A DNA stretch of 64,000 bases from Bacteroidetes bacterium GWF2_38_335 (GTDB taxonomy: Bacteria; Bacteroidota; Bacteroidia; Bacteroidales; GWF2-38-335), in the NCBI GenBank assembly GCA_001769535.1, contig MEOH01000026.1, positions 62,001-126,000 on the forward strand, written 5' to 3'. The notes under the pieces are model-generated. The model was not told where the DNA came from, made no database searches, and saw only the letters and a program-made list of their open reading frames with translations. The number at the start of each line of letters is the position of its first letter. Position 1 is the stretch's first letter. This document shows, in pieces, positions 1 to 64,000 of the stretch. A program made the position numbers and the translations under genes.

Positions 1-361
1 CAATCAGCGACTGGCGGCACGCTCCGCAAGGTGGAACAGGCTCGTCGGTAATGGAATTCGAATTTTTGGCCACAATGGCAATGGCTTTTATAGGAGCTTG
101 GGGATATTTGGCATTGGCGTAAAACATCACCACACGCTCGGCACACAAACCGCTCGGATATGCAGCATTTTCCTGATTGCTTCCCGAAATAATCTCGCCG
201 TTTTCAAGCAAAACAGCCGATCCTACATTGAATTTTGAATAGGGTGTATAGGCATCTTTTGAAGCACTGATTGCTTCCTTAACCAGCTTCTGAATTTCAG
301 GTCTGAGCTCCGAAACCCCCGCAAACTCTGTAACCTCAATTTTTATTTCTTTCTTTTGCAT
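1..361 (-). CDS. cdd: Cytidine deaminase (3' end cut by window edge)
   Basis: Homotetrameric zinc enzyme of pyrimidine salvage that deaminates cytidine and deoxycytidine to uridine and deoxyuridine in the cytoplasm. The reverse strand reads from an ATG at 361 and is open to the window edge, giving 120 residues. The catalytic signature is complete: a CAE motif (in SGLCAERV) for the first zinc ligand and general acid/base Glu, and PCGACRQ carrying the other two Cys ligands. The substrate-binding stretch YTPYSKFNVGSAV lies near residue 40. Family members are about 130-160 residues, so only a short C-terminal piece is missing. The gene runs away from its right-hand neighbour and its operon context is outside the window. 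Confidence is high from the two zinc motifs. Confidence 0.95.
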   Translation of the reverse strand, partial: MQKKEIKIEVTEFAGVSELRPEIQKLVKEAISASKDAYTPYSKFNVGSAVLLENGEIISGSNQENAAYPSGLCAERVVMFYANAKYPQAPIKAIAIVAKNSNSITDEPVPPCGACRQSLI

Positions 362-849
362 TCTGGTTGATTTTATACAAAGGTAATGAAAAAAAACAGA
401 AATTGTAGTTTAGATCCGGTGATATTCTAACCTCGAAAAGTCAGCATTTTTTATAAATAGCCGCTAATGCGCGAATGAATATTTATAATCTCGTTGCAGT
501 TAAATATCCTTTATCATCGAATAAGAAAATGGTTCTGGTTGATAATTTTATTGTATACACCCCGTATTAACCGTGCATTGAAATACAAGGAAATGTTTGG
601 GTACCCGCGTTGCAGATGTAAGTAAAACCACGAAGTGGTTACCCAAACATAACTGCGGATTTCAATCCGCAGAGAATAATCAGAAAAAGTTTATCTGACA
701 TTTCTTATCTCAATAGGGTTATTATTTTCTAAACTTTTCTAAAACAGAATCAAAAAAATCAATATTCTGGGTAATTAACATCACATTATTAATATCTAAT
801 GGAAAGCACTATAAAATCCGTTATTATCATAGATTAATTTTGCAATACC
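362..849. repeat. Non-coding stretch with nested inverted repeats
   Basis: No credible gene is present in these 488 bases. They hold an 11-bp inverted repeat (593-603 with 640-650, core TTTGGGTA). Inside it is a small hairpin AACCAC-GAA-GTGGTT (626-640). Immediately after comes a perfect 9-bp hairpin, CTGCGGATT / AATCCGCAG (653-672). Such compact palindromes recur at several other intergenic places in the window. The last 20 bases hold the likely promoter of the next gene. I infer a degenerate non-coding repeat rather than a gene remnant. Confidence 0.55.
835..842 (+). promoter_or_regulatory. Putative -7 promoter element TAATTTTG
   Basis: TAATTTTG matches the Bacteroidetes -7 consensus TAnnTTTG and lies 7 bases before the ATG at 850, so the leader would be very short. 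No clear -33 TTTG is seen at the usual spacing. Confidence 0.35.
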
Positions 850-1833
850 ATGAATAAAATTGTTTTAATAGCACTGTGCTTGTTGATAACGGGATTGGGT
901 TTTTCCCAATCTCCGTTAAAAAAAATGACCCGCGAAGAATATATTGCTGCATATTCAGACTGGGCAGTAAAGGAAATGCATGAAAGCGGAGTGCCTGCAA
1001 GTATTACTCTGGCACAGGGCATGCTGGAGTCTGATAACGGAAACAGCACCCTTGCTGTTGAAGCCAATAATCATTTTGGTATCAAATGCCATTCGTCATG
1101 GGAAGGGAAAACTTTTCATCAGGATGATGATGCCAAACAAGAGTGCTTCAGAAAATATTCGTCGGTTTATGAATCATATAAAGACCATTCGGCTTTTTTA
1201 AGAAAATATGAAAGATATGCCTCGCTGTTTGATCTTAAAATTACTGATTACAAAGGCTGGTGCAAAGGACTCAAAGACGCCGGATATGCAACCAATCCAA
1301 AATACCCCGAATTACTTATAAAAATTATCGAAGAAAATGAATTGCATAAATATGACACACAGAAAGATGATGGGAAAGAACCGGTAGCAGACAATAAAAA
1401 GGATGATAAACCTAAAAATAACCACAAGAAAAATAACCAAAATGCCTCAGACGATAACTTTGTAATCAGTGCAACCGGTAGGGAAATCAAACAAAACAAC
1501 CGCATCAATTACATCATTGCAAAAGACGGGGATAACATCAAATCACTGGCAAAGGAACTACAGATGATGGATTGGCAGTTGATCAGATACAATGATCTTG
1601 ATAAAGATGTTTCGTTAAAAAAAGGTCAAATGATTTATATTCAGCCAAAACGCAATAAAGCCGATTTTAAATATGATTTTCATATTGTGAAGGGCGGGGA
1701 GACCATGTATGATATTTCACAGAAATATGGCGTTAAACTCAATAAACTATTTCGTAAAAACCTTATGGAACCAGGAACGCAGCTAAAAGCCGGAGATAAA
1801 ATATTTCTAAGGAAAACAAAAAGAACTGTTTAA
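850..1833 (+). CDS. Secreted glucosaminidase with LysM repeats
   Basis: Probable peptidoglycan hydrolase (N-acetylglucosaminidase, GH73/FlgJ-like fold) acting in the periplasm on septal or lateral wall. Residues 1-20 form a signal peptide (hydrophobic core, then GFSQ). Residues 28-165 are the glucosaminidase domain; the stretch SITLAQGMLESDNGNS carries the expected catalytic Glu at residue 60, followed by NNHFGIKC, a hallmark of the family. A Lys/Asp/Asn-rich linker (about 170-205) leads to two LysM peptidoglycan-binding modules (about 220-262 and 279-322). The architecture is common in Bacteroidetes. The gene stands alone, convergent with the carboxypeptidase gene on its right. The start is the first ATG and gives a full signal peptide. 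Confidence 0.88.
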   Translation: MNKIVLIALCLLITGLGFSQSPLKKMTREEYIAAYSDWAVKEMHESGVPASITLAQGMLESDNGNSTLAVEANNHFGIKCHSSWEGKTFHQDDDAKQECFRKYSSVYESYKDHSAFLRKYERYASLFDLKITDYKGWCKGLKDAGYATNPKYPELLIKIIEENELHKYDTQKDDGKEPVADNKKDDKPKNNHKKNNQNASDDNFVISATGREIKQNNRINYIIAKDGDNIKSLAKELQMMDWQLIRYNDLDKDVSLKKGQMIYIQPKRNKADFKYDFHIVKGGETMYDISQKYGVKLNKLFRKNLMEPGTQLKAGDKIFLRKTKRTV

Positions 1834-1878
1834 GTTTTGTTTGATTCTTTTGTCAGCCAAACATCTACTGAATATTAA

Positions 1879-3954
1879 TTATTCTGCTATTACAAACTTG
1901 CCGCATTGGCTTCCTTCTATTTGGTATATGTACATTCCTGCCGGCCAATTTTCAGTACTGATGCTGCAATTCGTGCTTTCTGAATTTTTATTGTAAATAA
2001 TGATTCCTGTGGATGAATAGATATTAATAACACTGCTTTTTTCAATATTTGAAAAACTAATTCTATCGTGATTTTGCATGAAGGAAATAATATCTTGTTT
2101 GATCTGATTATTTTCGGAGGGATTGTTTATTTCAATAATCTCAAAATCATCAAAGTAAAATCCATCTTTTGTTGTACTCTGATCTGACACAAACTCAAAT
2201 TTTACGTTTATTCCTAAACCGGTAAAAGCATCCAGATTAATTTCCTCAAAAGCCCAATGGGAGAGGTGACCGTGGTAAACGGGCTGACCTTCGTCCTCGT
2301 CATCGCTGCCTGTTTTTGATAACCGTCCGCAAACAGGTACCCAGACCGATCCTCCATTGTCTGAAACAAAAACCTGCACATAATCATAATTGTTCTCCAG
2401 ATCGTATCTCATCCTGAAATGCATGACTGCATGCAAAGCATTTGTAAGATCTATTGCAGGCACAAGCACCAGTGATGATGTCTGGAAAACGTCATAATTT
2501 CCTCCCGGTGATTCGGTCATCGAATTCAATCCCGAAAAACTTTGTTCGTTAGTCAGTCCCCAATCATCTCCGGTCCAGTTGACAGATGTTTCCATATTGT
2601 CGTAAAAAATCATTGTTGTGTCCCCATGGATCAGACTGAAAGTATCGCGGAAAGTATATAATCCATTGTTTACAAGTACTTCGAAAGTCAATTCGCTGCC
2701 TGTTGATGCAGTATGGTTAAAAAGCACCGAGTCGGTTAATAGCTCGGTACTGTACAGTCCTGTGTAAGTTTTAGCTGGTGAAGGAAAAGACAAATCTGCA
2801 GAAATCGGACTGAATGTCAGGGTGAAATCCGATGCCGGTTTTAATCCTGACGATTGAAAATCAAACCTGAAATATCCTGATGATGCTCCGATCAATGAAG
2901 ATCCAGCTGAGGTAAGCTTGTAATATGCATGGGCATGATGTGCAATGCTGAGATTGGTCCACACAGTTTCATTGCAAAGTGTAAAAATCCTTGATGGGTC
3001 GGGCCAAAAACCATCATCTGCATTTCCAACTTCGGCGGTGATTGAAATACTTTTTTCCTTTGTAACAGTTTCACCATACATCCAATCGTCGGCATCGCCA
3101 TTGCTTTGATAACCGTAGGTTTCATAAACAGTCCCGGTGCGGTAATTATTCCGAAATGACATTGATTCGGCAAGCAGTTCATAGAAAGTTGAATCTTCGG
3201 TATAAAGATTTTGGTAGTTCCATGGATAAATAATCATATTTCCATAGGAGTGCCAGTTAACATCAATGATGATTTCATGGTTTTCCATAAAATTTTTCAA
3301 TGCCTGTGTTTCGGGTTCTGAAAATGCGTAATCGCCGCGATGCCAGGGGTGAAAACCTATTGAACTCGATCCTATTTCATCATAGCCGAAAAATACACCG
3401 TAGTTTCTGTTCAAATCCACTCCATCCGAAAACATGGTTGTGTGACGGTTCTTTCGATGCAGTCCGCCACCATCAGGATTTTCCTGTTCATTGTACACAT
3501 AACCGTCGGGATTGACAACCGGAATAAAGTACAATTCTGTTTCATTAACAAGGTAAGTTACCTCGGGATCAGAACCATAGTTTTCGAGCAGATAGTACAT
3601 GTAATAAATAAGTTGTTGCAACGACATAGGCTCCTGTGAATGATGAATGGAAGTGTACATGGCCTGTGGCTCATCTTCAGTGATTGCAGGGTTATCCGAA
3701 ATTTTCACCGAGTAAATCGGCCTTCCTTCATAAGAGGTTCCAATCTGCACCTTTGCACTTATTATTTCAGGATATAAGTCAATCATGGTGTCAAGTTCCG
3801 CCATGGCTTCATCAAAAGTGTAAAACCCGCCCATGGAACCGTACTGGAAACCTTCGGGAACAGGATACTGCTTTGAATGATCAAAACATGGGTTCACTTG
3901 GGATTGTACATTGAGAATGACAATCAGTAATGGTAGAATAATAAGTATTTTCAT
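1879..3954 (-). CDS. Secreted M14 zinc carboxypeptidase, T9SS cargo
   Basis: Extracellular metallocarboxypeptidase expected to trim C-terminal residues from peptides. The reading frame stays open to an upstream TTG at 3987, but the ATG at 3954 (MKILIILPLLIVIL...) starts a clean signal peptide and is preferred, giving 691 residues. The M14 signature is visible in order: HHSQEP (HxxE zinc ligands), DLNRNYG (substrate Arg), VNWHSYGN (third zinc His) and ITAEVGN (catalytic Glu). A middle jelly-roll-like region (residues about 480-610) is followed by a short C-terminal sorting domain ending in the pattern ISTENWPAGMYIYQIEG...GKFVIAE, typical of type IX secretion cargo. It is transcribed alone; a TATTTTTG promoter element lies just upstream. 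Probably used for protein scavenging. Confidence 0.9.
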   Translation of the reverse strand: MKILIILPLLIVILNVQSQVNPCFDHSKQYPVPEGFQYGSMGGFYTFDEAMAELDTMIDLYPEIISAKVQIGTSYEGRPIYSVKISDNPAITEDEPQAMYTSIHHSQEPMSLQQLIYYMYYLLENYGSDPEVTYLVNETELYFIPVVNPDGYVYNEQENPDGGGLHRKNRHTTMFSDGVDLNRNYGVFFGYDEIGSSSIGFHPWHRGDYAFSEPETQALKNFMENHEIIIDVNWHSYGNMIIYPWNYQNLYTEDSTFYELLAESMSFRNNYRTGTVYETYGYQSNGDADDWMYGETVTKEKSISITAEVGNADDGFWPDPSRIFTLCNETVWTNLSIAHHAHAYYKLTSAGSSLIGASSGYFRFDFQSSGLKPASDFTLTFSPISADLSFPSPAKTYTGLYSTELLTDSVLFNHTASTGSELTFEVLVNNGLYTFRDTFSLIHGDTTMIFYDNMETSVNWTGDDWGLTNEQSFSGLNSMTESPGGNYDVFQTSSLVLVPAIDLTNALHAVMHFRMRYDLENNYDYVQVFVSDNGGSVWVPVCGRLSKTGSDDEDEGQPVYHGHLSHWAFEEINLDAFTGLGINVKFEFVSDQSTTKDGFYFDDFEIIEINNPSENNQIKQDIISFMQNHDRISFSNIEKSSVINIYSSTGIIIYNKNSESTNCSISTENWPAGMYIYQIEGSQCGKFVIAE

Positions 3955-3973
3955 AACAGATTTTTTCTTTACG

Positions 3974-3981
3974 CAAAAATA
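3974..3981 (-). promoter_or_regulatory. Putative -7 promoter element TATTTTTG
   Basis: On the reverse strand TATTTTTG matches TAnnTTTG and ends 19 bases before the ATG at 3954. Its position argues against the upstream TTG start at 3987. No convincing -33 element was found. Confidence 0.4.
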
Positions 3982-4074
3982 AGGCAAATTGTGTTGTGTG
4001 GTTAAATATTTTGGTTAAAAAAAAACTTAAGTATTGCAGGTAAAATTTCCTATATTTACCATTATTTTTCGATT

Positions 4075-5979
4075 ATGAAAACACTGGTATCTCTCTTTGA
4101 ACATTGCGTTGAAAAATATTCTGATAATCCTTATATTCACGAAAAAACAGGTGATAATTGGGGAGCAACGAGTTATAAGGAACTGCATAGTTTGGTTTGC
4201 GATTTTGCCGCTGGATTAATTGCTGCCGGTGTTAAAAAAGGCGACAGGATCGTTCTGCTTTCCGAAGGTCGACGCAGCTGGATTATCGCCGAACTGGGGA
4301 TTCTTTTTGCCGGAGCTGTAAATGTTCCTGTTTCAGTTAAAATAGACGAACCCGATGAAATCCTTTTCAGAATAAAACATTCCGAATCATCCTTTATAAT
4401 CACTTCACTTAACCAATTGCGAAAAATCAGGATTCATAAAGATGGACTCCCCGAAGTAAAAAAGGTCATCATCATGGATGAAACAGATCTCCTTGATGAT
4501 GAGGTTTTGTTAAGCGAAATAATTGAAAAGGGTAAAAAATTCCTTGAAAACCATAAGGACTTGTTTATTAAAACAAAAGATTCGGTTACCGAAAGTGATT
4601 ATGCAAATATCTGCTATACCTCCGGTACCACAGCCGATCCAAAAGGTATTATTCTTACACATCGCAATTACACTGCCAATGTGGAACAGGCCAATTCGCT
4701 CATGAGCATTCCCGAACATTATAGAACCTTGCTTATTTTACCGTGGGATCATTCATTTGGTCATACAGCCGGACTGTATAGTTTTATGCTCAATGGTGCC
4801 TCGGTTGCCTGTATTCAAACGGGTAAAAATCCAAACGAAACTTTGCGAAATATTCCCATAAATATCAAAGAAATTAAGCCCCATATCATTTTATCGGTAC
4901 CTGCTCTTGCGAAGAACTTCAGAAAAAATATAGAAAAAGCCATTCGCGATAAAGGAAAAATTACTGAATCCCTTTTCAGATTTGCTCTTAAGGTGGCCTA
5001 TGCTTATAATCAAAATGGATTTGACAAAGGGAAAGGTTTTCAGTTTTTCAATCGCATTTTATACAGTATTTTCGACAAGATTATTTTTAAGAAAGTCAGA
5101 GCCGGTTTTGGTGGTGAAATGCAGTTTTTCATAGGTGGAGGTGCACTACTTGACGTTGAGCTTCAAAAATTCTTCTATGCGATTGGTATACCTATGTATC
5201 AGGGGTATGGTTTGTCTGAAGCTTCGCCCATCATTTCATCAAACGCACCAAAAAAACACAAATTTGGTTCTTCAGGATTTCTTGTTGAAAACCTAAGCTT
5301 AAAAATTTGTGATGAGCAGGGAATCGAATTGCCATTGGGTGAAAAAGGGGAGATCGTTGTTAAAGGAGAAAATGTGATGGCCGGTTATTGGAAAAATGAT
5401 ACAGCTACAAAAGAAGTTCTTAAAAATGGCTGGCTTCACACCGGAGATTTGGGTTTTGTGGATCACGACGGCTTTTTATATGTCCTGGGTCGGTTTAAAT
5501 CTTTACTCATTGCAAGCGACGGCGAAAAATACAGTCCGGAAGGCATCGAAGAAACTCTGGTAGAATCCTCCAGATTCATTGACCAGTGCATGTTTTATAA
5601 TAATCAAAGTCCGTACACCATTGCACTCCTTGTTCCCAATTACGGTCCGGTTATCCATGAATTAAAGAAAACCGGGTTAACCACAGAGTCCGAAGAAGGG
5701 CAAAAAGTCGCATTGAAAATATTGCAGGAGGAGCTTGATCAGTTTAAGCCCGGAGGAAAATTCGGCGGTAAATTCCCTGTTCGCTGGTTCCCCGGTGCAG
5801 TGTTGATATTGGACGAACCATTTACCGAACAAAACCGTTTGTTAAACAGTACATTGAAAATGGTAAGAGGCAAGATAACAGAAAAATACAGCGATCAAAT
5901 AAATTTTTTATTCACCCCCGAAGGCAAAATTTTTTATAATAAATACAATATGAATGCCGTTAAAAACAAAATATCTTAA
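4075..5979 (+). CDS. AMP-dependent long-chain fatty acid-CoA ligase
   Basis: Activates fatty acids to acyl-CoA via an acyl-adenylate, at the cytoplasmic face of the membrane. The 634-residue protein shows the ANL superfamily motifs: the phosphate-binding loop YTSGTTADPKGIILTHRN (about residues 180-197), the YQGYGLSEASPI motif (about 380), the hinge region GWLHTGDLGFVDHDGFLYVLGR (about 455-477), and the C-terminal K/E region SDGEKYSPEGIEE. Length and motif order fit FadD/long-chain ligases rather than acetyl-CoA synthetase. It has no signal peptide. It sits alone between oppositely oriented genes, with a near-consensus TATATTTA element about 20 bases upstream of the ATG. Substrate chain length cannot be read from the sequence. 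Confidence 0.88.
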   Translation: MKTLVSLFEHCVEKYSDNPYIHEKTGDNWGATSYKELHSLVCDFAAGLIAAGVKKGDRIVLLSEGRRSWIIAELGILFAGAVNVPVSVKIDEPDEILFRIKHSESSFIITSLNQLRKIRIHKDGLPEVKKVIIMDETDLLDDEVLLSEIIEKGKKFLENHKDLFIKTKDSVTESDYANICYTSGTTADPKGIILTHRNYTANVEQANSLMSIPEHYRTLLILPWDHSFGHTAGLYSFMLNGASVACIQTGKNPNETLRNIPINIKEIKPHIILSVPALAKNFRKNIEKAIRDKGKITESLFRFALKVAYAYNQNGFDKGKGFQFFNRILYSIFDKIIFKKVRAGFGGEMQFFIGGGALLDVELQKFFYAIGIPMYQGYGLSEASPIISSNAPKKHKFGSSGFLVENLSLKICDEQGIELPLGEKGEIVVKGENVMAGYWKNDTATKEVLKNGWLHTGDLGFVDHDGFLYVLGRFKSLLIASDGEKYSPEGIEETLVESSRFIDQCMFYNNQSPYTIALLVPNYGPVIHELKKTGLTTESEEGQKVALKILQEELDQFKPGGKFGGKFPVRWFPGAVLILDEPFTEQNRLLNSTLKMVRGKITEKYSDQINFLFTPEGKIFYNKYNMNAVKNKIS

Positions 5980-6008
5980 CAATCTTCACCGAATCTCAAA
6001 TTAAGCAG

Positions 6009-6767
6009 TTATTTTTTTTTGATTTCAGGAATTCTAAATCCTCCAAGTACAATTAAAACCTTAGCAAAAGGTATTTTTTTTCTGTCTAAAGAATGTTCCA
6101 CAACTTCAGTATTGCATGAAACATAACAGAAAGAATTAGATAATAATTTTCTTCTCTCATAACCCTGAACAGACCTGAGGTACAATTCGGAGAATGATTT
6201 ATAGGTGTGTGGATCAATCTGAACACCTATTGTGTCAGAATCCTTATATGTCGGAGTATAATAAAGTTTATAGGTTTTTGATGTGTCGGTTTTATCGTAA
6301 TAAAACCTGCGATTATTAGTGTATTTTAGTATTTGCAGAATATTAATATTTGCTGAAAATAAACTAAACCGGTTATTGTTTTTTTTGAATTCAATAAACA
6401 AAAACTTGCTGATATTTTTGATGTTATAGCTCGATCTCTTGAATTTATAGGCATTATTATTAGCAACATATTGTGAAGATAAACTATCCAGAACAGAATT
6501 ATATTTCAATTCAGATTTCCTTGATTTTTTTCTTAATTTATTAATTGAAAAGAAAATGGTCGCGTTTAATAACTCCTGATCAAAAGTTAAATATTCGATT
6601 TGATTATTTGCCAATCCGGTATTGAAAAATGATTCTGTATTATATTCCAAAATGTATTTGTTTTCGATAAAATTTGCTGCAGCAGGTGATGTGTCTGCAA
6701 TGCCTGACTGCGCAGGAATTTCCTGAAAAAACCATAAGATAATATAAAGTATAAAAAAAGTTCTCAT
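6009..6767 (-). CDS. Exported protein of unknown function, coupled to LRR gene
   Basis: I do not recognise this 252-residue protein. An N-terminal signal peptide (MRTFFILYIILWFFQEIPAQ) points to export. The rest is rich in Asn, Lys, Tyr and Ser with no Cys motif, repeat or transmembrane segment, and no T9SS tail. The start codon overlaps the stop of the upstream leucine-rich-repeat gene as TAATG, so the two are almost certainly translationally coupled and probably work together at the cell surface or in the periplasm. The phrase IPFAKVLIVLGGFRIPEIKKK at the end is the only hydrophobic patch outside the signal. Real gene with high confidence, function unknown. Confidence 0.7.
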   Translation of the reverse strand: MRTFFILYIILWFFQEIPAQSGIADTSPAAANFIENKYILEYNTESFFNTGLANNQIEYLTFDQELLNATIFFSINKLRKKSRKSELKYNSVLDSLSSQYVANNNAYKFKRSSYNIKNISKFLFIEFKKNNNRFSLFSANINILQILKYTNNRRFYYDKTDTSKTYKLYYTPTYKDSDTIGVQIDPHTYKSFSELYLRSVQGYERRKLLSNSFCYVSCNTEVVEHSLDRKKIPFAKVLIVLGGFRIPEIKKK

Positions 6768-9502
6768 TACAGGCTGTCAGATTCTTTAAAATGATCTAAA
6801 TTAAATGTGTTTGCAGGCCTTGGCTCAACCACAAATATGTTACCGTTTCTTTTTAAAAAATCTGCGGGTTTAATAAATGCCGCCTCACCATTATCAAAAA
6901 CTACAAATAATGCATTTTTGGAAGATGGGTAAAATGAAAAATCCGGTTTATTAAAAAACCTAAAAACAGTATTAAATGTGTAATCAACTATATAGATTGC
7001 ATTGGGATTAAGAGGATTACTCAAAGAATCCTTATTGTAAAATTCGGCTACAATATTTTCTGTTGGCATATCAGGATAATTAATGGGATATGGTTTATCA
7101 GTATTATATAATCCCATGCTTCTAATTGTAAAAAAACGTGAGGGGCTGTTAATTTCTGATTTTTTAACCAGCCTGCTTCTTAGTTTTTGCTGGCTGGAAT
7201 CAAGCTTGCTTTCAAATTCATCAATTGCATTCTGAAATAATACATCCATTTTGCTCCAATCTTCAACTCTCTTCAAATATGACTTATTATATATATCGAT
7301 GACTGATTTGTGTTTAGTGGCAATTTTAGTAACATCATTTTCGCTGAAATCAACATAAACTGGCATTTTTATAGTGTCACCTGTAAAAATGATATTCATT
7401 AATAGGTTGTCGCCTTTGGGATTTATGGTTAAAAAAACATCTGATATTAACTCAGGACCCAATGCTTTGTACTTTTTAACATGCTTTTCTGGTTTCGAAT
7501 CTCTTGTTTTGTACATAAAAGGGGTATAAGTTTTTCTGCAAACCTTATAAATAGAGTCCATTAATAAATAATCCTTTTCCAGACTTGTACCATCATAAAT
7601 CCACCGATATTTTCGCAAATATTTCATTTCAGGATATTTCTTTGATAAATCATTGCCATTGAACCTGGTATAAGTATTTAAAAACCGCAATTCGAAACTC
7701 TTGAGTGTGTTGTTTTTTCTTGGTCTTATAAATACTTTTTCTTTATATATTACTTTTGGCTCTGAAAAATATGAAGAATTCATGTCTTCTCTTATCCATT
7801 CAATATTTGATCTTCCCAGTTCGAAAATTACTGTTTTTTCAGATAAAGCAAATGAATCTTTTGATTCAAATTTCCAACTGCCGGATGAAGAGTCATAAAC
7901 ATATAATTTATAATCGGGTGAAAGGGTATTTGAGGCCATTTCAATTTCTAAACTCTTATTTTCTTTCAGTTTAACCGGACTGCCTTCTGAGCTGGCTTCT
8001 AATTTAAACATACCGCCAGAGGAAAAAAAGTTTTCGGTATTGCCATCATTATATGTCATTGGAATACCGCTCAAAAGTATTTCTTCGGGTGACAGATATT
8101 TTTTGTAATTGACAGTTACTTCGGAATTAACGGGATTTCCATTCATATCAACAAAAGCATTTTCAGGAATCTTTATGCTGGTGCCTGATGAAAAAATTAA
8201 CCGGGTTTCACTTTTAGGATTTATTACTGTGGATTCTTCTTTGTATTTGATGTTTCGGAGTGGCGGATAAATATTCTTTATTAATTGATTACCTGAGAAT
8301 ATATCGCAATCTGGTAATTTTTTTTTAAGGCTGTTAATCTCATTTTCTTCAATTCTGTTTCCAGACAAATCAAGATATTTAAGATTATCCAAACGATTTA
8401 TTTTGCTTACACTTGTTAGGTTATTATCCTGAAGAATCAGTTTTTCCAATTGATCCATTTTATTTATTTGATCTGGCAAAGAATCCACACTGGTATTAAT
8501 CGTTAAATCTGAAAGATTTTCAATTTTGGAAAGCTGTTCGAATAATTTCCCCATATTAATAAGTGGTGATTCAAAAATACGGATGCATTTCAATTGTTTC
8601 AGATTACAGATTTCTTCGGGAAATAAATTATTGGTGGCATTTAGAATTTCTAATGTGTCAAGGTTTTTTAAGTCTTCTAATGTTGTGATTGTTCCATCTG
8701 AATGTATTGTCTCAGAATTATTTAATACAAGTCTGTTTAGTTTTTTTAACTCACTGAAATCAGCAGTTTTTGAATAATCATTAATCTGAAGGAATCTAAG
8801 TTGTGTGGTATTTTTAAAATTAACTACTGAATCAACAGACAAATAAGTAAGTTTTGAAAACAAACCCAGAACATTATCAAGTTGTTCAATACTCAGGTTG
8901 TTTTCAGAAATATCCAGATGTTTCAATCTGAACAAATCTGAAAAATTGTTTTCTAATGTGTGGATGATATTTTTACTAATGTTTATGTATTCAAGATTTC
9001 TTAGTTGAGCAAATGAAACAGGTAAATTGTAAATATAATTGTTGCTTAAATTTATTTTAACCAGCTTCTTACAATTATTAATACTACCGGGTATATAAGT
9101 CAGATTGTTTGAGCTTAAATCAAGTTCTTCCATGCTTTCCAATGATCCGGAATGATTTAAAAAGTCCGCTAAGTTGAATAGCGCGTTATTATTAAGCTTT
9201 ACAACTTTTAATTTCTTTAATGAATAAAAGCTTGCAGGAAGTGTTTCGAGATTATTTCCTGATAAGTTTATTTCTTTTAGATTTTTGAACATTCCAATTG
9301 AGTCGGTCAACTTATAAATAGCCTGATTGCTTAAATCCAGTCTGATGACTTTTTCAGGATTTGCAAATGCCTTCTCCAGCAAATGATACACAGAGTCTTT
9401 TTTTGTGTTTTGCGAAATACCTGAGATTGAAACTAATGATAAAAGGGTTATAACCAATATTTTAATACAAATTGATTTACTGTAGTATGATTTGTTTTTC
9501 AT
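6767..9502 (-). CDS. Exported leucine-rich-repeat protein
   Basis: Large (911 residues) secreted protein. After a signal peptide (residues about 1-31, ending GISQ) comes an array of roughly 14 leucine-rich repeats of 22-23 residues (about 45-405), with unit pattern LxxLxxLxLSxNxLxxLPxx, as in ELDLSSNNLTYIPGSINN. Residues about 430-560 hold a beta-rich domain with the pattern GTSIKIPENAFVDMNGNPV...VSGIPMTYNDG-like, seen in many exported Bacteroidetes proteins and resembling a ZU5-like fold. The remaining 350 residues are unrecognised. No T9SS tail is seen, so it may be periplasmic or anchored through its partner gene, whose ATG overlaps this stop codon. The likely role is protein-protein interaction at the envelope; the ligand is unknown. 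Confidence 0.75.
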   Translation of the reverse strand: MKNKSYYSKSICIKILVITLLSLVSISGISQNTKKDSVYHLLEKAFANPEKVIRLDLSNQAIYKLTDSIGMFKNLKEINLSGNNLETLPASFYSLKKLKVVKLNNNALFNLADFLNHSGSLESMEELDLSSNNLTYIPGSINNCKKLVKINLSNNYIYNLPVSFAQLRNLEYINISKNIIHTLENNFSDLFRLKHLDISENNLSIEQLDNVLGLFSKLTYLSVDSVVNFKNTTQLRFLQINDYSKTADFSELKKLNRLVLNNSETIHSDGTITTLEDLKNLDTLEILNATNNLFPEEICNLKQLKCIRIFESPLINMGKLFEQLSKIENLSDLTINTSVDSLPDQINKMDQLEKLILQDNNLTSVSKINRLDNLKYLDLSGNRIEENEINSLKKKLPDCDIFSGNQLIKNIYPPLRNIKYKEESTVINPKSETRLIFSSGTSIKIPENAFVDMNGNPVNSEVTVNYKKYLSPEEILLSGIPMTYNDGNTENFFSSGGMFKLEASSEGSPVKLKENKSLEIEMASNTLSPDYKLYVYDSSSGSWKFESKDSFALSEKTVIFELGRSNIEWIREDMNSSYFSEPKVIYKEKVFIRPRKNNTLKSFELRFLNTYTRFNGNDLSKKYPEMKYLRKYRWIYDGTSLEKDYLLMDSIYKVCRKTYTPFMYKTRDSKPEKHVKKYKALGPELISDVFLTINPKGDNLLMNIIFTGDTIKMPVYVDFSENDVTKIATKHKSVIDIYNKSYLKRVEDWSKMDVLFQNAIDEFESKLDSSQQKLRSRLVKKSEINSPSRFFTIRSMGLYNTDKPYPINYPDMPTENIVAEFYNKDSLSNPLNPNAIYIVDYTFNTVFRFFNKPDFSFYPSSKNALFVVFDNGEAAFIKPADFLKRNGNIFVVEPRPANTFNLDHFKESDSL

Positions 9503-9714
9503 AGCTTTATAATAAATGGGTTACCTAATTTACTATTTATAAACTAAATTGACTTAAATTTATTATTTCAATTCATAAAATGATTTTACTGATAATCAAA
9601 TTTACTAATTATAGCAATACTAACAGAATATGACGATCATTTTTTTATAAAACCAACCATGCTAAAAATATATTGTAATTCTTAAATTTATATATTTACA
9701 TTTTAATTGAACCT

Positions 9715-11031
9715 ATGCTGAAAATTACTTTACCGACAAACTTCAAAAACGAACGATCCTACATCTCAGACGTTATTTTTAGTGATTTTCTGGGTGTTGA
9801 ATTCGATTTGACATTTGAAGAGGGTATTAAAAGCAGTCTCATTTCAATTAACAACAAAAATCTAATCATCGAAGATCATTTTTTTAATCAGTTCGATGAA
9901 AAGACGGGCTATTTACATGAATCAAATATACCGGGAAATGTGTCTTTTTTCAGTCATGAGTTAATGGCCGAAAACGATTTGCCCGTGATTTTTGGTGAAG
10001 GTGAAATTGTGTTTAATGAAAATGAAATTATATGCAAAGCAGACCTTTTTGCATCGGCCTTTTTCATGCTTACACGGTGGGAGGAGACAGTGATTAAAAC
10101 ATGGGATTCGCACAACAGGTTTCCCGGAACCGAATCACTTGCCTTTAGAAACAATTTTCTTCACCGGCCGGTTGTAAATGAATATGTCGAATTTCTTTGG
10201 AACCTTTTGAAAAAAGCCGGTTATGATGGAGAAAGAAAACTACGCCGGTTTAATGTCATTCCCACCCACGATGTGGATTTTTTCAGAAAATGGCCCAATT
10301 TCAGACATTTTGCAAAAACAATTTCAGGTGATATAATAAAAAGAAAGAGTTTCAAACTACTTTTTAAAAACATTTCAGACTATTTTAACGGAAGAGATCC
10401 TTATCTGCAATTCGAAAAATTCATGGATTTATCTGAAAAATATGGTTTGCAATCGCACTTCTTTTTCATGGCGGGCGGAATTACATCTTACGATAATCAT
10501 TTCTCAATAAATGATGAAGAGGTGAAAGCTATGATAGGCAAAATCATTCAGAGAGGCCATTCGGTTGGAATACATCCAAGCTACGATTCATATAACAATC
10601 ATAAGATTTTTAATTCAGAAAAAGAAACCCTTGAAGCCATTACAGAAAAACCAGTGTTAAAAGGCCGGCAGCATTTTCTCAGGTACAAACTCCCTGAAAC
10701 ATGGCAGATGTGGGACGATGCCGGAATGCTTTGGGATTCGGGCATGTATTATACCAATGAACCCGGATTTCGTTCGGGCTGCTGCTATGAATATCCGTTG
10801 TTTAATGTAAAATCACGACAGAAATTAAACCTTAGGGAAAAGCCTCTGGTTTTCATGGAAATTGCCTGGATTGTTGATCCTGCAAGAGACCGGAATGAGA
10901 TAAAAGATCTTATCTCAAAAGTAAAAAAATACAATGGTGATTTTATAATGCTTTGGCACAACTCTAATATTGACCATTGTAACCGTGAACTGTTCGATGA
11001 GGTGTATGAAAAAATTATTTCTGAAAAATAA
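9715..11031 (+). CDS. Polysaccharide deacetylase family protein
   Basis: Predicted carbohydrate esterase family 4-type deacetylase acting on a surface polysaccharide intermediate. Residues 1-170 form the N-terminal domain usual for this Bacteroidetes subfamily (containing RWEE and FPGTESLAFRN). The NodB-like part begins near 180 with VIPTHDVDFF (motif 1, metal-binding Asp at 186 or 188). It continues with HSVGIHPSYDSY (metal His pair, motif 2), and ends with FIMLWHNSN (motif 5 His). No signal peptide or membrane segment is seen, so it acts in the cytoplasm or its substrate is presented there. It opens a co-oriented polysaccharide cluster reaching to 15852. A 179-base gap to the next gene leaves room for a separate promoter. 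Confidence 0.8.
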   Translation: MLKITLPTNFKNERSYISDVIFSDFLGVEFDLTFEEGIKSSLISINNKNLIIEDHFFNQFDEKTGYLHESNIPGNVSFFSHELMAENDLPVIFGEGEIVFNENEIICKADLFASAFFMLTRWEETVIKTWDSHNRFPGTESLAFRNNFLHRPVVNEYVEFLWNLLKKAGYDGERKLRRFNVIPTHDVDFFRKWPNFRHFAKTISGDIIKRKSFKLLFKNISDYFNGRDPYLQFEKFMDLSEKYGLQSHFFFMAGGITSYDNHFSINDEEVKAMIGKIIQRGHSVGIHPSYDSYNNHKIFNSEKETLEAITEKPVLKGRQHFLRYKLPETWQMWDDAGMLWDSGMYYTNEPGFRSGCCYEYPLFNVKSRQKLNLREKPLVFMEIAWIVDPARDRNEIKDLISKVKKYNGDFIMLWHNSNIDHCNRELFDEVYEKIISEK

Positions 11032-11210
11032 TTACCCTGCCAGCAAATATTTATTGGCAATCTGTAGACTGATGGCTCAATTGTTTGATAGCAATTTTCG
11101 TTTATTTGATAGAAAATGATCATATTTGTAGGGATAAAAAATCGTGATTGAATCTGCGTTTTTTTAATCAAAAATAATAAAAATGGATTTTTTACCCTTT
11201 TTAATATTCT

Positions 11211-12299
11211 ATGAAAATTCTGATGCTCACCGATGTTAACTCTGCCCACTCATTCAAGTGGATTTCTTCTTTAGCAGGTGACGATACAGAAATTCATGTG
11301 TTTTCACTTACCCCCGATAAAGGTTTGTTTTCCGGTATGAAAAATGTAATGGTTACCTCTTTTAACCTGACAAAAAGTGAAGGCGAACCGGGAAAAATAA
11401 CTTACCTGAAAGCATTACCAAGACTAAAAAAGCTTATCCGACAGATAAAACCTGATATATTACATGCCCATTATGCAAGCAGCTATGGACTTTTGGGTGC
11501 ATTGACCGGATTTAAACCGTTTGTCATATCTGTTTGGGGATCTGATGTTTATGATTTTCCAAACAAGTCTTTTATTCACAGGAAAATATTAAAATATAAC
11601 CTGAAAAAAGCGACAGCTATTTTGTCTACAGGCCATAACATGGCTAAAGAAATCTCAAAATATACCAATAAAGAAATCCAGGTTATTTCCTTTGGAATTG
11701 ATACCAATGTTTTTAAACCAATCAAAAATGAGATAGAAAAGGAATCAATTGTAATTGGAACAGTAAAAACTCTGGAAAAAATTTATGGAATAAACTATCT
11801 AATCGAAGCATTTTCACTGGCGTTCGCCCAAAACCCTGATAAAAATCTCAAATTATTGATTGTTGGAGGTGGCAGCGAAATGCAAAACCTTAAAGAAACC
11901 GCAAAAAATCTTTCTGTATCTGACAATATTGAGTTCACAGGTCCGGTCGGCTATAGCGAGGTGCCTCTGTACCATAATAAAATTGATATTTTTGTAGCAG
12001 TTTCTCTTCAGGAAAGCTTTGGGGTTGCTGTACTTGAAGCTTCCTCCTGCGAAAAACCGGTAGTTGTCAGTAATGTAGGCGGTTTACCTGAAATTGTGGA
12101 AAATGGTGTGACAGGAATAATAGTTCCTCCTGAATCTGTTGAAAAAACTGCCGAGGCATTAAATACTCTCATTTGTAATGAAAATTTGAGAAAAGAGCTC
12201 GGAAAAAATGGCAGAAACAGAGTAATTGAGCTGTACTCATGGAATAAATGTGTAGAAAAAATGAAAAATATTTATACTGATTTATTATTGAAAGCATGA
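11211..12299 (+). CDS. GT4-family glycosyltransferase
   Basis: Retaining glycosyltransferase of the GT-B fold, expected to add a sugar from a nucleotide donor to a lipid-linked polysaccharide precursor at the inner membrane. The N-terminal Rossmann half contains the phrase DILHAHYASSYGLLGAL. The C-terminal donor domain has IGTVKTLEKIYG, a P/V-rich loop, and the EX7E motif in ESFGVAVLEASSCEKPVVVSNVGG (about 263-287), followed by the GLPEIVENGVTG box. The length (362) is normal. The stop overlaps the next ATG by 4 bases (ATGA), which indicates an operon with wecB and the second transferase. The donor sugar cannot be deduced. Confidence 0.87.
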   Translation: MKILMLTDVNSAHSFKWISSLAGDDTEIHVFSLTPDKGLFSGMKNVMVTSFNLTKSEGEPGKITYLKALPRLKKLIRQIKPDILHAHYASSYGLLGALTGFKPFVISVWGSDVYDFPNKSFIHRKILKYNLKKATAILSTGHNMAKEISKYTNKEIQVISFGIDTNVFKPIKNEIEKESIVIGTVKTLEKIYGINYLIEAFSLAFAQNPDKNLKLLIVGGGSEMQNLKETAKNLSVSDNIEFTGPVGYSEVPLYHNKIDIFVAVSLQESFGVAVLEASSCEKPVVVSNVGGLPEIVENGVTGIIVPPESVEKTAEALNTLICNENLRKELGKNGRNRVIELYSWNKCVEKMKNIYTDLLLKA

Positions 12300-13360
12300 A
12301 GATTATAACAATAATAGGAGCAAGACCTCAATTTATAAAAGCTGCAGCAGTTAGCAGGGAAATATTAAAGCACAAAAACCTTGAGGAAATTATTATCCAT
12401 ACCGGTCAGCATTTTGACGAAAACATGAGCGATATTTTTTTCAGGCAGATGGATATCCCGGTTCCAAAATATAATCTGAATATCAATAGTATTGGACATG
12501 GGGCTATGACCGGACAAATGCTTGAGGGAATTGAGAAAATTTTACTCGATGAAAAACCTGAGTGGGTTATGGTTTACGGCGACACCAATTCAACGATTGC
12601 CGGTGCGCTTGCTGCAAAAAAACTACATATAAAAGTTGCCCATGTTGAAGCAGGATTGCGTTCCTTCAACATGAAAATGCCCGAAGAAATTAACAGGATT
12701 CTTACCGATCGAATCAGTGATTTGTTGCTTTGTCCCACCGATCAGGCTATTAAAAACCTTTTTAAAGAAGGATTTGACCATTTCCAATGCAGAATTGTCA
12801 AAACCGGTGATGTGATGCAGGATGCGGCTTTGTTTTATTCAGAAAAATGCCAAAAACCATCCTTTTTAACTGCCGATAAATTTGCCCTTGCAACAATCCA
12901 CCGGGCTGAAAACACCGATGAAAAATCAAACCTGGAAAATATTTTGATCGCCTTAAATAAAATATCAGGCAAATTGCCGGTGGTTATTCCCATTCATCCG
13001 CGCACAATAAAAAAAATCAAGGAACATCAGCTGGACCATCTTACAAAAAAGCTTATTATTTCTGAACCCGTTGGCTACCTCGAAATGGTTTATCTTTTAA
13101 AGAATTGCTCTGTGGTAATGACTGACAGTGGCGGACTTCAGAAGGAAGCATTCTTTTTCAAAAAACCATGTGTTACGCTTCGGGAGGAAACTGAATGGGT
13201 CGAGCTGGTCGAAAATGGATTTAATACCATCGCAGGTACAAATGAACAATTTATTATTTCATCTGTAGAAAATGCTATGGAAAAATCCTGTAATTTTGAT
13301 GTCGACCTTTACGGAATGGGCAAAGCATCAGAAAAAATAATTGAGGAATTGCTGAAATGA
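12296..13360 (+). CDS. wecB: UDP-N-acetylglucosamine 2-epimerase (non-hydrolysing)
   Basis: Interconverts UDP-GlcNAc and UDP-ManNAc in the cytoplasm, providing ManNAc-type donors for surface polysaccharide. The 354-residue protein shows the expected set of motifs: IGARPQFIKAA at the N-terminus, HTGQHFDENM, VYGDTNST, HVEAGLRSFNMKMPEEINR with the catalytic acid region, ATIHRAENTD, and MTDSGGLQKEAFFFKKPCVTLREETEWVE near the end. It is flanked on both sides by 4-base ATGA overlaps with glycosyltransferase genes, so it is translationally coupled. Its presence suggests that the polymer made here contains ManNAc or a derivative. Confidence 0.93.
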   Translation: MKIITIIGARPQFIKAAAVSREILKHKNLEEIIIHTGQHFDENMSDIFFRQMDIPVPKYNLNINSIGHGAMTGQMLEGIEKILLDEKPEWVMVYGDTNSTIAGALAAKKLHIKVAHVEAGLRSFNMKMPEEINRILTDRISDLLLCPTDQAIKNLFKEGFDHFQCRIVKTGDVMQDAALFYSEKCQKPSFLTADKFALATIHRAENTDEKSNLENILIALNKISGKLPVVIPIHPRTIKKIKEHQLDHLTKKLIISEPVGYLEMVYLLKNCSVVMTDSGGLQKEAFFFKKPCVTLREETEWVELVENGFNTIAGTNEQFIISSVENAMEKSCNFDVDLYGMGKASEKIIEELLK

Positions 13361-14580
13361 AGATACTTTTAATTAATCATTATGCTGGTTCTCCTGAAAT
13401 GGGAATGGAGTTCAGACCCTATTATCTGGCTCGTGAATGGGTGAAAAACGGACATGAAGTAACTATTGTCGCAGGCTCTTTTTCACAGGTTAGAAGCATA
13501 CAACCTGATTTTAAAGGAAAATACAATGAAAATGTAATTGACGGTATAAACTATTTTTGGATAAAAACACCAAAATTTGAAGGAAATGGCTTTGGAAGAA
13601 TTTTAAATATACTCGCATTTATTGTTCGTTTGTCTTTAAAAGCATCATATCTTTCAAAGAGATTTACCCCTCAAATTGTAATTGCTTCTTCAACTTATCC
13701 GATGGATATTTATCCTGCAAGAAAAATTGCAAAAAAAACTAAAGCAAAACTCGTATACGAGGTGCATGACTTATGGCCATTGTCTCCAATGGAACTTGGC
13801 GGGTATTCAAAAAATCACCCTTTTATCATGATTGTACAAAGGGCCGAAGATTATGCATATAAAAATTGTGACCATGTTATTTCAATGCTGCCAAAGACTC
13901 TGGACTATATGAAATCGCGTGGTCTTGATCCAGTCAAATGGCACTTCAACCCGAACGGAATTGTGCCTGATGAATGGAGTCTTATTAACAAATTACCCGA
14001 AACACATGTAAAACTTTTTAACGAGCTTAAAGCTAAGAATAGTTTGATTGTTGGTTATACCGGAAGTTTTGGATTGTCTAACTCGGTTCATACTTTTATT
14101 GAAGCAGCAAAATTTCTGAAAGATGAAAATATTTCCCTTGTACTGGTCGGTAAAGGCCCTGAAAAAGAAAAACTACTGCAGATAATCAGCGAAAAGAAAT
14201 TAAATAATGTGCATTTTCTTCCTGCTGTACCTAAAACAGACATACCATACGTGCTTTCATTAATGGATATCCTTTTTATTGGTTTGCAGAAACAATCTTT
14301 GTTCCGGTTTGGAATAAGTCCAAACAAAATGATAGACTATATGATGGCGGAAAAGCCTGTAATCCAAGCTATTGAAGCAGGAAATAATATTGTTGAAGAA
14401 GCGCAATGCGGACTCTTTGTAGAGCCTGAAAACCCCGAGGCAATTGCATCTGCCATCATGAAAATGAAAAATATTCCTGAATTTGAAAAACAGAAAATGG
14501 GCAGTAACGGCAAAAAATTTGTTCTCGAAAATCATGACTATCGCATTCTTGCTGAAAAATTTCTAAAACACTTAAGTTAA
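13357..14580 (+). CDS. GT4-family glycosyltransferase (WbuB/ManNAc-transferase-like)
   Basis: Second GT-B transferase of the cluster, 407 residues. N-terminal half: MKILLINHYAGSPEMGMEFRPYYLAREWVKNGHEVTIV, the pattern of the WbuB-like group that works on O-antigen and exopolysaccharide. Donor half: VGYTGSFGLSNSVHTFIEAAKFL, LVGKGPEKEKL, and the motif ISPNKMIDYMMAEKPVIQAIEAGNNIVEEAQCGLFVEPENPEAIA. The classical EX7E is relaxed here, as in that subgroup. The ATG overlaps the wecB stop. Pairing with wecB makes an N-acetylated hexosamine donor plausible, but this is inference. Confidence 0.83.
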   Translation: MKILLINHYAGSPEMGMEFRPYYLAREWVKNGHEVTIVAGSFSQVRSIQPDFKGKYNENVIDGINYFWIKTPKFEGNGFGRILNILAFIVRLSLKASYLSKRFTPQIVIASSTYPMDIYPARKIAKKTKAKLVYEVHDLWPLSPMELGGYSKNHPFIMIVQRAEDYAYKNCDHVISMLPKTLDYMKSRGLDPVKWHFNPNGIVPDEWSLINKLPETHVKLFNELKAKNSLIVGYTGSFGLSNSVHTFIEAAKFLKDENISLVLVGKGPEKEKLLQIISEKKLNNVHFLPAVPKTDIPYVLSLMDILFIGLQKQSLFRFGISPNKMIDYMMAEKPVIQAIEAGNNIVEEAQCGLFVEPENPEAIASAIMKMKNIPEFEKQKMGSNGKKFVLENHDYRILAEKFLKHLS

Positions 14581-14649
14581 GCATTACTTTATAAACTTCT
14601 TACTTATTCCTATCTTTACTCAAACAAAAACAAAGAAGAACTTAACAAT

Positions 14650-15852
14650 ATGATTCCATTTTCACCACCTAAAATTGACCAGAAAGTTATTGATGAAGTA
14701 TCCGATGCTTTGCGTTCGGGCTGGATTACAACCGGACCAAAAACCAAGTTGTTCGAAAAGAAGATTGCAGAATATTGCAAAGCCGAAAAGGTGTTGTGTG
14801 TGAATTCGGCAACGGCCGGACTAGAGCTTGTTTTAAGATGGTTTGGAGTTAAGGAAGGGGATGAGGTAATTGTTCCGGCTTACACTTATTGTGCTACTGC
14901 TAATGTGGTTGTGCATTGTGGCGCAAAACCGGTGATGGCGGATATTAATCCTGATGATTTTTGTATATCAGTAAAAGATATATTAAGTAAAATAACTGAG
15001 AAAACAAAAGTAATTATTCCGGTTGATATTGCCGGATTTCCCTGCGATTATGATTCAATAAATTCATTGGTTAATTCTGATGATATAAAAAAGAAATTTT
15101 CTGCTGAAAGTGACGAACAGAAAAAACTGGGAAGAATTTTGGTTCTATCAGATGCAGCGCATTCAATAGGAGCTGTATATAAAGGAAAAAAAACAGGTGC
15201 ATTAACAGATATCACAGTTTTTTCATTTCATGCAGTGAAAAACCTGACCACTGCCGAAGGCGGCGCCATTGTTTTTAATTTGCCTGAACAGTTTAATAAA
15301 GAAGAACTTTATAATTATTTCAACATTCTTACACTGCACGGTCAAACCAAAGATGCGCTAGCAAAATCCAAAATAGGGCAGTGGCGGTATGATGTTATTT
15401 TTGCCGGCTACAAAGCAAATATGACCGATTTGCAGGCTGCCATCGGACTAGCCGAGATTGACCGCTACGACGAGGAAACCATTACACGCAGGAAAGCCAT
15501 TTTCGACAGATATTCAAAAGCTTTTTCAAAATATTCATGGGCAAAACTGCCTGTTTATGAAGATCAATCCAGAAAATCCTCATACCACGTTTATTTATTA
15601 CGGATAAACAACATCACCGAAACTCAGCGCGACGAAATAATAACAAGGATTTTTGAAAGGGAAGTCTCGGTCAATGTGCATTTTCAACCCTTACCGCTAT
15701 TAAGCGTTTATAAGCAATTAGGTTACAAAATGGAAGATTATCCGGTTTCATATCAGAATTATTCATGCGAAATTTCTCTGCCCGTTTATTTTGATTTGAC
15801 TGATGAGCAGGTGGATGTTGTTGTCCAAGCAGTTGTTGATTCGGTGGAATAG
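14650..15852 (+). CDS. DegT/DnrJ/EryC1/StrS-family sugar aminotransferase
   Basis: PLP-dependent aminotransferase that converts a nucleotide-linked 4-keto (or 3-keto) sugar to an amino sugar. Residues 30-60 carry TTGPKTKLFE and NSATAGLEL for PLP phosphate binding, LSDAAHSIGA gives Asp168 and His171, and the Schiff-base lysine is Lys197 in VFSFHAVKNLTTAEGG. The C-terminal half contains YKANMTDLQAAIGLAEIDR and SSYHVYLLRI, both typical. Length (400) is normal. It lies 69 bases after the second glycosyltransferase and closes the polysaccharide cluster. No dehydratase partner lies next to it, so the keto-sugar must come from elsewhere in the genome. Confidence 0.88.
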   Translation: MIPFSPPKIDQKVIDEVSDALRSGWITTGPKTKLFEKKIAEYCKAEKVLCVNSATAGLELVLRWFGVKEGDEVIVPAYTYCATANVVVHCGAKPVMADINPDDFCISVKDILSKITEKTKVIIPVDIAGFPCDYDSINSLVNSDDIKKKFSAESDEQKKLGRILVLSDAAHSIGAVYKGKKTGALTDITVFSFHAVKNLTTAEGGAIVFNLPEQFNKEELYNYFNILTLHGQTKDALAKSKIGQWRYDVIFAGYKANMTDLQAAIGLAEIDRYDEETITRRKAIFDRYSKAFSKYSWAKLPVYEDQSRKSSYHVYLLRINNITETQRDEIITRIFEREVSVNVHFQPLPLLSVYKQLGYKMEDYPVSYQNYSCEISLPVYFDLTDEQVDVVVQAVVDSVE

Positions 15853-15854
15853 TA

Positions 15855-15876
15855 CGGACATGCTTCTGCATGTCCG
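15855..15876. terminator. Bidirectional hairpin between convergent genes
   Basis: A perfect 9-bp stem CGGACATGC / GCATGTCCG with a TTCT loop sits 2 bases after the DegT-type gene's stop and 2 bases before the stop of the convergent zinc-ribbon gene. It is followed by ATTTAA rather than a strong T tract, so it is a plausible but weak terminator for both sides. Confidence 0.5.
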
Positions 15877-15878
15877 AT

Positions 15879-17333
15879 TTAACTTACAGCCATCAAATCA
15901 GATTCCGAAAAAATTGTCTCATCAAAATCATCCGAGTATGAAATGAGGTAAAGGAGATAAACCAAACCGTAAAACCCTAAAACACCGATTCCAAGCCATA
16001 AATAACAGTACAGTAGCTCAAAACGGAAAACTATAAACGGAATGAGCACCAAAACCGGTGCAACTGCAAACAAGAGTGATTCACCAATGGCCGAATATTT
16101 GGTCAGGCCCATTCTGAAAAAAAACGAGGAAAGAACGGCTACGCACAAAGTAACAACACCCCGTTCGTAATTGAAATTGTTTTCATTAAACATGTTCGCC
16201 AGTCCGGTTGCTAAAAACAATACAGCCAGAATTATTGAAACAATATTGATGTATTTTCTTTTTGGCTCGGGGCCGCGGCCGATTACCTTACCACTTTGTC
16301 CGTTGATCAAACACCAAACCGGCTTGCCATTGTGCTCGGTCCGGGCTTTCCATACAGGAACTAATGCTGCAGTGGATGTAACATTGCTGAATTCGGTTTT
16401 TCGGGAATGGATTTTTTGCTTTTCACCGCCGATTTTCTTTTTGATCCACCATTCTAGGGAATCGTAAAACCTTTTTCCTGCAGGTTCGAGAATATCGGTT
16501 TCGTTTTTCCCGAAACACCTCATGTTGATGCCAGAAACATAGCCCGGATTAAAATTTTTTGCTTTTTCTGGTTCCCAGTCCAGATACCAGCTTGTGTATT
16601 TATCCTCGCGGGCATTGTATGTGGCTACCGGTAAATCGGTATAATTGACTTTTGTATTCCCCGAAACCTTCTCCCATTTTGTGCTGCCATCTCCATCGGC
16701 TGTGCCTTTTTCTCCTTTATAATCTGTACTTGTCTCTGCGCTGAACAGGAAAACCGGAACATACCCGGGAACAATCTTTTTTTGGTTTTCATACCTGATG
16801 TTCATGAAAAAGAACAACCTCCAGAAATTTAAAAGATTCCATTTTCTGAATATGCGTGTTGCCTTTTCCCTGTTGACATGAAATGGTATGACTATTTTCG
16901 GCACCAGATTGTTGTCGCAGGATTCAAACGGAATATAAAAATTGCCATTGCAATATGGACAAATACCAGATATCTCACCTGTATCGTTGATTTCGGCTCC
17001 GCACGACGGGCAGGTCATTTTCTTTATCCCTTTTTCATCATACTTCTTATCAATGTAGCTCTGGAACTTTTTTTTGTCTTTACCTTTAATGCTGGCTCTT
17101 GGACTTTTTTTTGTATTGATTTTTTCGGGAGGCAATTGGGTTAATTGCCCGTCTTTTTCATCGTATTGCAGTTTATGGTAATCTGCTTTATTATAAATAA
17201 ACTGAGGCTTTTGATCGTAATCAACTGTTTCGTAAATAATGTGGCCGCATGATAGACAAGTTCCTTCTGTTTTGCCGGGAATGCAGTTATAAATGGCAGC
17301 GCACGATGGACATCTGTTAGTAATGAGCTGCAT
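15879..17333 (-). CDS. Membrane protein with two N-terminal zinc ribbons
   Basis: Function unknown. Residues 8-33 (CPSCAAIYNCIPGKTEGTCLSCGH) and about 107-130 (CPSCGAEINDTGEISGICPYC) form two CxxC...CxxC zinc ribbons. A soluble middle part (about 145-345) contains KIVIPFHVNREKA, a phrase found in bacterial zinc-ribbon membrane proteins of the TFIIB-ribbon type. Four hydrophobic helices fill the C-terminal third (about 357-375, 390-408, 416-434, 440-465). The ATG lies 5 bases after the stop of the transglutaminase gene upstream, so the two are co-transcribed. The ribbon may bind a partner protein rather than nucleic acid. It is a real gene, but its role is open. Confidence 0.7.
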   Translation of the reverse strand: MQLITNRCPSCAAIYNCIPGKTEGTCLSCGHIIYETVDYDQKPQFIYNKADYHKLQYDEKDGQLTQLPPEKINTKKSPRASIKGKDKKKFQSYIDKKYDEKGIKKMTCPSCGAEINDTGEISGICPYCNGNFYIPFESCDNNLVPKIVIPFHVNREKATRIFRKWNLLNFWRLFFFMNIRYENQKKIVPGYVPVFLFSAETSTDYKGEKGTADGDGSTKWEKVSGNTKVNYTDLPVATYNAREDKYTSWYLDWEPEKAKNFNPGYVSGINMRCFGKNETDILEPAGKRFYDSLEWWIKKKIGGEKQKIHSRKTEFSNVTSTAALVPVWKARTEHNGKPVWCLINGQSGKVIGRGPEPKRKYINIVSIILAVLFLATGLANMFNENNFNYERGVVTLCVAVLSSFFFRMGLTKYSAIGESLLFAVAPVLVLIPFIVFRFELLYCYLWLGIGVLGFYGLVYLLYLISYSDDFDETIFSESDLMAVS

Positions 17334-17338
17334 AAAAA

Positions 17339-19939
17339 TTACAGTTTCTTCAACAAATCATTTCCTATTCCAATTTTATATCCTTCATTTTTATATATTA
17401 TGTCGCCGTTTGGTTTCACAACAATAAACAGGGGATAGGTTGTTGCTTTCTCGCCAGAAAGGGTTAGTCCCAGCTCTTTAACAGGATCTGATTTGGTGTA
17501 AATCACAGTTGTTTTTTCCGGAAGTTTTGGATAAGCTGATTTTTTGAAATTTACTTTTTCATTTTCCGACATCACAAGGATGAGTTCAATGCCTTCGCGG
17601 TCAATATTTTCCTTGACAAGCTGAATGTCATTTAATGTGTGCTTCGACGGTTCTTCTCCCGGAACCAACACTCCGATTACAATATTTTTGCTTTTTCCAA
17701 AATCGCGGAATGATTTGTCGGCTGTGGCTTTGTTATCCATATCCAACTTACCGTACACCATGTTTTCAACTTTCTCATCAGGAATCTTCAGATTGATTTT
17801 CATGTTGCCCTTAATCTCAAAGAAATCAAGATTAACTAAAATCTTACCTGACTCAAGCCTGTTTGAGGTCAACAGCATATATTTTCCGGCTGCAAGTTCA
17901 ATTTTACCTAATTTGTCAAAATCAGCATAATACTCCAGTTCAAGGGTCTTGTACTTGTTTTTCTCAAATTTTGCCAGTGTGAAATGGTGGTAGTATTGTG
18001 GCTTAAATTTCAGATTGTAATTGGTGCTGGTGAAAGTGATGTTGTACTTCTTTTCCTGTTTTTCTTCTTTCCCGTCAAACCGAACATCAACCCATTTTTC
18101 GATCCAGAAATACTGCGGTGTTTTTGTTCCGGGCTCCAGGCGCGATGGAATGCCAAAGCTGCGGCATGTTGCGACAAAGAAAATATCCCGCGATAAACGG
18201 TCGGCAACCCTGAGCTTGTAAACTCCAGTCGGCGTGATTGGCAGGTTGTATGTTTGTTCCTCATCATTGATGACAATGCTGTCTTTTACCCATTTAATAA
18301 GATTATTTACATCATTTCGCGTTTTTGAAATGAACGATCTGCCAAATTTTTCGCGAAGAAAAGCACGGTAAGGAACAATCATTTCATTTGCAATGCGCGG
18401 AGCCATGATGTACTGGATGAAATCCTCCGGGAGATAGTCGTAAGCATAACGTATGGCTTCAGAAATATGGTCATCCAGAATATCCGCTTTGGTGTCACGG
18501 AGGTCTTTGTCGGCCAGGGTTCCCAAAAATGATTTTAGCCAGTGTTTTTGTCCGTCGTCAAAGTTTTCAATGAAACTGAGTATCTCATCATAGTTGCCTT
18601 TGCTTTTTTCCAGAAATGGAAACAAATCCGGTTCTAAATTTTTCCCGGAAGCGATTTTATTGAATTTTTCCTGAGAAATAAAAGAGCCCACATAGGCATT
18701 TCGCACTGAATCTTCATTTGCAAACCGAATTTTATTAGCTGCTTTCATTTCTTCAGTCACATTCACCTTAACATGTTCAGATGGCTGGGGAGGCCAGAAA
18801 AACATTTCAATATCGTTTTTGTCGTTGTTGTTCAGGACAATTGTGACTGTGTCATTTTCTCCCATGGTCACCTTGCTGAATCCGAATTTCTGATCCTTAT
18901 ATGCCCATATCAGCAGGTCACCCTTTCCGGTAGACATAAAGGCAAATCCCTTTTTATCGGTTTTCTTTTCGGTGAGGGGATAAAACTCAGCGTAATTGTA
19001 TATCTGGAATTCAACAGTGGCATTTGGTACCGGTTTATTTTTTTCATCTACAACCCTGATATACTGTTTTACCGTTTTTGCATAACGGTCGGTAACATTG
19101 ATGTTGGTAAATTTATCATTAACGGAATTTACCTCTTCGGTTCCTTTGTATACTCCGAAAACCCGCGAATGAACCAGCATGGAGCGACTTGCAGGCAAAT
19201 TGAACCAACCCAGATTAAGAACAGGTTCGGGTTCACAGGCACCCATAAAATACCATTTTCCGCTGGCCCAGACTTCAACCCATGCGTGGTTGTCGTCGGA
19301 GTGAGCCCAGCGGGGGACGTACACCTGGCGGGCAGGAATTCCAACTGAGCGCAGAGCAGATACCAGAAAGGTCGATTCTTCACCACAGCGGCCAAAAGAA
19401 GATTTAACTGTCGCAAGCGGTGCAGAGGTTCTTTCATCGGTGGGCTGGTATTCAACTTTTTCATGACACCAGTGGTTGATCTCGAGAGCGGCTTCGTACA
19501 TGCTCATTCCAAAAATTCGGGGTTTTAATTCATTATAGAATACAATGCGTGAAGTATCAAGGTTTTCGTTGTTGACACGGTGTGGCATAACAAAATGATA
19601 GAAAATGTCATCGGGAATAGAATCGCCCCATGAAGCATTTTTTCTGATCATTAAGGTAGTTTTTACATGATCGAGGAAAAACTCACCATCGTAATCAGCC
19701 AAATCACTCAATGGCATAAAGGAATATAAAAATTTTAAAGCATAGACCTCTTCATCGGTAAGGCTTTGCTCAAAAACTCCAAAAAGTTCATCAGAGCGAT
19801 GCTTTGCCAACTCCTTTACTTTTTCAAAACGAACGTCAACAGCTTTATTCTCTTCGATCTCCTTTGTAGAACTATCACAGGAAGAAATATAAAGAACAAT
19901 AAAAAGTAAACTGCACGCCCTTAAAACCTTTCCTTTCAT
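17339..19939 (-). CDS. Transglutaminase-like lipoprotein with a degenerate second domain
   Basis: An 866-residue exported protein with lipobox ISSC (Cys21). Residues about 150-240 form a transglutaminase-like/papain-fold domain with Cys185 (SFGRCGEEST), His218 (DDNHAWVEVW) and an acidic third residue near 236 (GACEPEP, Glu where Asp is usual). Residues about 280-370 look like an Ig/CNA-type insert. Residues about 545-625 resemble a second copy of the same domain (RDIFFVATCRSFGIPSRLEPGTKTPQYF) without the catalytic Cys-Gly context. The last 120 residues have a thioredoxin-like pattern ending VVKPNGDIIYKNEG, but no CxxC. The likely role is proteolysis or crosslinking at the periplasmic face. 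It is co-transcribed with the zinc-ribbon membrane protein 5 bases downstream. Confidence 0.8.
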   Translation of the reverse strand: MKGKVLRACSLLFIVLYISSCDSSTKEIEENKAVDVRFEKVKELAKHRSDELFGVFEQSLTDEEVYALKFLYSFMPLSDLADYDGEFFLDHVKTTLMIRKNASWGDSIPDDIFYHFVMPHRVNNENLDTSRIVFYNELKPRIFGMSMYEAALEINHWCHEKVEYQPTDERTSAPLATVKSSFGRCGEESTFLVSALRSVGIPARQVYVPRWAHSDDNHAWVEVWASGKWYFMGACEPEPVLNLGWFNLPASRSMLVHSRVFGVYKGTEEVNSVNDKFTNINVTDRYAKTVKQYIRVVDEKNKPVPNATVEFQIYNYAEFYPLTEKKTDKKGFAFMSTGKGDLLIWAYKDQKFGFSKVTMGENDTVTIVLNNNDKNDIEMFFWPPQPSEHVKVNVTEEMKAANKIRFANEDSVRNAYVGSFISQEKFNKIASGKNLEPDLFPFLEKSKGNYDEILSFIENFDDGQKHWLKSFLGTLADKDLRDTKADILDDHISEAIRYAYDYLPEDFIQYIMAPRIANEMIVPYRAFLREKFGRSFISKTRNDVNNLIKWVKDSIVINDEEQTYNLPITPTGVYKLRVADRLSRDIFFVATCRSFGIPSRLEPGTKTPQYFWIEKWVDVRFDGKEEKQEKKYNITFTSTNYNLKFKPQYYHHFTLAKFEKNKYKTLELEYYADFDKLGKIELAAGKYMLLTSNRLESGKILVNLDFFEIKGNMKINLKIPDEKVENMVYGKLDMDNKATADKSFRDFGKSKNIVIGVLVPGEEPSKHTLNDIQLVKENIDREGIELILVMSENEKVNFKKSAYPKLPEKTTVIYTKSDPVKELGLTLSGEKATTYPLFIVVKPNGDIIYKNEGYKIGIGNDLLKKL

Positions 19940-20068
19940 TGGTTTATTTTTAAATAAAGCGCAAAATTGCGAAAATATCCTGATTTAATTGCAAAATATT
20001 TCGCCAAACTTTATTGATAGTTTATCTCATTTGTTAATCAATTAACAACTTGAATTTCAATAAAAAGC

Positions 20069-20099
20069 TTTGGAAGATGAAAAATTAATAATATGTTTG
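20069..20099 (+). promoter_or_regulatory. Bacteroidetes promoter TTTG-N19-TATGTTTG
   Basis: TTTG at 20069-20072 and TATGTTTG at 20092-20099 match the -33 and -7 consensus exactly with 19-base spacing. The predicted transcription start near 20106 leaves a leader of about 30 bases before the TonB receptor ATG at 20137. No room remains for a riboswitch. Confidence 0.65.
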
Positions 20100-20136
20100 C
20101 GACAAAAAAATAAAAATCGTAACACGTTTTGATCGC

Positions 20137-21972
20137 ATGAAAAAGAATATATTTTTTATATGTTTTGCCTTATTTAGTTCTCTGTCACTACTTTCTCAAG
20201 AAATAGATAAAGACACCATCTTGATTGAAGAAGTAGTGGTTACCGGCACAACCGTAAAAGTGAACAAAAGTATGGTTCCGCTTTCTGTAACTGTGATAGA
20301 TCGCAAAATGATTGAATCGAGCAACGAAAATAATATTCTTCCTGCTTTAAGTGGTCGTGTTCCCGGATTGTTTGTCACTGAACGAGGCGTTACAGGTTTT
20401 GGGGTTGCCACCGGCGCAGCGGGTCAGATTACCTTACGTGGAATCGGAGGCAATCCAACTACCGGAGCATTGATTCTGATCGACGGTCACCCGCAGTTTA
20501 TGGGGCTTATGGGTCATCCTTTGGCCGATTCTTATGTCGCAAGCGATGCCGAAAGGGTTGAAGTAATAAGGGGAGCTTCGTCTGTTCTCTACGGAACCAA
20601 CGCCATGGGAGGAGTAATCAATGTTATCACGCGAAAACAAAGTCAGGATGGCTTGCATGCAGGCATCCGTGCTTCTTATGGATCATTCAATACTCAGAAA
20701 TATTCAGCACATGCCGGATTCAAAAAGAAAAAAATGATGGTTTTTGCATCGGTTAATCATGACCAGACTGATGGGCACCGGAGCAATTCAGATTTCAGCA
20801 TCAATAACGGATATTTTAAAACCGGGTATGAAATGAATGATCACATAAACCTGAATGCTGATTTCAGTATTGCTGGTTTTAATTCCTCCGATCCGGGTCC
20901 GGATACAGTAAACGCCCTTGCCGGCACAAACATTGACATTCTCAGGGGCTATGGTTCTTTTACCGTAAACAACGATTATAAAAAAATAAGCGGCTCGGCC
21001 AAGTTTTTTTACAATTTCGGTGAGCATGAAATCAGCGACGGGTTTCATTCTTTGGACAATTGCTATGGGGTGAACTTTTTTCAGGCACTTAAGCTTATCA
21101 AAAACAACACCATCACCATCGGAACGGATTATATCAGTTATGGTGGAATGGCAGAGAATGTAAAGGCAATGGGTGGAGCCGGACTGCTTTTTGTTGATAC
21201 ATTAATTGCAGAAACAGGGCTTTACGGATTTGTGCAGCATAAAATTTCGGCCTTGACTTTGAACGCCGGGGTTCGAAACCAAATCCATCCCGTTTATGGA
21301 AACGAATGGGTTCCGGCCGGAGGTTTTGCCTGGGCAGTAAATAAAAAGTCAAATATGAAGGGAAGTGTTTCAAAGGGATTCAGAAGTCCGACCATCCGCG
21401 AGCTTTATATGTGGGGCATTGCCAATCCGGATCTCAGACCCGAAAAGTCTATTAATTATGAAGTAAGCTGGCTACAAAAATTTTCAGGAAAGATTTCATG
21501 CGAAATTGTGGTGTACAAAATTTTGGGATCAAATCTGATTGCTGTCACAATGGAAGGAGGAATTCCCTTGAACAGAAATACCGGTGAGATAAATAATATG
21601 GGCACTGAATTGTCACTGAATTATCAGCCATCAGATAAACTTGGAGTGGTGATGTCATACAGTTATATATCCATGGAAAATCCTGTTATAGCTGCGCCGG
21701 TAAGCCAATTATTTGCGGGTTGCACCTATAAAAAAGGAAAATTCATTTTTAATGCCGATGTTCAACAAATCAATGATTTGTATCTGGCTACAGGCAAAAC
21801 AGAGGTAAAAGAAGATTACACCCTTGTTAATGCAAGGGTTTCCTATAAAATCAATAAATATTTTGATGTATTTTTGAAAGGCGAAAACCTGCTAAATGAG
21901 GATTATGAAGTTAACAGGTATTATACAATGCCCGGAATAACAGGTTTTGCAGGGTTAAATTTTAAATATTAG
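20137..21972 (+). CDS. TonB-dependent outer-membrane receptor
   Basis: Outer-membrane active transporter. Residues 1-20 are a signal peptide, followed by a TonB-box-like EEVVVTGT (about 31-38). The plug (about 45-165) contains LPALSGRVPGLFVTERG, ITLRGIGGNPTTGALILIDG and VEVIRGASSVLYGTNAMGGVINVITRK, all standard. The remaining 440 residues form the barrel, ending with a terminal aromatic-rich strand (GITGFAGLNFKY), as expected for BAM recognition. Its length (611) fits vitamin B12, metal or siderophore receptors better than the large SusC type, and no SusD partner is present. The next gene starts 4 bases after the stop. A good promoter lies upstream. The ligand is unknown. Confidence 0.92.
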   Translation: MKKNIFFICFALFSSLSLLSQEIDKDTILIEEVVVTGTTVKVNKSMVPLSVTVIDRKMIESSNENNILPALSGRVPGLFVTERGVTGFGVATGAAGQITLRGIGGNPTTGALILIDGHPQFMGLMGHPLADSYVASDAERVEVIRGASSVLYGTNAMGGVINVITRKQSQDGLHAGIRASYGSFNTQKYSAHAGFKKKKMMVFASVNHDQTDGHRSNSDFSINNGYFKTGYEMNDHINLNADFSIAGFNSSDPGPDTVNALAGTNIDILRGYGSFTVNNDYKKISGSAKFFYNFGEHEISDGFHSLDNCYGVNFFQALKLIKNNTITIGTDYISYGGMAENVKAMGGAGLLFVDTLIAETGLYGFVQHKISALTLNAGVRNQIHPVYGNEWVPAGGFAWAVNKKSNMKGSVSKGFRSPTIRELYMWGIANPDLRPEKSINYEVSWLQKFSGKISCEIVVYKILGSNLIAVTMEGGIPLNRNTGEINNMGTELSLNYQPSDKLGVVMSYSYISMENPVIAAPVSQLFAGCTYKKGKFIFNADVQQINDLYLATGKTEVKEDYTLVNARVSYKINKYFDVFLKGENLLNEDYEVNRYYTMPGITGFAGLNFKY

Positions 21973-21976
21973 AACC

Positions 21977-23419
21977 ATGAAAGTCATTTTAGCTGTTTAC
22001 ACTTTACTTATAATTTCGATTTTTTCCGGTTTTTCTCAGGAAAAAAAACACATCATCATTGATACAGATTGCGCCATGGATGATTTAAGAGCAATATCAC
22101 TGCTGTTGAGCCGTCCTGAAATTGAAGTAGAAGGGATAATTGCTTCGTGCGGATCACTTGATCCACAAACTGGTGCAAAAAAATTACTCTCGCTCTTAAG
22201 CCAGTTTCGATTGAATATTACGGTTGCTTTTGGAAATGAAATAAAAGGAGTAAATCCGGTCTGGAGGGAATTCAATAAAACAGTTTACTGGGGCGAAGAA
22301 ATTCAGTTAAATAATGTAATTCCTACAGCAAACAAACTTTTTGCCGAAGTTTTAAATGCTGCAAATGAAGAGATTACATTGGTTTGTCTTTCAAATCTTA
22401 ATGCTCTTGCATATCTGAAAAAATCAAACCCCGAATTGCTCAAAAAAATTGATGAAGTAATCTGGTATAACGATTCCTACAAGCCGCTGGCCGGAGTGAA
22501 TTACGAATGGGATAAAAAATCGGCTGATGAAATACTGGATTCAGACATCAAATTAACAATGATTTCAAACCTTGATAAACCACAGGCAAAATTTACGGAT
22601 GAGCTTCTGAAAACTGCTGAAATGAGCAATACGCCGCAGGGAAGAATTATTTTCAAATCTCATAATACTGATGTGGTAAAAGAAAAAATGAAAACAGGTG
22701 AGGCGGAGATTTGGGACGAACTGACTGTGATTTACCTTTTATATAATGAAGCTTTTGAAATCCAGCCCGATTTAAGCAGAATTAAAAAAGAGTATTGTGT
22801 TTCATACAATGCTGATATTGTTTATGAAATCTACAAAGATCTGATAAATGGGATTTTTAATCCTGAAAAATCTGTGGTTTTCAATAGTTTTCCCGTTGAT
22901 AAAAGTCTGTATATGTATGATGTGCGTGAAATAATGGACAGCGCGATCATGCTATACGGAATGGATGAATGGAAGGCCTGTGCGCTAACCGATGAGTTTC
23001 ACGGACATTTGGGGATTTTTTCTCTGGTAGGAGCCAAGATGGGCATTCTGGCGCGTGAATATTTTGGTGTTGGGGTTGACAAACTGACTGTTTTATCTTA
23101 CGCCGGATTTCGTCCGCCATACAGTTGCATGAATGACGGACTGCAGGTCAGCACCGGGGCGACACTCGGGCAAGGGACAATCACCGTATCAAACGACAGC
23201 ATAAAATATGCCATGGCTGATTTTTCATATAAAGGAAAAACCATCAGAATCAGACTGAGAGATGAGTATATAAAAGTAGTTGACCGTGATATTGAAAATG
23301 CTCTGGCAAAATATTCCCTTTCTGACCAGGGTTACTGGGAATTGGTCAGGTCAAATGCAATAAAACACTGGCTTGACTGGAATAGAAAGGATATATTTGA
23401 ACTTGAAATAATTAAGTGA
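21977..23419 (+). CDS. Nucleoside hydrolase-FmdE domain fusion
   Basis: A 480-residue protein with a signal peptide (ending GFSQ). Residues about 22-310 are an inosine-uridine nucleoside hydrolase-like domain with the calcium-binding motif DTDCAMDD and a C-terminal EIWDELTVIYLL stretch. Residues about 325-470 resemble FmdE (formylmethanofuran dehydrogenase subunit E-like, PF02663): EFHGHLGIFSLVGAKMGILAREYFG, then GLQVSTGATLGQGTITV. The usual Cys of the HGHxCPG motif is Gly/Ile here, so a metal ligand seems lost. The start is 4 bases after the TonB receptor stop, indicating one operon. The likely role is periplasmic processing of a ligand imported by that receptor. The fusion is unusual; the substrate cannot be assigned. 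Confidence 0.75.
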   Translation: MKVILAVYTLLIISIFSGFSQEKKHIIIDTDCAMDDLRAISLLLSRPEIEVEGIIASCGSLDPQTGAKKLLSLLSQFRLNITVAFGNEIKGVNPVWREFNKTVYWGEEIQLNNVIPTANKLFAEVLNAANEEITLVCLSNLNALAYLKKSNPELLKKIDEVIWYNDSYKPLAGVNYEWDKKSADEILDSDIKLTMISNLDKPQAKFTDELLKTAEMSNTPQGRIIFKSHNTDVVKEKMKTGEAEIWDELTVIYLLYNEAFEIQPDLSRIKKEYCVSYNADIVYEIYKDLINGIFNPEKSVVFNSFPVDKSLYMYDVREIMDSAIMLYGMDEWKACALTDEFHGHLGIFSLVGAKMGILAREYFGVGVDKLTVLSYAGFRPPYSCMNDGLQVSTGATLGQGTITVSNDSIKYAMADFSYKGKTIRIRLRDEYIKVVDRDIENALAKYSLSDQGYWELVRSNAIKHWLDWNRKDIFELEIIK

Positions 23420-23441
23420 TTAAAAATCGCTTATGCTTGTT

Positions 23442-23996
23442 CTATTCAAGTAGATTGCTAATGGTTGTTATTCTAATACGAGGGACAAATATTTTTTTTA
23501 TTAAAACAGAGATGCTATCAATGGCTGTTTTTGGAGCAAAATGAGATGTTTTTTTTGTGTTAGATTGTTTCCCGTTTTTTCCGGTAGACTTTATGTTATT
23601 TTTATAAAATTTAGTATTTATTTGTTTATCAATAGCTTCAAGTAGTTTTTCGCTTTTAATGGGTTTAGGAATATAATCATCAACCATGGCTTTCATAAAT
23701 TCATCTCTGCGAAAATCTTTTGCATAGGCAGTCTGAATAATAATTGGAATATTTTTTATTTCCTTGATTTGTAATGAAGCATCAAAACCATTTATTCCCG
23801 GCATTTTAAGATCCATTAAAACAATGTCGACGGAATGATCTTTTCTTACCTTGTCAATGGCTTCCCTTCCATTGAAAACAAATGTGAGATTGGCTCCGCT
23901 GTCTGATAGTATTTCTTTAAACAAAATGTGATTAATGGCTTCGTCATCAGCAATTAAAATGTTTTTATTTCTAAAATCGTAAGTAGTTGGGTTCAT
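23442..23996 (-). CDS. Single-domain response regulator with C-terminal tail
   Basis: Receiver-domain protein of 184 residues. The acidic pair Asp17-Asp18, phosphoacceptor Asp62 (VLMDLKMPG), Thr89 (IQTAY) and Lys111 (YIPKPI) are all present, so it should be phosphorylatable. Residues about 128-184 form a Lys/Ser/Asn-rich tail with no recognisable output domain, so it resembles CheY-like or Spo0F-like relays that act by protein contact. No histidine kinase is adjacent; the kinase may be a hybrid elsewhere. It is transcribed away from the trpB end, with a 233-base gap that contains a long inverted repeat. Confidence 0.85.
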   Translation of the reverse strand: MNPTTYDFRNKNILIADDEAINHILFKEILSDSGANLTFVFNGREAIDKVRKDHSVDIVLMDLKMPGINGFDASLQIKEIKNIPIIIQTAYAKDFRRDEFMKAMVDDYIPKPIKSEKLLEAIDKQINTKFYKNNIKSTGKNGKQSNTKKTSHFAPKTAIDSISVLIKKIFVPRIRITTISNLLE

Positions 23997-24145
23997 ATAA
24001 TTAAGGTTTTTACAATATTCAAAATTAACATTGTCTGAACCAATTAGGAAGAGTAAAAATGCAGTTATTTGAAGTTAACTTGCTATAAATTTGCAGGTAA
24101 TAATACTTTGTAAAGATTAGTTAAGTTGAGAATAGTACCGATTGC

Positions 24146-24196
24146 ATATATGTACAGTCCAATAATAATAAATCGCAAATTGGACTATACATATAT
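24146..24196. repeat. 18-bp inverted repeat between trpB and the receiver gene
   Basis: Arms at 24146-24163 and 24179-24196 are complementary in 17 of 18 positions, with a 15-base A+T-rich loop. The core of the left arm is TGTACAGTCCAAT. It lies 34 bases past the trpB stop. It lacks a T tract, so it is either an RNA 3'-end hairpin for trpB or a protein-binding site for the receiver gene at 23996. Confidence 0.55.
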
Positions 24197-24229
24197 TACA
24201 TCGGCATTTACCATCAGGTTTATTTTTTT

Positions 24230-25441
24230 TTATATCCTGTCCACATCTTTATCACCACGGCCGCTCAGATTAATTACGAGTGTTTTCCCTGAATTTCTGA
24301 ACGATTTCAGTGCCAAAGCAATTGCATGAGATGACTCGATTGCCGGAATAATTCCCTCCAAAGCTGAAAGTAATCGGTATGCTTCGACTGCTTCATTATC
24401 GGTGATGATATGGTATTTTGCTCTTTTGCAATCTTTGAGATAGGAATGTTGCGGACTGATTCCCGGGTAATCCAGTCCGGCCGCAATACTATGCGAAGGC
24501 AAAACTTCACCTTTTTCATCAACCAGACAGTAGCTTTTGGTTCCCTGAAACACACCCGGTTTTCCAAGGGAAAGAGTGGCTGCTGTATTCCCGAGAAACC
24601 CCTGTCCGCCGCCTTCTGCACCGTGTAATTCAACACTGTTGTCATCGAGGAAACCGCTAAAAATTCCAATTGCATTGGATCCACCACCTACACAGGCAAG
24701 TGCAGCATCGGGCAGTTTTCCGGTTTGTTCGATGATTTGTTGCCGGGCTTCGTAGCCAATCACGCTTTGAAAATAGCCAACCATTCGGGGATAAGGATCA
24801 GGGCCAACCTGGGAGCCGAGCAGATAATAAGCTTCAGGATGCTCAATGAAATAAACGAGGGCAGCATCCACGGCATCCTTTAAAGTTGCAGTCCCAATTG
24901 ACGTAGTAACGACATCGGCACCAAGAAGTTTCATCCGGTGAACGTTCAAATGCTGGCGTTCAGCATCAATGGCGCCCATAAAAACCTTACATTTTATTCC
25001 GAACATTGCAGCAACCGTGGCAGTGGCAACGCCATGCTGACCTGCGCCGGTTTCGGCAATGATTTCCTTGTAGCCACCACGTTTTGCAATTAAAATTTGC
25101 CCGATGGTATTGTTTATTTTATGAGATCCCGTGTGGTTCAGGTCTTCACGCTTAAGGTAAATTTCTGCTCCGGTATGCCTGGACAATCGCGACGCATAAT
25201 AAAGAGGAGAGGGGCGACCGGTGTATTGAACCAGATGCGATGAAAATTCATGGATAAAATCGGGATCAGAACTGTAAGTATCAAATAGCAGTGCTACTTT
25301 TTTTAGAGCAGGTTCTAATACGGGTGGTACGTAGCTTCCGCCATATTCACCGTAAATTCCGTTGTATTTTAACATTTTAATATTTGGCAGGGTTACTGTG
25401 TTGATCCCTGTTATTTCCTGTGTTATTGTTTTTGTATTCAT
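24230..25441 (-). CDS. trpB: Tryptophan synthase beta chain
   Basis: Condenses indole (or indole delivered by the alpha chain) with L-serine to give L-tryptophan, using PLP in the cytoplasm. The 403 residues include the PLP lysine in REDLNHTGSHKINN (Lys108), the catalytic-Glu region AETGAGQHGVATA, the phosphate-binding GGGSNAIG, and the C-terminal SGRGDKDVDRI. The family core starts at KYNGIYGEYGGSYVPP, so residues 1-22 are an N-terminal extension. A second ATG at 25375 would give the standard length, and start choice is open. It stands alone, without trpA or other trp genes nearby, but with its own leader peptide and attenuator 160-300 bases upstream. Confidence 0.96.
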   Translation of the reverse strand: MNTKTITQEITGINTVTLPNIKMLKYNGIYGEYGGSYVPPVLEPALKKVALLFDTYSSDPDFIHEFSSHLVQYTGRPSPLYYASRLSRHTGAEIYLKREDLNHTGSHKINNTIGQILIAKRGGYKEIIAETGAGQHGVATATVAAMFGIKCKVFMGAIDAERQHLNVHRMKLLGADVVTTSIGTATLKDAVDAALVYFIEHPEAYYLLGSQVGPDPYPRMVGYFQSVIGYEARQQIIEQTGKLPDAALACVGGGSNAIGIFSGFLDDNSVELHGAEGGGQGFLGNTAATLSLGKPGVFQGTKSYCLVDEKGEVLPSHSIAAGLDYPGISPQHSYLKDCKRAKYHIITDNEAVEAYRLLSALEGIIPAIESSHAIALALKSFRNSGKTLVINLSGRGDKDVDRI

Positions 25442-25600
25442 GATTGATTTTTTTTTTGCCGCTAAAGCGCTAATTCAAAGTGCATATTGGCAGGTTAATG
25501 ATATTTTTTGGTCTCTTTTTTAATAATCATTTGTCTCTGTGGCGGCGGGCCGCCATCTTTTTAAATGGCTTTTCATATTTGTGCGTTAAATTAGTTAAAC

Positions 25601-25629
25601 AAAAAAAGCGCAGGGGTCACCTGCGCTTT
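25601..25629 (-). terminator. Attenuator terminator upstream of trpB
   Basis: On the reverse strand, AAAGCGCAGG and CCTGCGCTTT form a perfect 10-bp stem with a 5-base loop, followed by seven T residues. It lies between the trp leader ORF and the trpB start, about 160 bases before the ATG. That position makes it an attenuator rather than an ordinary gene-end terminator. A GCAGGG segment at the leader ORF stop codon (25651-25656) could pair with the CCCTGC of its 3' arm as an alternative structure. Confidence 0.8.
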
Positions 25630-25655
25630 ATATAAATATCGGTTAGATCTCCCTG

Positions 25656-25736
25656 CTAAATGAAAATCATTTTCCACCACCATGAATTGTTAACCGGTGA
25701 TAAAACTGAATTTTTATTAGCAATAGCAGAAATCAT
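25656..25736 (-). CDS. trpL: trp leader peptide with three consecutive Trp codons
   Basis: A 26-codon ORF starting with ATG at 25736 and ending with TAG at 25656-25658. Three consecutive TGG codons (25674-25682) occupy positions 19-21, so the peptide ends SWWWKMIFI. Three tryptophans in 26 residues is far above chance. The ORF is followed after 27 bases by the 10-bp terminator hairpin, and the next gene is trpB. This is the layout of ribosome-mediated attenuation: ribosome stalling at the Trp codons when charged Trp-tRNA is scarce should prevent terminator formation. A promoter-like pair lies 17 bases upstream. No Shine-Dalgarno sequence is seen, as is usual in this phylum. Confidence 0.82.
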   Translation of the reverse strand: MISAIANKNSVLSPVNNSWWWKMIFI

Positions 25737-25752
25737 AAATTTTAATTTTTTA

Positions 25753-25784
25753 CAAATAAAATGAATTTATTTTAATAATTCAAA
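25753..25784 (-). promoter_or_regulatory. Putative promoter of the trp leader transcript
   Basis: On the reverse strand, TTTG (25781-25784), 20 bases, then TTTATTTG (25753-25760) differs from the Bacteroidetes consensus by one base. The predicted start near 25747 leaves about 10 bases before the trpL ATG. The region is very A+T-rich, so chance matches are possible. Confidence 0.4.
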
Positions 25785-25827
25785 TAAATAATGAAAATAT
25801 TTTAAAAATAATGATATTTTTTAAAAT

Positions 25828-25851
25828 AGAGACACAATATTTTGTGTCTCT
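25828..25851 (-). terminator. Hairpin after the alpha-2-macroglobulin gene
   Basis: A perfect 10-bp inverted repeat, AGAGACACAA / TTGTGTCTCT, with a 4-base loop, begins 15 bases past the TGA of the macroglobulin gene. On that strand it is followed by ATTTT, giving a modest terminator. Confidence 0.55.
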
Positions 25852-25865
25852 ACGGTATATTATAA

Positions 25866-28800
25866 TCATTCAACATTTACCCGAATGCCTTCGCTATGCG
25901 AAGAAAACTCGGGAGCATACATGCACTGAATGCTGGTGATGCCATTTGAAAAATTTCCTTTATGGGTAACACGCAATGCATATTCAAAAACGTAGGTTCC
26001 TTTTGGCAGATAGGAAATAAAGAAATTGGTTGCTGCATCTTTAGTGCTTTCGTAATAACCCAGTCCATCCTGATATTTGTACCGGGAAATGACATTGATA
26101 GGCTCAAATCCAGATGCACGCATATCTTTCATGTGCACGTATTCCATGCTTCGATCGGTGCGTAATTCAATCCTCACAATTATTTTATCACCAACTTTAA
26201 GTTTCTCACCAACGCCAAGTGGTTCAATAACTTTGCCTCTTTCGGTCATTCGTTCAATGAAGAGTTTCTTTTCCAGTTTGAGTGGGGTTTCGGCCGGAGT
26301 GATTTTATCAAGTTGCTCAAAGTATTGCCAGTATAAAGCGCCCCATGAAACGCCGGCATCTTTTTTGGTTACTTTTACTTTACCCATTTCAGGTTTAATT
26401 TCACCTTTTCCCCATGAGGTTTTAAAGTATCCTGTACCTGCTTCAATTTGCACTCCGTCGATTTTTTTCGGATCAATAAGTTGATCACCCAATGTAATTT
26501 CCACAAGCTGATCACTTTCAAGCCAGTCTGCTCCTCTTAAAAGCAAAGCATACACAGCTTCCACTGTTGCTTTTGTGGTTTTCCAGTCCTGAGTTTGTTT
26601 TTGCTTCAGCAGCCACACTTTCATATCGTCAACTGCTTTTTCATCTTTGGCCACTTCATCGAAAAATTCTATCATCAATGCTTGTCTTTCAATTGGTGCC
26701 TGATACCAGTAATAACCGACGTTATCTTTCCAAAACATGCCAAATTCCTCAGAGCTCATTGCATTTTCCCTGAGTGATTTGATGATGTCAGCCGGTGTGG
26801 CTTCATCTTTTAATCTGAATAAAGCCAGACCGATCATTCCCTGCATGTAAATGGATTCGCTGAGCCAGTATTTTTGTGCCTGACCTTTGAAATAATTGAA
26901 TGCTTCTTCACACCTTTGCGGGATAGGCTGGTCAAGGAAATAACTGCGGGTGTATAAATAATGGATTTCTTCGTAGCCAATGTGTTTTTCCATCATTTCG
27001 GCTTCGGTATAATGTTTCTTGAGATAATCGTAATCTTCTTTCACGCGAATATCCAGGTAATCAATCGCGCTTTTAACCATTCGCCATACGCTATTGTCCT
27101 GTCTCACAGCTTTTACGCCTAAAACATCAAGATGCCCCATACCACAAACAATATGCTGGGTAATGTAACGGCTTTCGGGCATGCCTTCAAACCATGGCCA
27201 GCCTCCATTTGAAACCTGCATTTTTTCAAGTTTATTCAGTGCAGATTGAAGTTCACCGGCCATTTTGTTTAGATCAAAGAGCAATCCCACACGTTTTTTT
27301 CTTTCCGATTCGTTTTGTGAATTTAAAACCCAGGGAGTTTCTTCAAGAAGAAGGGCTTTCAGTTCCTGGTTTTTCTCCAGATTTGAAAGCAATGCCTGAG
27401 ATCCCGGGGTGTTTCTCCATGAATCAAAAACTTTTTTGATTTTAGGAGATGAATTGGCAATGTGGGTAGCAATGGAGTTGGCATAGAACCTACTGAAAGT
27501 CTGTTCGGCACATTCATACGGATATTCGATAAGATAGGGTAATGCCTGAATTGCGTACCATGCCGGGTTCGAAGTAAATTCGAGCGTAACTTTTTCATGT
27601 TTTAATGTACTTGAACTGCCCGAATTGATCAGTTTGTCAAAATTGAATTCTTTGGTTTGATTGCCTCTGATGGGCAGTGGCATTGATTCGGTAACCAGCA
27701 TTCTGTTTGTCAGAACCGGAACGGCATTTTGCTCACCGTCGGTGAATTTTTCAGCTTTGGCAACAATTTTATATTCCACGGCACCAAGTCCTTCGGGAAT
27801 AGAGAGGTTCCATGTGACTACCGCATTCTGCCCTGCTTTGATTGTAAAGTTTTTAACTGCTTCTTTTTCATCAAACAAAGTGGTAATGGGTTTTCCCGAA
27901 ATGGCATCAAGAAACTCCAGACGAGCAATACCAGTAATATCCTTATCGGATACGTTGCTGATTTTAGCTGGAAGTTCCATTTTGTCGTTCTCTCTGAAGA
28001 ATCTTGGAATGTTGGGAAGTATCATCAGTTCTTTCTGAGTTACCAGTTCATTGTTGATGAAGCCGTATTTAAGGTCTTTTGTATGGGCAAATCCCATCAT
28101 TTTCCAACGGGTAAGAGATTCGGGAATGGTGAATTTAATAATCACATCACCATTGGCATTGGTCTGCAACTGAGGATAGAAAAAAGCTGTTTCATTGAAA
28201 TTTGAACGGGCTTTTATTTCATTCAATTCACCTGATGACTTTGTTTTGTCTTTTAATTCCCTTTCAGTTACTTCGCCTGGTAAAGCGGTTTGTTCTTCTA
28301 GCATAACTTCATTAGCAACTACCGAAGGTGCATTTTCGGCAATACCATCGTCTCCACTACTGTCTAATTTTGCCAAATTTTTTTTAGCCCCTGATTTGCC
28401 ATTCATTGTAGCTGTGGTGGTACGGTAATGACCTCCTTCTTCAGTCCCGTAATTGTCATAATCATATCCATAATAATTATAATAGCCATAGTAGTTAAAC
28501 CCGTGCCAGTTCAGATAATCGTAATAGTATGAAGGGGGATAATAGTATTTATTGTAATCTTTTTGCACAATAGTTGAATAACCGGCGCCAAAATCACTTG
28601 TATTAAGGGCTGAATAAGAGTAATAGTAATCATAAATATTGAATGACCAGTAATTGGCTCTGAATTTATCCAGTGAAGCGTCATAAAGAGCAGCTATCAT
28701 TTCGGCGGCTACTTTTTCTCCTTTACTTCCCTTAATTTTTATCTGCCATTCTTCTTGCTCGCCAGGTTGAAGTTTATCGCGGAAAGTTGCAAATTCCAGG

Positions 28801-31800
28801 TCGAGTTCTTTGTTTGAAAAAGGAACAATAATGTTTGATTGGTTAGAATAAAACCTGTTGTTTTTCACAAATGAGAAATAAACCGAAAAATTGCCCCGGT
28901 GTTTTTCGAGAATGGGAACCTCAATTAGTTTCTGCTCGTTGTTCAGTTCAATCCACTTTTTCTCCACAATGTTGTTTTTGTGTTCAATCTCAAACAGGAC
29001 TTTTACTTTTTCGGTACTTCCAATCAAAAACTTAGCTGTTTCGCCAGGCTCACCTCTATCAACTAAGGGTTCAAACCAGTTGACAGATTTAACAGGACTT
29101 TTACCTGATTTTTGGTCAAACACCACAAAAATATCTTCACCGGTAACTTTGTTTCCAAATGAATCAACGGAATTTATTTCCAGCTTATAATATCCGGGAT
29201 CCCAGTTTGAAAGATTGCCAAACTTTAGCTCGGTGTCTTTTTTGCTGTCAAAATCTGTTTTGAATACATTTTTTCCTTTTGACATATTCCTGACTTCACT
29301 CTCGTCTTTGAATTCAATTCCGGGAAGCTTTTCGTACCATTCTGACTGACTGTACAAATATTTGTCGGGGCGGGCCCATTTTCTTGTTTCCAGGGTTTTT
29401 TCAGGTTCGTTTAATTTAAATACGTTAATTTCACCTTTAGCCGGAAGAAACTCCCCATTTAGGTTTTGAGTGTATATCTTCATTTTTTCCGGGTTTTTAG
29501 CATCAATCCTGTCAGGAACATCTGTTGAAACACTTAGCGCAACATAACCAACAGTCATTCCTGTTTGAGTGCTTTGGGTTTCGCCATTGATATCAGTCAC
29601 ATCAATGTACACCATATAATTGAAAGAAACATTTTCATTTTTGGGAATGGTGCGGTCGGGAATGGCTTTAAATTTTATTGAATATTCGCCTTTTTCATCG
29701 GTTTTCACCTCTCCGAATGAAATTTCGGTGGTTGGTGAACTGTAATACCAACTCCACCATCCTCGCCATACCGGACTTCTCACAATCCTGTATTTTACAT
29801 TGGCATCAGAAAGAACTGATCCGGCGTAAGATTTTGCTGAACCCTTTACTTCGACCACATCGTCGAGCATGAAATTTCCTTTCAGAGGCAATACTTTGGT
29901 TTCGAATTTAGGCCTTTTGTATTCTTCGACTGAGAAAGTGATGTTTCCATCAGGAGTTTCCAGTCTCATGTATCCGTTTAAAAGTCCGAGCGGAATGATA
30001 AACGAACCGCTAAAAGTACCATAATCATTGGTAATCATATCGGTTTTTGCTACCACCTGATAATTTACATCTTTAAAGGTTACTGTAGTTTTATAATTGG
30101 GGACAATTTCATTTTTGTCTTTTCCCCGGTTTAGCAAAATCCCTTTGAAATGAACAGTTTGGCCAGGTCTGTATATTGCCCTGTCAAGAAAAAAGAAAAC
30201 CTGCTTGTCATCTGGTCTGTTATAATCATAATTGTAGCTGTAGAATGATTCATTAGGCGGGTAATAATCGCTGCCTTTAGTGAAATCAACATAAAAGGAG
30301 TATCCCTGGAAATCATTAGTTACAATAAAATAACCATCACTATTGGTAGTGAAGGAGGGACCTTTTATTTTCTGATTAGTTCTGAAGGTATAATTATATT
30401 TAAAGTACCAGGTATTTACAGATACACCGGGCATTGGTTCACCTGAAGTGCGATCATAAACATAAAACTCATGGTTTCCATTATTAAGTTTTCTTTTTGA
30501 ATAGGTAATGTTTGAAACATCCAGATTGTTATAGGCACAAATATTTTCGACATACGAGAAATTTTCGTTGTTGGCAGTCATTATGACATAATAGCCAACA
30601 GGCAAACCTTCAGTCACATATTCAATTATATGGTCGTTGTAGTCTTTATCAACCGGCAGGTCAATTTTCCATTGCTGAACAATTTCAATATTATCTTTCA
30701 ATTTGTCAAAAAACTCCTCACCATACGATTTTTCAGAAAGCTTTTCATATTTATCACGTGAAATTTTTCCAATTCTGAAGTAAGTTTTTTCGATATTCCT
30801 GTAGTTTATCTTAATTGCAAAGTTTTTATTTGGAATAGGAGTGTTTTCAACTTCAAATGACAAATTGCCGTATTCGATTTGGTTTTTTACATATCTGCAT
30901 CTTTGCGCACCGTATTCTTCAGGGAATTTTTCAATTGCTTTGTCACAAAGCTCAATGGCCTTATTCTTGAAGTTTTTATATTTTAATGTAGTGGGATTTG
31001 TGCTGCTGTATTTTGATGACATGGTTCGGTACCATTCAGCCATATAATAATATATTTCTGCTGAATAATCTTTTCCATAGTATTTCCGCTCCATTCTTTC
31101 AAGAGTTGCAATATAAAGACTGTCTTTAAATTCATTAACAGAGTTTCTGTACAAAAAATTCAGACGCAATAAATCAAGATCAACAAGGGCTCTGGCATCA
31201 TCCTTTGAAAGTCTGAATTTCAGTAAATCCTGATAAATTTTAACAGCATAAAAATGTTGTGAGAGAGTATCTTTGGTGTTGATTTGCTTTTTTGAAAAAT
31301 CTTCGGCATCAGCGAGATAAAAATCTTCAGACATAATGAATTTTTCAGCGGGGCGGGTTAGACCGGATTCAGGATTTGAAAAGAATCCCAATGCTCTGTG
31401 TGTAAGAAAGTCGTACAAAGTTGGTCGTGGATCTTTCGGATAATTATTTTTTGTAATAATGACTTCATAAACTTTTTTATCAATCTGCTGAAGTTCGGTA
31501 GGTCTTTGAAGCGAAGCAAGATAATGTTTAATTGAAGTGTCAAAAAGTTTGTTTAGGGACCATGTTTCGATGTCGTCATTATCAAAATTAACCGTTTCGG
31601 ATCGCTGATAAAACTTCCATCTGTTAGCCTGATAATACATGAAATACATTTCCCCCAATAATGAGTGCATCATACAGTTATCAGGAAACTGAGCAGTTTC
31701 AAGTTCTTTTTTAAGATCTTTTATAACCATCACAAAACCTCCGTCTTCAACGGTATTTTTATATTTCATTTTATACATCAGCGCTTTGATAAACTCACCG

Positions 31801-31997
31801 TGTTCATTGGCTGTTTTGGCTTTGGCATAAATCTGTTCGACAACTTCGAGTGAGGACTTTGGCAATCCTTTTTGTTCCAGTGAATCGACCTTTGCCCAAT
31901 CCTTTTGATATTTGCTTTCCTGAGAAAATGAATCCTGCATAATTGAAAACATGAATACAAAAAGAAGAAATGAAAATAATAATGATCTGGTTTTCAT
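25866..31997 (-). CDS. Bacterial alpha-2-macroglobulin family protein
   Basis: A giant (2043 residues) exported protease trap expected in the periplasm or on the outer membrane. A signal peptide (about 1-25, ending DSFSQ; no lipobox Cys) is followed by about 350 residues of helical repeats, then macroglobulin-type beta domains (AIYRPGQTVHFKGIL near 610 is the MG3/MG4 signature). A Tyr/Gly-rich flexible stretch at about 1145-1190 sits where the bait region is expected, before the family core FFYPQLQTNANGDVIIKFTIPESLTRWKMMGFA (about 1260-1295). The thioester motif CAEQ is intact (Cys1496, in YPYECAEQTF), so covalent trapping is possible. The helical thioester domain and a receptor-like end follow. 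No pbpC partner is adjacent. It is transcribed alone. Confidence 0.9.
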   Translation of the reverse strand: MKTRSLLFSFLLFVFMFSIMQDSFSQESKYQKDWAKVDSLEQKGLPKSSLEVVEQIYAKAKTANEHGEFIKALMYKMKYKNTVEDGGFVMVIKDLKKELETAQFPDNCMMHSLLGEMYFMYYQANRWKFYQRSETVNFDNDDIETWSLNKLFDTSIKHYLASLQRPTELQQIDKKVYEVIITKNNYPKDPRPTLYDFLTHRALGFFSNPESGLTRPAEKFIMSEDFYLADAEDFSKKQINTKDTLSQHFYAVKIYQDLLKFRLSKDDARALVDLDLLRLNFLYRNSVNEFKDSLYIATLERMERKYYGKDYSAEIYYYMAEWYRTMSSKYSSTNPTTLKYKNFKNKAIELCDKAIEKFPEEYGAQRCRYVKNQIEYGNLSFEVENTPIPNKNFAIKINYRNIEKTYFRIGKISRDKYEKLSEKSYGEEFFDKLKDNIEIVQQWKIDLPVDKDYNDHIIEYVTEGLPVGYYVIMTANNENFSYVENICAYNNLDVSNITYSKRKLNNGNHEFYVYDRTSGEPMPGVSVNTWYFKYNYTFRTNQKIKGPSFTTNSDGYFIVTNDFQGYSFYVDFTKGSDYYPPNESFYSYNYDYNRPDDKQVFFFLDRAIYRPGQTVHFKGILLNRGKDKNEIVPNYKTTVTFKDVNYQVVAKTDMITNDYGTFSGSFIIPLGLLNGYMRLETPDGNITFSVEEYKRPKFETKVLPLKGNFMLDDVVEVKGSAKSYAGSVLSDANVKYRIVRSPVWRGWWSWYYSSPTTEISFGEVKTDEKGEYSIKFKAIPDRTIPKNENVSFNYMVYIDVTDINGETQSTQTGMTVGYVALSVSTDVPDRIDAKNPEKMKIYTQNLNGEFLPAKGEINVFKLNEPEKTLETRKWARPDKYLYSQSEWYEKLPGIEFKDESEVRNMSKGKNVFKTDFDSKKDTELKFGNLSNWDPGYYKLEINSVDSFGNKVTGEDIFVVFDQKSGKSPVKSVNWFEPLVDRGEPGETAKFLIGSTEKVKVLFEIEHKNNIVEKKWIELNNEQKLIEVPILEKHRGNFSVYFSFVKNNRFYSNQSNIIVPFSNKELDLEFATFRDKLQPGEQEEWQIKIKGSKGEKVAAEMIAALYDASLDKFRANYWSFNIYDYYYSYSALNTSDFGAGYSTIVQKDYNKYYYPPSYYYDYLNWHGFNYYGYYNYYGYDYDNYGTEEGGHYRTTTATMNGKSGAKKNLAKLDSSGDDGIAENAPSVVANEVMLEEQTALPGEVTERELKDKTKSSGELNEIKARSNFNETAFFYPQLQTNANGDVIIKFTIPESLTRWKMMGFAHTKDLKYGFINNELVTQKELMILPNIPRFFRENDKMELPAKISNVSDKDITGIARLEFLDAISGKPITTLFDEKEAVKNFTIKAGQNAVVTWNLSIPEGLGAVEYKIVAKAEKFTDGEQNAVPVLTNRMLVTESMPLPIRGNQTKEFNFDKLINSGSSSTLKHEKVTLEFTSNPAWYAIQALPYLIEYPYECAEQTFSRFYANSIATHIANSSPKIKKVFDSWRNTPGSQALLSNLEKNQELKALLLEETPWVLNSQNESERKKRVGLLFDLNKMAGELQSALNKLEKMQVSNGGWPWFEGMPESRYITQHIVCGMGHLDVLGVKAVRQDNSVWRMVKSAIDYLDIRVKEDYDYLKKHYTEAEMMEKHIGYEEIHYLYTRSYFLDQPIPQRCEEAFNYFKGQAQKYWLSESIYMQGMIGLALFRLKDEATPADIIKSLRENAMSSEEFGMFWKDNVGYYWYQAPIERQALMIEFFDEVAKDEKAVDDMKVWLLKQKQTQDWKTTKATVEAVYALLLRGADWLESDQLVEITLGDQLIDPKKIDGVQIEAGTGYFKTSWGKGEIKPEMGKVKVTKKDAGVSWGALYWQYFEQLDKITPAETPLKLEKKLFIERMTERGKVIEPLGVGEKLKVGDKIIVRIELRTDRSMEYVHMKDMRASGFEPINVISRYKYQDGLGYYESTKDAATNFFISYLPKGTYVFEYALRVTHKGNFSNGITSIQCMYAPEFSSHSEGIRVNVE

Positions 31998-32345
31998 AGT
32001 TATATGGTTGTTTTTTATAGTGATTAATATTTATATTAACATTACTAAAGATACAAAATTGAGGGGATTCCATAAGCAAATTCTGAAAATTTGATGAAAT
32101 GTTCAAATTCAGCGATTAGGTTACCTTTTTTTAAGTGTATTCTCATCGGGTTACGCCATGCTTCACCCGATGTTACTACAAATCGGTCTTTCAGACCTTT
32201 GTCGTTACTAAAAGGCAAGGGCAACGCCCTGGGGTTATAATCGCGTAGGGTGGAATGGAATGGAACCTTATGCAAACAACAATCATCCAAAACTCAATCC
32301 GTAATTTTCAGGAATTTCATTACCTTTGACAAAAAAAAGTATACT
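31998..32345. repeat. Non-coding stretch with clustered small hairpins
   Basis: No gene is seen before the yicC ATG. Between 32144 and 32230 three short palindromes follow one another: CATCGGGT / ACCCGATG (32144-32172), GGTCT-TTC-AGACC (32185-32197) and AGGGC-AAC-GCCCT (32218-32230). The local base composition is richer in G+C than the flanks. Their style matches the hairpins at 626-672, so I read this as a dispersed non-coding repeat. A TACCTTTG -7-like element (32321-32328) precedes yicC. Confidence 0.5.
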
Positions 32346-33221
32346 ATGCTTAAATCAATGACCGGCTATGGAAAAGCGATTTGTGAACTGGCCGATAAAA
32401 AAATAACCGTAGAAATAAAATCTCTGAATAGCAAACAACTTGATCTGAATACCAGAATTCCAAGCTATTACAGGGAAAAAGATTTGATTGTTAGAAATGA
32501 AATAGCCAGAGTACTTGTGAGAGGGAAGGTTGATTTTGCAATATATGTTGAACTTACTGATGTAGATAAAAACAACCTGATTAATAAACAACTGGTGAAA
32601 AAATATTATCTGCAAATCAAAGAGATGGCAGATGAAATGGGTGTGGAAACTTCACCTGAATTTTTTACTTCTGTTTTGCGTTTTCCGGAGGTTTTAAAAA
32701 CAGACCGTGAGGAACTTGATGAGAATGAATGGAATCAGATTTATGCAAAAATTACATCATCAATAAATGAGTTAAACGGATTCAGAGAGCAGGAAGGAAT
32801 TGCCCTTCAGAAGGATATCAGTCTCAGGATTAAAAACATCTCATCTTTCTTAGGTCAGATTGATCAATTTGAAAAAGAACGGGTTGAAAGAATTAAAACA
32901 CGTTTAAAAACCAATTTGGAAGAATTTTTTAAATCGGAAAATATTGATGCAAACCGTTTTGAACAGGAGGTAATTTATTATCTGGAAAAAATTGATATTA
33001 CTGAAGAGAAGGTCAGATTGGCTAATCACTGCAAATATTTCAACGAAATAATGAAAGCGGAAGAATACCCGGGTAAAAAGTTGGGGTTTATATCTCAGGA
33101 AATCGGACGGGAAATAAATACCATTGGATCAAAAGCCAACGATTCGGATATTCAGAAATTGGTTGTGGGCATGAAAGACGACCTTGAAAAAATCAAGGAG
33201 CAATTGCTGAATGTTTTATAA
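32346..33221 (+). CDS. yicC: YicC/YloC-family endoribonuclease
   Basis: Conserved bacterial protein related to the YicC/YloC RNases implicated in small-RNA and mRNA turnover. The ORF is open from 32250, but the ATG at 32346 gives the canonical N-terminus MLKSMTGYGKA and follows a TACCTTTG promoter-like element, so 291 residues are predicted. The family N-terminal signature MTGYGKA, the middle EIKSLNSKQLDLNTRIP, and the C-terminal EEYPGKKLGFISQEIGREINTIGSKANDSDIQKLVVGMKDDLEKIKEQLLNVL are all present. It heads a co-oriented set with gmk and nadD, a gene order common in Bacteroidetes. Confidence 0.92.
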   Translation: MLKSMTGYGKAICELADKKITVEIKSLNSKQLDLNTRIPSYYREKDLIVRNEIARVLVRGKVDFAIYVELTDVDKNNLINKQLVKKYYLQIKEMADEMGVETSPEFFTSVLRFPEVLKTDREELDENEWNQIYAKITSSINELNGFREQEGIALQKDISLRIKNISSFLGQIDQFEKERVERIKTRLKTNLEEFFKSENIDANRFEQEVIYYLEKIDITEEKVRLANHCKYFNEIMKAEEYPGKKLGFISQEIGREINTIGSKANDSDIQKLVVGMKDDLEKIKEQLLNVL

Positions 33222-33245
33222 CGAGAAATGGTAAATTAGTAAGAA

Positions 33246-33809
33246 ATGGCAGGAAAACTAATCATTATAAGCGCACCTTCCGGATCAGGAAAAACAACAA
33301 TAATCAAGCACCTGCTAAGTCTTGATTTTAAACTGGAGTTTTCTGTTTCTGCTACCAGCAGGCCAATCAGAAAAGGAGAGGAGCATGGAAAAGCATATTA
33401 TTTTTTATCGGCAGAAGAATTTAAGAGCAAAGTAAAAAATAACGAATTTCTGGAATTCGAGGAAGTTTACAAAGATACTTTTTACGGTACCCTTAAAAGT
33501 GAAGTTGAACGCATCAGGAACAAAGGAAATAATGTGATCTTTGATGTTGATATTGTAGGCGGATTAAATATTAAAAAATTTTACGGCAAAGATGCTCTGG
33601 CAATATTCATCAAGCCCCCGTCGGTCGAGGAACTGAGAAAACGGCTGGATGCCAGACAAGATGGTACCATCAACGTGGATGAAAGAGTTGAAAAAGCCAG
33701 ATTGGAAATGCTTTCCATTGATGAGTTTGATTGTATCGTCGTGAATGATGAACTTGATAGGGCAAAGTCAGATGCTGCAGCAAAAGTCAGTGATTTTTTA
33801 AGTAAATAA
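33246..33809 (+). CDS. gmk: Guanylate kinase
   Basis: Phosphorylates GMP to GDP with ATP in the cytoplasm; essential for GTP and dGTP supply. The P-loop SAPSGSGKTTI is at residues 9-19, the GMP-binding region SVSATSRPIRKGEEHGKAYYFLS follows, then EFLEFEEVYKDTFYGT and VIFDVDIVGG. The length of 187 residues is typical. It starts 24 bases after the yicC stop and ends 1 base before the nadD ATG, so it is part of the same transcript. Confidence 0.97.
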   Translation: MAGKLIIISAPSGSGKTTIIKHLLSLDFKLEFSVSATSRPIRKGEEHGKAYYFLSAEEFKSKVKNNEFLEFEEVYKDTFYGTLKSEVERIRNKGNNVIFDVDIVGGLNIKKFYGKDALAIFIKPPSVEELRKRLDARQDGTINVDERVEKARLEMLSIDEFDCIVVNDELDRAKSDAAAKVSDFLSK

Positions 33810-33810
33810 C

Positions 33811-34398
33811 ATGACTATAGGATTATATTTTGGTTCATTTAACCCCATTCATATTGGCCACCTGGCTATTGCCAATTATATGGTGGAATTTGGAAATATG
33901 GATCAGTTGTGGTTTGTTGTTTCGCCGCAAAATCCTTTGAAAAACAAAGTTTCACTGCTCGAAGATTATCACCGCTACGAATTGGTGTTCAGGGCTGTTG
34001 AGGATGATTCGCGCTTCAGGGCTTCAAATATTGAATTTAGTCTGCCTAAACCTTCCTACACCATCGATACGCTTACTTATCTCAAGGAAAAATACCCAAA
34101 AAACAAATTTGTACTGATCATGGGTGCCGATAATTATACCACCATTGATAAGTGGAAAAATTACACTGAAATACTTGATAACTATAAAATTGTTGTGTAT
34201 CCGCGAAAGGGAATAATTATTAAAGATTTTATCCACTCCAATGTTTTTATTTCTGATGCTCCACTTATGGAAATTTCTTCTTCATTTATAAGGGAAGCCA
34301 TAAAAAATGGAAAAGACATCAGGTATTTTGTTCCCGAAAAAGCATGGAAATATATTGATGAGATGAATTTTTACAGAACAAAACCGATCAATACCTGA
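33811..34398 (+). CDS. nadD: Nicotinate-nucleotide adenylyltransferase
   Basis: Transfers AMP from ATP to nicotinate mononucleotide, giving deamido-NAD in NAD biosynthesis. The nucleotidyltransferase motif GSFNPIHIGHLAIA (HxGH) is at residues 8-21. Also seen are KPSYTIDTLTYLKEKYP, LIMGADNYTTIDKWKNY, and the C-terminal ISSSFIREAIKNGKDIRYFVPEKAWKYI. The length of 195 is normal. The start follows gmk by 1 base. Its last 11 bases overlap the 3' end of the convergent small lipoprotein gene. Confidence 0.96.
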   Translation: MTIGLYFGSFNPIHIGHLAIANYMVEFGNMDQLWFVVSPQNPLKNKVSLLEDYHRYELVFRAVEDDSRFRASNIEFSLPKPSYTIDTLTYLKEKYPKNKFVLIMGADNYTTIDKWKNYTEILDNYKIVVYPRKGIIIKDFIHSNVFISDAPLMEISSSFIREAIKNGKDIRYFVPEKAWKYIDEMNFYRTKPINT

Positions 34399-34861
34399 TC
34401 ACCCTTTCGTTATATCCAATATGGTCTGAAGGAAGCAGTTTGACAACAGATTCGACAAATTTAGCAAGATCTTCCTGCAACTTGTTTGAAATATAAACAG
34501 ATTTTGTTTCCCCATCAATTTCAAAAATAAAATCAATCTGGGTGCCGTCTTCCACAGCATCATTTATGTAGTTTTTTTCCAGATCATCCAATGGCAGCTC
34601 ATGTATGGCTTTCAGCATCATTTCCTTTTCTTCAGCTTTTAATGCCCTTGTGGTAAGTGAACTGTCAGCACCAAAATTGTCATGGAAAACAGTCAGACTG
34701 TCATTTGTAATAGTGGTGATATACTGAACATGACCCATGTACATATTTTTAATGACGATTTTATAGGGCACATTTTTAACTTCATCCTGCGAACTACAGG
34801 AAATACCGATTGCCAGAAATAAAAGAATCCCTGCGAAAAATCTAATTTGTTTTAATTTCAT
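34388..34861 (-). CDS. Small lipoprotein of unknown function
   Basis: A 157-residue protein with a signal peptide and lipobox GISC (Cys22) followed by SSQDEVKN, so it is probably anchored to the periplasmic side of the outer membrane. The mature part contains VIKNMYMGHVQYITTITNDSLTVFHDNF and a C-terminal helix, with no catalytic motif I recognise. The stop overlaps nadD tail-to-tail by 11 bases. It begins 9 bases after the stop of the barrel gene upstream (34871), so the two likely form a unit. Real gene, function unknown. Confidence 0.65.
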   Translation of the reverse strand: MKLKQIRFFAGILLFLAIGISCSSQDEVKNVPYKIVIKNMYMGHVQYITTITNDSLTVFHDNFGADSSLTTRALKAEEKEMMLKAIHELPLDDLEKNYINDAVEDGTQIDFIFEIDGETKSVYISNKLQEDLAKFVESVVKLLPSDHIGYNERVIRY

Positions 34862-34870
34862 AAGAATTAT

Positions 34871-35608
34871 TTAAAGGCTAATGCCCATTACCATAAATAT
34901 TTTTTGTGTTTGAGGGTTAGCGGCCAGGGTTACAAAGGCAGGCAGACTGAAATGATCGGTAACTTTTATTTCTTTGGTGGCTTTAACACCAATATTTATT
35001 ACTCCGATGTATTCGCCGTAATAGCCTGACTCATGAAATTCCTCTTTCGGATCAGTTAAATTTCCGCCAATAAAAAATTCGCAGTTTTTATACTCATATA
35101 ACAATTCAACATAAGTAGAGTATTGAATGCCGTTTTCATCCCCATTTTCATGATATCTGCGGGCATCTGCACCATATAAATTCATGCCAATCAAAAGATC
35201 AACAGGAACTTTTTCCGGACCTAGAAAAGTTACCGAACCTTCAAAAACATGAGCCGTTCCGTCCTGATTATATGAAAAGTAATTTGGCGTTTCTTCTTTT
35301 GAAAATGAAACAAAATAGTCGGTGGCGGTTATTTTCACTCTTTTTTTGTAGGTGTAACTGATGTATAAATCAGTCTCGGCAAAACTATATTGTGATATCC
35401 CGAACGAACCCCATGCTCCGATTTCAAGATTTTTCCAGTTCCATTTAATCGTTGGTTGTATTGCCGGTGCATTGCCGTAATCAGCACCCCGCCAAATATA
35501 GCGGCTCACCAAATCGCCTGAAATTTCTACTTTGGATGAATCAGATTGGGCAAAGGAAAAATTATTCAAAGTGAATAATACCAGAAGTAAAAAGTAAATG
35601 TTCTTCAT
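34871..35608 (-). CDS. TorF-like outer-membrane beta-barrel protein (copy 1)
   Basis: A 245-residue exported protein of the TIGR02001/Gcw_chp-type putative porin family. A signal peptide (ending NFSFAQ) precedes alternating short strands, with the hallmark SRYIWRGADYGNAPAIQPTIKWNWKNLEIGAWGSFG. The end is ANPQTQKIFMVMGISL, a terminal aromatic/hydrophobic strand. It is clearly paralogous to the protein at 37646-38410 (SRYVWRGTDFGGSPSIQPTLAFEKN..., ending NPQSEKIFMVAGISF). The two copies bracket the ammonium transporter, which suggests outer-membrane passage for ammonium or a related nitrogen compound; that function is inferred from context only. Confidence 0.75.
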   Translation of the reverse strand: MKNIYFLLLVLFTLNNFSFAQSDSSKVEISGDLVSRYIWRGADYGNAPAIQPTIKWNWKNLEIGAWGSFGISQYSFAETDLYISYTYKKRVKITATDYFVSFSKEETPNYFSYNQDGTAHVFEGSVTFLGPEKVPVDLLIGMNLYGADARRYHENGDENGIQYSTYVELLYEYKNCEFFIGGNLTDPKEEFHESGYYGEYIGVINIGVKATKEIKVTDHFSLPAFVTLAANPQTQKIFMVMGISL

Positions 35609-35680
35609 AATTTTATTTTGATATATCGGACTTTTATACGATATTTTTGAAAAAAAGTTAGATTTTATAAATCTCTAAAT

Positions 35681-35714
35681 AAAAAAAACCGGCAGAGAAA
35701 ATTCCCTACCGGTT
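35681..35714 (-). terminator. Intrinsic terminator after the amt-linked membrane gene
   Basis: On the reverse strand a 13-bp stem (two G-U pairs), AACCGG... / ...CCGGTT with a 2-base loop, is followed by eight T residues. It lies 33 bases past the stop at 35747 and separates that gene from barrel copy 1. Confidence 0.75.
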
Positions 35715-35746
35715 CACTTTATGGAAAACGGTTTGTAAAAAAAAAA

Positions 35747-36232
35747 CTAGGGATGCGAAATGACATCAAATCCCAATAATCCTTCGGATATTTTAATCTT
35801 TTCGGTTGTGGCTTTAAAATATGGTATGGTTTTTTCTATTTCTCCGTTTTTAATCACTGTATAACTGATTTGCTTGTCCGATTGACCATGGCTTCCTGCA
35901 ATAGTTTTGATGTCGTCAGCTACATAAGAATGAGTTGACTTATTTTGTGCTGATAAAAAGTTAATTGCAAGAAAAATAAAAAGAACCAAACTTCCTGAGG
36001 AAATTGTGTGCAATACATATTGCATTGCCCAATGTGTTTTTTGTCCGGTAATTTTATTGACTTTATTTATAAAAACCGGAGTTAATAATAGTCCGGGAGT
36101 TAAAAGTAATACCAAAATCAGATAGCCAGGAATAACAGTATACCTGTACAAAAAAACCGAACTAACTAAGAGGTAAACACCGGCAATTATTATTGCTGCC
36201 GAAAGGATCCTGTTTTTGTTTGAATTTTCCAT
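35747..36232 (-). CDS. Small inner-membrane protein downstream of amt
   Basis: A 161-residue protein with three predicted membrane helices (about 11-29, 34-54 and 76-96) and a soluble C-terminal part of about 65 residues (HSYVADDIKTIAGSHGQSDKQISY...). I do not recognise the family. It follows amt by 69 bases and is closed by a strong terminator, so amt and this gene can form one transcript. The spacer holds a hairpin (36247-36272). A partner or regulator of the transporter is conceivable, but nothing in the sequence shows it. Confidence 0.6.
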   Translation of the reverse strand: MENSNKNRILSAAIIIAGVYLLVSSVFLYRYTVIPGYLILVLLLTPGLLLTPVFINKVNKITGQKTHWAMQYVLHTISSGSLVLFIFLAINFLSAQNKSTHSYVADDIKTIAGSHGQSDKQISYTVIKNGEIEKTIPYFKATTEKIKISEGLLGFDVISHP

Positions 36233-36246
36233 AATTTTAAATTTTT

Positions 36247-36272
36247 AGCTCCCGGCTGTTTTACCGGGAGCT
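36247..36272. other. Perfect 9-bp hairpin between amt and the next gene
   Basis: AGCTCCCGG / CCGGGAGCT with an 8-base loop. The T run (GATTTTTT) lies on the forward-strand side, while the genes run on the reverse strand, where the hairpin is followed by A residues. It therefore does not look like a terminator for amt; it may be an mRNA stability or translation element. Confidence 0.5.
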
Positions 36273-36301
36273 GATTTTTTAATTATTAACATTAATTTGA
36301 A

Positions 36302-37516
36302 TTACAAAGCCCCTTCATCATAAGCTTTTTCGCCATGCAACGATTCATCAAGACCTGCATTTTCTTCATCTTCTGTTACTCTAACCCTAACAAAATAATT
36401 GATGATGATCAACATCACATAAGTGAAAATGAAGGCGTAAGCGGCTGCGCCTAAAACTGATACAACTTCTTTCATGAAGAATGCTGAATCACCTTCGATA
36501 AGTCCGGCCTGTCCGCCAATCGAAGCTGTGGCAAAAATACCAAGCAAAATTGTTCCTAAGGTTCCTCCGATACCATGAACACCCCAAACATCCAATGCAT
36601 CGTCCCAACCAAATTTATTTTTCATTTTAACTGCCAGATAACAAACAAAACCTGAGGAAATCCCAATTACAATTGCTCCCCATAATGGCACAAAAGCAGC
36701 AGCTGGTGTTATGGTGGCCAATCCGGCAACCGCTCCGGTAAGAAGTCCTACAAATTTTGGCTTGCCTGTTTCAATCCACTCAATAGCCAACCAGGTTACG
36801 GCAGCGAAAGAAGCAGCTACATCGGTGTTAAGGAAAGCCAGTGTTGTTGATGTGGTTACATCCAGAACACTACCGGCATTAAATCCATACCAGCCAAACC
36901 ACAATAAACCTGTACCTATTGCAACCAAAGGAATGCTGTTGGGAGGAGTCTGTTTGTCTCTTCTTTTACCAACATAGAATACCGAGGCAAGTGCAGCAAA
37001 ACCTGCAGTGGCGTGAACCACAATACCTCCGGCAAAGTCAAGTACACCCCATTCAGCTAATAAACCGCCGCCCCAAATCATATGGACAAACGGGTAGTAA
37101 ACAAATATTTGCCAGAAAACAAGGAATATAAGATAAGACTTAAAAGTCACCCTGTTAACAAATGCACCTGTGATAAGGGCAGGAGTGATGATTGCGAACA
37201 TCATCTGATAAGCAATAAAAATATAGGTGGGATATTTTCCGCCTGTGGGGCCAAACAATTCGGTAGGTTCGATTCCATTAAGAAAAAGAAAATCAAAGTT
37301 TCCGATTACTCCGCCTTCGCCACCGCTGAAACATAATGAGTAACCAAAAGCTACCCACATTACAGTTGTTAATCCCAATGATACAAATGTTTGCATCATA
37401 ATTCCAAGAATATTTCTTTTTCCGGCCAATCCACCGTAAAAGAAAGCCAGTCCGGGGGTCATAAGCATGACCAGACTGGTACATAAGATCATAAAAGTTG
37501 TTGAACCTGTGTCCAT
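36302..37516 (-). CDS. amt: Ammonium transporter
   Basis: Trimeric Amt/MEP channel that takes up ammonium across the inner membrane. The 404 residues form about 11 helices, starting without a cleaved signal (MLMTPGLAFFYGGLAGKRN). The twin-His pore is visible: the first His in GGIVVHATAGFAAL, the second in DVWGVHGIGGTLGT. FGWYGFNAGS and the C-terminal tail VRVTEDEENAGLDESLHGEKAYDEGAL, the tail that normally contacts PII, are also present. No glnK/PII gene lies next to it, which is unusual. It is flanked by paralogous barrel genes and, upstream, a two-component system. The sequence just before the ATG is an 8-bp tandem repeat split by a palindrome. Confidence 0.96.
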   Translation of the reverse strand: MDTGSTTFMILCTSLVMLMTPGLAFFYGGLAGKRNILGIMMQTFVSLGLTTVMWVAFGYSLCFSGGEGGVIGNFDFLFLNGIEPTELFGPTGGKYPTYIFIAYQMMFAIITPALITGAFVNRVTFKSYLIFLVFWQIFVYYPFVHMIWGGGLLAEWGVLDFAGGIVVHATAGFAALASVFYVGKRRDKQTPPNSIPLVAIGTGLLWFGWYGFNAGSVLDVTTSTTLAFLNTDVAASFAAVTWLAIEWIETGKPKFVGLLTGAVAGLATITPAAAFVPLWGAIVIGISSGFVCYLAVKMKNKFGWDDALDVWGVHGIGGTLGTILLGIFATASIGGQAGLIEGDSAFFMKEVVSVLGAAAYAFIFTYVMLIIINYFVRVRVTEDEENAGLDESLHGEKAYDEGAL

Positions 37517-37519
37517 GGT

Positions 37520-37587
37520 GTTTTTGTTTATTTGTTTATTTGTTTATTTGTTTTCCCGATAGCTATCGGGATGTTTATTTGTTTATT
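37520..37587. repeat. 8-bp tandem repeat split by a 16-bp palindrome
   Basis: Units of TGTTTATT (forward strand) occur about three times before and twice after the perfect palindrome CCCGATAGCTATCGGG (37555-37570). A 27-bp core around that palindrome is identical to the copy at 51401-51416. It lies in the leader of amt, so it should be present in the amt mRNA. Confidence 0.7.
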
Positions 37588-37645
37588 TGTTGCTGTTCCA
37601 AGTTAAAAACTTGGAACAGTTTATTATATAGAGCACAATAATTTA

Positions 37646-38410
37646 TTAAAAACTAATACCGGCAACCATAAATATTTTTTCTGATTGCGGATTGGTAATG
37701 AGTGATAAGTTAAAAGGGACTGAAAATGAATCGGTAATCTTGATTTCTTTTTCATGTTTGAGACCAATATTTACAAAACCAAGATAATCACCATACAATC
37801 CTGATTCGCCGCGATCAAGGTCGGGGGCAATAACATTAAATCCTCCGAAAAGCTGAATGTTTTTAAATTTATATCCAACTTCAAGGTAAGTTGAGTGCAT
37901 GATGTCATCAGTGGGCAAACCATTTTCATCATTTTTGACAACATCGGCTCCATATAGATTGGAAGCAAGTAAAACTGTCAATGGAAGTTTTTCGGTTCCA
38001 TTGTACATAACCGAAAATTCAAAAATATGTCCGGTTTCTCCTTGCTTGTACTTGAAATAACCATCATTATCAGTTAATTCATTTGGAAAAAAGTAATCGG
38101 TGAAAGTCAGTGTCAGGATTTTTTTGATTTTATATCCCACATTTAAATCAGCTTCCTGTACACCCGGAAGGTTCACTGCGTAAGCACCCCATGCGTTGAC
38201 AAAGAAATTATTTTTTTCAAAAGCCAGGGTAGGCTGAATACTTGGTGATCCGCCAAAATCAGTCCCGCGCCAAACATAACGGCTCATCAAATCAACTTTT
38301 GAACTGAAAGGGGATTCCTTTTTAACGTCCTGCGAATTCACATTTCCTGCTAAAATAAAAGCAAGAATAATCATAGAAATTAATGCTTTGGTTTCAAAAA
38401 GTTTTTTCAT
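37646..38410 (-). CDS. TorF-like outer-membrane beta-barrel protein (copy 2)
   Basis: A 254-residue paralogue of the protein at 34871-35608. A signal peptide (ending GNVNSQ) is followed by DLMSRYVWRGTDFGGSPSIQPTLAFEKNNFFVNAWGAYAV and the same strand pattern to the C-terminal IFMVAGISF. It is the gene immediately upstream of amt on the same strand (129 bases apart), and it is preceded by the response regulator gene. A palindrome TTACGTG-AAA-CACGTAA about 98 bases upstream is a candidate operator. It is probably an outer-membrane channel for the substrate of the transporter; this is inference from gene order. Confidence 0.75.
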   Translation of the reverse strand: MKKLFETKALISMIILAFILAGNVNSQDVKKESPFSSKVDLMSRYVWRGTDFGGSPSIQPTLAFEKNNFFVNAWGAYAVNLPGVQEADLNVGYKIKKILTLTFTDYFFPNELTDNDGYFKYKQGETGHIFEFSVMYNGTEKLPLTVLLASNLYGADVVKNDENGLPTDDIMHSTYLEVGYKFKNIQLFGGFNVIAPDLDRGESGLYGDYLGFVNIGLKHEKEIKITDSFSVPFNLSLITNPQSEKIFMVAGISF

Positions 38411-38499
38411 AATAATGAATTAATAATTAATGAATACTATTTGAATCCAAAATTCAAAATATCAGATCAATCAAACAATTGCGGCAATTCTGAATTTTC

Positions 38500-38516
38500 T
38501 TACGTGAAACACGTAA
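38500..38516. promoter_or_regulatory. Candidate operator palindrome TTACGTG-AAA-CACGTAA
   Basis: A perfect 7-bp inverted repeat with a 3-base centre lies 12 bases past the stop of the NarL-like regulator and about 90-100 bases before the barrel gene start. It has no T tract, so it is a better candidate for a binding site than a terminator. Confidence 0.4.
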
Positions 38517-38528
38517 AACATTGGAAGG

Positions 38529-39200
38529 CTATTTTTCCGACTTATTGAGGTCTATAATTCCGTTTTTTATGGCAAACTTAACTAGATCAACGGAATTGTT
38601 TATCTCTAGTTTTTGTAGTATGTGCGTTTTATGTGACTCAACGGTGCGGGTGCTGATGAAAAGTTTTTCAGCAATTTGACTATTATGCATTCCCTCTGCT
38701 ACCATTTTCAATATTTCTTTTTCTCTTTTAGTAAGCAGTTCAGCTTTATTTTTTGTTTCTTCAACTGCTTTGGCTTTATGAAAATAGCTTTTAAGCATGA
38801 TTCGGGAAATTTCAGAGCTGAAATAATCATTGCCCTGATTAATTTCAGATATGGCTGTCAAAAGTTCAGCTTTCGAAGTGTTTTTGGGGAGATATCCTCT
38901 GGCACCCGCTTTTACTGCGTTTAAAACAAAATCCTCTTGCAGGTACATAGATAATATGAGAACATCAATTTGAGGATATTGTGTTTTTATTTTTTTTGTG
39001 AGTTCAATACCCGATTCTCCGGGCAATGAAATATCCAGAATTGCTATATCAGGTAAAGTGTTTTTAAGAAGATTAAACAATTCAACACCATTTCCGGCTT
39101 CACCAATAACTTCAATATCAAGGGAATCCTTTAGGAGAGATTTGATACCATCTCTGACCAGACTGTGATCATCAACCAGAATAACGTTAATTTTTTTCAT
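38529..39200 (-). CDS. NarL/FixJ-family response regulator
   Basis: A 223-residue DNA-binding response regulator. Receiver domain 1-120: Asp10-Asp11, phosphoacceptor Asp56 (AILDISLPG), and the Lys in GYLPKNTSKAE. LuxR-type helix-turn-helix at about 150-215: LTKREKEILKMVAEGMHNSQIAEKLFISTRTVESHKTHILQKL. Its ATG lies inside the 3' end of the kinase gene (14-base overlap), so they are one operon and a cognate pair. Downstream on the same strand come barrel copy 2 and amt, making these the likely targets. Confidence 0.93.
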   Translation of the reverse strand: MKKINVILVDDHSLVRDGIKSLLKDSLDIEVIGEAGNGVELFNLLKNTLPDIAILDISLPGESGIELTKKIKTQYPQIDVLILSMYLQEDFVLNAVKAGARGYLPKNTSKAELLTAISEINQGNDYFSSEISRIMLKSYFHKAKAVEETKNKAELLTKREKEILKMVAEGMHNSQIAEKLFISTRTVESHKTHILQKLEINNSVDLVKFAIKNGIIDLNKSEK

Positions 39201-40989
39201 TCAGATCTGTTTTTAACGGTATTATAATATTAATAATCGTTCCACGGCCCGATTCAGATTTAATATTTATTTCACCACCAAGCAATTTAACCCTTTCTTT
39301 CATATTGATAAGCCCGTTTTTATTCAGTTGCGAAGAATAAATGTCTTTTTCAATAAATCCGGTGCCATTGTCTTCAAAACTAAGATAAAGGTAATTATTT
39401 TCTGAATATAAACTTACTGATACTTCATCGGCTCCGGAGTGTTTAATAATATTATTGAATGCTTCCTGTGAAATTCTGAAAACATATATTTTAATAATAT
39501 CGGGAAGATTGGCTGGAACATTCTGACAGTCAAACATAACCTCAATCTGTTTTTGATTTTTTAAATCATCACAAAGGTTTTTAATTGCAGTTTCAATTCC
39601 GAATTCCTTTAAAACCGCAGGCATCAAATTGTTTGATATTCTTCTTGCCTCATCAATGGTATCGTCCAAAAGTTTTTTAACTCCTGTAAATTTTGTTTCA
39701 TTGCAATTATGGCAATCATCGAGGTTTTCAATCCTAAGCTTTAAAGCAATAAGTGACTGTCCCATACTGTCATGCAATTCTCTTGACAATCTTTGTCTTT
39801 CGCTTTCCTGACCATCAATCATGGATTGAAGTCTGTTCATCTTTTCAATTTCAAGTTCTTCGGTTTTTGCCCTGATTTGCTCTGACATCAGTCTGAATGA
39901 ATCTGCCAGTTCGCCAAGTTCATCACCACGGTTAATAGAAATAGGGGTATTGTAATTTCCTTTTCCCACATTTTGAGCAGCATCTTTGAGTTCAATGATG
40001 GGGCGTGAAATCCGTTTTGAAAATAAAAAGGCAATAATGAAGATTATCAAAGAAAGGATTGCTGTTAAACCAAGAATATTATTTCTAATTTCATGAATGG
40101 TAATCATGGCTTCTTCAAAATCGATTTCTGCCAGAATAACCCAGTTCAGCCCATTAATATTCACTTTGCTGAAAGAACTCAGCACTTTAATGTTACGGTA
40201 ATCAAAAATTATTGCGGTTCCGGGCTTGTTGTCAAGTGCATTTTTTACTCCGTCGGATTTAACAGAGGTATTAAGAACAGAATTGTCATGAAAACGGGAA
40301 GTACTTCGCATAAGAAAATCTTCACCAACAAGATATGATTCACCACTTTTGCCCAATCCGTTATGAGGATTGTTTTCATACATAATGGAGTTGATTGATT
40401 CGATATTAATCTGTAAAATCAAATAATCTGTGGTTGAATCGCCCGGACTGACAGGGGCGCCGACATTCAGAAATGTTTCTTTTCCGTCGGTTTTAAGATC
40501 TTCAAGCACGATGTCATTTTTTTCTCTTATTTTCTCAATTAAACCATTGTATTTATGGGCATCATCAATGTTTAAAATGAAACGGTCGGTTCCGTGTGTA
40601 TTAAAAGAAACACAGTGTTTTCCTGAAACCAAAATGACTTTTTCAAAGCTTGTTTCGTTTTGAAAAAAAAGATTGAGAAAGCCTCTTTTATCAGGGTTAA
40701 AACCAGTTTTTGACTTATATAGCGAATCATCCGAATTAATAAGTCCGAACAATTCTTTTATTTCAGTTGATCTTGAAATAAAAATAACATCATTGTTTCT
40801 TTCAGAGAAGAATTTTTCAATTCGGTTTTTCTTTTCTATTCTTAATGAGGTTAGTTGATCGAAAGTCCTGCTCAATAAGGCATCCTTTGAACTGTAATAA
40901 TAAAAAATACTGATAATAACTGCTACTCCAATTCCCAAAAGGAGAAAATATAAAACAAGCTTTTCGGTGATCAGTATTTTGCGTTTCAT
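39187..40989 (-). CDS. Sensor histidine kinase (NarX/DesK-type, HisKA_3)
   Basis: Membrane sensor kinase. The frame is open to a TTG at 41001, but that codon lies inside a TATATTTG promoter element, so the ATG at 40989 (MKRKILITEKLVLYF) is taken, giving 600 residues. Helix 1 is at about 9-30, a periplasmic Cache-like sensory region at 31-275, and helix 2 at about 295-318. These are followed by HAMP (about 318-370), a HisKA_3 dimerisation box with the phosphoacceptor His in QRLSRELHDSMGQSLIALKLRIEN, and a HATPase domain (NNIIKHSGADEV, EDNGTGF, LGGEINIKSESGRGT). A CHNC pair follows the His box. It partners with the overlapping NarL-like regulator. The signal is unknown; the location near amt suggests nitrogen. 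Confidence 0.92.
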   Translation of the reverse strand: MKRKILITEKLVLYFLLLGIGVAVIISIFYYYSSKDALLSRTFDQLTSLRIEKKNRIEKFFSERNNDVIFISRSTEIKELFGLINSDDSLYKSKTGFNPDKRGFLNLFFQNETSFEKVILVSGKHCVSFNTHGTDRFILNIDDAHKYNGLIEKIREKNDIVLEDLKTDGKETFLNVGAPVSPGDSTTDYLILQINIESINSIMYENNPHNGLGKSGESYLVGEDFLMRSTSRFHDNSVLNTSVKSDGVKNALDNKPGTAIIFDYRNIKVLSSFSKVNINGLNWVILAEIDFEEAMITIHEIRNNILGLTAILSLIIFIIAFLFSKRISRPIIELKDAAQNVGKGNYNTPISINRGDELGELADSFRLMSEQIRAKTEELEIEKMNRLQSMIDGQESERQRLSRELHDSMGQSLIALKLRIENLDDCHNCNETKFTGVKKLLDDTIDEARRISNNLMPAVLKEFGIETAIKNLCDDLKNQKQIEVMFDCQNVPANLPDIIKIYVFRISQEAFNNIIKHSGADEVSVSLYSENNYLYLSFEDNGTGFIEKDIYSSQLNKNGLINMKERVKLLGGEINIKSESGRGTIINIIIPLKTDLNEKN

Positions 40990-40998
40990 AAGTAAATG

Positions 40999-41006
40999 CA
41001 AATATA
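40999..41006 (-). promoter_or_regulatory. Putative -7 promoter element TATATTTG
   Basis: An exact TAnnTTTG match on the reverse strand, 9 bases before the kinase ATG at 40989, implying a leader of only a few bases. No good -33 element was seen at 19-21 bases. Confidence 0.45.
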
Positions 41007-41047
41007 CTAATTTTAAAATGTTTAAGTAGTGCTTGCAAGAAAACTAA

Positions 41048-41248
41048 AGTGTCAGAGGAGAAAAGCCCAAATTCAAGGGTTACTCCCTTTGGTCGTGAGC
41101 TCCGCTTCGCTACGGTTGCGTACTTAGCCGAAGGCGCTCATGAGCGAAGCGAATAACCCCCAAAAAGCGGAGTCCCGACTTTTAAAGTCGTGGATGAGCA
41201 TTTTTGGGGCAAGCATAACGCAGAAGTTGGGGTTTTCTTACTGACACT
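41048..41248. mobile_element. MITE-like element, 201 bp, with imperfect terminal inverted repeats
   Basis: Ends begin AGTGTCAG on both strands. With one gap the match extends about 27 bases (AGAAAA, CCCAA and TTC blocks shared). There is no ORF inside. The interior contains the hairpin CGACTTT-T-AAAGTCG (41176-41190) and repeated GAGCGAAGCG-type words. It exactly fills the gap between the kinase promoter and the stop of the lipoprotein gene. No clear target-site duplication is visible. Confidence 0.5.
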
Positions 41249-41253
41249 AAGTA

Positions 41254-41865
41254 TTAGTCTATACTCAAAGGCTCAGATGTTGGAAAAACTTTTCCGTAAA
41301 GCGGATGCATCTGATCGGGGAATGCCGAGTTTTCGGTTGAGAAAAAGGCATCATAATCTGTATGGTTTCTGATGATCCAGATATTAAAGCAATCACTGAT
41401 GTTTGTTCCGTCAAGTTTTTGAAAATCAAGTTGTACTCTGTATTTCCCCGAAATGCAATCAATACCCGATAAATCTTTACCGTTCCAGCCTTGAGTAATA
41501 TTATCAGAAGGAATTAAACTTGTGCATTCAAAAACCATTATATCAGTAGCTGAGTAAATTTTCAAATCAATGCTTGTCAAACTATCAACAAACACAACAA
41601 AAAAGTTATCATTTATACCGTCACCATTTGGAGAAAACATATTTGGTGCACAGGCAAAATTATAATGGTCAACATAAATACCCGGCATAAAAAGAATTGG
41701 CGCCGGCAAAATTGAATCAACCAGTTCGTAATATTTGTTATTTGGACAAGTTGTGTAAACAGGATCAGGCTCATCATCGATGTCCTCAGCATCATTACAG
41801 GAAATTAAGGTAATCAGTACAAATGAGAAAAATGCTAAAATGTAAAATAAATTTTGAAGTTTCAT
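41254..41865 (-). CDS. Lipoprotein with type B (CHU_C-like) sorting domain
   Basis: A 203-residue protein with lipobox LISC (Cys23). Most of the mature part is a gliding-motility-type C-terminal domain with the signature NMFSPNGDGINDNFFV, followed by IDLKIYSATDIMVFE, GWNGKDLSGIDCISGKYRVQLDFQ. This domain usually sits at the end of large adhesins exported by the type IX system (type B). Here it is nearly alone behind a lipoprotein signal, and it is followed by about 40 extra residues. It may be a surface lipoprotein that adopted the fold. A MITE-like element lies 5 bases past the stop codon. Confidence 0.75.
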   Translation of the reverse strand: MKLQNLFYILAFFSFVLITLISCNDAEDIDDEPDPVYTTCPNNKYYELVDSILPAPILFMPGIYVDHYNFACAPNMFSPNGDGINDNFFVVFVDSLTSIDLKIYSATDIMVFECTSLIPSDNITQGWNGKDLSGIDCISGKYRVQLDFQKLDGTNISDCFNIWIIRNHTDYDAFFSTENSAFPDQMHPLYGKVFPTSEPLSID

Positions 41866-42154
41866 GACTTTTTAAGTATTGATAATTAATGTTTGGAAGA
41901 AAACTCCCTAATTTTCTTTTCAAACCTACACTATTTTTTTAAAAAACACAATACCTGATTGAAATAACTCATTTCATTTTCAAGGGATGTTTTCTGACTA
42001 GAGTGCAGGCATGTAATACCAGTTGTAAAACAGATTCCCGATAAACGAGGGTAAACAATCTGTTTTAATATTATATGACTATCGTGATACATTAATAATA
42101 GAACCATCAGATGAAAATGGAAATGAATTTTGGGGTGCTCGTCAACTTGCAAAA
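41866..42154. other. Intergenic stretch containing the unlabelled 5' part of a dinD-like frame
   Basis: Contains the divergent promoter region. From 42029 onward the forward frame is open into the dinD-like gene but has no ATG, GTG or TTG before 42155. The region 42113-42154 encodes ENGNEFWGARQLAK, clearly part of the DinD fold. Confidence 0.6.
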
Positions 42155-42895
42155 GTGTTGGAATACTCTGATTTCAGAAATTTTCAATCAGTTATATCAA
42201 AAGCGAAAGATGCTTGTAAAAATAGTAGACAGCTTATCGAAAACCATCTCGTTGAGTTCAACGAGATGGTTGCCATTGGTTCAGGTGCCGAAAGAAAAAT
42301 GCCAAGTTGCAAACTGAGTCGATACGCTTGTTACCTTATTGTGCAAAATGCCAACCCGAGCAAAGAAATAGTTGCATTAGGGCAAACCTATTTTGCCGTA
42401 CAAACACGTCTGCAAGAAATTCGGCAAATGGATGAATATAACCGTTTAACTACCGAAGATGAAAAGCGTTTGTTTTTGCGAAACGAAATGGCAAAACATA
42501 ATACACAATTAGCGGCAGCTGCCAAAGATGCAGGAGTAATTACCGAAATAGATTATGCAATATTTCAAAACCACGGATACAAAGGTCTTTATGGTGGTAT
42601 AGATGCTAAAGGAATACACGCTAAAAAAGGATTAAAGAAAAGTCAAAAAATACTCGACCACATGGGCAGTACCGAACTGGCTGCAAATCTTTTCCGGGCT
42701 ACACAAACTGAAGAAAAACTAAAACGTGAACAAATAAAAGGAAAACAAAAAGCCAACCAAACTCACTTCGAAGTAGGCAAAAAAGTAAGAAAAACTATTA
42801 AAGAATTAGGAGGCACTATGCCCGAAAACCTTCCCGCTGCAGATAGTATAAAAAAATTAGAACAGAAAACAGAGAAAAAGAAATTGAAAAAGTAA
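42155..42895 (+). CDS. dinD: DinD-like DNA-damage-inducible protein, start codon missing or displaced
   Basis: Resembles DNA-damage-inducible protein D (BRO-N-like N-terminus). Recognisable parts: RYACYLIVQNANPSKEIVALGQTYFAVQTR, EDEKRLFLRNEMAKHNTQLAAAAKDAGVIT, ILDHMGSTELAANLFRATQTEEKLKRE and THFEVGKKVRKTIKELGGTMPENLP. Coordinates start at the first in-frame start codon (GTG at 42155), but homologous sequence continues upstream in frame (NGNEFWGARQLAKVLEYSDF), and the frame is open from 42029 without any start codon. The gene is therefore either 5'-damaged or uses a rare start. In enterobacteria dinD belongs to the SOS regulon. No LexA-type site was identified here. It is convergent with the kor operon, separated by a hairpin. 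Confidence 0.75.
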   Translation: MLEYSDFRNFQSVISKAKDACKNSRQLIENHLVEFNEMVAIGSGAERKMPSCKLSRYACYLIVQNANPSKEIVALGQTYFAVQTRLQEIRQMDEYNRLTTEDEKRLFLRNEMAKHNTQLAAAAKDAGVITEIDYAIFQNHGYKGLYGGIDAKGIHAKKGLKKSQKILDHMGSTELAANLFRATQTEEKLKREQIKGKQKANQTHFEVGKKVRKTIKELGGTMPENLPAADSIKKLEQKTEKKKLKK

Positions 42896-42899
42896 AAAA

Positions 42900-42926
42900 A
42901 AAGCCATCCCAATAAGGAATGGCTTT
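42900..42926. terminator. Bidirectional terminator between dinD-like gene and kor operon
   Basis: AAAGCCAT / ATGGCTTT form a perfect 8-bp stem, extended by CC/GG across a bulge. A or T runs on each side suit termination from either direction. Confidence 0.7.
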
Positions 42927-42946
42927 AAAATTACTTGCAAATTGTA

Positions 42947-43492
42947 TTAAGAATACTTTTTTACTACTTCCATGCCTTTTGTAATGGCCTGTTCATTAAT
43001 TGGAATCAGGTTATGGTGACGGGTGGGGAGAGATTTTTTCAGCCCTTTGATCACGTTGTCCATTTTTACAATAGGTTTTAATTTCAGGAAAGCACCCAGT
43101 ACAATCATGTTGAAAGTTTTTCCTGATTCAGTTTTTGCAGATTCTTCAGCAGCTTCGACCTGGTAAATCTGAATATCTTTACGTGTTGGATGTTTTGTGA
43201 TACCGTTTGGATCATATAATAACAATCCGCCTGGTTTTACTGATTTTTCAAATTTATCCATCGACTGCTGGTTCAGAATAATTGCTGTGTCGAATTCATT
43301 GATAACAGGAGAGGAGATTCTTTCGTCGCTCAATATTACTGTAACATTGGCTGTTCCGCCTCTCATTTCTGGTCCGTACGATGGCATCCAGCTAACTTCC
43401 TGATCCTGCATGATTCCTGAATATGCAAGGATTTTTCCCATGGAAAGTACACCTTGTCCACCAAATCCGGCTATGATAATTTCTTCAGTCAT
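42947..43492 (-). CDS. korC: 2-oxoacid:ferredoxin oxidoreductase, gamma subunit
   Basis: Gamma-type subunit of an oxygen-sensitive thiamine-dependent 2-oxoacid oxidoreductase. The N-terminus EEIIIAGFGGQGVLSMGKILAYSGIMQ carries the family GGQGV motif, and SWMPSYGPEMRGGTANVTVILSD follows. The length (181) is normal. It is last in a four-gene operon (ferredoxin, alpha, beta, gamma), 37 bases after the beta subunit. The complex decarboxylates a 2-oxoacid with CoA and reduces ferredoxin, or runs in reverse. The exact substrate (2-oxoglutarate or branched-chain 2-oxoacid) cannot be separated by eye. Confidence 0.9.
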   Translation of the reverse strand: MTEEIIIAGFGGQGVLSMGKILAYSGIMQDQEVSWMPSYGPEMRGGTANVTVILSDERISSPVINEFDTAIILNQQSMDKFEKSVKPGGLLLYDPNGITKHPTRKDIQIYQVEAAEESAKTESGKTFNMIVLGAFLKLKPIVKMDNVIKGLKKSLPTRHHNLIPINEQAITKGMEVVKKYS

Positions 43493-43529
43493 ATCTCTAA
43501 AATTTAGATTTTCAAATTAATATTACGGT

Positions 43530-44306
43530 TTATTGAGGAACTTTAATGTCTCCAAGTGGATAGAATGGGAACATATTTTCTTCCATCCATTTGTTTGCCT
43601 GAACCGGAGTCATTTTCCATCCCGAGTTGCAGTTCGAAACGATTTCGACAAAACAGGTACCCAGTTTACGGTTTAATTGATAGTCGAATGCGTTTTTCAG
43701 AGCTTTTTTAGCTTTTCTTACTGCAGCAGGAGTATGAACAGATTGTCTTGTTACATAATAAGCACCGGGTAATGTTGCTATTAATTCGGTGATTTTTAAA
43801 GGATTGCCCATAATACTTGTATCCCTTCCGTAAGGACAGGTTGATGCTTTCATGTTTGGCAAGGTGGTTGGAGCCATCTGTCCGCCGGTCATTCCATAAA
43901 TACCGTTATTAATGAAAACAATAAGGAAATTTTCACCGCGGTTAATGGAATGAATTGTTTCGGCAGTACCAATCGCTGCAAGGTCACCATCACCCTGATA
44001 AGTAAATACAAAATGATTTGGGTTTAATCTTTTAATTGCAGTGGCAAGGGCAGGGGCACGGCCGTGAGCTGCCTGCTGAACATCAATGTTCATGAATTCA
44101 TAAGCCAATACAGAACAACCAACAGGTGCAACACCAATGGTTTTATCCTGATAACCCATTTCATCAATCACTTCCATAAGAATTCTGTGGGCAGTTCCGT
44201 GGCCACATCCGGGGCAGTATGACATTGCCTTATCGGTAAGAAGAGAGGTTTTTTTATAAACCAGATTTTCTTCTTTTGCTATTTGATCAAATGTTAATTC
44301 AGCCAT
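43530..44306 (-). CDS. korB: 2-oxoacid:ferredoxin oxidoreductase, beta subunit
   Basis: Thiamine-diphosphate-binding subunit, 258 residues. YCPGCGHGTAHR near the N-terminus supplies a Cys pair. The ThDP motif GDGDLAAIGTAETIHSINRGENFLIVFINNGIYGMTGGQ (GDG to NN, about residues 91-130) is complete. ACPYG-like NMKASTCPYGRDTSIMG follows. It lies 3 bases after the alpha subunit stop. The pattern of four short subunits in this order is the KorDABC/VorDABC type. Confidence 0.93.
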   Translation of the reverse strand: MAELTFDQIAKEENLVYKKTSLLTDKAMSYCPGCGHGTAHRILMEVIDEMGYQDKTIGVAPVGCSVLAYEFMNIDVQQAAHGRAPALATAIKRLNPNHFVFTYQGDGDLAAIGTAETIHSINRGENFLIVFINNGIYGMTGGQMAPTTLPNMKASTCPYGRDTSIMGNPLKITELIATLPGAYYVTRQSVHTPAAVRKAKKALKNAFDYQLNRKLGTCFVEIVSNCNSGWKMTPVQANKWMEENMFPFYPLGDIKVPQ

Positions 44307-44309
44307 AAA

Positions 44310-45392
44310 CTATCCTCCAATAATTTTTTGTTCTAATGCTTGTACTACTTCACTAGGGGTTGGGATGATACCACCCATTCTTCCGAAATGTTCCACTTTT
44401 GTTCTGAACTGAGTTGCCAGTCTGATGTCTTCAACCATCTGACCTGCATTCATTTCAACAGAAAGCATGCCTTTTACTTTATCAGCATATTTTCTGAGGA
44501 TTTTATTTGGGAACGGACTTAAAGTGATCGGGCGAACCAAACCCACTTTAATACCTTTTGCACGAGCCACATCCATTGCTTTCTGGCAAATTCTGGAAGC
44601 CGACCCAAAAGCCACGAATAAGTATTCAGCATCATCGCAATTCAACTCTTCGCACATCACATCTTCTTCCATTTTTTTGTATTTTTTCTGAAGATGTATA
44701 TTGTGCTCTTCCTGAACACTTGATTCAAGATTCAGAGAGGTAATAATATTTCTTTCTCTGTTTGCTGTTTTACCTGTAGTAGCCCATGGGGAGTTTTTAA
44801 TAACCTCTTCCTGTGTCCATCTTGGTTTTTCATCAGATAATTCCACTTTTTCCATCATTTGACCGATGATACCATCAGCTAAAACTAGACAAGGAGTGCG
44901 GTATTTGAATGAAAGAGCAAAGCCTTTTTCAACAAAATCATACATTTCCTGAACCGAAGCAGGAGCAAGTACAACCAGTTTATAATCGCCATGTCCGCCA
45001 CCTTTAACAGACTGATTATAGTCAGATTGTGAAGGTTGAATGGTACCAAGACCTGGACCTCCTCTGACAACATTTAAAATCAGACAGGGCAATTCGGCAC
45101 CTGCCATATAGGAAATGCCTTCCTGTTTCAGGCTAATGCCCGGACTGGAAGAAGATGTCATTACTTTTTTACCACAAGCAGCACCGCCATATACCATATT
45201 TATTGCAGCCACTTCACTTTCGGCCTGTAAAACAACCATACCTGTACGTTCGTAAGGTTTCTGGGCCATCAAATATTCCAATACTTCGGATTGCGGAGTA
45301 ATAGGATACCCGAAATAGCCATCGGCTCCGGCACGAATAGCAGCTTCTGCTATCGCTTCGTTTCCTTTCATTAATCTTAATTCTTTCGCCAT
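44310..45392 (-). CDS. korA: 2-oxoacid:ferredoxin oxidoreductase, alpha subunit
   Basis: The largest subunit (360 residues), carrying the pyrimidine-binding domain and transketolase-like C-terminal domain. Seen: LMKGNEAIAEAAIRAGADGYFGYPITPQSEVLEYL, AESEVAAINMVYGGAACGKKVMTSSSSPGISLKQEGISYMAGAELP and VVRGGPGLGTIQPSQSDYNQ. The C-terminal part has ALRPITLSPFPNK-type residues (VGLVRPITLSPFPNKILRKYADKV) and EMNAGQMVEDIRLA. Similar Bacteroidetes proteins are often annotated as VorB (branched-chain 2-oxoacid); the symbol here is therefore provisional. Confidence 0.93.
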   Translation of the reverse strand: MAKELRLMKGNEAIAEAAIRAGADGYFGYPITPQSEVLEYLMAQKPYERTGMVVLQAESEVAAINMVYGGAACGKKVMTSSSSPGISLKQEGISYMAGAELPCLILNVVRGGPGLGTIQPSQSDYNQSVKGGGHGDYKLVVLAPASVQEMYDFVEKGFALSFKYRTPCLVLADGIIGQMMEKVELSDEKPRWTQEEVIKNSPWATTGKTANRERNIITSLNLESSVQEEHNIHLQKKYKKMEEDVMCEELNCDDAEYLFVAFGSASRICQKAMDVARAKGIKVGLVRPITLSPFPNKILRKYADKVKGMLSVEMNAGQMVEDIRLATQFRTKVEHFGRMGGIIPTPSEVVQALEQKIIGG

Positions 45393-45419
45393 TATTCCTT
45401 AGGTTTTTATTTGTTAAAA

Positions 45420-45650
45420 TTATTCGCTGGCTTTTACCCTGTAAACTGTAATAACGCCATCAGGACAAACAACGGCACAATTTGTGCAGCCTGTACATGC
45501 ATCTGGATTCTGAGCATACATAAAATGATAACCTTTACCATTTACTTCCTTAGCCATGCTGATGACATCGGCAGGACAGGCAGCAATGCATACTTCGCAA
45601 CCTTTGCATTTTTCAATATTTACAACAATTGCTCCTTTAACTTTAGCCAT
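45420..45650 (-). CDS. korD: Ferredoxin-type 2[4Fe-4S] subunit of the oxidoreductase
   Basis: A 76-residue protein with two [4Fe-4S] cluster motifs, KCKGCEVCIAACPADVI and ACTGCTNCAVVCPDGVI (CxxCxxCxxxCP twice). It is the first gene of the operon, 27 bases before the alpha subunit. It acts as the delta subunit that passes electrons from thiamine-bound intermediates to soluble ferredoxin. Such clusters are a sign of anaerobic metabolism. Confidence 0.93.
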   Translation of the reverse strand: MAKVKGAIVVNIEKCKGCEVCIAACPADVISMAKEVNGKGYHFMYAQNPDACTGCTNCAVVCPDGVITVYRVKASE

Positions 45651-45751
45651 AAATTTGTTTTTTAATGATTCTTATTTTGAAATATTAAAGTTCTTTTTTT
45701 CTGTTTAACAATCACAAATTCAGAAAATTGAAATGCAAAAACACTTCAATT

Positions 45752-45780
45752 AGTTTGAAAATTCAAACTTATCAAAGGTA
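45752..45780 (-). promoter_or_regulatory. kor operon promoter element with overlapping palindrome
   Basis: On the reverse strand TACCTTTG (45773-45780) matches the -7 consensus. Immediately downstream, the palindrome AGTTTGAA-AA-TTCAAACT (45752-45769) would cover the predicted transcription start, the position of a classical operator. No clear -33 element is seen. The leader to korD would be about 115 bases. Confidence 0.45.
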
Positions 45781-46003
45781 ATAAAAAGGCATGAAATAAA
45801 TGATATTTAGTAGTTTTTTTGACTGGTTTGGTTACTGTTTTATGGCATATTGTGCTATTTAGTTATAAATTATAACCAAAATATTTTATTTGAAAACATA
45901 TCATTAATGAATTTATGACCGCACAAATAGTGCTGATCTTCTAATAGTACGTTAAGGTGTTTTGGTCTGCCAAACTTTTTTACCCTGTCTTTTGTGAAAA
46001 TAA
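45781..46003. other. A+T-rich intergenic region, nothing else recognised
   Basis: Together with 45651-45780 this makes a 353-base gap between korD and the secreted protein gene on its right. Apart from the promoter and palindrome listed separately, I see no ORF, repeat or RNA structure. Confidence 0.4.
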
Positions 46004-47272
46004 TTATTCCCTTGCTAAAGTTATTTTATATGATTTTCCATCAACTTTCAGAAAATAAATTCCATCAGGCTGGTTTTGTAAATCAATAGTCGTAATCGAA
46101 GAATCTGATTTTTTATTGTAAACAACTTTTCCAAAAATATTACTAATTGTGACTGCTTTTGCATTGCCATTTAACTGTATTATTCCGGATGATGGGTTTG
46201 GATAAATAGTAAATAAACCATCATTTTGTTCGTCAATCCCAGTTGATTCAACTGTAGCGATGATTACCCAATGTTGTTCTGTAACTCCATCCTCAGCAGT
46301 TACAGTATAAACAATTGGATAATTGAAATCATTTACAGTTGCTCCGCTTACCTGAGTTATCCCTGAAATATCGGCTGTTGCTCCCTCTGATAGTGTAAAA
46401 GTGGATGTTAAAGCATTTAGTGATGTACCACTTTCTACTTCAATATTAATGATGTGGTTTGTAAGGTTTATTGTTGCAGGTCCGGTTTCCTGAGGAAATG
46501 AGAAAGTCTGAAAATCTGTTTCATTTAAGGTAAATGGAGAGAAATCGGGTGTAAATATATAAACTGTTTCATTGTCAGGAATCCCAACGATCATATTACC
46601 ATATACAATACCTTCATTGCTTATCCATTGATAACTTGGGTTATTGGCATCGCCAAAAATATCTATTAAATGATCTCCAATCATAAATTTCGGATAGGGT
46701 CCTGTTTTACTTGCAAAAGCGCAATATGAATCTGGATTTAAAACTGAACTGGGACCAAAACGGAGTTCAATTTTACCATCTGATTCATAAAACCAAGCCT
46801 GAAAGTTTATATAATCGGAATTTGTAACAGTACTATATTCATTATCTACAATATCCCAATAAAAACCGGCATTGGTCCATTGAAGTTTCAGGATTCTGTT
46901 TCCTGCTTCACCAATTATTTCATAATCAAGTGGTGACAATGATGTTCCTGTACCATGTCCACGGTCAAGTAAAAGTGAACCTCCAAAAGGCCAATGGAAA
47001 AATAGCATGTGATAATATCCCGAATAAGGAATGTTAAAACCTGAGCCGCTCAATATATTAACAGAATTGGCTGTGCTTTGATATATTGGAAAATCAAAAC
47101 CTGCACTTACAGGAAAAGAACTTTCCTGATTCCATTCAGTTGTGCCATTTATTGAAATGGGGTTTTCAAGGGTAGTGTATGGCTCCTGAGTAGTTGTTAA
47201 AATATAAGGGCTTTGTCCGATTGATTGAATGGACAGTATTGCCAAGGATATTAGAAAAAATAACTTGTTCAT
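46004..47272 (-). CDS. Secreted protein with T9SS type A sorting domain
   Basis: A 422-residue exported protein of unknown function. A signal peptide ends at SIGQ. Residues about 25-200 are beta-rich and contain the FDFPIYQSTANSVNIL and LLLDRGHGTGTSLSPLDYEI stretches common in Bacteroidetes surface proteins. Residues about 255-345 form a DUF5018/cadherin-like module with DFNYPIVYTVTAEDGVTEQHWVII. The end, FTIYPNPSSGIIQLNG...GKVVYNKKSDSSITTIDLQNQPDGIYFLKVDGKSYKITLARE, is a classical type A sorting domain directing passage through the type IX secretion pore and anchorage. It is transcribed alone. It is not an enzyme by any motif I can see. Confidence 0.8.
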   Translation of the reverse strand: MNKLFFLISLAILSIQSIGQSPYILTTTQEPYTTLENPISINGTTEWNQESSFPVSAGFDFPIYQSTANSVNILSGSGFNIPYSGYYHMLFFHWPFGGSLLLDRGHGTGTSLSPLDYEIIGEAGNRILKLQWTNAGFYWDIVDNEYSTVTNSDYINFQAWFYESDGKIELRFGPSSVLNPDSYCAFASKTGPYPKFMIGDHLIDIFGDANNPSYQWISNEGIVYGNMIVGIPDNETVYIFTPDFSPFTLNETDFQTFSFPQETGPATINLTNHIINIEVESGTSLNALTSTFTLSEGATADISGITQVSGATVNDFNYPIVYTVTAEDGVTEQHWVIIATVESTGIDEQNDGLFTIYPNPSSGIIQLNGNAKAVTISNIFGKVVYNKKSDSSITTIDLQNQPDGIYFLKVDGKSYKITLARE

Positions 47273-47340
47273 ATTTTTTTTGTTTTTTAAAAGACTTCTC
47301 TTAAATCTACATTTTATAGATATGAATCAAAATTATAAAA

Positions 47341-47372
47341 AAAAGCGCGAAAAAAATTTTTTTCGCGCTTTT
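47341..47372. terminator. Bidirectional 16-bp terminator hairpin
   Basis: AAAAGCGCG followed by seven A, then the exact complement, gives a 32-base perfect palindrome with T runs on both sides. It serves as a terminator for the cyclodeaminase-family gene ending at 47392. Confidence 0.75.
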
Positions 47373-47391
47373 TTTTCATTTCAAATAATTG

Positions 47392-48375
47392 TTAAATTTT
47401 TACATCAGCCCCAATTCCTTTCTCCCTTGCCATGTCATAAATCAGTTTAGCTGTGGCTACATCCTGTATGGCCAGTCCGTTTGATTTGAAAACTGTTATT
47501 TCATCGTTGTTTGTACGTCCTTGTTTTTTACCTGTAATAAGGTCTCCAAGTTCTGCATAAAAATGCTCTTTGGTAACGGCTCCTTCGCTGACCGGAATCA
47601 TGATATCACCTGCTTCGTTGAAGCATGCTTCGCGTGAGTCACCAACAAATTTGGATCTTTTTACGGTTTCGGTATCGAGTTCGCGGGCGCCGGGCGAGTG
47701 ACTGCCTATATTATTAATATGCGTGCCGGGTTTTAGTTTTTTTCCATCCCAAAGTGGTGTGGCCGATGAAGTGGCTGTACAAATAATATCTGCCTGAAGC
47801 AAATCATCAGAGTGTTGTGCAATTTCAATTTTTATGCCGTGCATTTCGCTCATCAATTTTACGAAATTGTTACATGCATCAGGAATAAGGTCATAAACCA
47901 GAACTTTTTCAACTTCAATGGTTTCTTTCATAGCCCACAGCTGCATTTGAGCCTGAACGCCGGTTCCGTAAATACCAATAACCTGTTTTCCTTTTCTGGC
48001 AAGATATTTATTGGCTACACCGCTGGCAGCACCTGTTCTTACGGCTGTAAGATAGCCACCATCCATTATGCAGATTACATCTCCGGTTGAAGGATCCTGT
48101 AACAGCACTTTTCCAATGGTAGTAGGCATATTGAACTTAGCAGGATTGTCTTTATAAACTGTAACTACCTTGCAGGCCAATGCATTTAATCCTTTCAGAT
48201 ACGCAGGCATGTAGAGGGCCAGACCGGGCAATCCATCCTTGGGTGAAATATTATTTCTTAACGGCAATGCAGCTGTTCCGTTTGATAATTCTGCAAAAGC
48301 ACTCTCGACTGCCTTTATACAGTCTTTCATGGTTAAAACCGATTTTACATCGTCGCGGGTTAATAGTAGTGGCAT
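47392..48375 (-). CDS. Ornithine cyclodeaminase/mu-crystallin family protein
   Basis: NAD(P)-dependent enzyme of the OCD/alanine dehydrogenase family, 327 residues. Seen: PLPLRNNI-type substrate region (ALPLRNNISPKDGLPGLALYMPAYL), ACKVVTVYKDNP with the catalytic-Lys context, GYLTAVRTGAASGVANKYLARKG, the Rossmann motif IGIYGTGVQAQMQLWAM, and NNIGSHSPGARELD. Members make proline from ornithine, reduce cyclic imines, or act on alanine or other amino acids, so the substrate is open. An AGGAGG ribosome site lies before the ATG. It neighbours the double TPL-like protein and an aminotransferase, suggesting amino-acid catabolism. Confidence 0.87.
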   Translation of the reverse strand: MPLLLTRDDVKSVLTMKDCIKAVESAFAELSNGTAALPLRNNISPKDGLPGLALYMPAYLKGLNALACKVVTVYKDNPAKFNMPTTIGKVLLQDPSTGDVICIMDGGYLTAVRTGAASGVANKYLARKGKQVIGIYGTGVQAQMQLWAMKETIEVEKVLVYDLIPDACNNFVKLMSEMHGIKIEIAQHSDDLLQADIICTATSSATPLWDGKKLKPGTHINNIGSHSPGARELDTETVKRSKFVGDSREACFNEAGDIMIPVSEGAVTKEHFYAELGDLITGKKQGRTNNDEITVFKSNGLAIQDVATAKLIYDMAREKGIGADVKI

Positions 48376-48454
48376 AAAACCTCCTTTTTTCGTTTGTTGT
48401 TTGTTAGTTAATTCGTTGTTTGAAGAATCTAAAGATAAAGAAAAAACGAAATAA

Positions 48455-48489
48455 AAAAAAAGGAGAACATCAATTGCCCTCCTTTTTTT
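48455..48489 (-). terminator. Terminator after the TPL-like fusion gene
   Basis: Reverse-strand hairpin AAAAAAAGGAG / CTCCTTTTTTT with a 13-base loop, ending in a run of T. It lies about 20 bases past the stop at 48508. Confidence 0.65.
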
Positions 48490-48507
48490 ATTTAATTAAG
48501 TTTCAGA

Positions 48508-51147
48508 TTATTTCACTTCTTCAAATCTTCCCTGGAAGAATCTGAGGTTTTTGGGTTCGTAAGTAAATTTCAAACCTTTGATCTGATCACGTTTTTTGTA
48601 CAGTTTGATGATTGACTCGGCAACCAAATCCATATGAGCGTTTGTATAAACTCTTCTTGGAATGGTCAAACGTACAAGTTCCAGTGATGGCCTGTAGTTC
48701 TGTCCGTTTGGCTGACGGCCTTTAGAAACGTTTCCTCTTTCCATGGCTCTTACGCCTGAATCAACATACAATGCGGTGGCTAGTGCCTGAGCGGGATACT
48801 GATCCTGATCAATGTGTGGTAAGAATCTTTTTGCATCTAAGAAAACTGCATGTGATCCAACTGGCTCAACAATGGGAACTCCTGCTTCGAGTAGTCTCTT
48901 TCCAAGATACTGTGTTTGCTCAACGCGGTTTTTAATGTAGCGGTAATCTACCATCTCAATAACTCCCTGGGCATGAACTGCAAGGTCGCCTGCTGTCATG
49001 CCGCCATTGGTAATTGAACCTTCATATTTTCTGAGCATTTCCAATGCATTGTAATAGAATTCCTCATCGTCTTTAATAGCAAGAAATCCACCGATGTTTA
49101 CGAGGTAATCTTTTTTACTGGAAACGGTACAGCCATGACCGTAGCTGAACATTTCATGAAGAATGTCTTTAATTGAAGCGTGATGATATCTTTCATCATG
49201 TTTTTTAATCATATAAGCATTTTCTACTGCGCGGGTAGCATCCCACATTAAATAAATGCCCTGTGATTCGCAATATTCATAAATTTCTTTGGCATTATCC
49301 ATGTGAACGGGCTCTCCGCCTGCAAGGTTAACGCTGAATTCAAAGCTGATGTATGGAATATTTTTTGCGCCATGCTGATCAACAAGTTTTTTCAGTTTGT
49401 TAAGATCGATATTTCCTTTCCATCTGAATTGATTTGTCGGATCGTGTGCTTCGTCACAAATGACATCTGCAAATGTTCCGCCTGCCATTTCCTGATGAAG
49501 TTTTGTTGTGGTAAAATACATGTTTCCAGGAACGACTCCGCCCGAAATAAGACACTGTGACATGATGTGCTCAGCTGCTCTTCCTTGGTGTGTCGGAATT
49601 ATGTATTTATAACCTGTGATTTCCTGTAATGTTTCAACAAAATCAAAGTAATTCTCACTTGTAGCTTGTGTTTCAACACTTTGCAGATATGCGGCCCACT
49701 GTGTTGTAGTTTGTGCAGTGGTTCCTGAGTCGGTTAAAAAATCGATGGAAACGTGCTTTGACTGAAGAAGGAATGTATTAAATCCTGATTCGTGAGCATG
49801 CTCAAGTCTTTCTGCTTCTGTTGTTTCTCCAATGTATTCGATTTGCTGAATGGTAAATGGCTCTGATTTAAAGAAAAACTCTTCCATAACAGGTCTGTTC
49901 CATTTAAACATGGCATCATCATTCCATTCGGGAGCATTTTCAAGAAATAGTCCGGCAATTTTATCCCTCATGGCATAAACCTGATTGATAACAGTTGCAA
50001 TTTCTGCAAGTTGTTCATTGGTAAGTGCCATTCTTGGGATCTGAACGGGGAGGATGGAGGAGTCGTATCTTCCTTCGAGGAAGCATCTGATACCTGATTT
50101 TAAATAAATTGCTGCTGCTAAAGTGTGAGCTGGACTTTCACATTTTGGTAAAAATTCATCGGCTTTGATATACAAGCCATCTGCTCCATAGTAAAATGGA
50201 ATATTTTTTAACTGCGAAGCAAATTTTTCAGTCTGGAACAAAATCCAGGCTGCTTGTTTTTCATAAACCATTTCGGCTAAACCACGGGCAAACACTTCCA
50301 TTGTTCTTCCGGCCATTCCTCCGTATGTGTGCAGACCTTCATAAACAACCACCTCGTTCATATATTTGTCGTACAGTTCGTAAATGTTGGTTGAAATAAA
50401 TCCGCCGGTATTAGATCTTGGATCCTGTCCGCCATCCATTACAAAAATATCTGAATTGGAGCCTATTTCGTAAACAATTTCCTTAAGGGTTTTGTTGCTG
50501 TAACCGGATTCATTTTTTCTGATATAATCAGCAGTTGCAATAATGTAAGAACCATTAACAACCAAAACAGTATTGTTATTTTTAGCAATTTTTGAAGCTT
50601 CCTTAATATTGGCTAAAGAAACGGGTTTAAAGCCGTCTGCATAAAGTTCAATGTAAACGTAAGGAATGTTTGTTTTTCCTTTTAATTCTTTATCAAGAGC
50701 GGCAGTATCAATGTTTCCGGGGAAAGTTTTATCATTAACAGCTAAAATTTCCATGTTGGCATCTTTGTCGTGAATGAGTTCAACCGGTTTCAAAGAATTT
50801 CCATAAATTACATCACCTTCTTTAACCATGGTTGCGGTAATGAGTTTGTGAGAACCTCTCAGATTGTGAGTCGGACAAACATTTGTATGACTGAACAATC
50901 CTTTGATTACGTCACACATGTGTTCAAAATTACGGCTTCCTGCGTAGGTTTCATCACCGGTGAACAAACCGGCAAACTGTTCCTGGCTAACTGCTGAAGT
51001 ACCCTGACTGGTCATGTCGAAGGTAACCATGTATGAAGGAATATGGAAAGTATTGTAATTGGCTGCCATCAAAGCATCAATTCTATCCTGCATTGAAGTG
51101 TATTCAACGTTTCTTATTGTTTTTAATTTATAAGGTTCTGCTATCAT
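48508..51147 (-). CDS. Tandem tyrosine phenol-lyase/tryptophanase-like fusion, one composite site
   Basis: An 879-residue PLP fold-type I protein made of two beta-eliminating lyase domains (about 1-415 and 421-879); known TPL and TnaA are about 450-470. The C-terminal half is TPL-like: PLP lysine Lys679 (VSSKKDYLVNIGGF), Asp636/Arg639 (WDATR), Thr546, Arg804 (MERG, TPL Arg381), Arg826 and Phe870 (LRFF). But the positions of TPL Tyr71, Met288 and Tyr291 are Gln494, Ser711 and Asn714. The N-terminal half keeps Tyr68 (GDETYAGS), Leu272 and Tyr275 there, but has Gln241 for the PLP lysine, Asn198/Tyr201 for Asp214/Arg217, Pro121 for Thr124, Glu358 for Arg381 and Pro367 for Arg404. In TPL, Tyr71, Met288 and Tyr291 come from the neighbouring subunit, so one composite active site is predicted. 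The likely reaction is beta-elimination of L-tyrosine or a relative to pyruvate and ammonia. The product is unproven. Confidence 0.88.
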   Translation of the reverse strand: MIAEPYKLKTIRNVEYTSMQDRIDALMAANYNTFHIPSYMVTFDMTSQGTSAVSQEQFAGLFTGDETYAGSRNFEHMCDVIKGLFSHTNVCPTHNLRGSHKLITATMVKEGDVIYGNSLKPVELIHDKDANMEILAVNDKTFPGNIDTAALDKELKGKTNIPYVYIELYADGFKPVSLANIKEASKIAKNNNTVLVVNGSYIIATADYIRKNESGYSNKTLKEIVYEIGSNSDIFVMDGGQDPRSNTGGFISTNIYELYDKYMNEVVVYEGLHTYGGMAGRTMEVFARGLAEMVYEKQAAWILFQTEKFASQLKNIPFYYGADGLYIKADEFLPKCESPAHTLAAAIYLKSGIRCFLEGRYDSSILPVQIPRMALTNEQLAEIATVINQVYAMRDKIAGLFLENAPEWNDDAMFKWNRPVMEEFFFKSEPFTIQQIEYIGETTEAERLEHAHESGFNTFLLQSKHVSIDFLTDSGTTAQTTTQWAAYLQSVETQATSENYFDFVETLQEITGYKYIIPTHQGRAAEHIMSQCLISGGVVPGNMYFTTTKLHQEMAGGTFADVICDEAHDPTNQFRWKGNIDLNKLKKLVDQHGAKNIPYISFEFSVNLAGGEPVHMDNAKEIYEYCESQGIYLMWDATRAVENAYMIKKHDERYHHASIKDILHEMFSYGHGCTVSSKKDYLVNIGGFLAIKDDEEFYYNALEMLRKYEGSITNGGMTAGDLAVHAQGVIEMVDYRYIKNRVEQTQYLGKRLLEAGVPIVEPVGSHAVFLDAKRFLPHIDQDQYPAQALATALYVDSGVRAMERGNVSKGRQPNGQNYRPSLELVRLTIPRRVYTNAHMDLVAESIIKLYKKRDQIKGLKFTYEPKNLRFFQGRFEEVK

Positions 51148-51451
51148 TTTATTTGGTATTAATTATTTGAAAATAAAGTTTAATCCCTGACGGGAAATAT
51201 AAATAAATATGGAGATGGGTAAAGAAATTTCATACCCTGGTTAAGGATCTTAGGGGTAGTAATGAAGCACAAGGAAAAAAATCATTACTTTTTTACGTCC
51301 GTAGATATCGTTCATTCAAATAAAATTACTTGATAAAGGTATAAATAATTTAAAAAAAACAAAAACAATTAAAAAAAGGGTTGTAATGTTCAATTGTTTT
51401 CCCGATAGCTATCGGGATGTTAATTTGCTAATCTGCTAATTTGCTAATCAA
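51148..51451. repeat. Intergenic region with palindrome and 8-bp tandem repeats
   Basis: Holds the second copy of the palindrome CCCGATAGCTATCGGG (51401-51416). To its right (51420-51457) is a tandem array of 8-bp units of the form TAATTTGC / TAATCTGC that runs into the stop codon of the aminotransferase gene. The left part is A+T-rich and must include the promoter of the fusion gene, which I could not place with confidence. Confidence 0.6.
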
Positions 51452-52789
51452 CTAATTACCATAATGTTCGTTAAATTTCTTCAATCTTGCTTCAAGATCA
51501 GGAAATTGTGATCTGTTAACCAATGAAACACAAGCCCTTAATCCCTCGTTTCTTTCACTGCGGGTGGTTGTCAGCGTTATAGCAGAAATTCCGTAAAACA
51601 TCAGTCTTTCAAGAAGTTCATCGCCACTCATTCCGGGATAAGCAATGGTAAAATAAAATCCATCAGCAATAGGTTCACCCAGATCTTTGTCATACACAAT
51701 ATTAAATCCGTTATCGGTGAAGAGTTTCTTCATAATTTCGGCTTTTTTGCCGTATTCTATTACATCGTCTTTATAATTGTATGTTCCGTCATTTACGGCT
51801 TTCAGGATGGCACACAAGCCGTACTGACCTGAGTTTGAAGCGCCCGCTGTAAGCGCATAAATGGTTCCGTAAATCATTGAGTAGCCAAAGAGATCGGTAG
51901 GATAGAACCGTTTTAGTGCAGGTCTTTTCAGTTTTTGCAATTTATTTGACATCACCATCATTCCGAGGCGTGGACCGGGATAGCTGAACATTTTTGAGCC
52001 GGAGATGAGATGAATCACATTTTCGGTGTATTTTGCCACAGATGGTTGGTATGGTTCAACTCCTGGTTTTGAGTAATCTTTTCTGAAGTCCATTCCAAAA
52101 TAGGCAAGGTCTTCAAGAATAATCACATCATATTTATTAGCCATTTCACCGATAATTTTCAGTTCCATATCAGTCATGCAAACCCATGATGGATTATTCG
52201 GGTTAGAGAAAAGAATGGAATGAACATGCCCTTTTGAAAGAATTGATTCGAGTTTATCTCTGAGTTTTTCACCTCTATAATCATACACATCAAAAGATTC
52301 TACTTTTTTACCCAGCACATCCAGCTGCAATTTGTGAACAGGAAAGCCCGGATCAATAAATAGTGTAGTATCCCTGTCATCACAACTGTTATTTATGGTG
52401 ATGAAAGCTGCCATGCTTCCCTGCAAACTTCCCACTGTTGGTACACATCCGTAAGGATCTACCTCGTGGTTCAGGAATAATTTTACAAAACGGGCAATTT
52501 CATTTTTAAGTTCAGGGAGGCCTTCAAGCATCGGGTATTTCGAATTCACACCATTTTTTATGGCTTCTATTTCAGCATCAACACCAATTTTTGGGGTTGG
52601 TAAACCGGGGATACCCATTTCCATGCGCACATATTTCATTCCGGTTTTTCCTTCGATGATGTTGATCATCCGAACAACCTCGCGAATGCTGGCTCGTCCG
52701 ACATTTGGAATGCCGCTTTCCCTGATAACAGTTTCCACTGCGTTAAAATCAACCGGGGTTTCCTTTGTTTTAAATATTAAATTGCTCAT
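51452..52789 (-). CDS. Class I/II aminotransferase
   Basis: PLP-dependent fold-type I aminotransferase. The frame is open to a TTG at 52816, but that codon lies in a TATTTTTG promoter element, so the ATG at 52789 (MSNLIFKTKETPVDF) is preferred, giving 445 residues. Seen: VGSLQGSMAAFI (phosphate-binding), SILFSNPNNPSWVCMTDMELK, VIILEDLAYFGMDF (Asp and Tyr for the cofactor ring), and the PLP lysine in LISGSKMFSYPGPRLGMMV; a C-terminal Arg lies in TRSERNEGLRACVSL. Substrate is unknown; the neighbourhood suggests an amino-acid degradation step feeding 2-oxoacids to the ferredoxin oxidoreductase encoded nearby. Confidence 0.87.
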   Translation of the reverse strand: MSNLIFKTKETPVDFNAVETVIRESGIPNVGRASIREVVRMINIIEGKTGMKYVRMEMGIPGLPTPKIGVDAEIEAIKNGVNSKYPMLEGLPELKNEIARFVKLFLNHEVDPYGCVPTVGSLQGSMAAFITINNSCDDRDTTLFIDPGFPVHKLQLDVLGKKVESFDVYDYRGEKLRDKLESILSKGHVHSILFSNPNNPSWVCMTDMELKIIGEMANKYDVIILEDLAYFGMDFRKDYSKPGVEPYQPSVAKYTENVIHLISGSKMFSYPGPRLGMMVMSNKLQKLKRPALKRFYPTDLFGYSMIYGTIYALTAGASNSGQYGLCAILKAVNDGTYNYKDDVIEYGKKAEIMKKLFTDNGFNIVYDKDLGEPIADGFYFTIAYPGMSGDELLERLMFYGISAITLTTTRSERNEGLRACVSLVNRSQFPDLEARLKKFNEHYGN

Positions 52790-52813
52790 ATCTATATTTT
52801 CTGGTTTATCTTT

Positions 52814-52821
52814 CAAAAATA
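52814..52821 (-). promoter_or_regulatory. Putative -7 promoter element TATTTTTG
   Basis: Exact TAnnTTTG match on the reverse strand, 24 bases before the aminotransferase ATG at 52789. It overlaps the upstream TTG and so supports the shorter protein. Confidence 0.4.
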
Positions 52822-52925
52822 CTGATTAGTTTTTATCTGAAAGATATTGAAAAACCTATTTGATAACATTTTTGACGAGGGGAAAAAAGAATCCATCTTT
52901 TTTATATAATTTAATCTCCAATATC

Positions 52926-52957
52926 TTTGCTTTTATACTCTTTTACGGATATTTTTG
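52926..52957 (+). promoter_or_regulatory. Bacteroidetes promoter TTTG-N20-TATTTTTG
   Basis: TTTG at 52926-52929, 20 bases, then TATTTTTG at 52950-52957: both elements are exact. The start would fall near 52964, about 12 bases before the ATG at 52976. Confidence 0.6.
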
Positions 52958-52975
52958 TATTAAATCTCTGAAATT

Positions 52976-55900
52976 ATGAATATAGAAAGAGCCATTTTGG
53001 TATTTTTTGGTATGCTGATATTTTTGTCAGGCAAAGCTCAAATAAAAAGTGACTGGGCTTTTAATTTAAATGATATGAACCCTCAGGGAGGGCAAATAGC
53101 AGGAACCTGTGTGAAAAAAGATGCATCCGGAAATATATATGTTACCGGATATTTTAATGCAACTGCTGATTTTGACCCGGGAATCGGAACAGCAAACATG
53201 ACCTCTAAAGGAGGCAGCGATATTTTTATTGCCAAGTATGATGCTTTGGGAAATTACGTTTTTTCTAAATGCTTTGGGTCTTTTTCTGATGACTGGGGAA
53301 CATCCATTGCCCTTGATGTATCTGGAAATATTTATTTAACCGGTTTTTTTCTTTCTACAGCAGATTTTGATCCGGGACCTGATGTTGAAAATCTTGCTTC
53401 AGCAGGGAATAAGGATATTTTTGTAGCAAAGTATGATCCTTCAGGTAACTATATTTTCGCAAAAAGCATTGGCGGATCAAGCGATGACTGGTCATATTCC
53501 ATTGCCGTTGATGGCACCGGTAATGCTTATATTACAGGATATTTTATAAATACTGTTGATTTTGATGCGGGAGCCGGTGTTGCATCCCTTACTTCGGCAG
53601 GCGACAGGGATATTTACATTGCAAAATATGATGGATCGGGTAATTTTGTTTCTGCAATAAATGTTGGCGGAACAGGTGCTGATCAGGCAAATACAGTTAC
53701 CCTGGATGCCGCAGGCAATGTTTTTATTACAGGATTTTTTTATGGCACGGCAGATTTTGATCCCGGAACAGGCAGTGTGAACCTGACTGCAACCGGAATG
53801 GGTGATGTATTTGTGGCTAAATACGATGGCTCGCTTAATTACCTTACCTCTTTTAAATTGGGCGGAGTTGCCGTTGAAACCGGAACATCCATTGAAATTG
53901 ACGCTTCAGATAATATTCTTGTAACAGGTACCTACATGGGTACAGTGGATTTTGATCCGGGTGCCGGAACAGTCAACCGAACCTCTTTTGGCGGCTCCGA
54001 TGTATTTGTGGCAAAATACAATTCATCCGGAAATTATATTTATGCCATCAGCATGGGTGGAACCTCCAATGAAGGATCTTATTCAATTGCAGTTGATGTT
54101 GCAGGAAACGCATATATTACAGGAACAATGCAGGGTACGTGCGATTTTGATCCCGGACTTGGTATTGCCCCATTGGTGTCGGCTGGTGGTGATGATATTT
54201 TTCTGGCAAAATATAATCCTTCAGGAAATTACATTTATGCAAACAGATTTGGAAGATCTGCTACCGATTATGGCTACTCCGTTGATGCTGACGATTCCGG
54301 CAATGCCTATATTACCGGATATTTTACAGGAGGAACTGTGGATTTTGACCCGGGGGCAGGAACAGCAAACCTGGTATCTCCGGCATCTCTGCAAAATGCT
54401 TTTATCGGAAAATATGACCCGTCAGGAAATTACCTGATGGCATTTAGTCTGGGTGGCTATCCAAACACAACTGTGAATCAGACAAACAGTAAGGTTGTAT
54501 CAGATAACGCGGGGAACATGATTTTAGCAGGGAGTTTTGCCGGCACGGTTGATTTTGATCCCGGACCCGGAAATGCATACCTTACATCAGCTGGACAAAA
54601 TGATATTTATCTGGCAAAATATGATCCTTCGGGAAATTACATTTTCGCTTTCAGATTGGGCAGTACTTTTAATGATGATGCATACTCGGTTTTTGTTGAT
54701 GGGGATGGTGAAATTTATATTACTGGTTATTTTGACGGGACTTTTGATTTTGATCCGGGAACCGGAACAGCCAATTTGACTGGAACAGGTGATGTTTATT
54801 TTGCAAAATACAATCCATCAGGTGTTTATATCTTTGCCAAATCTATTAGTGGAACTTCAACAGATAACGGTAATTCAATTTTTATTGACGGTTCTGAGAA
54901 TATATATCTTACAGGATATTTTCAGGGAACTGCCGACTTTGATCCTGATGCCGGAACAGCCAATCTGGTTTCAGCAGGAAGCTCGGATGTTTTTATTGCC
55001 AAATACGATCCTGCCGGGGCATATATTTATGCGAAGGGCTTTGGTGGAACCGGCGACGACAGGGGCCAGGCACTAACACTGGATCAATCGGGAAATATTT
55101 TGCTTACAGGTTATTTTAATGGTACGGCTGATTTTGATCCAGGTACGGGCAATGCTTTTATGGTTTCAGCCGGATCTCAGGATATCTTTATTGCTAAATA
55201 TAGTAATTCGGGTGATTATATAAATGCCGGAAGGGTGGGAGGCAGCTCAACAGATTTCAGCTATTCCTTGTCTTACGACGGATTATCTTCATTTTATATC
55301 TGTGGCAACTTTATGGGAACCAGCGACTTTGATCCGGGAACCGGCACATATAATTTAGTTTCAAGTGCAGGAACCTCCGATTTCTTCCTTGCAAAATATG
55401 ATAATTCTTTCAATTTAGTTTTTGCAAACAGCTTTGGAGGTACATCATCTGAGTACAGTTATTCATCTTCAATTGATGCCTCCGGGGATATTTATCTGAC
55501 AGGTTTTTTCGGTGGTGTGGTTGATTTTGATCCGGGCACGGTAACCACCAATCTTACTTCATCGGGTTCAGCAGATATTTTTCTTGCAAAATACAATGCT
55601 TCGGGAAATCTGATCTATGCAAAAAATTTTGGTAGCACATCCTCTGAATCAGGTAATTCTGTTCATGCAGGTATTGATAGTGTTGTTTTTCTTACCGGAT
55701 ATTTTCAGGCACCTGCCGATTTTGATCCCAGCTTAAATGTGGATGAACTTAGTTCTCTGAATGGCAATGACATCTTTGCTGCTAAATATTTACCTGCCTA
55801 TCCTGAAATTGCTGTATCAGGAAACAGCGAATTTATTTTTGATGACGATGCAACGCCTTCATTAACAGATGATACTGATTTTGGTAATTCAATTATCGGA

Positions 55901-57826
55901 TCTCCTGTTTCGCATACTTTTGTGATTGAAAACAATGGAGAAGCTGATCTTCTTTTAAATGGAATACCTGCTGTAACAGTAACAGGAACCGGATTTGCAC
56001 TCAGCACAGACGCTCCTTCAATAATTGCAACAGGAACAGCTGTTTCCTTTGAGGTAACTTTTACTCCGGATAATTGTGGCTCTTTTTCCGGTAACATTAG
56101 CATTGCTAATAATGATCCGAACGAAAATCCGTTTAATTTTTCAATCACCGGAAATTGCATTGACAATATTGCTCCAATACCCGATGTTGCCAGTCTGCCC
56201 GATTTAACCGGAGAATGTTCTGTTTCTGTTTCTTCCATTCCAACAGCAACCGATGCTTGTGCAGGTGTTATAACCGGGACTACCAGCGATCCGCTTACAT
56301 ATTCATCACAAGGCACATACCAGATTAACTGGCGTTTTGAAGATGATTTTGGAAATTTCACAGAACAAACTCAAAATATTATTATTAATGATGTAACTCC
56401 ACCGGTTCCGGATATTGCTACTTTACCCGATCTTACCGATGAATGTATGGTTGTGGTGTCTGGTTATCCAACAGCCACCGATGCCTGCTTTGGAACAATT
56501 ACACCCTTTTACTCTGGTCCGGCAGTCATCACCACCCAGGGAACCACTCAAATTACCTGGCAATATTTTGACGGTATGGGCAATGTTACCTATCAAACGC
56601 AAAATGTTGTTGTCGACGATGTTACTCCTCCGGTGCCCGATGTAACAACCTTACCGGATATTACAGCAGATTGTTCGGTCACTATCTCTGAATTTCCTTC
56701 CGCAACCGATGCCTGTTCTTCTTATACCGAAACAACCACAGATGATCCATTATATTACAATGCAGAAGGCATCTATATAATTACCTGGAAATACAACGAC
56801 GGCAATGGCAATTTTACTTATCAAACACAAAATGTGATTGTGGAAGATTCTGAAATGCCTGTCCCGGCACTTTCTTCATTGCCTGATCTTACAGGAGATT
56901 GCTCTGTTTCTGTGGCCTATTTTCCTACAGCAACCGATAATTGTTCCGGTGATTTGTTTGCCACCACCTCCGATCCTTTGGATTATCCTAATCAGGGAAC
57001 TTACCTCATAACATGGACTTTTGATGATGGAAATGGAAATATCCTCACCCAAACTCAAAATGTTATTGTAGATGACTTGACTGCTCCATTGCCCAATAAT
57101 GATATGCTGCCTGATGTTATTGGCTCCTGCGATGCTTCAGTTGAAGTTCCATCTGCATGGGATGAATGTTCCGGTACCATTTACGCTACCACTACCGATC
57201 CTTTGTTTTATGATGAACAAGGCACCTATATTGTAACATGGACCTACCTTGATGACAATGGAAATTCATCAATTCAAACTCAAAACATCACAGTAGAGGA
57301 TATTATTAATCCTGAAATGAACTGTGCCAACGATATTGTAATTGATCTTGCCGAAGGTGAAACTTCATATACGGTTGTTGCTGAAGAACTGGATCCGGTC
57401 TATACCTGGGATAATTGTGAAATTTCATCTGTCACAAATAATTACAGCTTGAGTGCTTCACTTGCCGGTTCAGTATTTCCAATTGGTTCATACGAAATTA
57501 TCTGGACTGTGTCAGATATAGCGGGAAATGAATCTGTTTGCTTTGCTCAGGTTATCGTCAATCCTTACGTTGGCGTTTCCGATGTATATAATGAATTGGT
57601 CAAAGTGTATCCAAATCCAACCAAAGACTTGATTGTCATTGAAACAACAGGTGAAGATTGTATTTCAAAATATGAACTGAATGATGTGTCAGGAAAAATT
57701 TTATTAACTGATTTTATTTCAGAATCACTGACAAGAATTGATCTTTTGGACTTTACTAACGGTGTATATTTCCTGAAAATTTATTCTGATAAAGGAGTCA
57801 TAGTACATAAAGTTGTTAAAAACTAA
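52976..57826 (+). CDS. Giant SBBP-repeat/HYR-like surface protein, T9SS cargo
   Basis: A 1616-residue secreted protein. A signal peptide (about 1-21, ending SGKAQ) is followed by 14 SBBP-type repeats of about 60-70 residues (about 45-940). Each has the pattern DxxGNxYxTGYFxGTxDFDPGxGxxNLxSxGxxDIFxAKYDxSGNYIxAxxxGG, predicted to form beta-propellers. Residues about 945-1060 form a choice-of-anchor-D/ASH-like domain (HTFVIENNGEADLLL). About 1065-1450 are five HYR-like modules of about 75 residues (ATDACSG, QGTYxITWxxDDGNGN, TQNVIVDD). One divergent HYR module and a type A sorting domain (VKVYPNPTKDLIVIETTG...GVYFLKIYSDKGVIVHKVVKN) close the protein. Probably an adhesin or surface-layer component. 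It has its own good promoter. Confidence 0.88.
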   Translation: MNIERAILVFFGMLIFLSGKAQIKSDWAFNLNDMNPQGGQIAGTCVKKDASGNIYVTGYFNATADFDPGIGTANMTSKGGSDIFIAKYDALGNYVFSKCFGSFSDDWGTSIALDVSGNIYLTGFFLSTADFDPGPDVENLASAGNKDIFVAKYDPSGNYIFAKSIGGSSDDWSYSIAVDGTGNAYITGYFINTVDFDAGAGVASLTSAGDRDIYIAKYDGSGNFVSAINVGGTGADQANTVTLDAAGNVFITGFFYGTADFDPGTGSVNLTATGMGDVFVAKYDGSLNYLTSFKLGGVAVETGTSIEIDASDNILVTGTYMGTVDFDPGAGTVNRTSFGGSDVFVAKYNSSGNYIYAISMGGTSNEGSYSIAVDVAGNAYITGTMQGTCDFDPGLGIAPLVSAGGDDIFLAKYNPSGNYIYANRFGRSATDYGYSVDADDSGNAYITGYFTGGTVDFDPGAGTANLVSPASLQNAFIGKYDPSGNYLMAFSLGGYPNTTVNQTNSKVVSDNAGNMILAGSFAGTVDFDPGPGNAYLTSAGQNDIYLAKYDPSGNYIFAFRLGSTFNDDAYSVFVDGDGEIYITGYFDGTFDFDPGTGTANLTGTGDVYFAKYNPSGVYIFAKSISGTSTDNGNSIFIDGSENIYLTGYFQGTADFDPDAGTANLVSAGSSDVFIAKYDPAGAYIYAKGFGGTGDDRGQALTLDQSGNILLTGYFNGTADFDPGTGNAFMVSAGSQDIFIAKYSNSGDYINAGRVGGSSTDFSYSLSYDGLSSFYICGNFMGTSDFDPGTGTYNLVSSAGTSDFFLAKYDNSFNLVFANSFGGTSSEYSYSSSIDASGDIYLTGFFGGVVDFDPGTVTTNLTSSGSADIFLAKYNASGNLIYAKNFGSTSSESGNSVHAGIDSVVFLTGYFQAPADFDPSLNVDELSSLNGNDIFAAKYLPAYPEIAVSGNSEFIFDDDATPSLTDDTDFGNSIIGSPVSHTFVIENNGEADLLLNGIPAVTVTGTGFALSTDAPSIIATGTAVSFEVTFTPDNCGSFSGNISIANNDPNENPFNFSITGNCIDNIAPIPDVASLPDLTGECSVSVSSIPTATDACAGVITGTTSDPLTYSSQGTYQINWRFEDDFGNFTEQTQNIIINDVTPPVPDIATLPDLTDECMVVVSGYPTATDACFGTITPFYSGPAVITTQGTTQITWQYFDGMGNVTYQTQNVVVDDVTPPVPDVTTLPDITADCSVTISEFPSATDACSSYTETTTDDPLYYNAEGIYIITWKYNDGNGNFTYQTQNVIVEDSEMPVPALSSLPDLTGDCSVSVAYFPTATDNCSGDLFATTSDPLDYPNQGTYLITWTFDDGNGNILTQTQNVIVDDLTAPLPNNDMLPDVIGSCDASVEVPSAWDECSGTIYATTTDPLFYDEQGTYIVTWTYLDDNGNSSIQTQNITVEDIINPEMNCANDIVIDLAEGETSYTVVAEELDPVYTWDNCEISSVTNNYSLSASLAGSVFPIGSYEIIWTVSDIAGNESVCFAQVIVNPYVGVSDVYNELVKVYPNPTKDLIVIETTGEDCISKYELNDVSGKILLTDFISESLTRIDLLDFTNGVYFLKIYSDKGVIVHKVVKN

Positions 57827-57920
57827 AGTTCTTTCATCTGAATTTAATTTTTAGCTTAGCATTCAAATTATTAAGGCGTATCCGAAAAGCCATAAGAGTA
57901 GGAAAACTAAACTTAAAAAC

Positions 57921-58586
57921 ATGAAAAAAAACTTAGCTGAATTTATCGGAACATTCTGGCTCGTTCTGGGCGGCTGTGGGGCTGCAGTACTGGCCGGCGG
58001 GCATATTGGTGCCGGTGGCGTGGCCATTGCATTTGGTTTAACAGTTGTAACCATTGCCTATTCATTGGGACATATTTCAGGGGCGCATCTGAACCCTGCC
58101 GTAACGCTGGGATTGTGGGCTGGAGGAAGATTTGATCAAAAGGAAATCGGTTCATACATCATTTCTCAAGTTCTTGGAGCTATTGCTGCTGCCGGAGTTC
58201 TTTACATCATTGTAACCGGTTCGGATGGTAAAATTGGAGACTTTGCTGCCAATGGCTATGATGAGCATTCTCCGGGTCATTTCAAAATGATCTCCGCCAT
58301 AGTCACCGAGTTTGTAATGACTTTTATGTTTTTGATCGTTATTTTAGGAGCAACGGACGAAAAAGCACCCAAGGGTTTTGCCGGACTGGCAATTGGATTT
58401 GCTTTAATATTGATTCATCTAATCAGTATTCCGGTTACCAATACTTCTGTCAATCCTGCCCGGAGTATCTCACAGGCCATTTTTGTTGGCGACTGGGCAT
58501 TGGCACAACTCTGGCTTTTTGTGGTTATTCCTATTGCCGGAGCAATTTGTGCAGGATATGTTTACAAATATCTAAGTTCAAAATAA
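57921..58586 (+). CDS. aqpZ: Aquaporin Z
   Basis: Tetrameric water channel of the inner membrane, 221 residues with six membrane helices and two half-helices. The NPA motifs are [12 protein letters not shown] (about residues 58-69) and SVNPARS (second NPA, with Arg of the selectivity filter). The His of the filter is in [14 protein letters not shown], the AqpZ pattern rather than that of glycerol facilitators. [27 protein letters not shown] at the start is typical. It is transcribed alone and ends in a strong terminator. Confidence 0.95.
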
Positions 58587-58596
58587 AAGATGCTGT

Positions 58597-58628
58597 AAAA
58601 GCCCGGATTTTACCCGGGCTTTTTTTTG
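58597..58628 (+). terminator. Intrinsic terminator after aqpZ
   Basis: AGCCCGG / CCGGGCT (7 bp) with a short loop, preceded by A residues and followed by eight T residues. Confidence 0.85.
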
Positions 58629-58666
58629 AAATATTTGACTAAGAAGAATATTTATTAATTTGCTGC

Positions 58667-59971
58667 GTGAATAAAACGTTTTTGATATTGCTGTTTTTTT
58701 GTATCTCCAATTTGATTTATTCCCAGCAATGGATCAAACAGGACGCTCATTTTTCATCCGATTCGATTGCGGTCTGGAACATCTCCATTGTTAATGAAAA
58801 TGTGGCCTGGGCTGCAGGTTATAATATTTTCAATGGATCAAACAGTGTTTGCAGGGAATTTACCCGGACTACCAATGGAGGAGAAACTTGGATTCAAGGA
58901 CAGTTTTTAAATCTGCCCGATAGCGCTATTATTTCTTATCTGTTTGCTTTAAATGCAGACACAGCCTGGATTGCCTGCTGGAACGACACAACCGGGGGAA
59001 AAGCCATTTTCAGAACCAATGATGGTGGGTTAACATGGAATGCACAGCCCTCTGCTGAGTTTTCTTCTTCAGGCTCATTTCCAAACATTGTTCACTTTTT
59101 TGATACAGAAAATGGCATATGCATGGGCGATCCTGTTGATGGTTATTTTGAACATTATACTACCTCAGATGGTGGCCAAACATGGAGCAGGGTTCCTTCC
59201 GAAAACCTGCCTGATCCTTTGACCGGAGAAAACGGTTATAATAAAGGCAGGTCTTTTGATGTGGCTGGTAATGTTGTATATTACGGAACTTCTAAAGGTA
59301 GAATATTAAAATCAGTGGATTTTGGCAATTCGTGGACTGTATGCGGACCTGAATATCTGGATAAAGCCTATTCGGTAGCTTTTAAAGATTCGGCAGCCGG
59401 CATTGCAGTGGACAATGAGGTTCAGACTTACCTGACATTTAACGGCGGAGAAAGCTGGTACGACCATATGTTCAATACTGAGTACTGGGGAGGGCAGCTT
59501 GAATATGCCCATGGCGATCCCGGTTATCTCATGACCGTTTGGCAGGGAGTAAACCAGGGAACAGCATATAGTTTAAACAATGGAACCTCATGGACCAGAA
59601 TAGATTACTTGTTTTATACTGATATTCAATTTTTGGATACACAAACAGGTTGGGCAGGAGGGAAGTGTGACTCTTTGGGAACCGGCGGACTATTTAAGTG
59701 GGACGGGCAGGGACTTGGTATTAATGACTTTCAAGTTGATAATGAACTTTTGATTTTTCCAAATCCAGCATCATTTGAAGTGAAAATTAAAACAAATGAA
59801 CCTGCAATGATTAATATTATTGATTTAATGGGAACCAGTTTGTATAAAGATTCAGTGGAAGCCGGAATTACAAAAATAAATATATCAAATTATCAGTCTG
59901 GATTATATATAATATTATCTGAACAAAAAGGTAAAATTAGTGCGGTAACATTTTTGAAAACAGATTATTAA
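58667..59971 (+). CDS. Secreted YCF48/BNR-like propeller protein, T9SS cargo
   Basis: A 434-residue exported protein that begins with GTG; no in-frame ATG would give a complete signal peptide. Signal residues are 1-19 (ending LIYSQ). The body has repeated Asp-box-like motifs: TTNGGETWIQG, RTNDGGLTWNAQ, TSDGGQTWSRV, FGNSWTVCG and FNGGESWYDH, a six- or seven-bladed propeller of the YCF48/sialidase style. Sialidase catalytic residues are not evident. The C-terminus (LLIFPNPASFEVKIKTN...GLYIILSEQKGKISAVTFLKTD) is a type A sorting domain. The stop overlaps the convergent DUF4159 gene by 4 bases. Confidence 0.82.
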   Translation: MNKTFLILLFFCISNLIYSQQWIKQDAHFSSDSIAVWNISIVNENVAWAAGYNIFNGSNSVCREFTRTTNGGETWIQGQFLNLPDSAIISYLFALNADTAWIACWNDTTGGKAIFRTNDGGLTWNAQPSAEFSSSGSFPNIVHFFDTENGICMGDPVDGYFEHYTTSDGGQTWSRVPSENLPDPLTGENGYNKGRSFDVAGNVVYYGTSKGRILKSVDFGNSWTVCGPEYLDKAYSVAFKDSAAGIAVDNEVQTYLTFNGGESWYDHMFNTEYWGGQLEYAHGDPGYLMTVWQGVNQGTAYSLNNGTSWTRIDYLFYTDIQFLDTQTGWAGGKCDSLGTGGLFKWDGQGLGINDFQVDNELLIFPNPASFEVKIKTNEPAMINIIDLMGTSLYKDSVEAGITKINISNYQSGLYIILSEQKGKISAVTFLKTDY

Positions 59972-60648
59972 TTCTCAAAAGCATAAGCAATTAAATTCGC
60001 TCCCATCTTTAAAGCTTTTGTTCTGGTTTCTTCCGAATCATTATGAATTTCAGGATCTTCCCAGCCATCGCCCAGGTCACATTCATAAGAATAAAAAACT
60101 ACGAGTCTGCCTTCATAAAAAAGTCCAAAACCCTGCGGAGGTTTATTATCGTGCTCATGAATTTTTGGTAACCCATTGTTAAAAGGATATTTGATTTTAT
60201 AGATGGGATGGGAGAAGGGCAACTCAATAAAATCCTGATCAGGAAACACCTTTTTCATCTCCCTCCGCACATGATCATTTAACCCATAATTATCATCAAT
60301 ATGTAAAAAACCTCCACTAACCAAATATGTTTTCAGGTTTTCTGCCTCTGAAGCTGAAAAAATTACGTTTCCATGTCCCGTCATATGTACGAATGGGTAA
60401 TTATAAATATCCGGACTACCAACTTCGATTGTTGCGTATTCCTTGTCAATATTGGTTGACATGTTTTTATTGCAAAAATCAATCAAATTTGTTAAGGAAG
60501 TTGGGTTTGCATACCAGTCACCTCCGCCATTATACTTCAATAAAGCAATTTTTAAAGGTGCCGGGGCCGGATTGAAAGAGGTAATTATTAATAAATTACA
60601 TATTATTGTTAAATTAAGTACAAATTTTCTTAATAACTTCATTTTCAT
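59968..60648 (-). CDS. DUF4159-containing exported protein
   Basis: A 226-residue protein of the DUF4159 family with a signal peptide (hydrophobic residues about 8-28). Characteristic stretches: LKIALLKYNGGGDWYANPTSLTNLIDFCNKNMS, PFVHMTGHGNVIFSASEAENLKTYLVSGGFLHIDDNYG (GHG and GGFLHIDD), HPIYKIKYPFNNGLPKIHEHDN and FSYECDLGDGWED. The fold is glutamine-amidotransferase-like and its function is unknown; related genes often lie near aerotolerance-type operons. The ATG overlaps the rsmE stop by 4 bases, so it is coupled to that gene. The 3' end overlaps the propeller gene's stop. Confidence 0.85.
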   Translation of the reverse strand: MKMKLLRKFVLNLTIICNLLIITSFNPAPAPLKIALLKYNGGGDWYANPTSLTNLIDFCNKNMSTNIDKEYATIEVGSPDIYNYPFVHMTGHGNVIFSASEAENLKTYLVSGGFLHIDDNYGLNDHVRREMKKVFPDQDFIELPFSHPIYKIKYPFNNGLPKIHEHDNKPPQGFGLFYEGRLVVFYSYECDLGDGWEDPEIHNDSEETRTKALKMGANLIAYAFEN

Positions 60649-61346
60649 ATATTTAATAAATTCACTATTTGACAGGCAGCAACCCCTGCTGTCTCGGTTC
60701 TTAAACGGCTTTTTCCAAGGGAAATTTCTTCAAAACCATTATTTTTCGCAAGACTGATTTCTTCAGGAGAAAAATCACCTTCCGGTCCGATTAACACCAT
60801 ACAGGATTTTTCCTTAGCAGTTTTATTGAAAAGGTGTTCTTTCTCAGGTTCATCGCAATGTGCAATGTATTTTTGCACTTCTTTGCTGTTGGTAATCAAT
60901 TTCTTGTAATCTGTTAATTCGTTAATTTTGGGCAAATATGCTTTAACAGATTGTTTAATGGCAGAAATAACAATTTTTTCCATCCGGTCAACGCTGACAT
61001 TTTTTCTTTCAGATCTTTGACAAAGGATGGGAGTAATCTCATCAATGCCTATTTCTGTAGCTTTCTCAAGAAACCACTCAAAACGGTCAATATTTTTTGT
61101 GGGTGCAATGGCAATATGCAAATAATGGTTTCTTTTTTCGAATTCTGATTTTTTTTCAACCACTTCAACAATGCACTTTTTGGGGTTATCAACAGATATT
61201 TTGGCAAGATAAAACCCACCTTTTCCGTCAATCAGGTTAACCCTGTCGCCGGCTTTCAGTCTGAGAACCCTTATGCAATGCTTCGACTCGGTTTCATCGA
61301 GCAAGTAATAGTTTCCTTCAATATCGGGTGTATAAAACAAATGCAT
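60645..61346 (-). CDS. rsmE: 16S rRNA m3U1498 methyltransferase
   Basis: SPOUT-class methyltransferase that modifies U1498 of 16S rRNA using S-adenosylmethionine. The N-terminal PUA-like domain reads HCIRVLRLKAGDRVNLIDGKGGFY. The catalytic knot has ATEIGIDEITPILCQRSERK, then VLIGPEGDFSPEEI and ISLGKSRLRTETAGVAACQIV. Length (233) is normal. It is the first gene of a two-gene unit with the DUF4159 gene and is divergent from the phosphodiesterase. Confidence 0.95.
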   Translation of the reverse strand: MHLFYTPDIEGNYYLLDETESKHCIRVLRLKAGDRVNLIDGKGGFYLAKISVDNPKKCIVEVVEKKSEFEKRNHYLHIAIAPTKNIDRFEWFLEKATEIGIDEITPILCQRSERKNVSVDRMEKIVISAIKQSVKAYLPKINELTDYKKLITNSKEVQKYIAHCDEPEKEHLFNKTAKEKSCMVLIGPEGDFSPEEISLAKNNGFEEISLGKSRLRTETAGVAACQIVNLLNI

Positions 61347-61389
61347 TTATTAATTTTGAATTTTTTACAAAAATACAATTAAAAGTTCA

Positions 61390-61881
61390 ATGAGAAAAAT
61401 AGGATTGCTTTCGGATACACATGGTTTTTTTGATGACAAACTAAGAGAATTTTTTAGGGACTGCGATGAGATATGGCATGCGGGAGACATTGGAAATATT
61501 GAAACAGCTGATAAAATAGCTGCTTTTAAGCCATTGCGTGCAGTTCATGGAAATATTGACGGGCAGGATGTTCGATTGGCACATCCCAAACACCTTCGTT
61601 TTTTTTGTGAAGAGGTGGATGTCTGGATTACCCATATAGGCGGCTATCCCGGAAGATATGATACCAATGTTTACCCTGAAATATTTAATAATCCACCAAA
61701 ACTATTTATATCAGGCCATTCACATATTTTAAAAGTGATGAATGATTCAAAAACAGGATTGCTTCATATAAATCCGGGTGCAGCCGGAAACAGTGGATTG
61801 CACACAGTCCGCACCGCAATTAGGTTTGAAATCTCAGAAAAGAAAATTTCTGGTCTTGAGGTTTGGGAAATGGTGAGATGA
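61390..61881 (+). CDS. YfcE-type metallophosphoesterase
   Basis: A 163-residue calcineurin-like phosphoesterase of the YfcE/MJ0936 group. Metal ligands are seen in order: GLLSDTHGFFD (DxH), HAGDIGN (GD), VHGNID (GN[HD]), THIGGYPG and SGHSHILK (GHSH). The likely substrate is a phosphodiester; the cellular role is not known. It is divergent from rsmE with a 43-base gap and is followed by the J-domain gene. Confidence 0.88.
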   Translation: MRKIGLLSDTHGFFDDKLREFFRDCDEIWHAGDIGNIETADKIAAFKPLRAVHGNIDGQDVRLAHPKHLRFFCEEVDVWITHIGGYPGRYDTNVYPEIFNNPPKLFISGHSHILKVMNDSKTGLLHINPGAAGNSGLHTVRTAIRFEISEKKISGLEVWEMVR

Positions 61882-61912
61882 TGGATGATTTATCCCTTTT
61901 AACATTCGACTT

Positions 61913-61938
61913 CATACATCATACATCATACATCATAT
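61913..61938. repeat. 7-bp tandem repeat (CATACAT)
   Basis: Three full copies and one partial copy of CATACAT lie between the phosphodiesterase stop and the J-domain gene start. It is a short simple repeat, likely variable in length between strains. Confidence 0.7.
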
Positions 61939-61978
61939 TTATTTTTTATCTTTACAACCATCATAATAAAATTGCCCG

Positions 61979-63193
61979 ATGTACGAAAATTATTACCGTA
62001 TTCTTGAACTTCGCGAAACGGCGAGCAAAGAGGAAATCAAACGGGCATACCGCAGATTGGCAAAGAAATACCACCCCGACATTAGCGATGATCCGGATGC
62101 ACAAAATAAATTTATTTCGATTTGTGAGGCCTATGAGGTATTGATTGAAAGCAAAAAACCACTTTGGCAAAAAAATAAACATGATCTTGAAGAAACACTC
62201 AGGAAAGCAAAAGAAAGAGCAGCGCAACGAGCCAAGGTTAAACAGGAGAAAATACAAAAAGATCTGGAGGAATTTAAAAAAAGCGGTCTATACGACATTG
62301 TTCTTATTTTAAAGTATTTTCTTCACTTTATTATCCTGATTGCAGCACCGGTTTGTTTATTAATTCCATTTTATTTAGGATTTACAATTGATTACAAAGT
62401 TGGACTGGCTTTGATTTTTGTCTTCATATTCGGTATTATTATATCGGTATATATTTATTCCCGGGGGGAAAAATACTTCAGATTGGGTAAGTTTTATTAT
62501 ACCCGGAAAACCATAATAACCAGATTGAAATTAAAAAACATTCATTCTTCATTTGAATGTTTTTACTGCAAAGGGAAAAATGCCAATTCAAAATTTTATA
62601 AAATCACACTATTAAAAGTAATGAATATTGAGCTTGAAACAGGAGGGGTTTTTTCGCACAGTGTCAGGTACCGCAGAAAATACAAAACACTTGAGATTCC
62701 AAGAAGCAGAAAAGCGTTTATTGTCCATCTGATCAATTCATTATTAAAAGTTTTATCCATTGTTTTATGCATGATTTTTTTACAAATAGACAGTTTGTTA
62801 TGGCGATTTATTCTTGGTGTTTTTGCGGGAGTGTTTTTATCATTGATGATGTCTTTTATTTCACAAACCCGGCCAAGAACTTCCTATTTGTTTACAAGGG
62901 GCTTGTTACTGAAAATACTTATATGGATCAATTTAATAATGTATTTTACCACCATCACAAATGACTTTAATTTCCAGGTATCACGCTTTGTTCCGGTTTT
63001 GATAACGCTGCTTATATTTTTTGATGCGGTTTTGGATGCAATATTTGACGGAATACCCAATAATTTTTCTCAAAAACCATTTCTTGTTCAACCCGAGTCG
63101 GTTAACAATCTTAAAGAAAATGGTTACAGAGGGTATTTATCAGCACCGATATTATCGGTAGTGTTTCCATTTTTCAAATGGCTTTTTGGATAA
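61979..63193 (+). CDS. J-domain membrane protein
   Basis: A 404-residue protein with an N-terminal J domain (residues 4-60) containing the essential HPD at 32-34 (AKKYHPDISDDPDAQNKF), so it can stimulate an Hsp70 ATPase. A charged helix (about 62-100, EETLRKAKERAAQRAKVKQEKIQKDLEEFKK) precedes paired membrane helices at about 108-128 and 135-155, and further ones near 255-290 and 310-345. It lacks the Gly/Phe region and zinc fingers of DnaJ. It probably recruits DnaK to the inner membrane; clients are unknown. It is convergent with trmD, with 3 bases between stops. Confidence 0.85.
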   Translation: MYENYYRILELRETASKEEIKRAYRRLAKKYHPDISDDPDAQNKFISICEAYEVLIESKKPLWQKNKHDLEETLRKAKERAAQRAKVKQEKIQKDLEEFKKSGLYDIVLILKYFLHFIILIAAPVCLLIPFYLGFTIDYKVGLALIFVFIFGIIISVYIYSRGEKYFRLGKFYYTRKTIITRLKLKNIHSSFECFYCKGKNANSKFYKITLLKVMNIELETGGVFSHSVRYRRKYKTLEIPRSRKAFIVHLINSLLKVLSIVLCMIFLQIDSLLWRFILGVFAGVFLSLMMSFISQTRPRTSYLFTRGLLLKILIWINLIMYFTTITNDFNFQVSRFVPVLITLLIFFDAVLDAIFDGIPNNFSQKPFLVQPESVNNLKENGYRGYLSAPILSVVFPFFKWLFG

Positions 63194-63196
63194 GTT

Positions 63197-63880
63197 TTAT
63201 TTACTGAGTAAATCAGGCCTTAACCGCTTTGTTCGTTCAACAGACTGATCTTCGCGCCATTGATCAATAATCTTTTGATTACCGGATAATAATACATCAG
63301 GCACTTTCCATCCATTATAATCGGCAGGTCTGGTATAAACCGGAGCCGAAAGCAGGTTATCCTGAAAAGAATCAGAAAGGGCTGAAGTTTCATCCGAAAT
63401 GGCTCCCGGAAGCAATCTTACAACACAATCAGTAATTACAGCGGCAGCCAGCTCACCTCCCGTTAACACATAATCACCAATAGAAATTTCACGGGTAATC
63501 AAATGCTCCCTGATTCTGTGATCAATGCCTTTATAATGTCCACAAAGAATGATGATGTTTTTTTTAATTGACAGCATATTGGCCATTTGCTGATTGAATT
63601 GCTCTCCATCGGGTGAGGTATAAATGATTTCATCATAATCACGTTCCTTTTTCAATTTTTCAATCAGATCGGCAATGGGCTGTATGGTCATTACCATTCC
63701 GGCTCCCCCGCCAAAAGGATAATCATCGGTCTTTTTATGTTTGTCGGTTGAATAATCACGTATATTATATATGTTTATTTCTGTAATATTTTTTTCAACC
63801 GCTCTTTTAATAATTGAATGGTTAAACGCACCATTTAACAGGTCGGGGAGCACAGTTAATATATCAATTCTCATTTTCAT
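63197..63880 (-). CDS. trmD: tRNA (guanine37-N1)-methyltransferase
   Basis: Methylates G37 next to the anticodon, which prevents frameshifting. It is a SPOUT knot enzyme. Seen: [64 protein letters not shown], and the C-terminal [18 protein letters not shown]-like [25 protein letters not shown]. The frame is open to 63940, but the ATG at 63880 follows GGGAGG by 9 bases and gives the usual N-terminus [12 protein letters not shown] (227 residues), so it is preferred; the ATG at 63874 is also possible. Confidence 0.95.
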
Positions 63881-64000
63881 CTGATTTATCCTCCCAAAAG
63901 TATGTTTTTTTTTACAATTAGGCATCTTAAATATAAGCAAATATGGTTATTGGCAAAATATTGGATTTCAGATGTGATTTTTGCTAAAATGCTAATTAAA

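Follow-up and report, generated by a model that had tools for sequence, protein, structure and literature searches.

The product of the gene at 48508..51147 on the minus strand of the window (the whole 64,000-nucleotide stretch of DNA that was analysed) is very probably a covalent pseudo-heterodimer built from two tyrosine phenol-lyase (TPL) domains, in which the halves pair as a catalytic dimer and form one composite site per chain. Some Bacteroidota have such a fused two-copy enzyme, in which a chain probably forms a single working site versus two in an ordinary pair of copies. A composite active site from complementary halves is well supported by sequence comparison; that the halves dock, that each chain has one PLP and that L-tyrosine is the substrate are what we infer.

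We begin by considering the frame, which runs uninterrupted from ATG to stop over 879 codons. That these 879 residues hold two lyase domains, as an earlier sequence-only reading had proposed, is borne out by PF01212 (Pfam) and TIGR02618 (tyrosine phenol-lyase, NCBIfam), each of which matches two separate stretches. The whole protein scores 841.2 bits with TIGR02618 (cutoff 720.7) and stays below the cutoffs of the tryptophanase models TIGR02617 (588 vs 826 bits) and NF053783 (631 vs 750). The C-terminal PLP-binding lyase domain (residues 426-879; 48511..49872, minus strand, as are all features given here) covers TIGR02618 model positions 2-450 of 450 and is 52-54% identical to solved TPLs over the full length. 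The N-terminal pseudo-lyase domain (approximately residues 1-398; 49954..51147) is 31-39% identical to single TPLs and has Gln241 for the PLP lysine; taken alone it matches the solved TPLs at E of about 1e-55 and is recognisable over most of its length, although it has no loop near TPL 385-400. Between them, where TPL has its C-terminal tail, stands a linker of about 27 residues (approximately 399-425; 49873..49953; limits set by eye), for which the evidence is the alignments and low pLDDT at 402-478.

Each half is without different catalytic residues, and all the letters named in the sequence-only reading are present in the window protein (TPL numbering is that of the C. freundii enzyme). The C half has the PLP lysine, Lys679 (TPL Lys257; codon 49111..49113), together with Asp636, Arg639, Thr546, Arg804, Arg826 and Phe870 (TPL Asp214, Arg217, Thr124, Arg381, Arg404 and Phe448), and has Gln494 for Tyr71 (codon 49666..49668), Ser711 for Met288 and Asn714 for Tyr291 (Ser711 to Asn714, 49006..49017). 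The N half has Tyr68 (Tyr71; codon 50944..50946), Tyr275 (Tyr291; 50323..50325) and Leu272 at the position of Met288 (50332..50334), and carries Gln241 for Lys257 (50425..50427), Asn198 for Asp214, Tyr201 for Arg217 and Pro121 for Thr124. These counterparts stand as first assigned; for Glu358 and Pro367, matched to Arg381 and Arg404, the assignment is less certain because the N half is without the loop near 385-400.

The next question, raised in the sequence-only reading, is whether the two sets of losses occur together in homologues. Counting the window protein, they do so in 27 distinct fusions (a set of 25 and 2 more), with six identical duplicates removed before residues were counted. All N halves have Gln at Lys257, keep Tyr71 and Tyr291, and have Leu at 288 (each 27/27, that is 25/25 and 2/2), and TPL Phe448 and Phe449 are absent from them. 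All C halves keep Thr124 (27/27) and have lost Tyr71 to Gln or Pro (27/27, that is 25/25 and 2/2). In the 23 C halves that cover the sites (21/21 and 2/2), Met288 and Tyr291 are lost, with Asn, Thr or Ser at the latter, and Lys257, Arg381, Arg404, Phe448 and Phe449 are kept (23/23). One chain therefore joins a domain without the PLP lysine (27/27 N halves) to a domain with it (23/23 covered C halves), and the candidate trans residues Tyr71 and Tyr291, whose trans role is taken from tryptophanase, are kept only in the lysine-less domain. Neither half has the full catalytic set in any of the 27 proteins, as far as they are covered. Single TPL and tryptophanase rows keep Tyr71, Lys257 and Tyr291 in 35/35 cases (36 were collected and one in a wrong frame, L080_S, was removed), and 18 of these 35 also have Leu at 288.

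The fusion is real. A joining of two adjacent lyase genes by an assembly or frame fault has practically no chance of explaining it: most source assemblies are fragmented, but the same architecture and key losses recur in 27 distinct proteins, of which the 25 from numbered genomes are spread over 17 families, one fusion comes from a genome whose assembly is one contig of 4.1 Mb, and two complete adjacent genes would each retain a catalytic set. This rules the artefact out.

Loss and conservation were counted in 20 of the 25 fused proteins, five truncated ones being left out. Of the 197 positions that do not vary among 24 single TPLs, the N halves alone have lost 63 and the C halves alone nine. 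Eight of these nine fall in two short stretches, one around Tyr71 (66-76) and one around Tyr291 (280-302), parts that in the homologous tryptophanase extend across the dimer. The two stretches contain 23 of the 197 fixed sites and one of the 63 N-only losses; the p-value of this enrichment, 8e-8, is overstated (too small) because the segment limits were chosen after the losses had been seen. Conservation of the N halves peaks at TPL 65-79, 275-289 and 290-304 (0.88, 0.89 and 0.90), where the C halves have 0.64, 0.71 and 0.79. Of the N halves, 6/25 keep Asp214 and 7/25 Arg217, so that the window's Asn198 and Tyr201 are not universal and not every cis residue is lost everywhere. Both halves keep Gly52, Glu69 and Asn262 wherever covered in the 25 fused proteins; we take these to be the potassium site of TPL, and the second interface is therefore not wholly abandoned.

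The N halves evolve faster than the C halves (tree lengths 7.8 vs 3.2 for the same 20 proteins), which together with the 63 lost positions could be read as a functionless duplicate in decay. We regard this as scarcely credible, since internal stops are absent from all 27 proteins (some of which end at contig ends), Tyr71 and Tyr291 are invariant, and dN/dS over the 15 closest pairs is 0.09-0.18 in the N halves (0.04-0.27 in the C halves). Purifying selection acts on both halves.

We turn our attention to how such a chain may work. The N and C halves would pair like the TPL catalytic dimer, within one chain or between chains. The C half would carry PLP on Lys679 and grip the carboxylate and phenol groups of the substrate with Arg826, Thr546, Arg804, Phe870 and Phe871. 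The N half, having lost its own PLP lysine, would supply the partner residues: Tyr68 as the general acid on the ring carbon, Tyr275 as a phosphate contact, and Leu272, which would also be lent. Each chain would then have one site that converts L-tyrosine to phenol, pyruvate and ammonia. In passages of the literature, Tyr74 and Tyr307 of E. coli tryptophanase form bonds with the phosphate of the PLP in the adjacent subunit (PMC2770544), and in TPL the ring carbon is protonated by Tyr-71 while the substrate OH is held by Arg-381 and Thr-124 (PMC9262865). In our alignment the two tryptophanase tyrosines fall on TPL Tyr71 and Tyr291. Met288 presumably reaches in from the neighbouring subunit as well, a trans role for which no supporting text was found in the literature searched.

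Could the C halves dispense with the N half and dimerise with each other? Such C:C dimers would act on a substrate whose leaving group is good enough to make Tyr71 unnecessary (e.g., S-alkyl-cysteine), and the N half would be regulatory or structural. The fixed replacements in the vacated N pocket would agree with this, as would the part of PMC3870968 in which replacements of Tyr71 and Arg381 differ in effect by substrate. We nevertheless find it quite improbable, because it leaves unexplained why Tyr71, Tyr291 and their surroundings are the most conserved parts of the N half and why the phenol-binding Thr124 and Arg381 are kept in C halves wherever covered.

The pairing was also examined in predicted structures. 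With alignments of 6 and 12 rows, AlphaFold2 gives pLDDT 63.8 and pTM 0.47, and pLDDT 72.6 and pTM 0.57, respectively; the core segments of both halves are confident, and the halves are docked without confidence from these shallow alignments. In the 12-row model, the segments below pLDDT 50 include residues 1-70, 269-277, 402-478 and 488-496, so that the interface segments are weak. The model superposes on TPL 2ycn_A with Z 52.6 and rmsd 1.6 over 415 residues, where the rows displayed by the structural aligner span residues 456-878, which is the C half. The proposal of one composite site per chain accordingly has the sequence comparison on its side and no confident docking (pTM 0.47 and 0.57), and the dimer geometry is one that we infer.

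The TPL tetramer has dimer interfaces of two kinds, one catalytic and the other not. The same is described for tryptophanase in a portion of PMC2770544, and it gives room for a domain-swapped sub-case of the composite-site explanation, in which the N half of one chain would pair with the C half of another and the site would lie between chains. Two chains joined in this way would resemble the tetramer of TPL but have only two of its four sites. The linker of just about 27 residues and the lack of predicted docking are in keeping with a swap, but no result here separates it from pairing within the chain, and we hold it to be possible rather than favoured.

The site vacated in the N half had been proposed to be free to evolve, and this is unsupported: the replacements Q98N, T124P, T216S, S254D and K257Q are each shared by 19 or all of the 20 N halves compared, and other positions (214, 217 and 381) do vary. 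As Asn98, Pro124, Ser216, Asp254 and Gln257 are near-fixed and none is the TPL residue, the pocket might have turned into a second, conserved site that binds a ligand of its own, e.g., a regulator of the working site, and not be an empty remnant. We consider this unlikely; if true, the fusion would be an obligately asymmetric, allosterically controlled lyase. A section of PMC7259800 argues, with a low confidence score, that non-covalent PLP binding may persist in a glycine decarboxylase domain with Gln for Lys. The Gln alone therefore does not imply that a chain has just one PLP.

How does the fusion compare with known systems? Like the TPL homotetramer (TIGR02618; C. freundii 2ez1, Erwinia herbicola 1c7g), its C half keeps the residues that bind PLP, carboxylate and phenol, with the PLP lysine, Thr124, Arg381, Arg404, Phe448 and Phe449 present in every C half covering them. 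Unlike TPL, it has two copies per chain, each without a part of the site kept by the other, and Tyr71 and Tyr291 are not found in the same domain as these residues. Tryptophanase (TnaA) belongs to the same superfamily and follows the same dimer logic, but it is not fused and has Asp124, Ile381 and His448 where the C half has Thr, Arg and Phe. No description of a fused TPL was found in titles and abstract starts of the open-licence literature.

The closest precedent for the fusion is the glycine decarboxylase P-protein (GcvP/GLDC), a fold type I PLP enzyme of a different family and reaction, in which one long chain likewise combines an active C half with an N half that has no PLP lysine. Glycine decarboxylase also exists in paired-gene forms, GcvPA/GcvPB; no paired-gene form of the TPL fusion was seen here. 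The dead N domain of GcvP/GLDC has Gln at the PLP lysine position, according to a passage of PMC7259800. This shared loss of Lys to Gln suggests, by analogy, a repeatable evolutionary path, and the resemblance is likely convergence, not descent. Glycine decarboxylase is absent among the 50 matches listed for each of two structure searches, which excludes nothing. In serine palmitoyltransferase, of a different family and usually encoded by separate genes, one of LCB1/LCB2 has the PLP lysine and the other does not, the composite site lies at their interface, and a viral single-chain fusion exists. Trypanosomatid AdoMetDC/prozyme and deoxyhypusine synthase have separate chains and unrelated folds, and in excerpts of PMC5201418 and PMC3663545 a dead paralogue is needed for the activity of the live one.

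The fusion can be viewed as a natural experiment in how an enzyme that is symmetric and shares its active sites turns into one that is obligately asymmetric. Two tied copies each shed catalytic residues that the other supplies, and this division of labour is legible at the level of single residues and open to testing by point mutants. TPL is used in L-DOPA production, and a single-chain, one-site TPL would be an engineering scaffold in which cis and trans residues could be altered independently.

With 16 of the 25 fused proteins included, the tree of the halves places the N halves in one clade and the C halves in one clade (100/100). The C halves adjoin tryptophanase and the Met288-type TPLs, and the N halves sit among the Leu288-type TPLs on a long branch, a placement that carries a long-branch warning. 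A tree constrained to unite the N and C halves in one clade is not rejected (p-AU 0.46), and therefore a gene duplication cannot be distinguished from the joining of two different lyases. When trees are built for each half of 20 fused proteins, they have 11 of 17 splits in common, which allows, and does not prove, a single fusion event.

No separate TPL was found in the 25 fused genomes. A further single lyase is present in 22 of them, in every case of the tryptophanase type (one read in part). Partnership with the genome's own tryptophanase is set aside, as none was seen in the other three (draft genomes, completeness 84-99%). Among the matches listed below the fused group, frames are of about single-lyase length (at most 544 residues) except for G983 and the second halves of counted fusions; single matches lie in frames of 544 residues in G961 and 630 in G983. 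Viral contigs gave no match to the N half or to the tryptophanase and Leu288-type TPL alignments, and among the plasmid matches listed for the N half there were only ones of about 30% identity.

The fused gene is preceded by a class I/II aminotransferase (454 aa, PF00155; 51452..52816), which lies near the fusion in 10 distinct loci, its own included, with a similar-looking frame in L202, and is a conserved neighbour in part of the relatives. Downstream are an alanine-dehydrogenase-like protein of the ornithine cyclodeaminase/mu-crystallin family (327 aa, PF02423; 47392..48375; TIGR02371 295 bits, under its 409 cutoff) and a three-subunit 2-oxoacid:ferredoxin oxidoreductase (42947..45392; NF005507 VorB 542 bits for the 360-aa subunit, cutoff 399), found near the fusion in 5 and 8 distinct loci, respectively, the window's included. 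The gene context does not fix the substrate, because numbered genomes contribute 23 fusion loci and 10 of these (L149, L150, L152 and L161-L167; several are cut by contig ends) lack all of the neighbour matches. In the relative L146, the fusion lies with an acyl-CoA synthetase and an aminotransferase on one side and a protein of the cyclodeaminase family and an oxidoreductase on the other, a context that fits amino-acid fermentation.

We consider the lyase encoded at 48508-51147 on the reverse strand, an unbroken frame of 879 residues with two lyase domains. The C half (residues 426-879) covers almost the whole tyrosine phenol-lyase (TPL) model and has 52-54% identity to the solved TPLs; its predicted model superposes on the C. 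freundii TPL with an rmsd of 1.6 over 415 residues. The N half has 31-39% identity to single (unfused) TPLs and is closed by the linker, at the place of TPL's C-terminal closing tail.

The sequence-only reading proposed that the two halves have lost complementary sets of catalytic residues. Its residue assignments match the C. freundii numbering, those of Glu358 and Pro367, near a deleted loop, being less sure than the others, and the complementary loss recurs across 27 fused proteins (25 distinct proteins including the window's, and two more from other orders of the class). Lys257 is Gln in 27/27 N halves, all of which keep Tyr71, Tyr291 and Leu288, and Tyr71 is Gln or Pro in 27/27 C halves. 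Four of the C halves end at contig ends; the 23 that cover the positions have Met288 and Tyr291 replaced, with Lys257, Arg381 and Arg404 retained in every one. A lyase fragment from the edge of a second contig in one genome (G076) likewise has Ser and Asn as the Met288 and Tyr291 replacements, and is probably the missing end of one incomplete C half. Tyr71, Lys257 and Tyr291 are present in all 35 single lyases of the residue table. As for the cis residues, which act within their own domain, the proposed loss from the N half is general for Lys257 but not for Asp214 and Arg217, kept in 6/25 and 7/25 N halves.

We compare the halves at 197 sites whose residue is fixed to at least 95% across 24 single TPLs, using 20 of the 25 fused proteins, with the truncated ones excluded. 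Of these sites, 63 are lost in the N halves and kept in the C halves, nine are lost in the C halves and kept in the N halves (Lys11, Tyr71, Gly73, Val282, Val283, Tyr291, Gly296, Arg297 and Glu300), a further 31 are retained by both halves and five by neither. The segments 66-76 and 280-302, with 23 of the 197 sites, contain eight of the nine C-only losses and one of the 63 N-only losses (hypergeometric p 8e-8 for the C-only clustering, a descriptive value since the segment limits were chosen after the list was known). Conservation of the N halves peaks at 65-79, 275-289 and 290-304 (0.88, 0.89 and 0.90), where the C halves have 0.64, 0.71 and 0.79 and the single TPLs 0.89, 0.79 and 0.91.

In E. 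coli tryptophanase, an excerpt of PMC2770544 states, Tyr74 and Tyr307 bond to the neighbour's PLP phosphate in the catalytic dimer. These tyrosines are located in the motifs GDEAYSG and EGFPTYGG of the chain and align, via the close relative L103, to TPL 71 and 291. In TPL, according to an excerpt of PMC9262865, the ring carbon is protonated by Tyr-71 and the phenol OH is held by Arg-381 and Thr-124. Because of these trans tyrosines and residue roles, a C:C pair would be without a proton donor and an N:N pair without a PLP lysine, so that only an N:C pair would be complete. Judged from sequence, the fused TPL probably has one active site shared between its N and C halves. We take Met288 of TPL to act in trans, and Gly52, Glu69 and Asn262 to be its potassium ligands. 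Against the shared-site reading, the halves were left undocked in two AlphaFold2 runs, both based on shallow alignments.

The second, vacated site had been thought free to evolve. The N half carries sixteen fixed replacements, and those within the vacated pocket include Q98N, T124P, T216S, S254D and K257Q, which argues against simple drift; the pocket could serve as a structural plug or have become a new site. Glycine decarboxylase, in the available portion of PMC7259800, also has Gln at the lysine position of its N half, argued there to be compatible with non-covalent PLP, and by analogy such binding may still be possible in the N half of the fused TPL. Like the fused TPL, the decarboxylase joins two fold type I halves in one chain, an N half without the lysine and a live C half. 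The kind of system is already known from glycine decarboxylase. The subunits of serine palmitoyltransferase are a second precedent for pairing a lysine-less with a live partner. Among the matches listed, the open-licence literature contained no TPL of this half-dead fused kind.

In the tree, the N halves form one clade and the C halves another, and a joint clade of the two is not rejected by a tree test. The N-half motif EGLHTYGG also occurs in two single TPLs with Leu at position 288 that were aligned beside it. The source of the fusion may be a tandem duplication or the union of two different lyases. Separately, a Leu288-type single TPL adjoins a tryptophanase-type gene at three loci of other Bacteroidota (L069, L079 and L082), and adjacent pairs of lyase matches lie, among the matches listed, in G805:C11, G977:C6 and G1107:C48. 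A TPL-like gene with 49% identity to the C half (L098) is found on a contig of 126 kb catalogued among viral sequences (IMGVR_UViG_3300006339_000005), which may be host sequence.

The 15 closest pairs give dN/dS values of 0.09-0.18 for the N halves and 0.04-0.27 for the C halves; at such low values both halves are maintained by selection. Measured by tree length, the N halves change at 2.4 times the rate of the C halves. Among 393 genomes drawn from the order, 22 carry the fusion in addition to that of the window; 395 drawn from the class add two more, and 395 drawn from the phylum add none. The 25 fused genomes represent 17 numbered families, and one of these genomes is a single 4.1 Mb contig; the records that carry a name are MAGs of Bacteroidales or Bacteroidetes. 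An extra single lyase is present in 22 of these mostly draft genomes, always of tryptophanase type (that of G286, a fragment, is typed by Asp124 only), and was not found in three of the 25, so the fusion seems to fill the TPL slot in its genomes, mostly drafts as they are.

The fused gene is adjoined upstream by an aminotransferase and downstream by an ornithine cyclodeaminase-family protein, whose likeness to alanine dehydrogenase scores below cutoff; in the window a 2-oxoacid:ferredoxin oxidoreductase is also near. The aminotransferase (454 aa, 51452-52816) scores 67 bits with PF00155 and at most 76 bits with any NCBIfam model, and is therefore assigned to no named NCBIfam or Pfam subfamily. 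A gene cluster in one relative (L146:2008-14531), with all genes on one strand, holds an ADP-forming-type acyl-CoA synthetase, an aminotransferase, the fused lyase, a cyclodeaminase-family protein and a three-subunit 2-oxoacid oxidoreductase, and looks like an amino-acid fermentation unit. Divergent Lrp/AsnC-type regulators lie upstream of the fused lyase in two relatives (L163:2587-3057 and L201:7679-8155). This gene context suggests that the fusion may serve tyrosine fermentation, though 10 of 23 loci show no aminotransferase, cyclodeaminase-family, 2-oxoacid oxidoreductase and acyl-CoA synthetase neighbours. The window also encodes, at 52976-57826, a 1616-aa protein with many FDPG...DIF(I/L)AKYD repeats and a C-terminal tail that we take to be typical of secreted Bacteroidota proteins.
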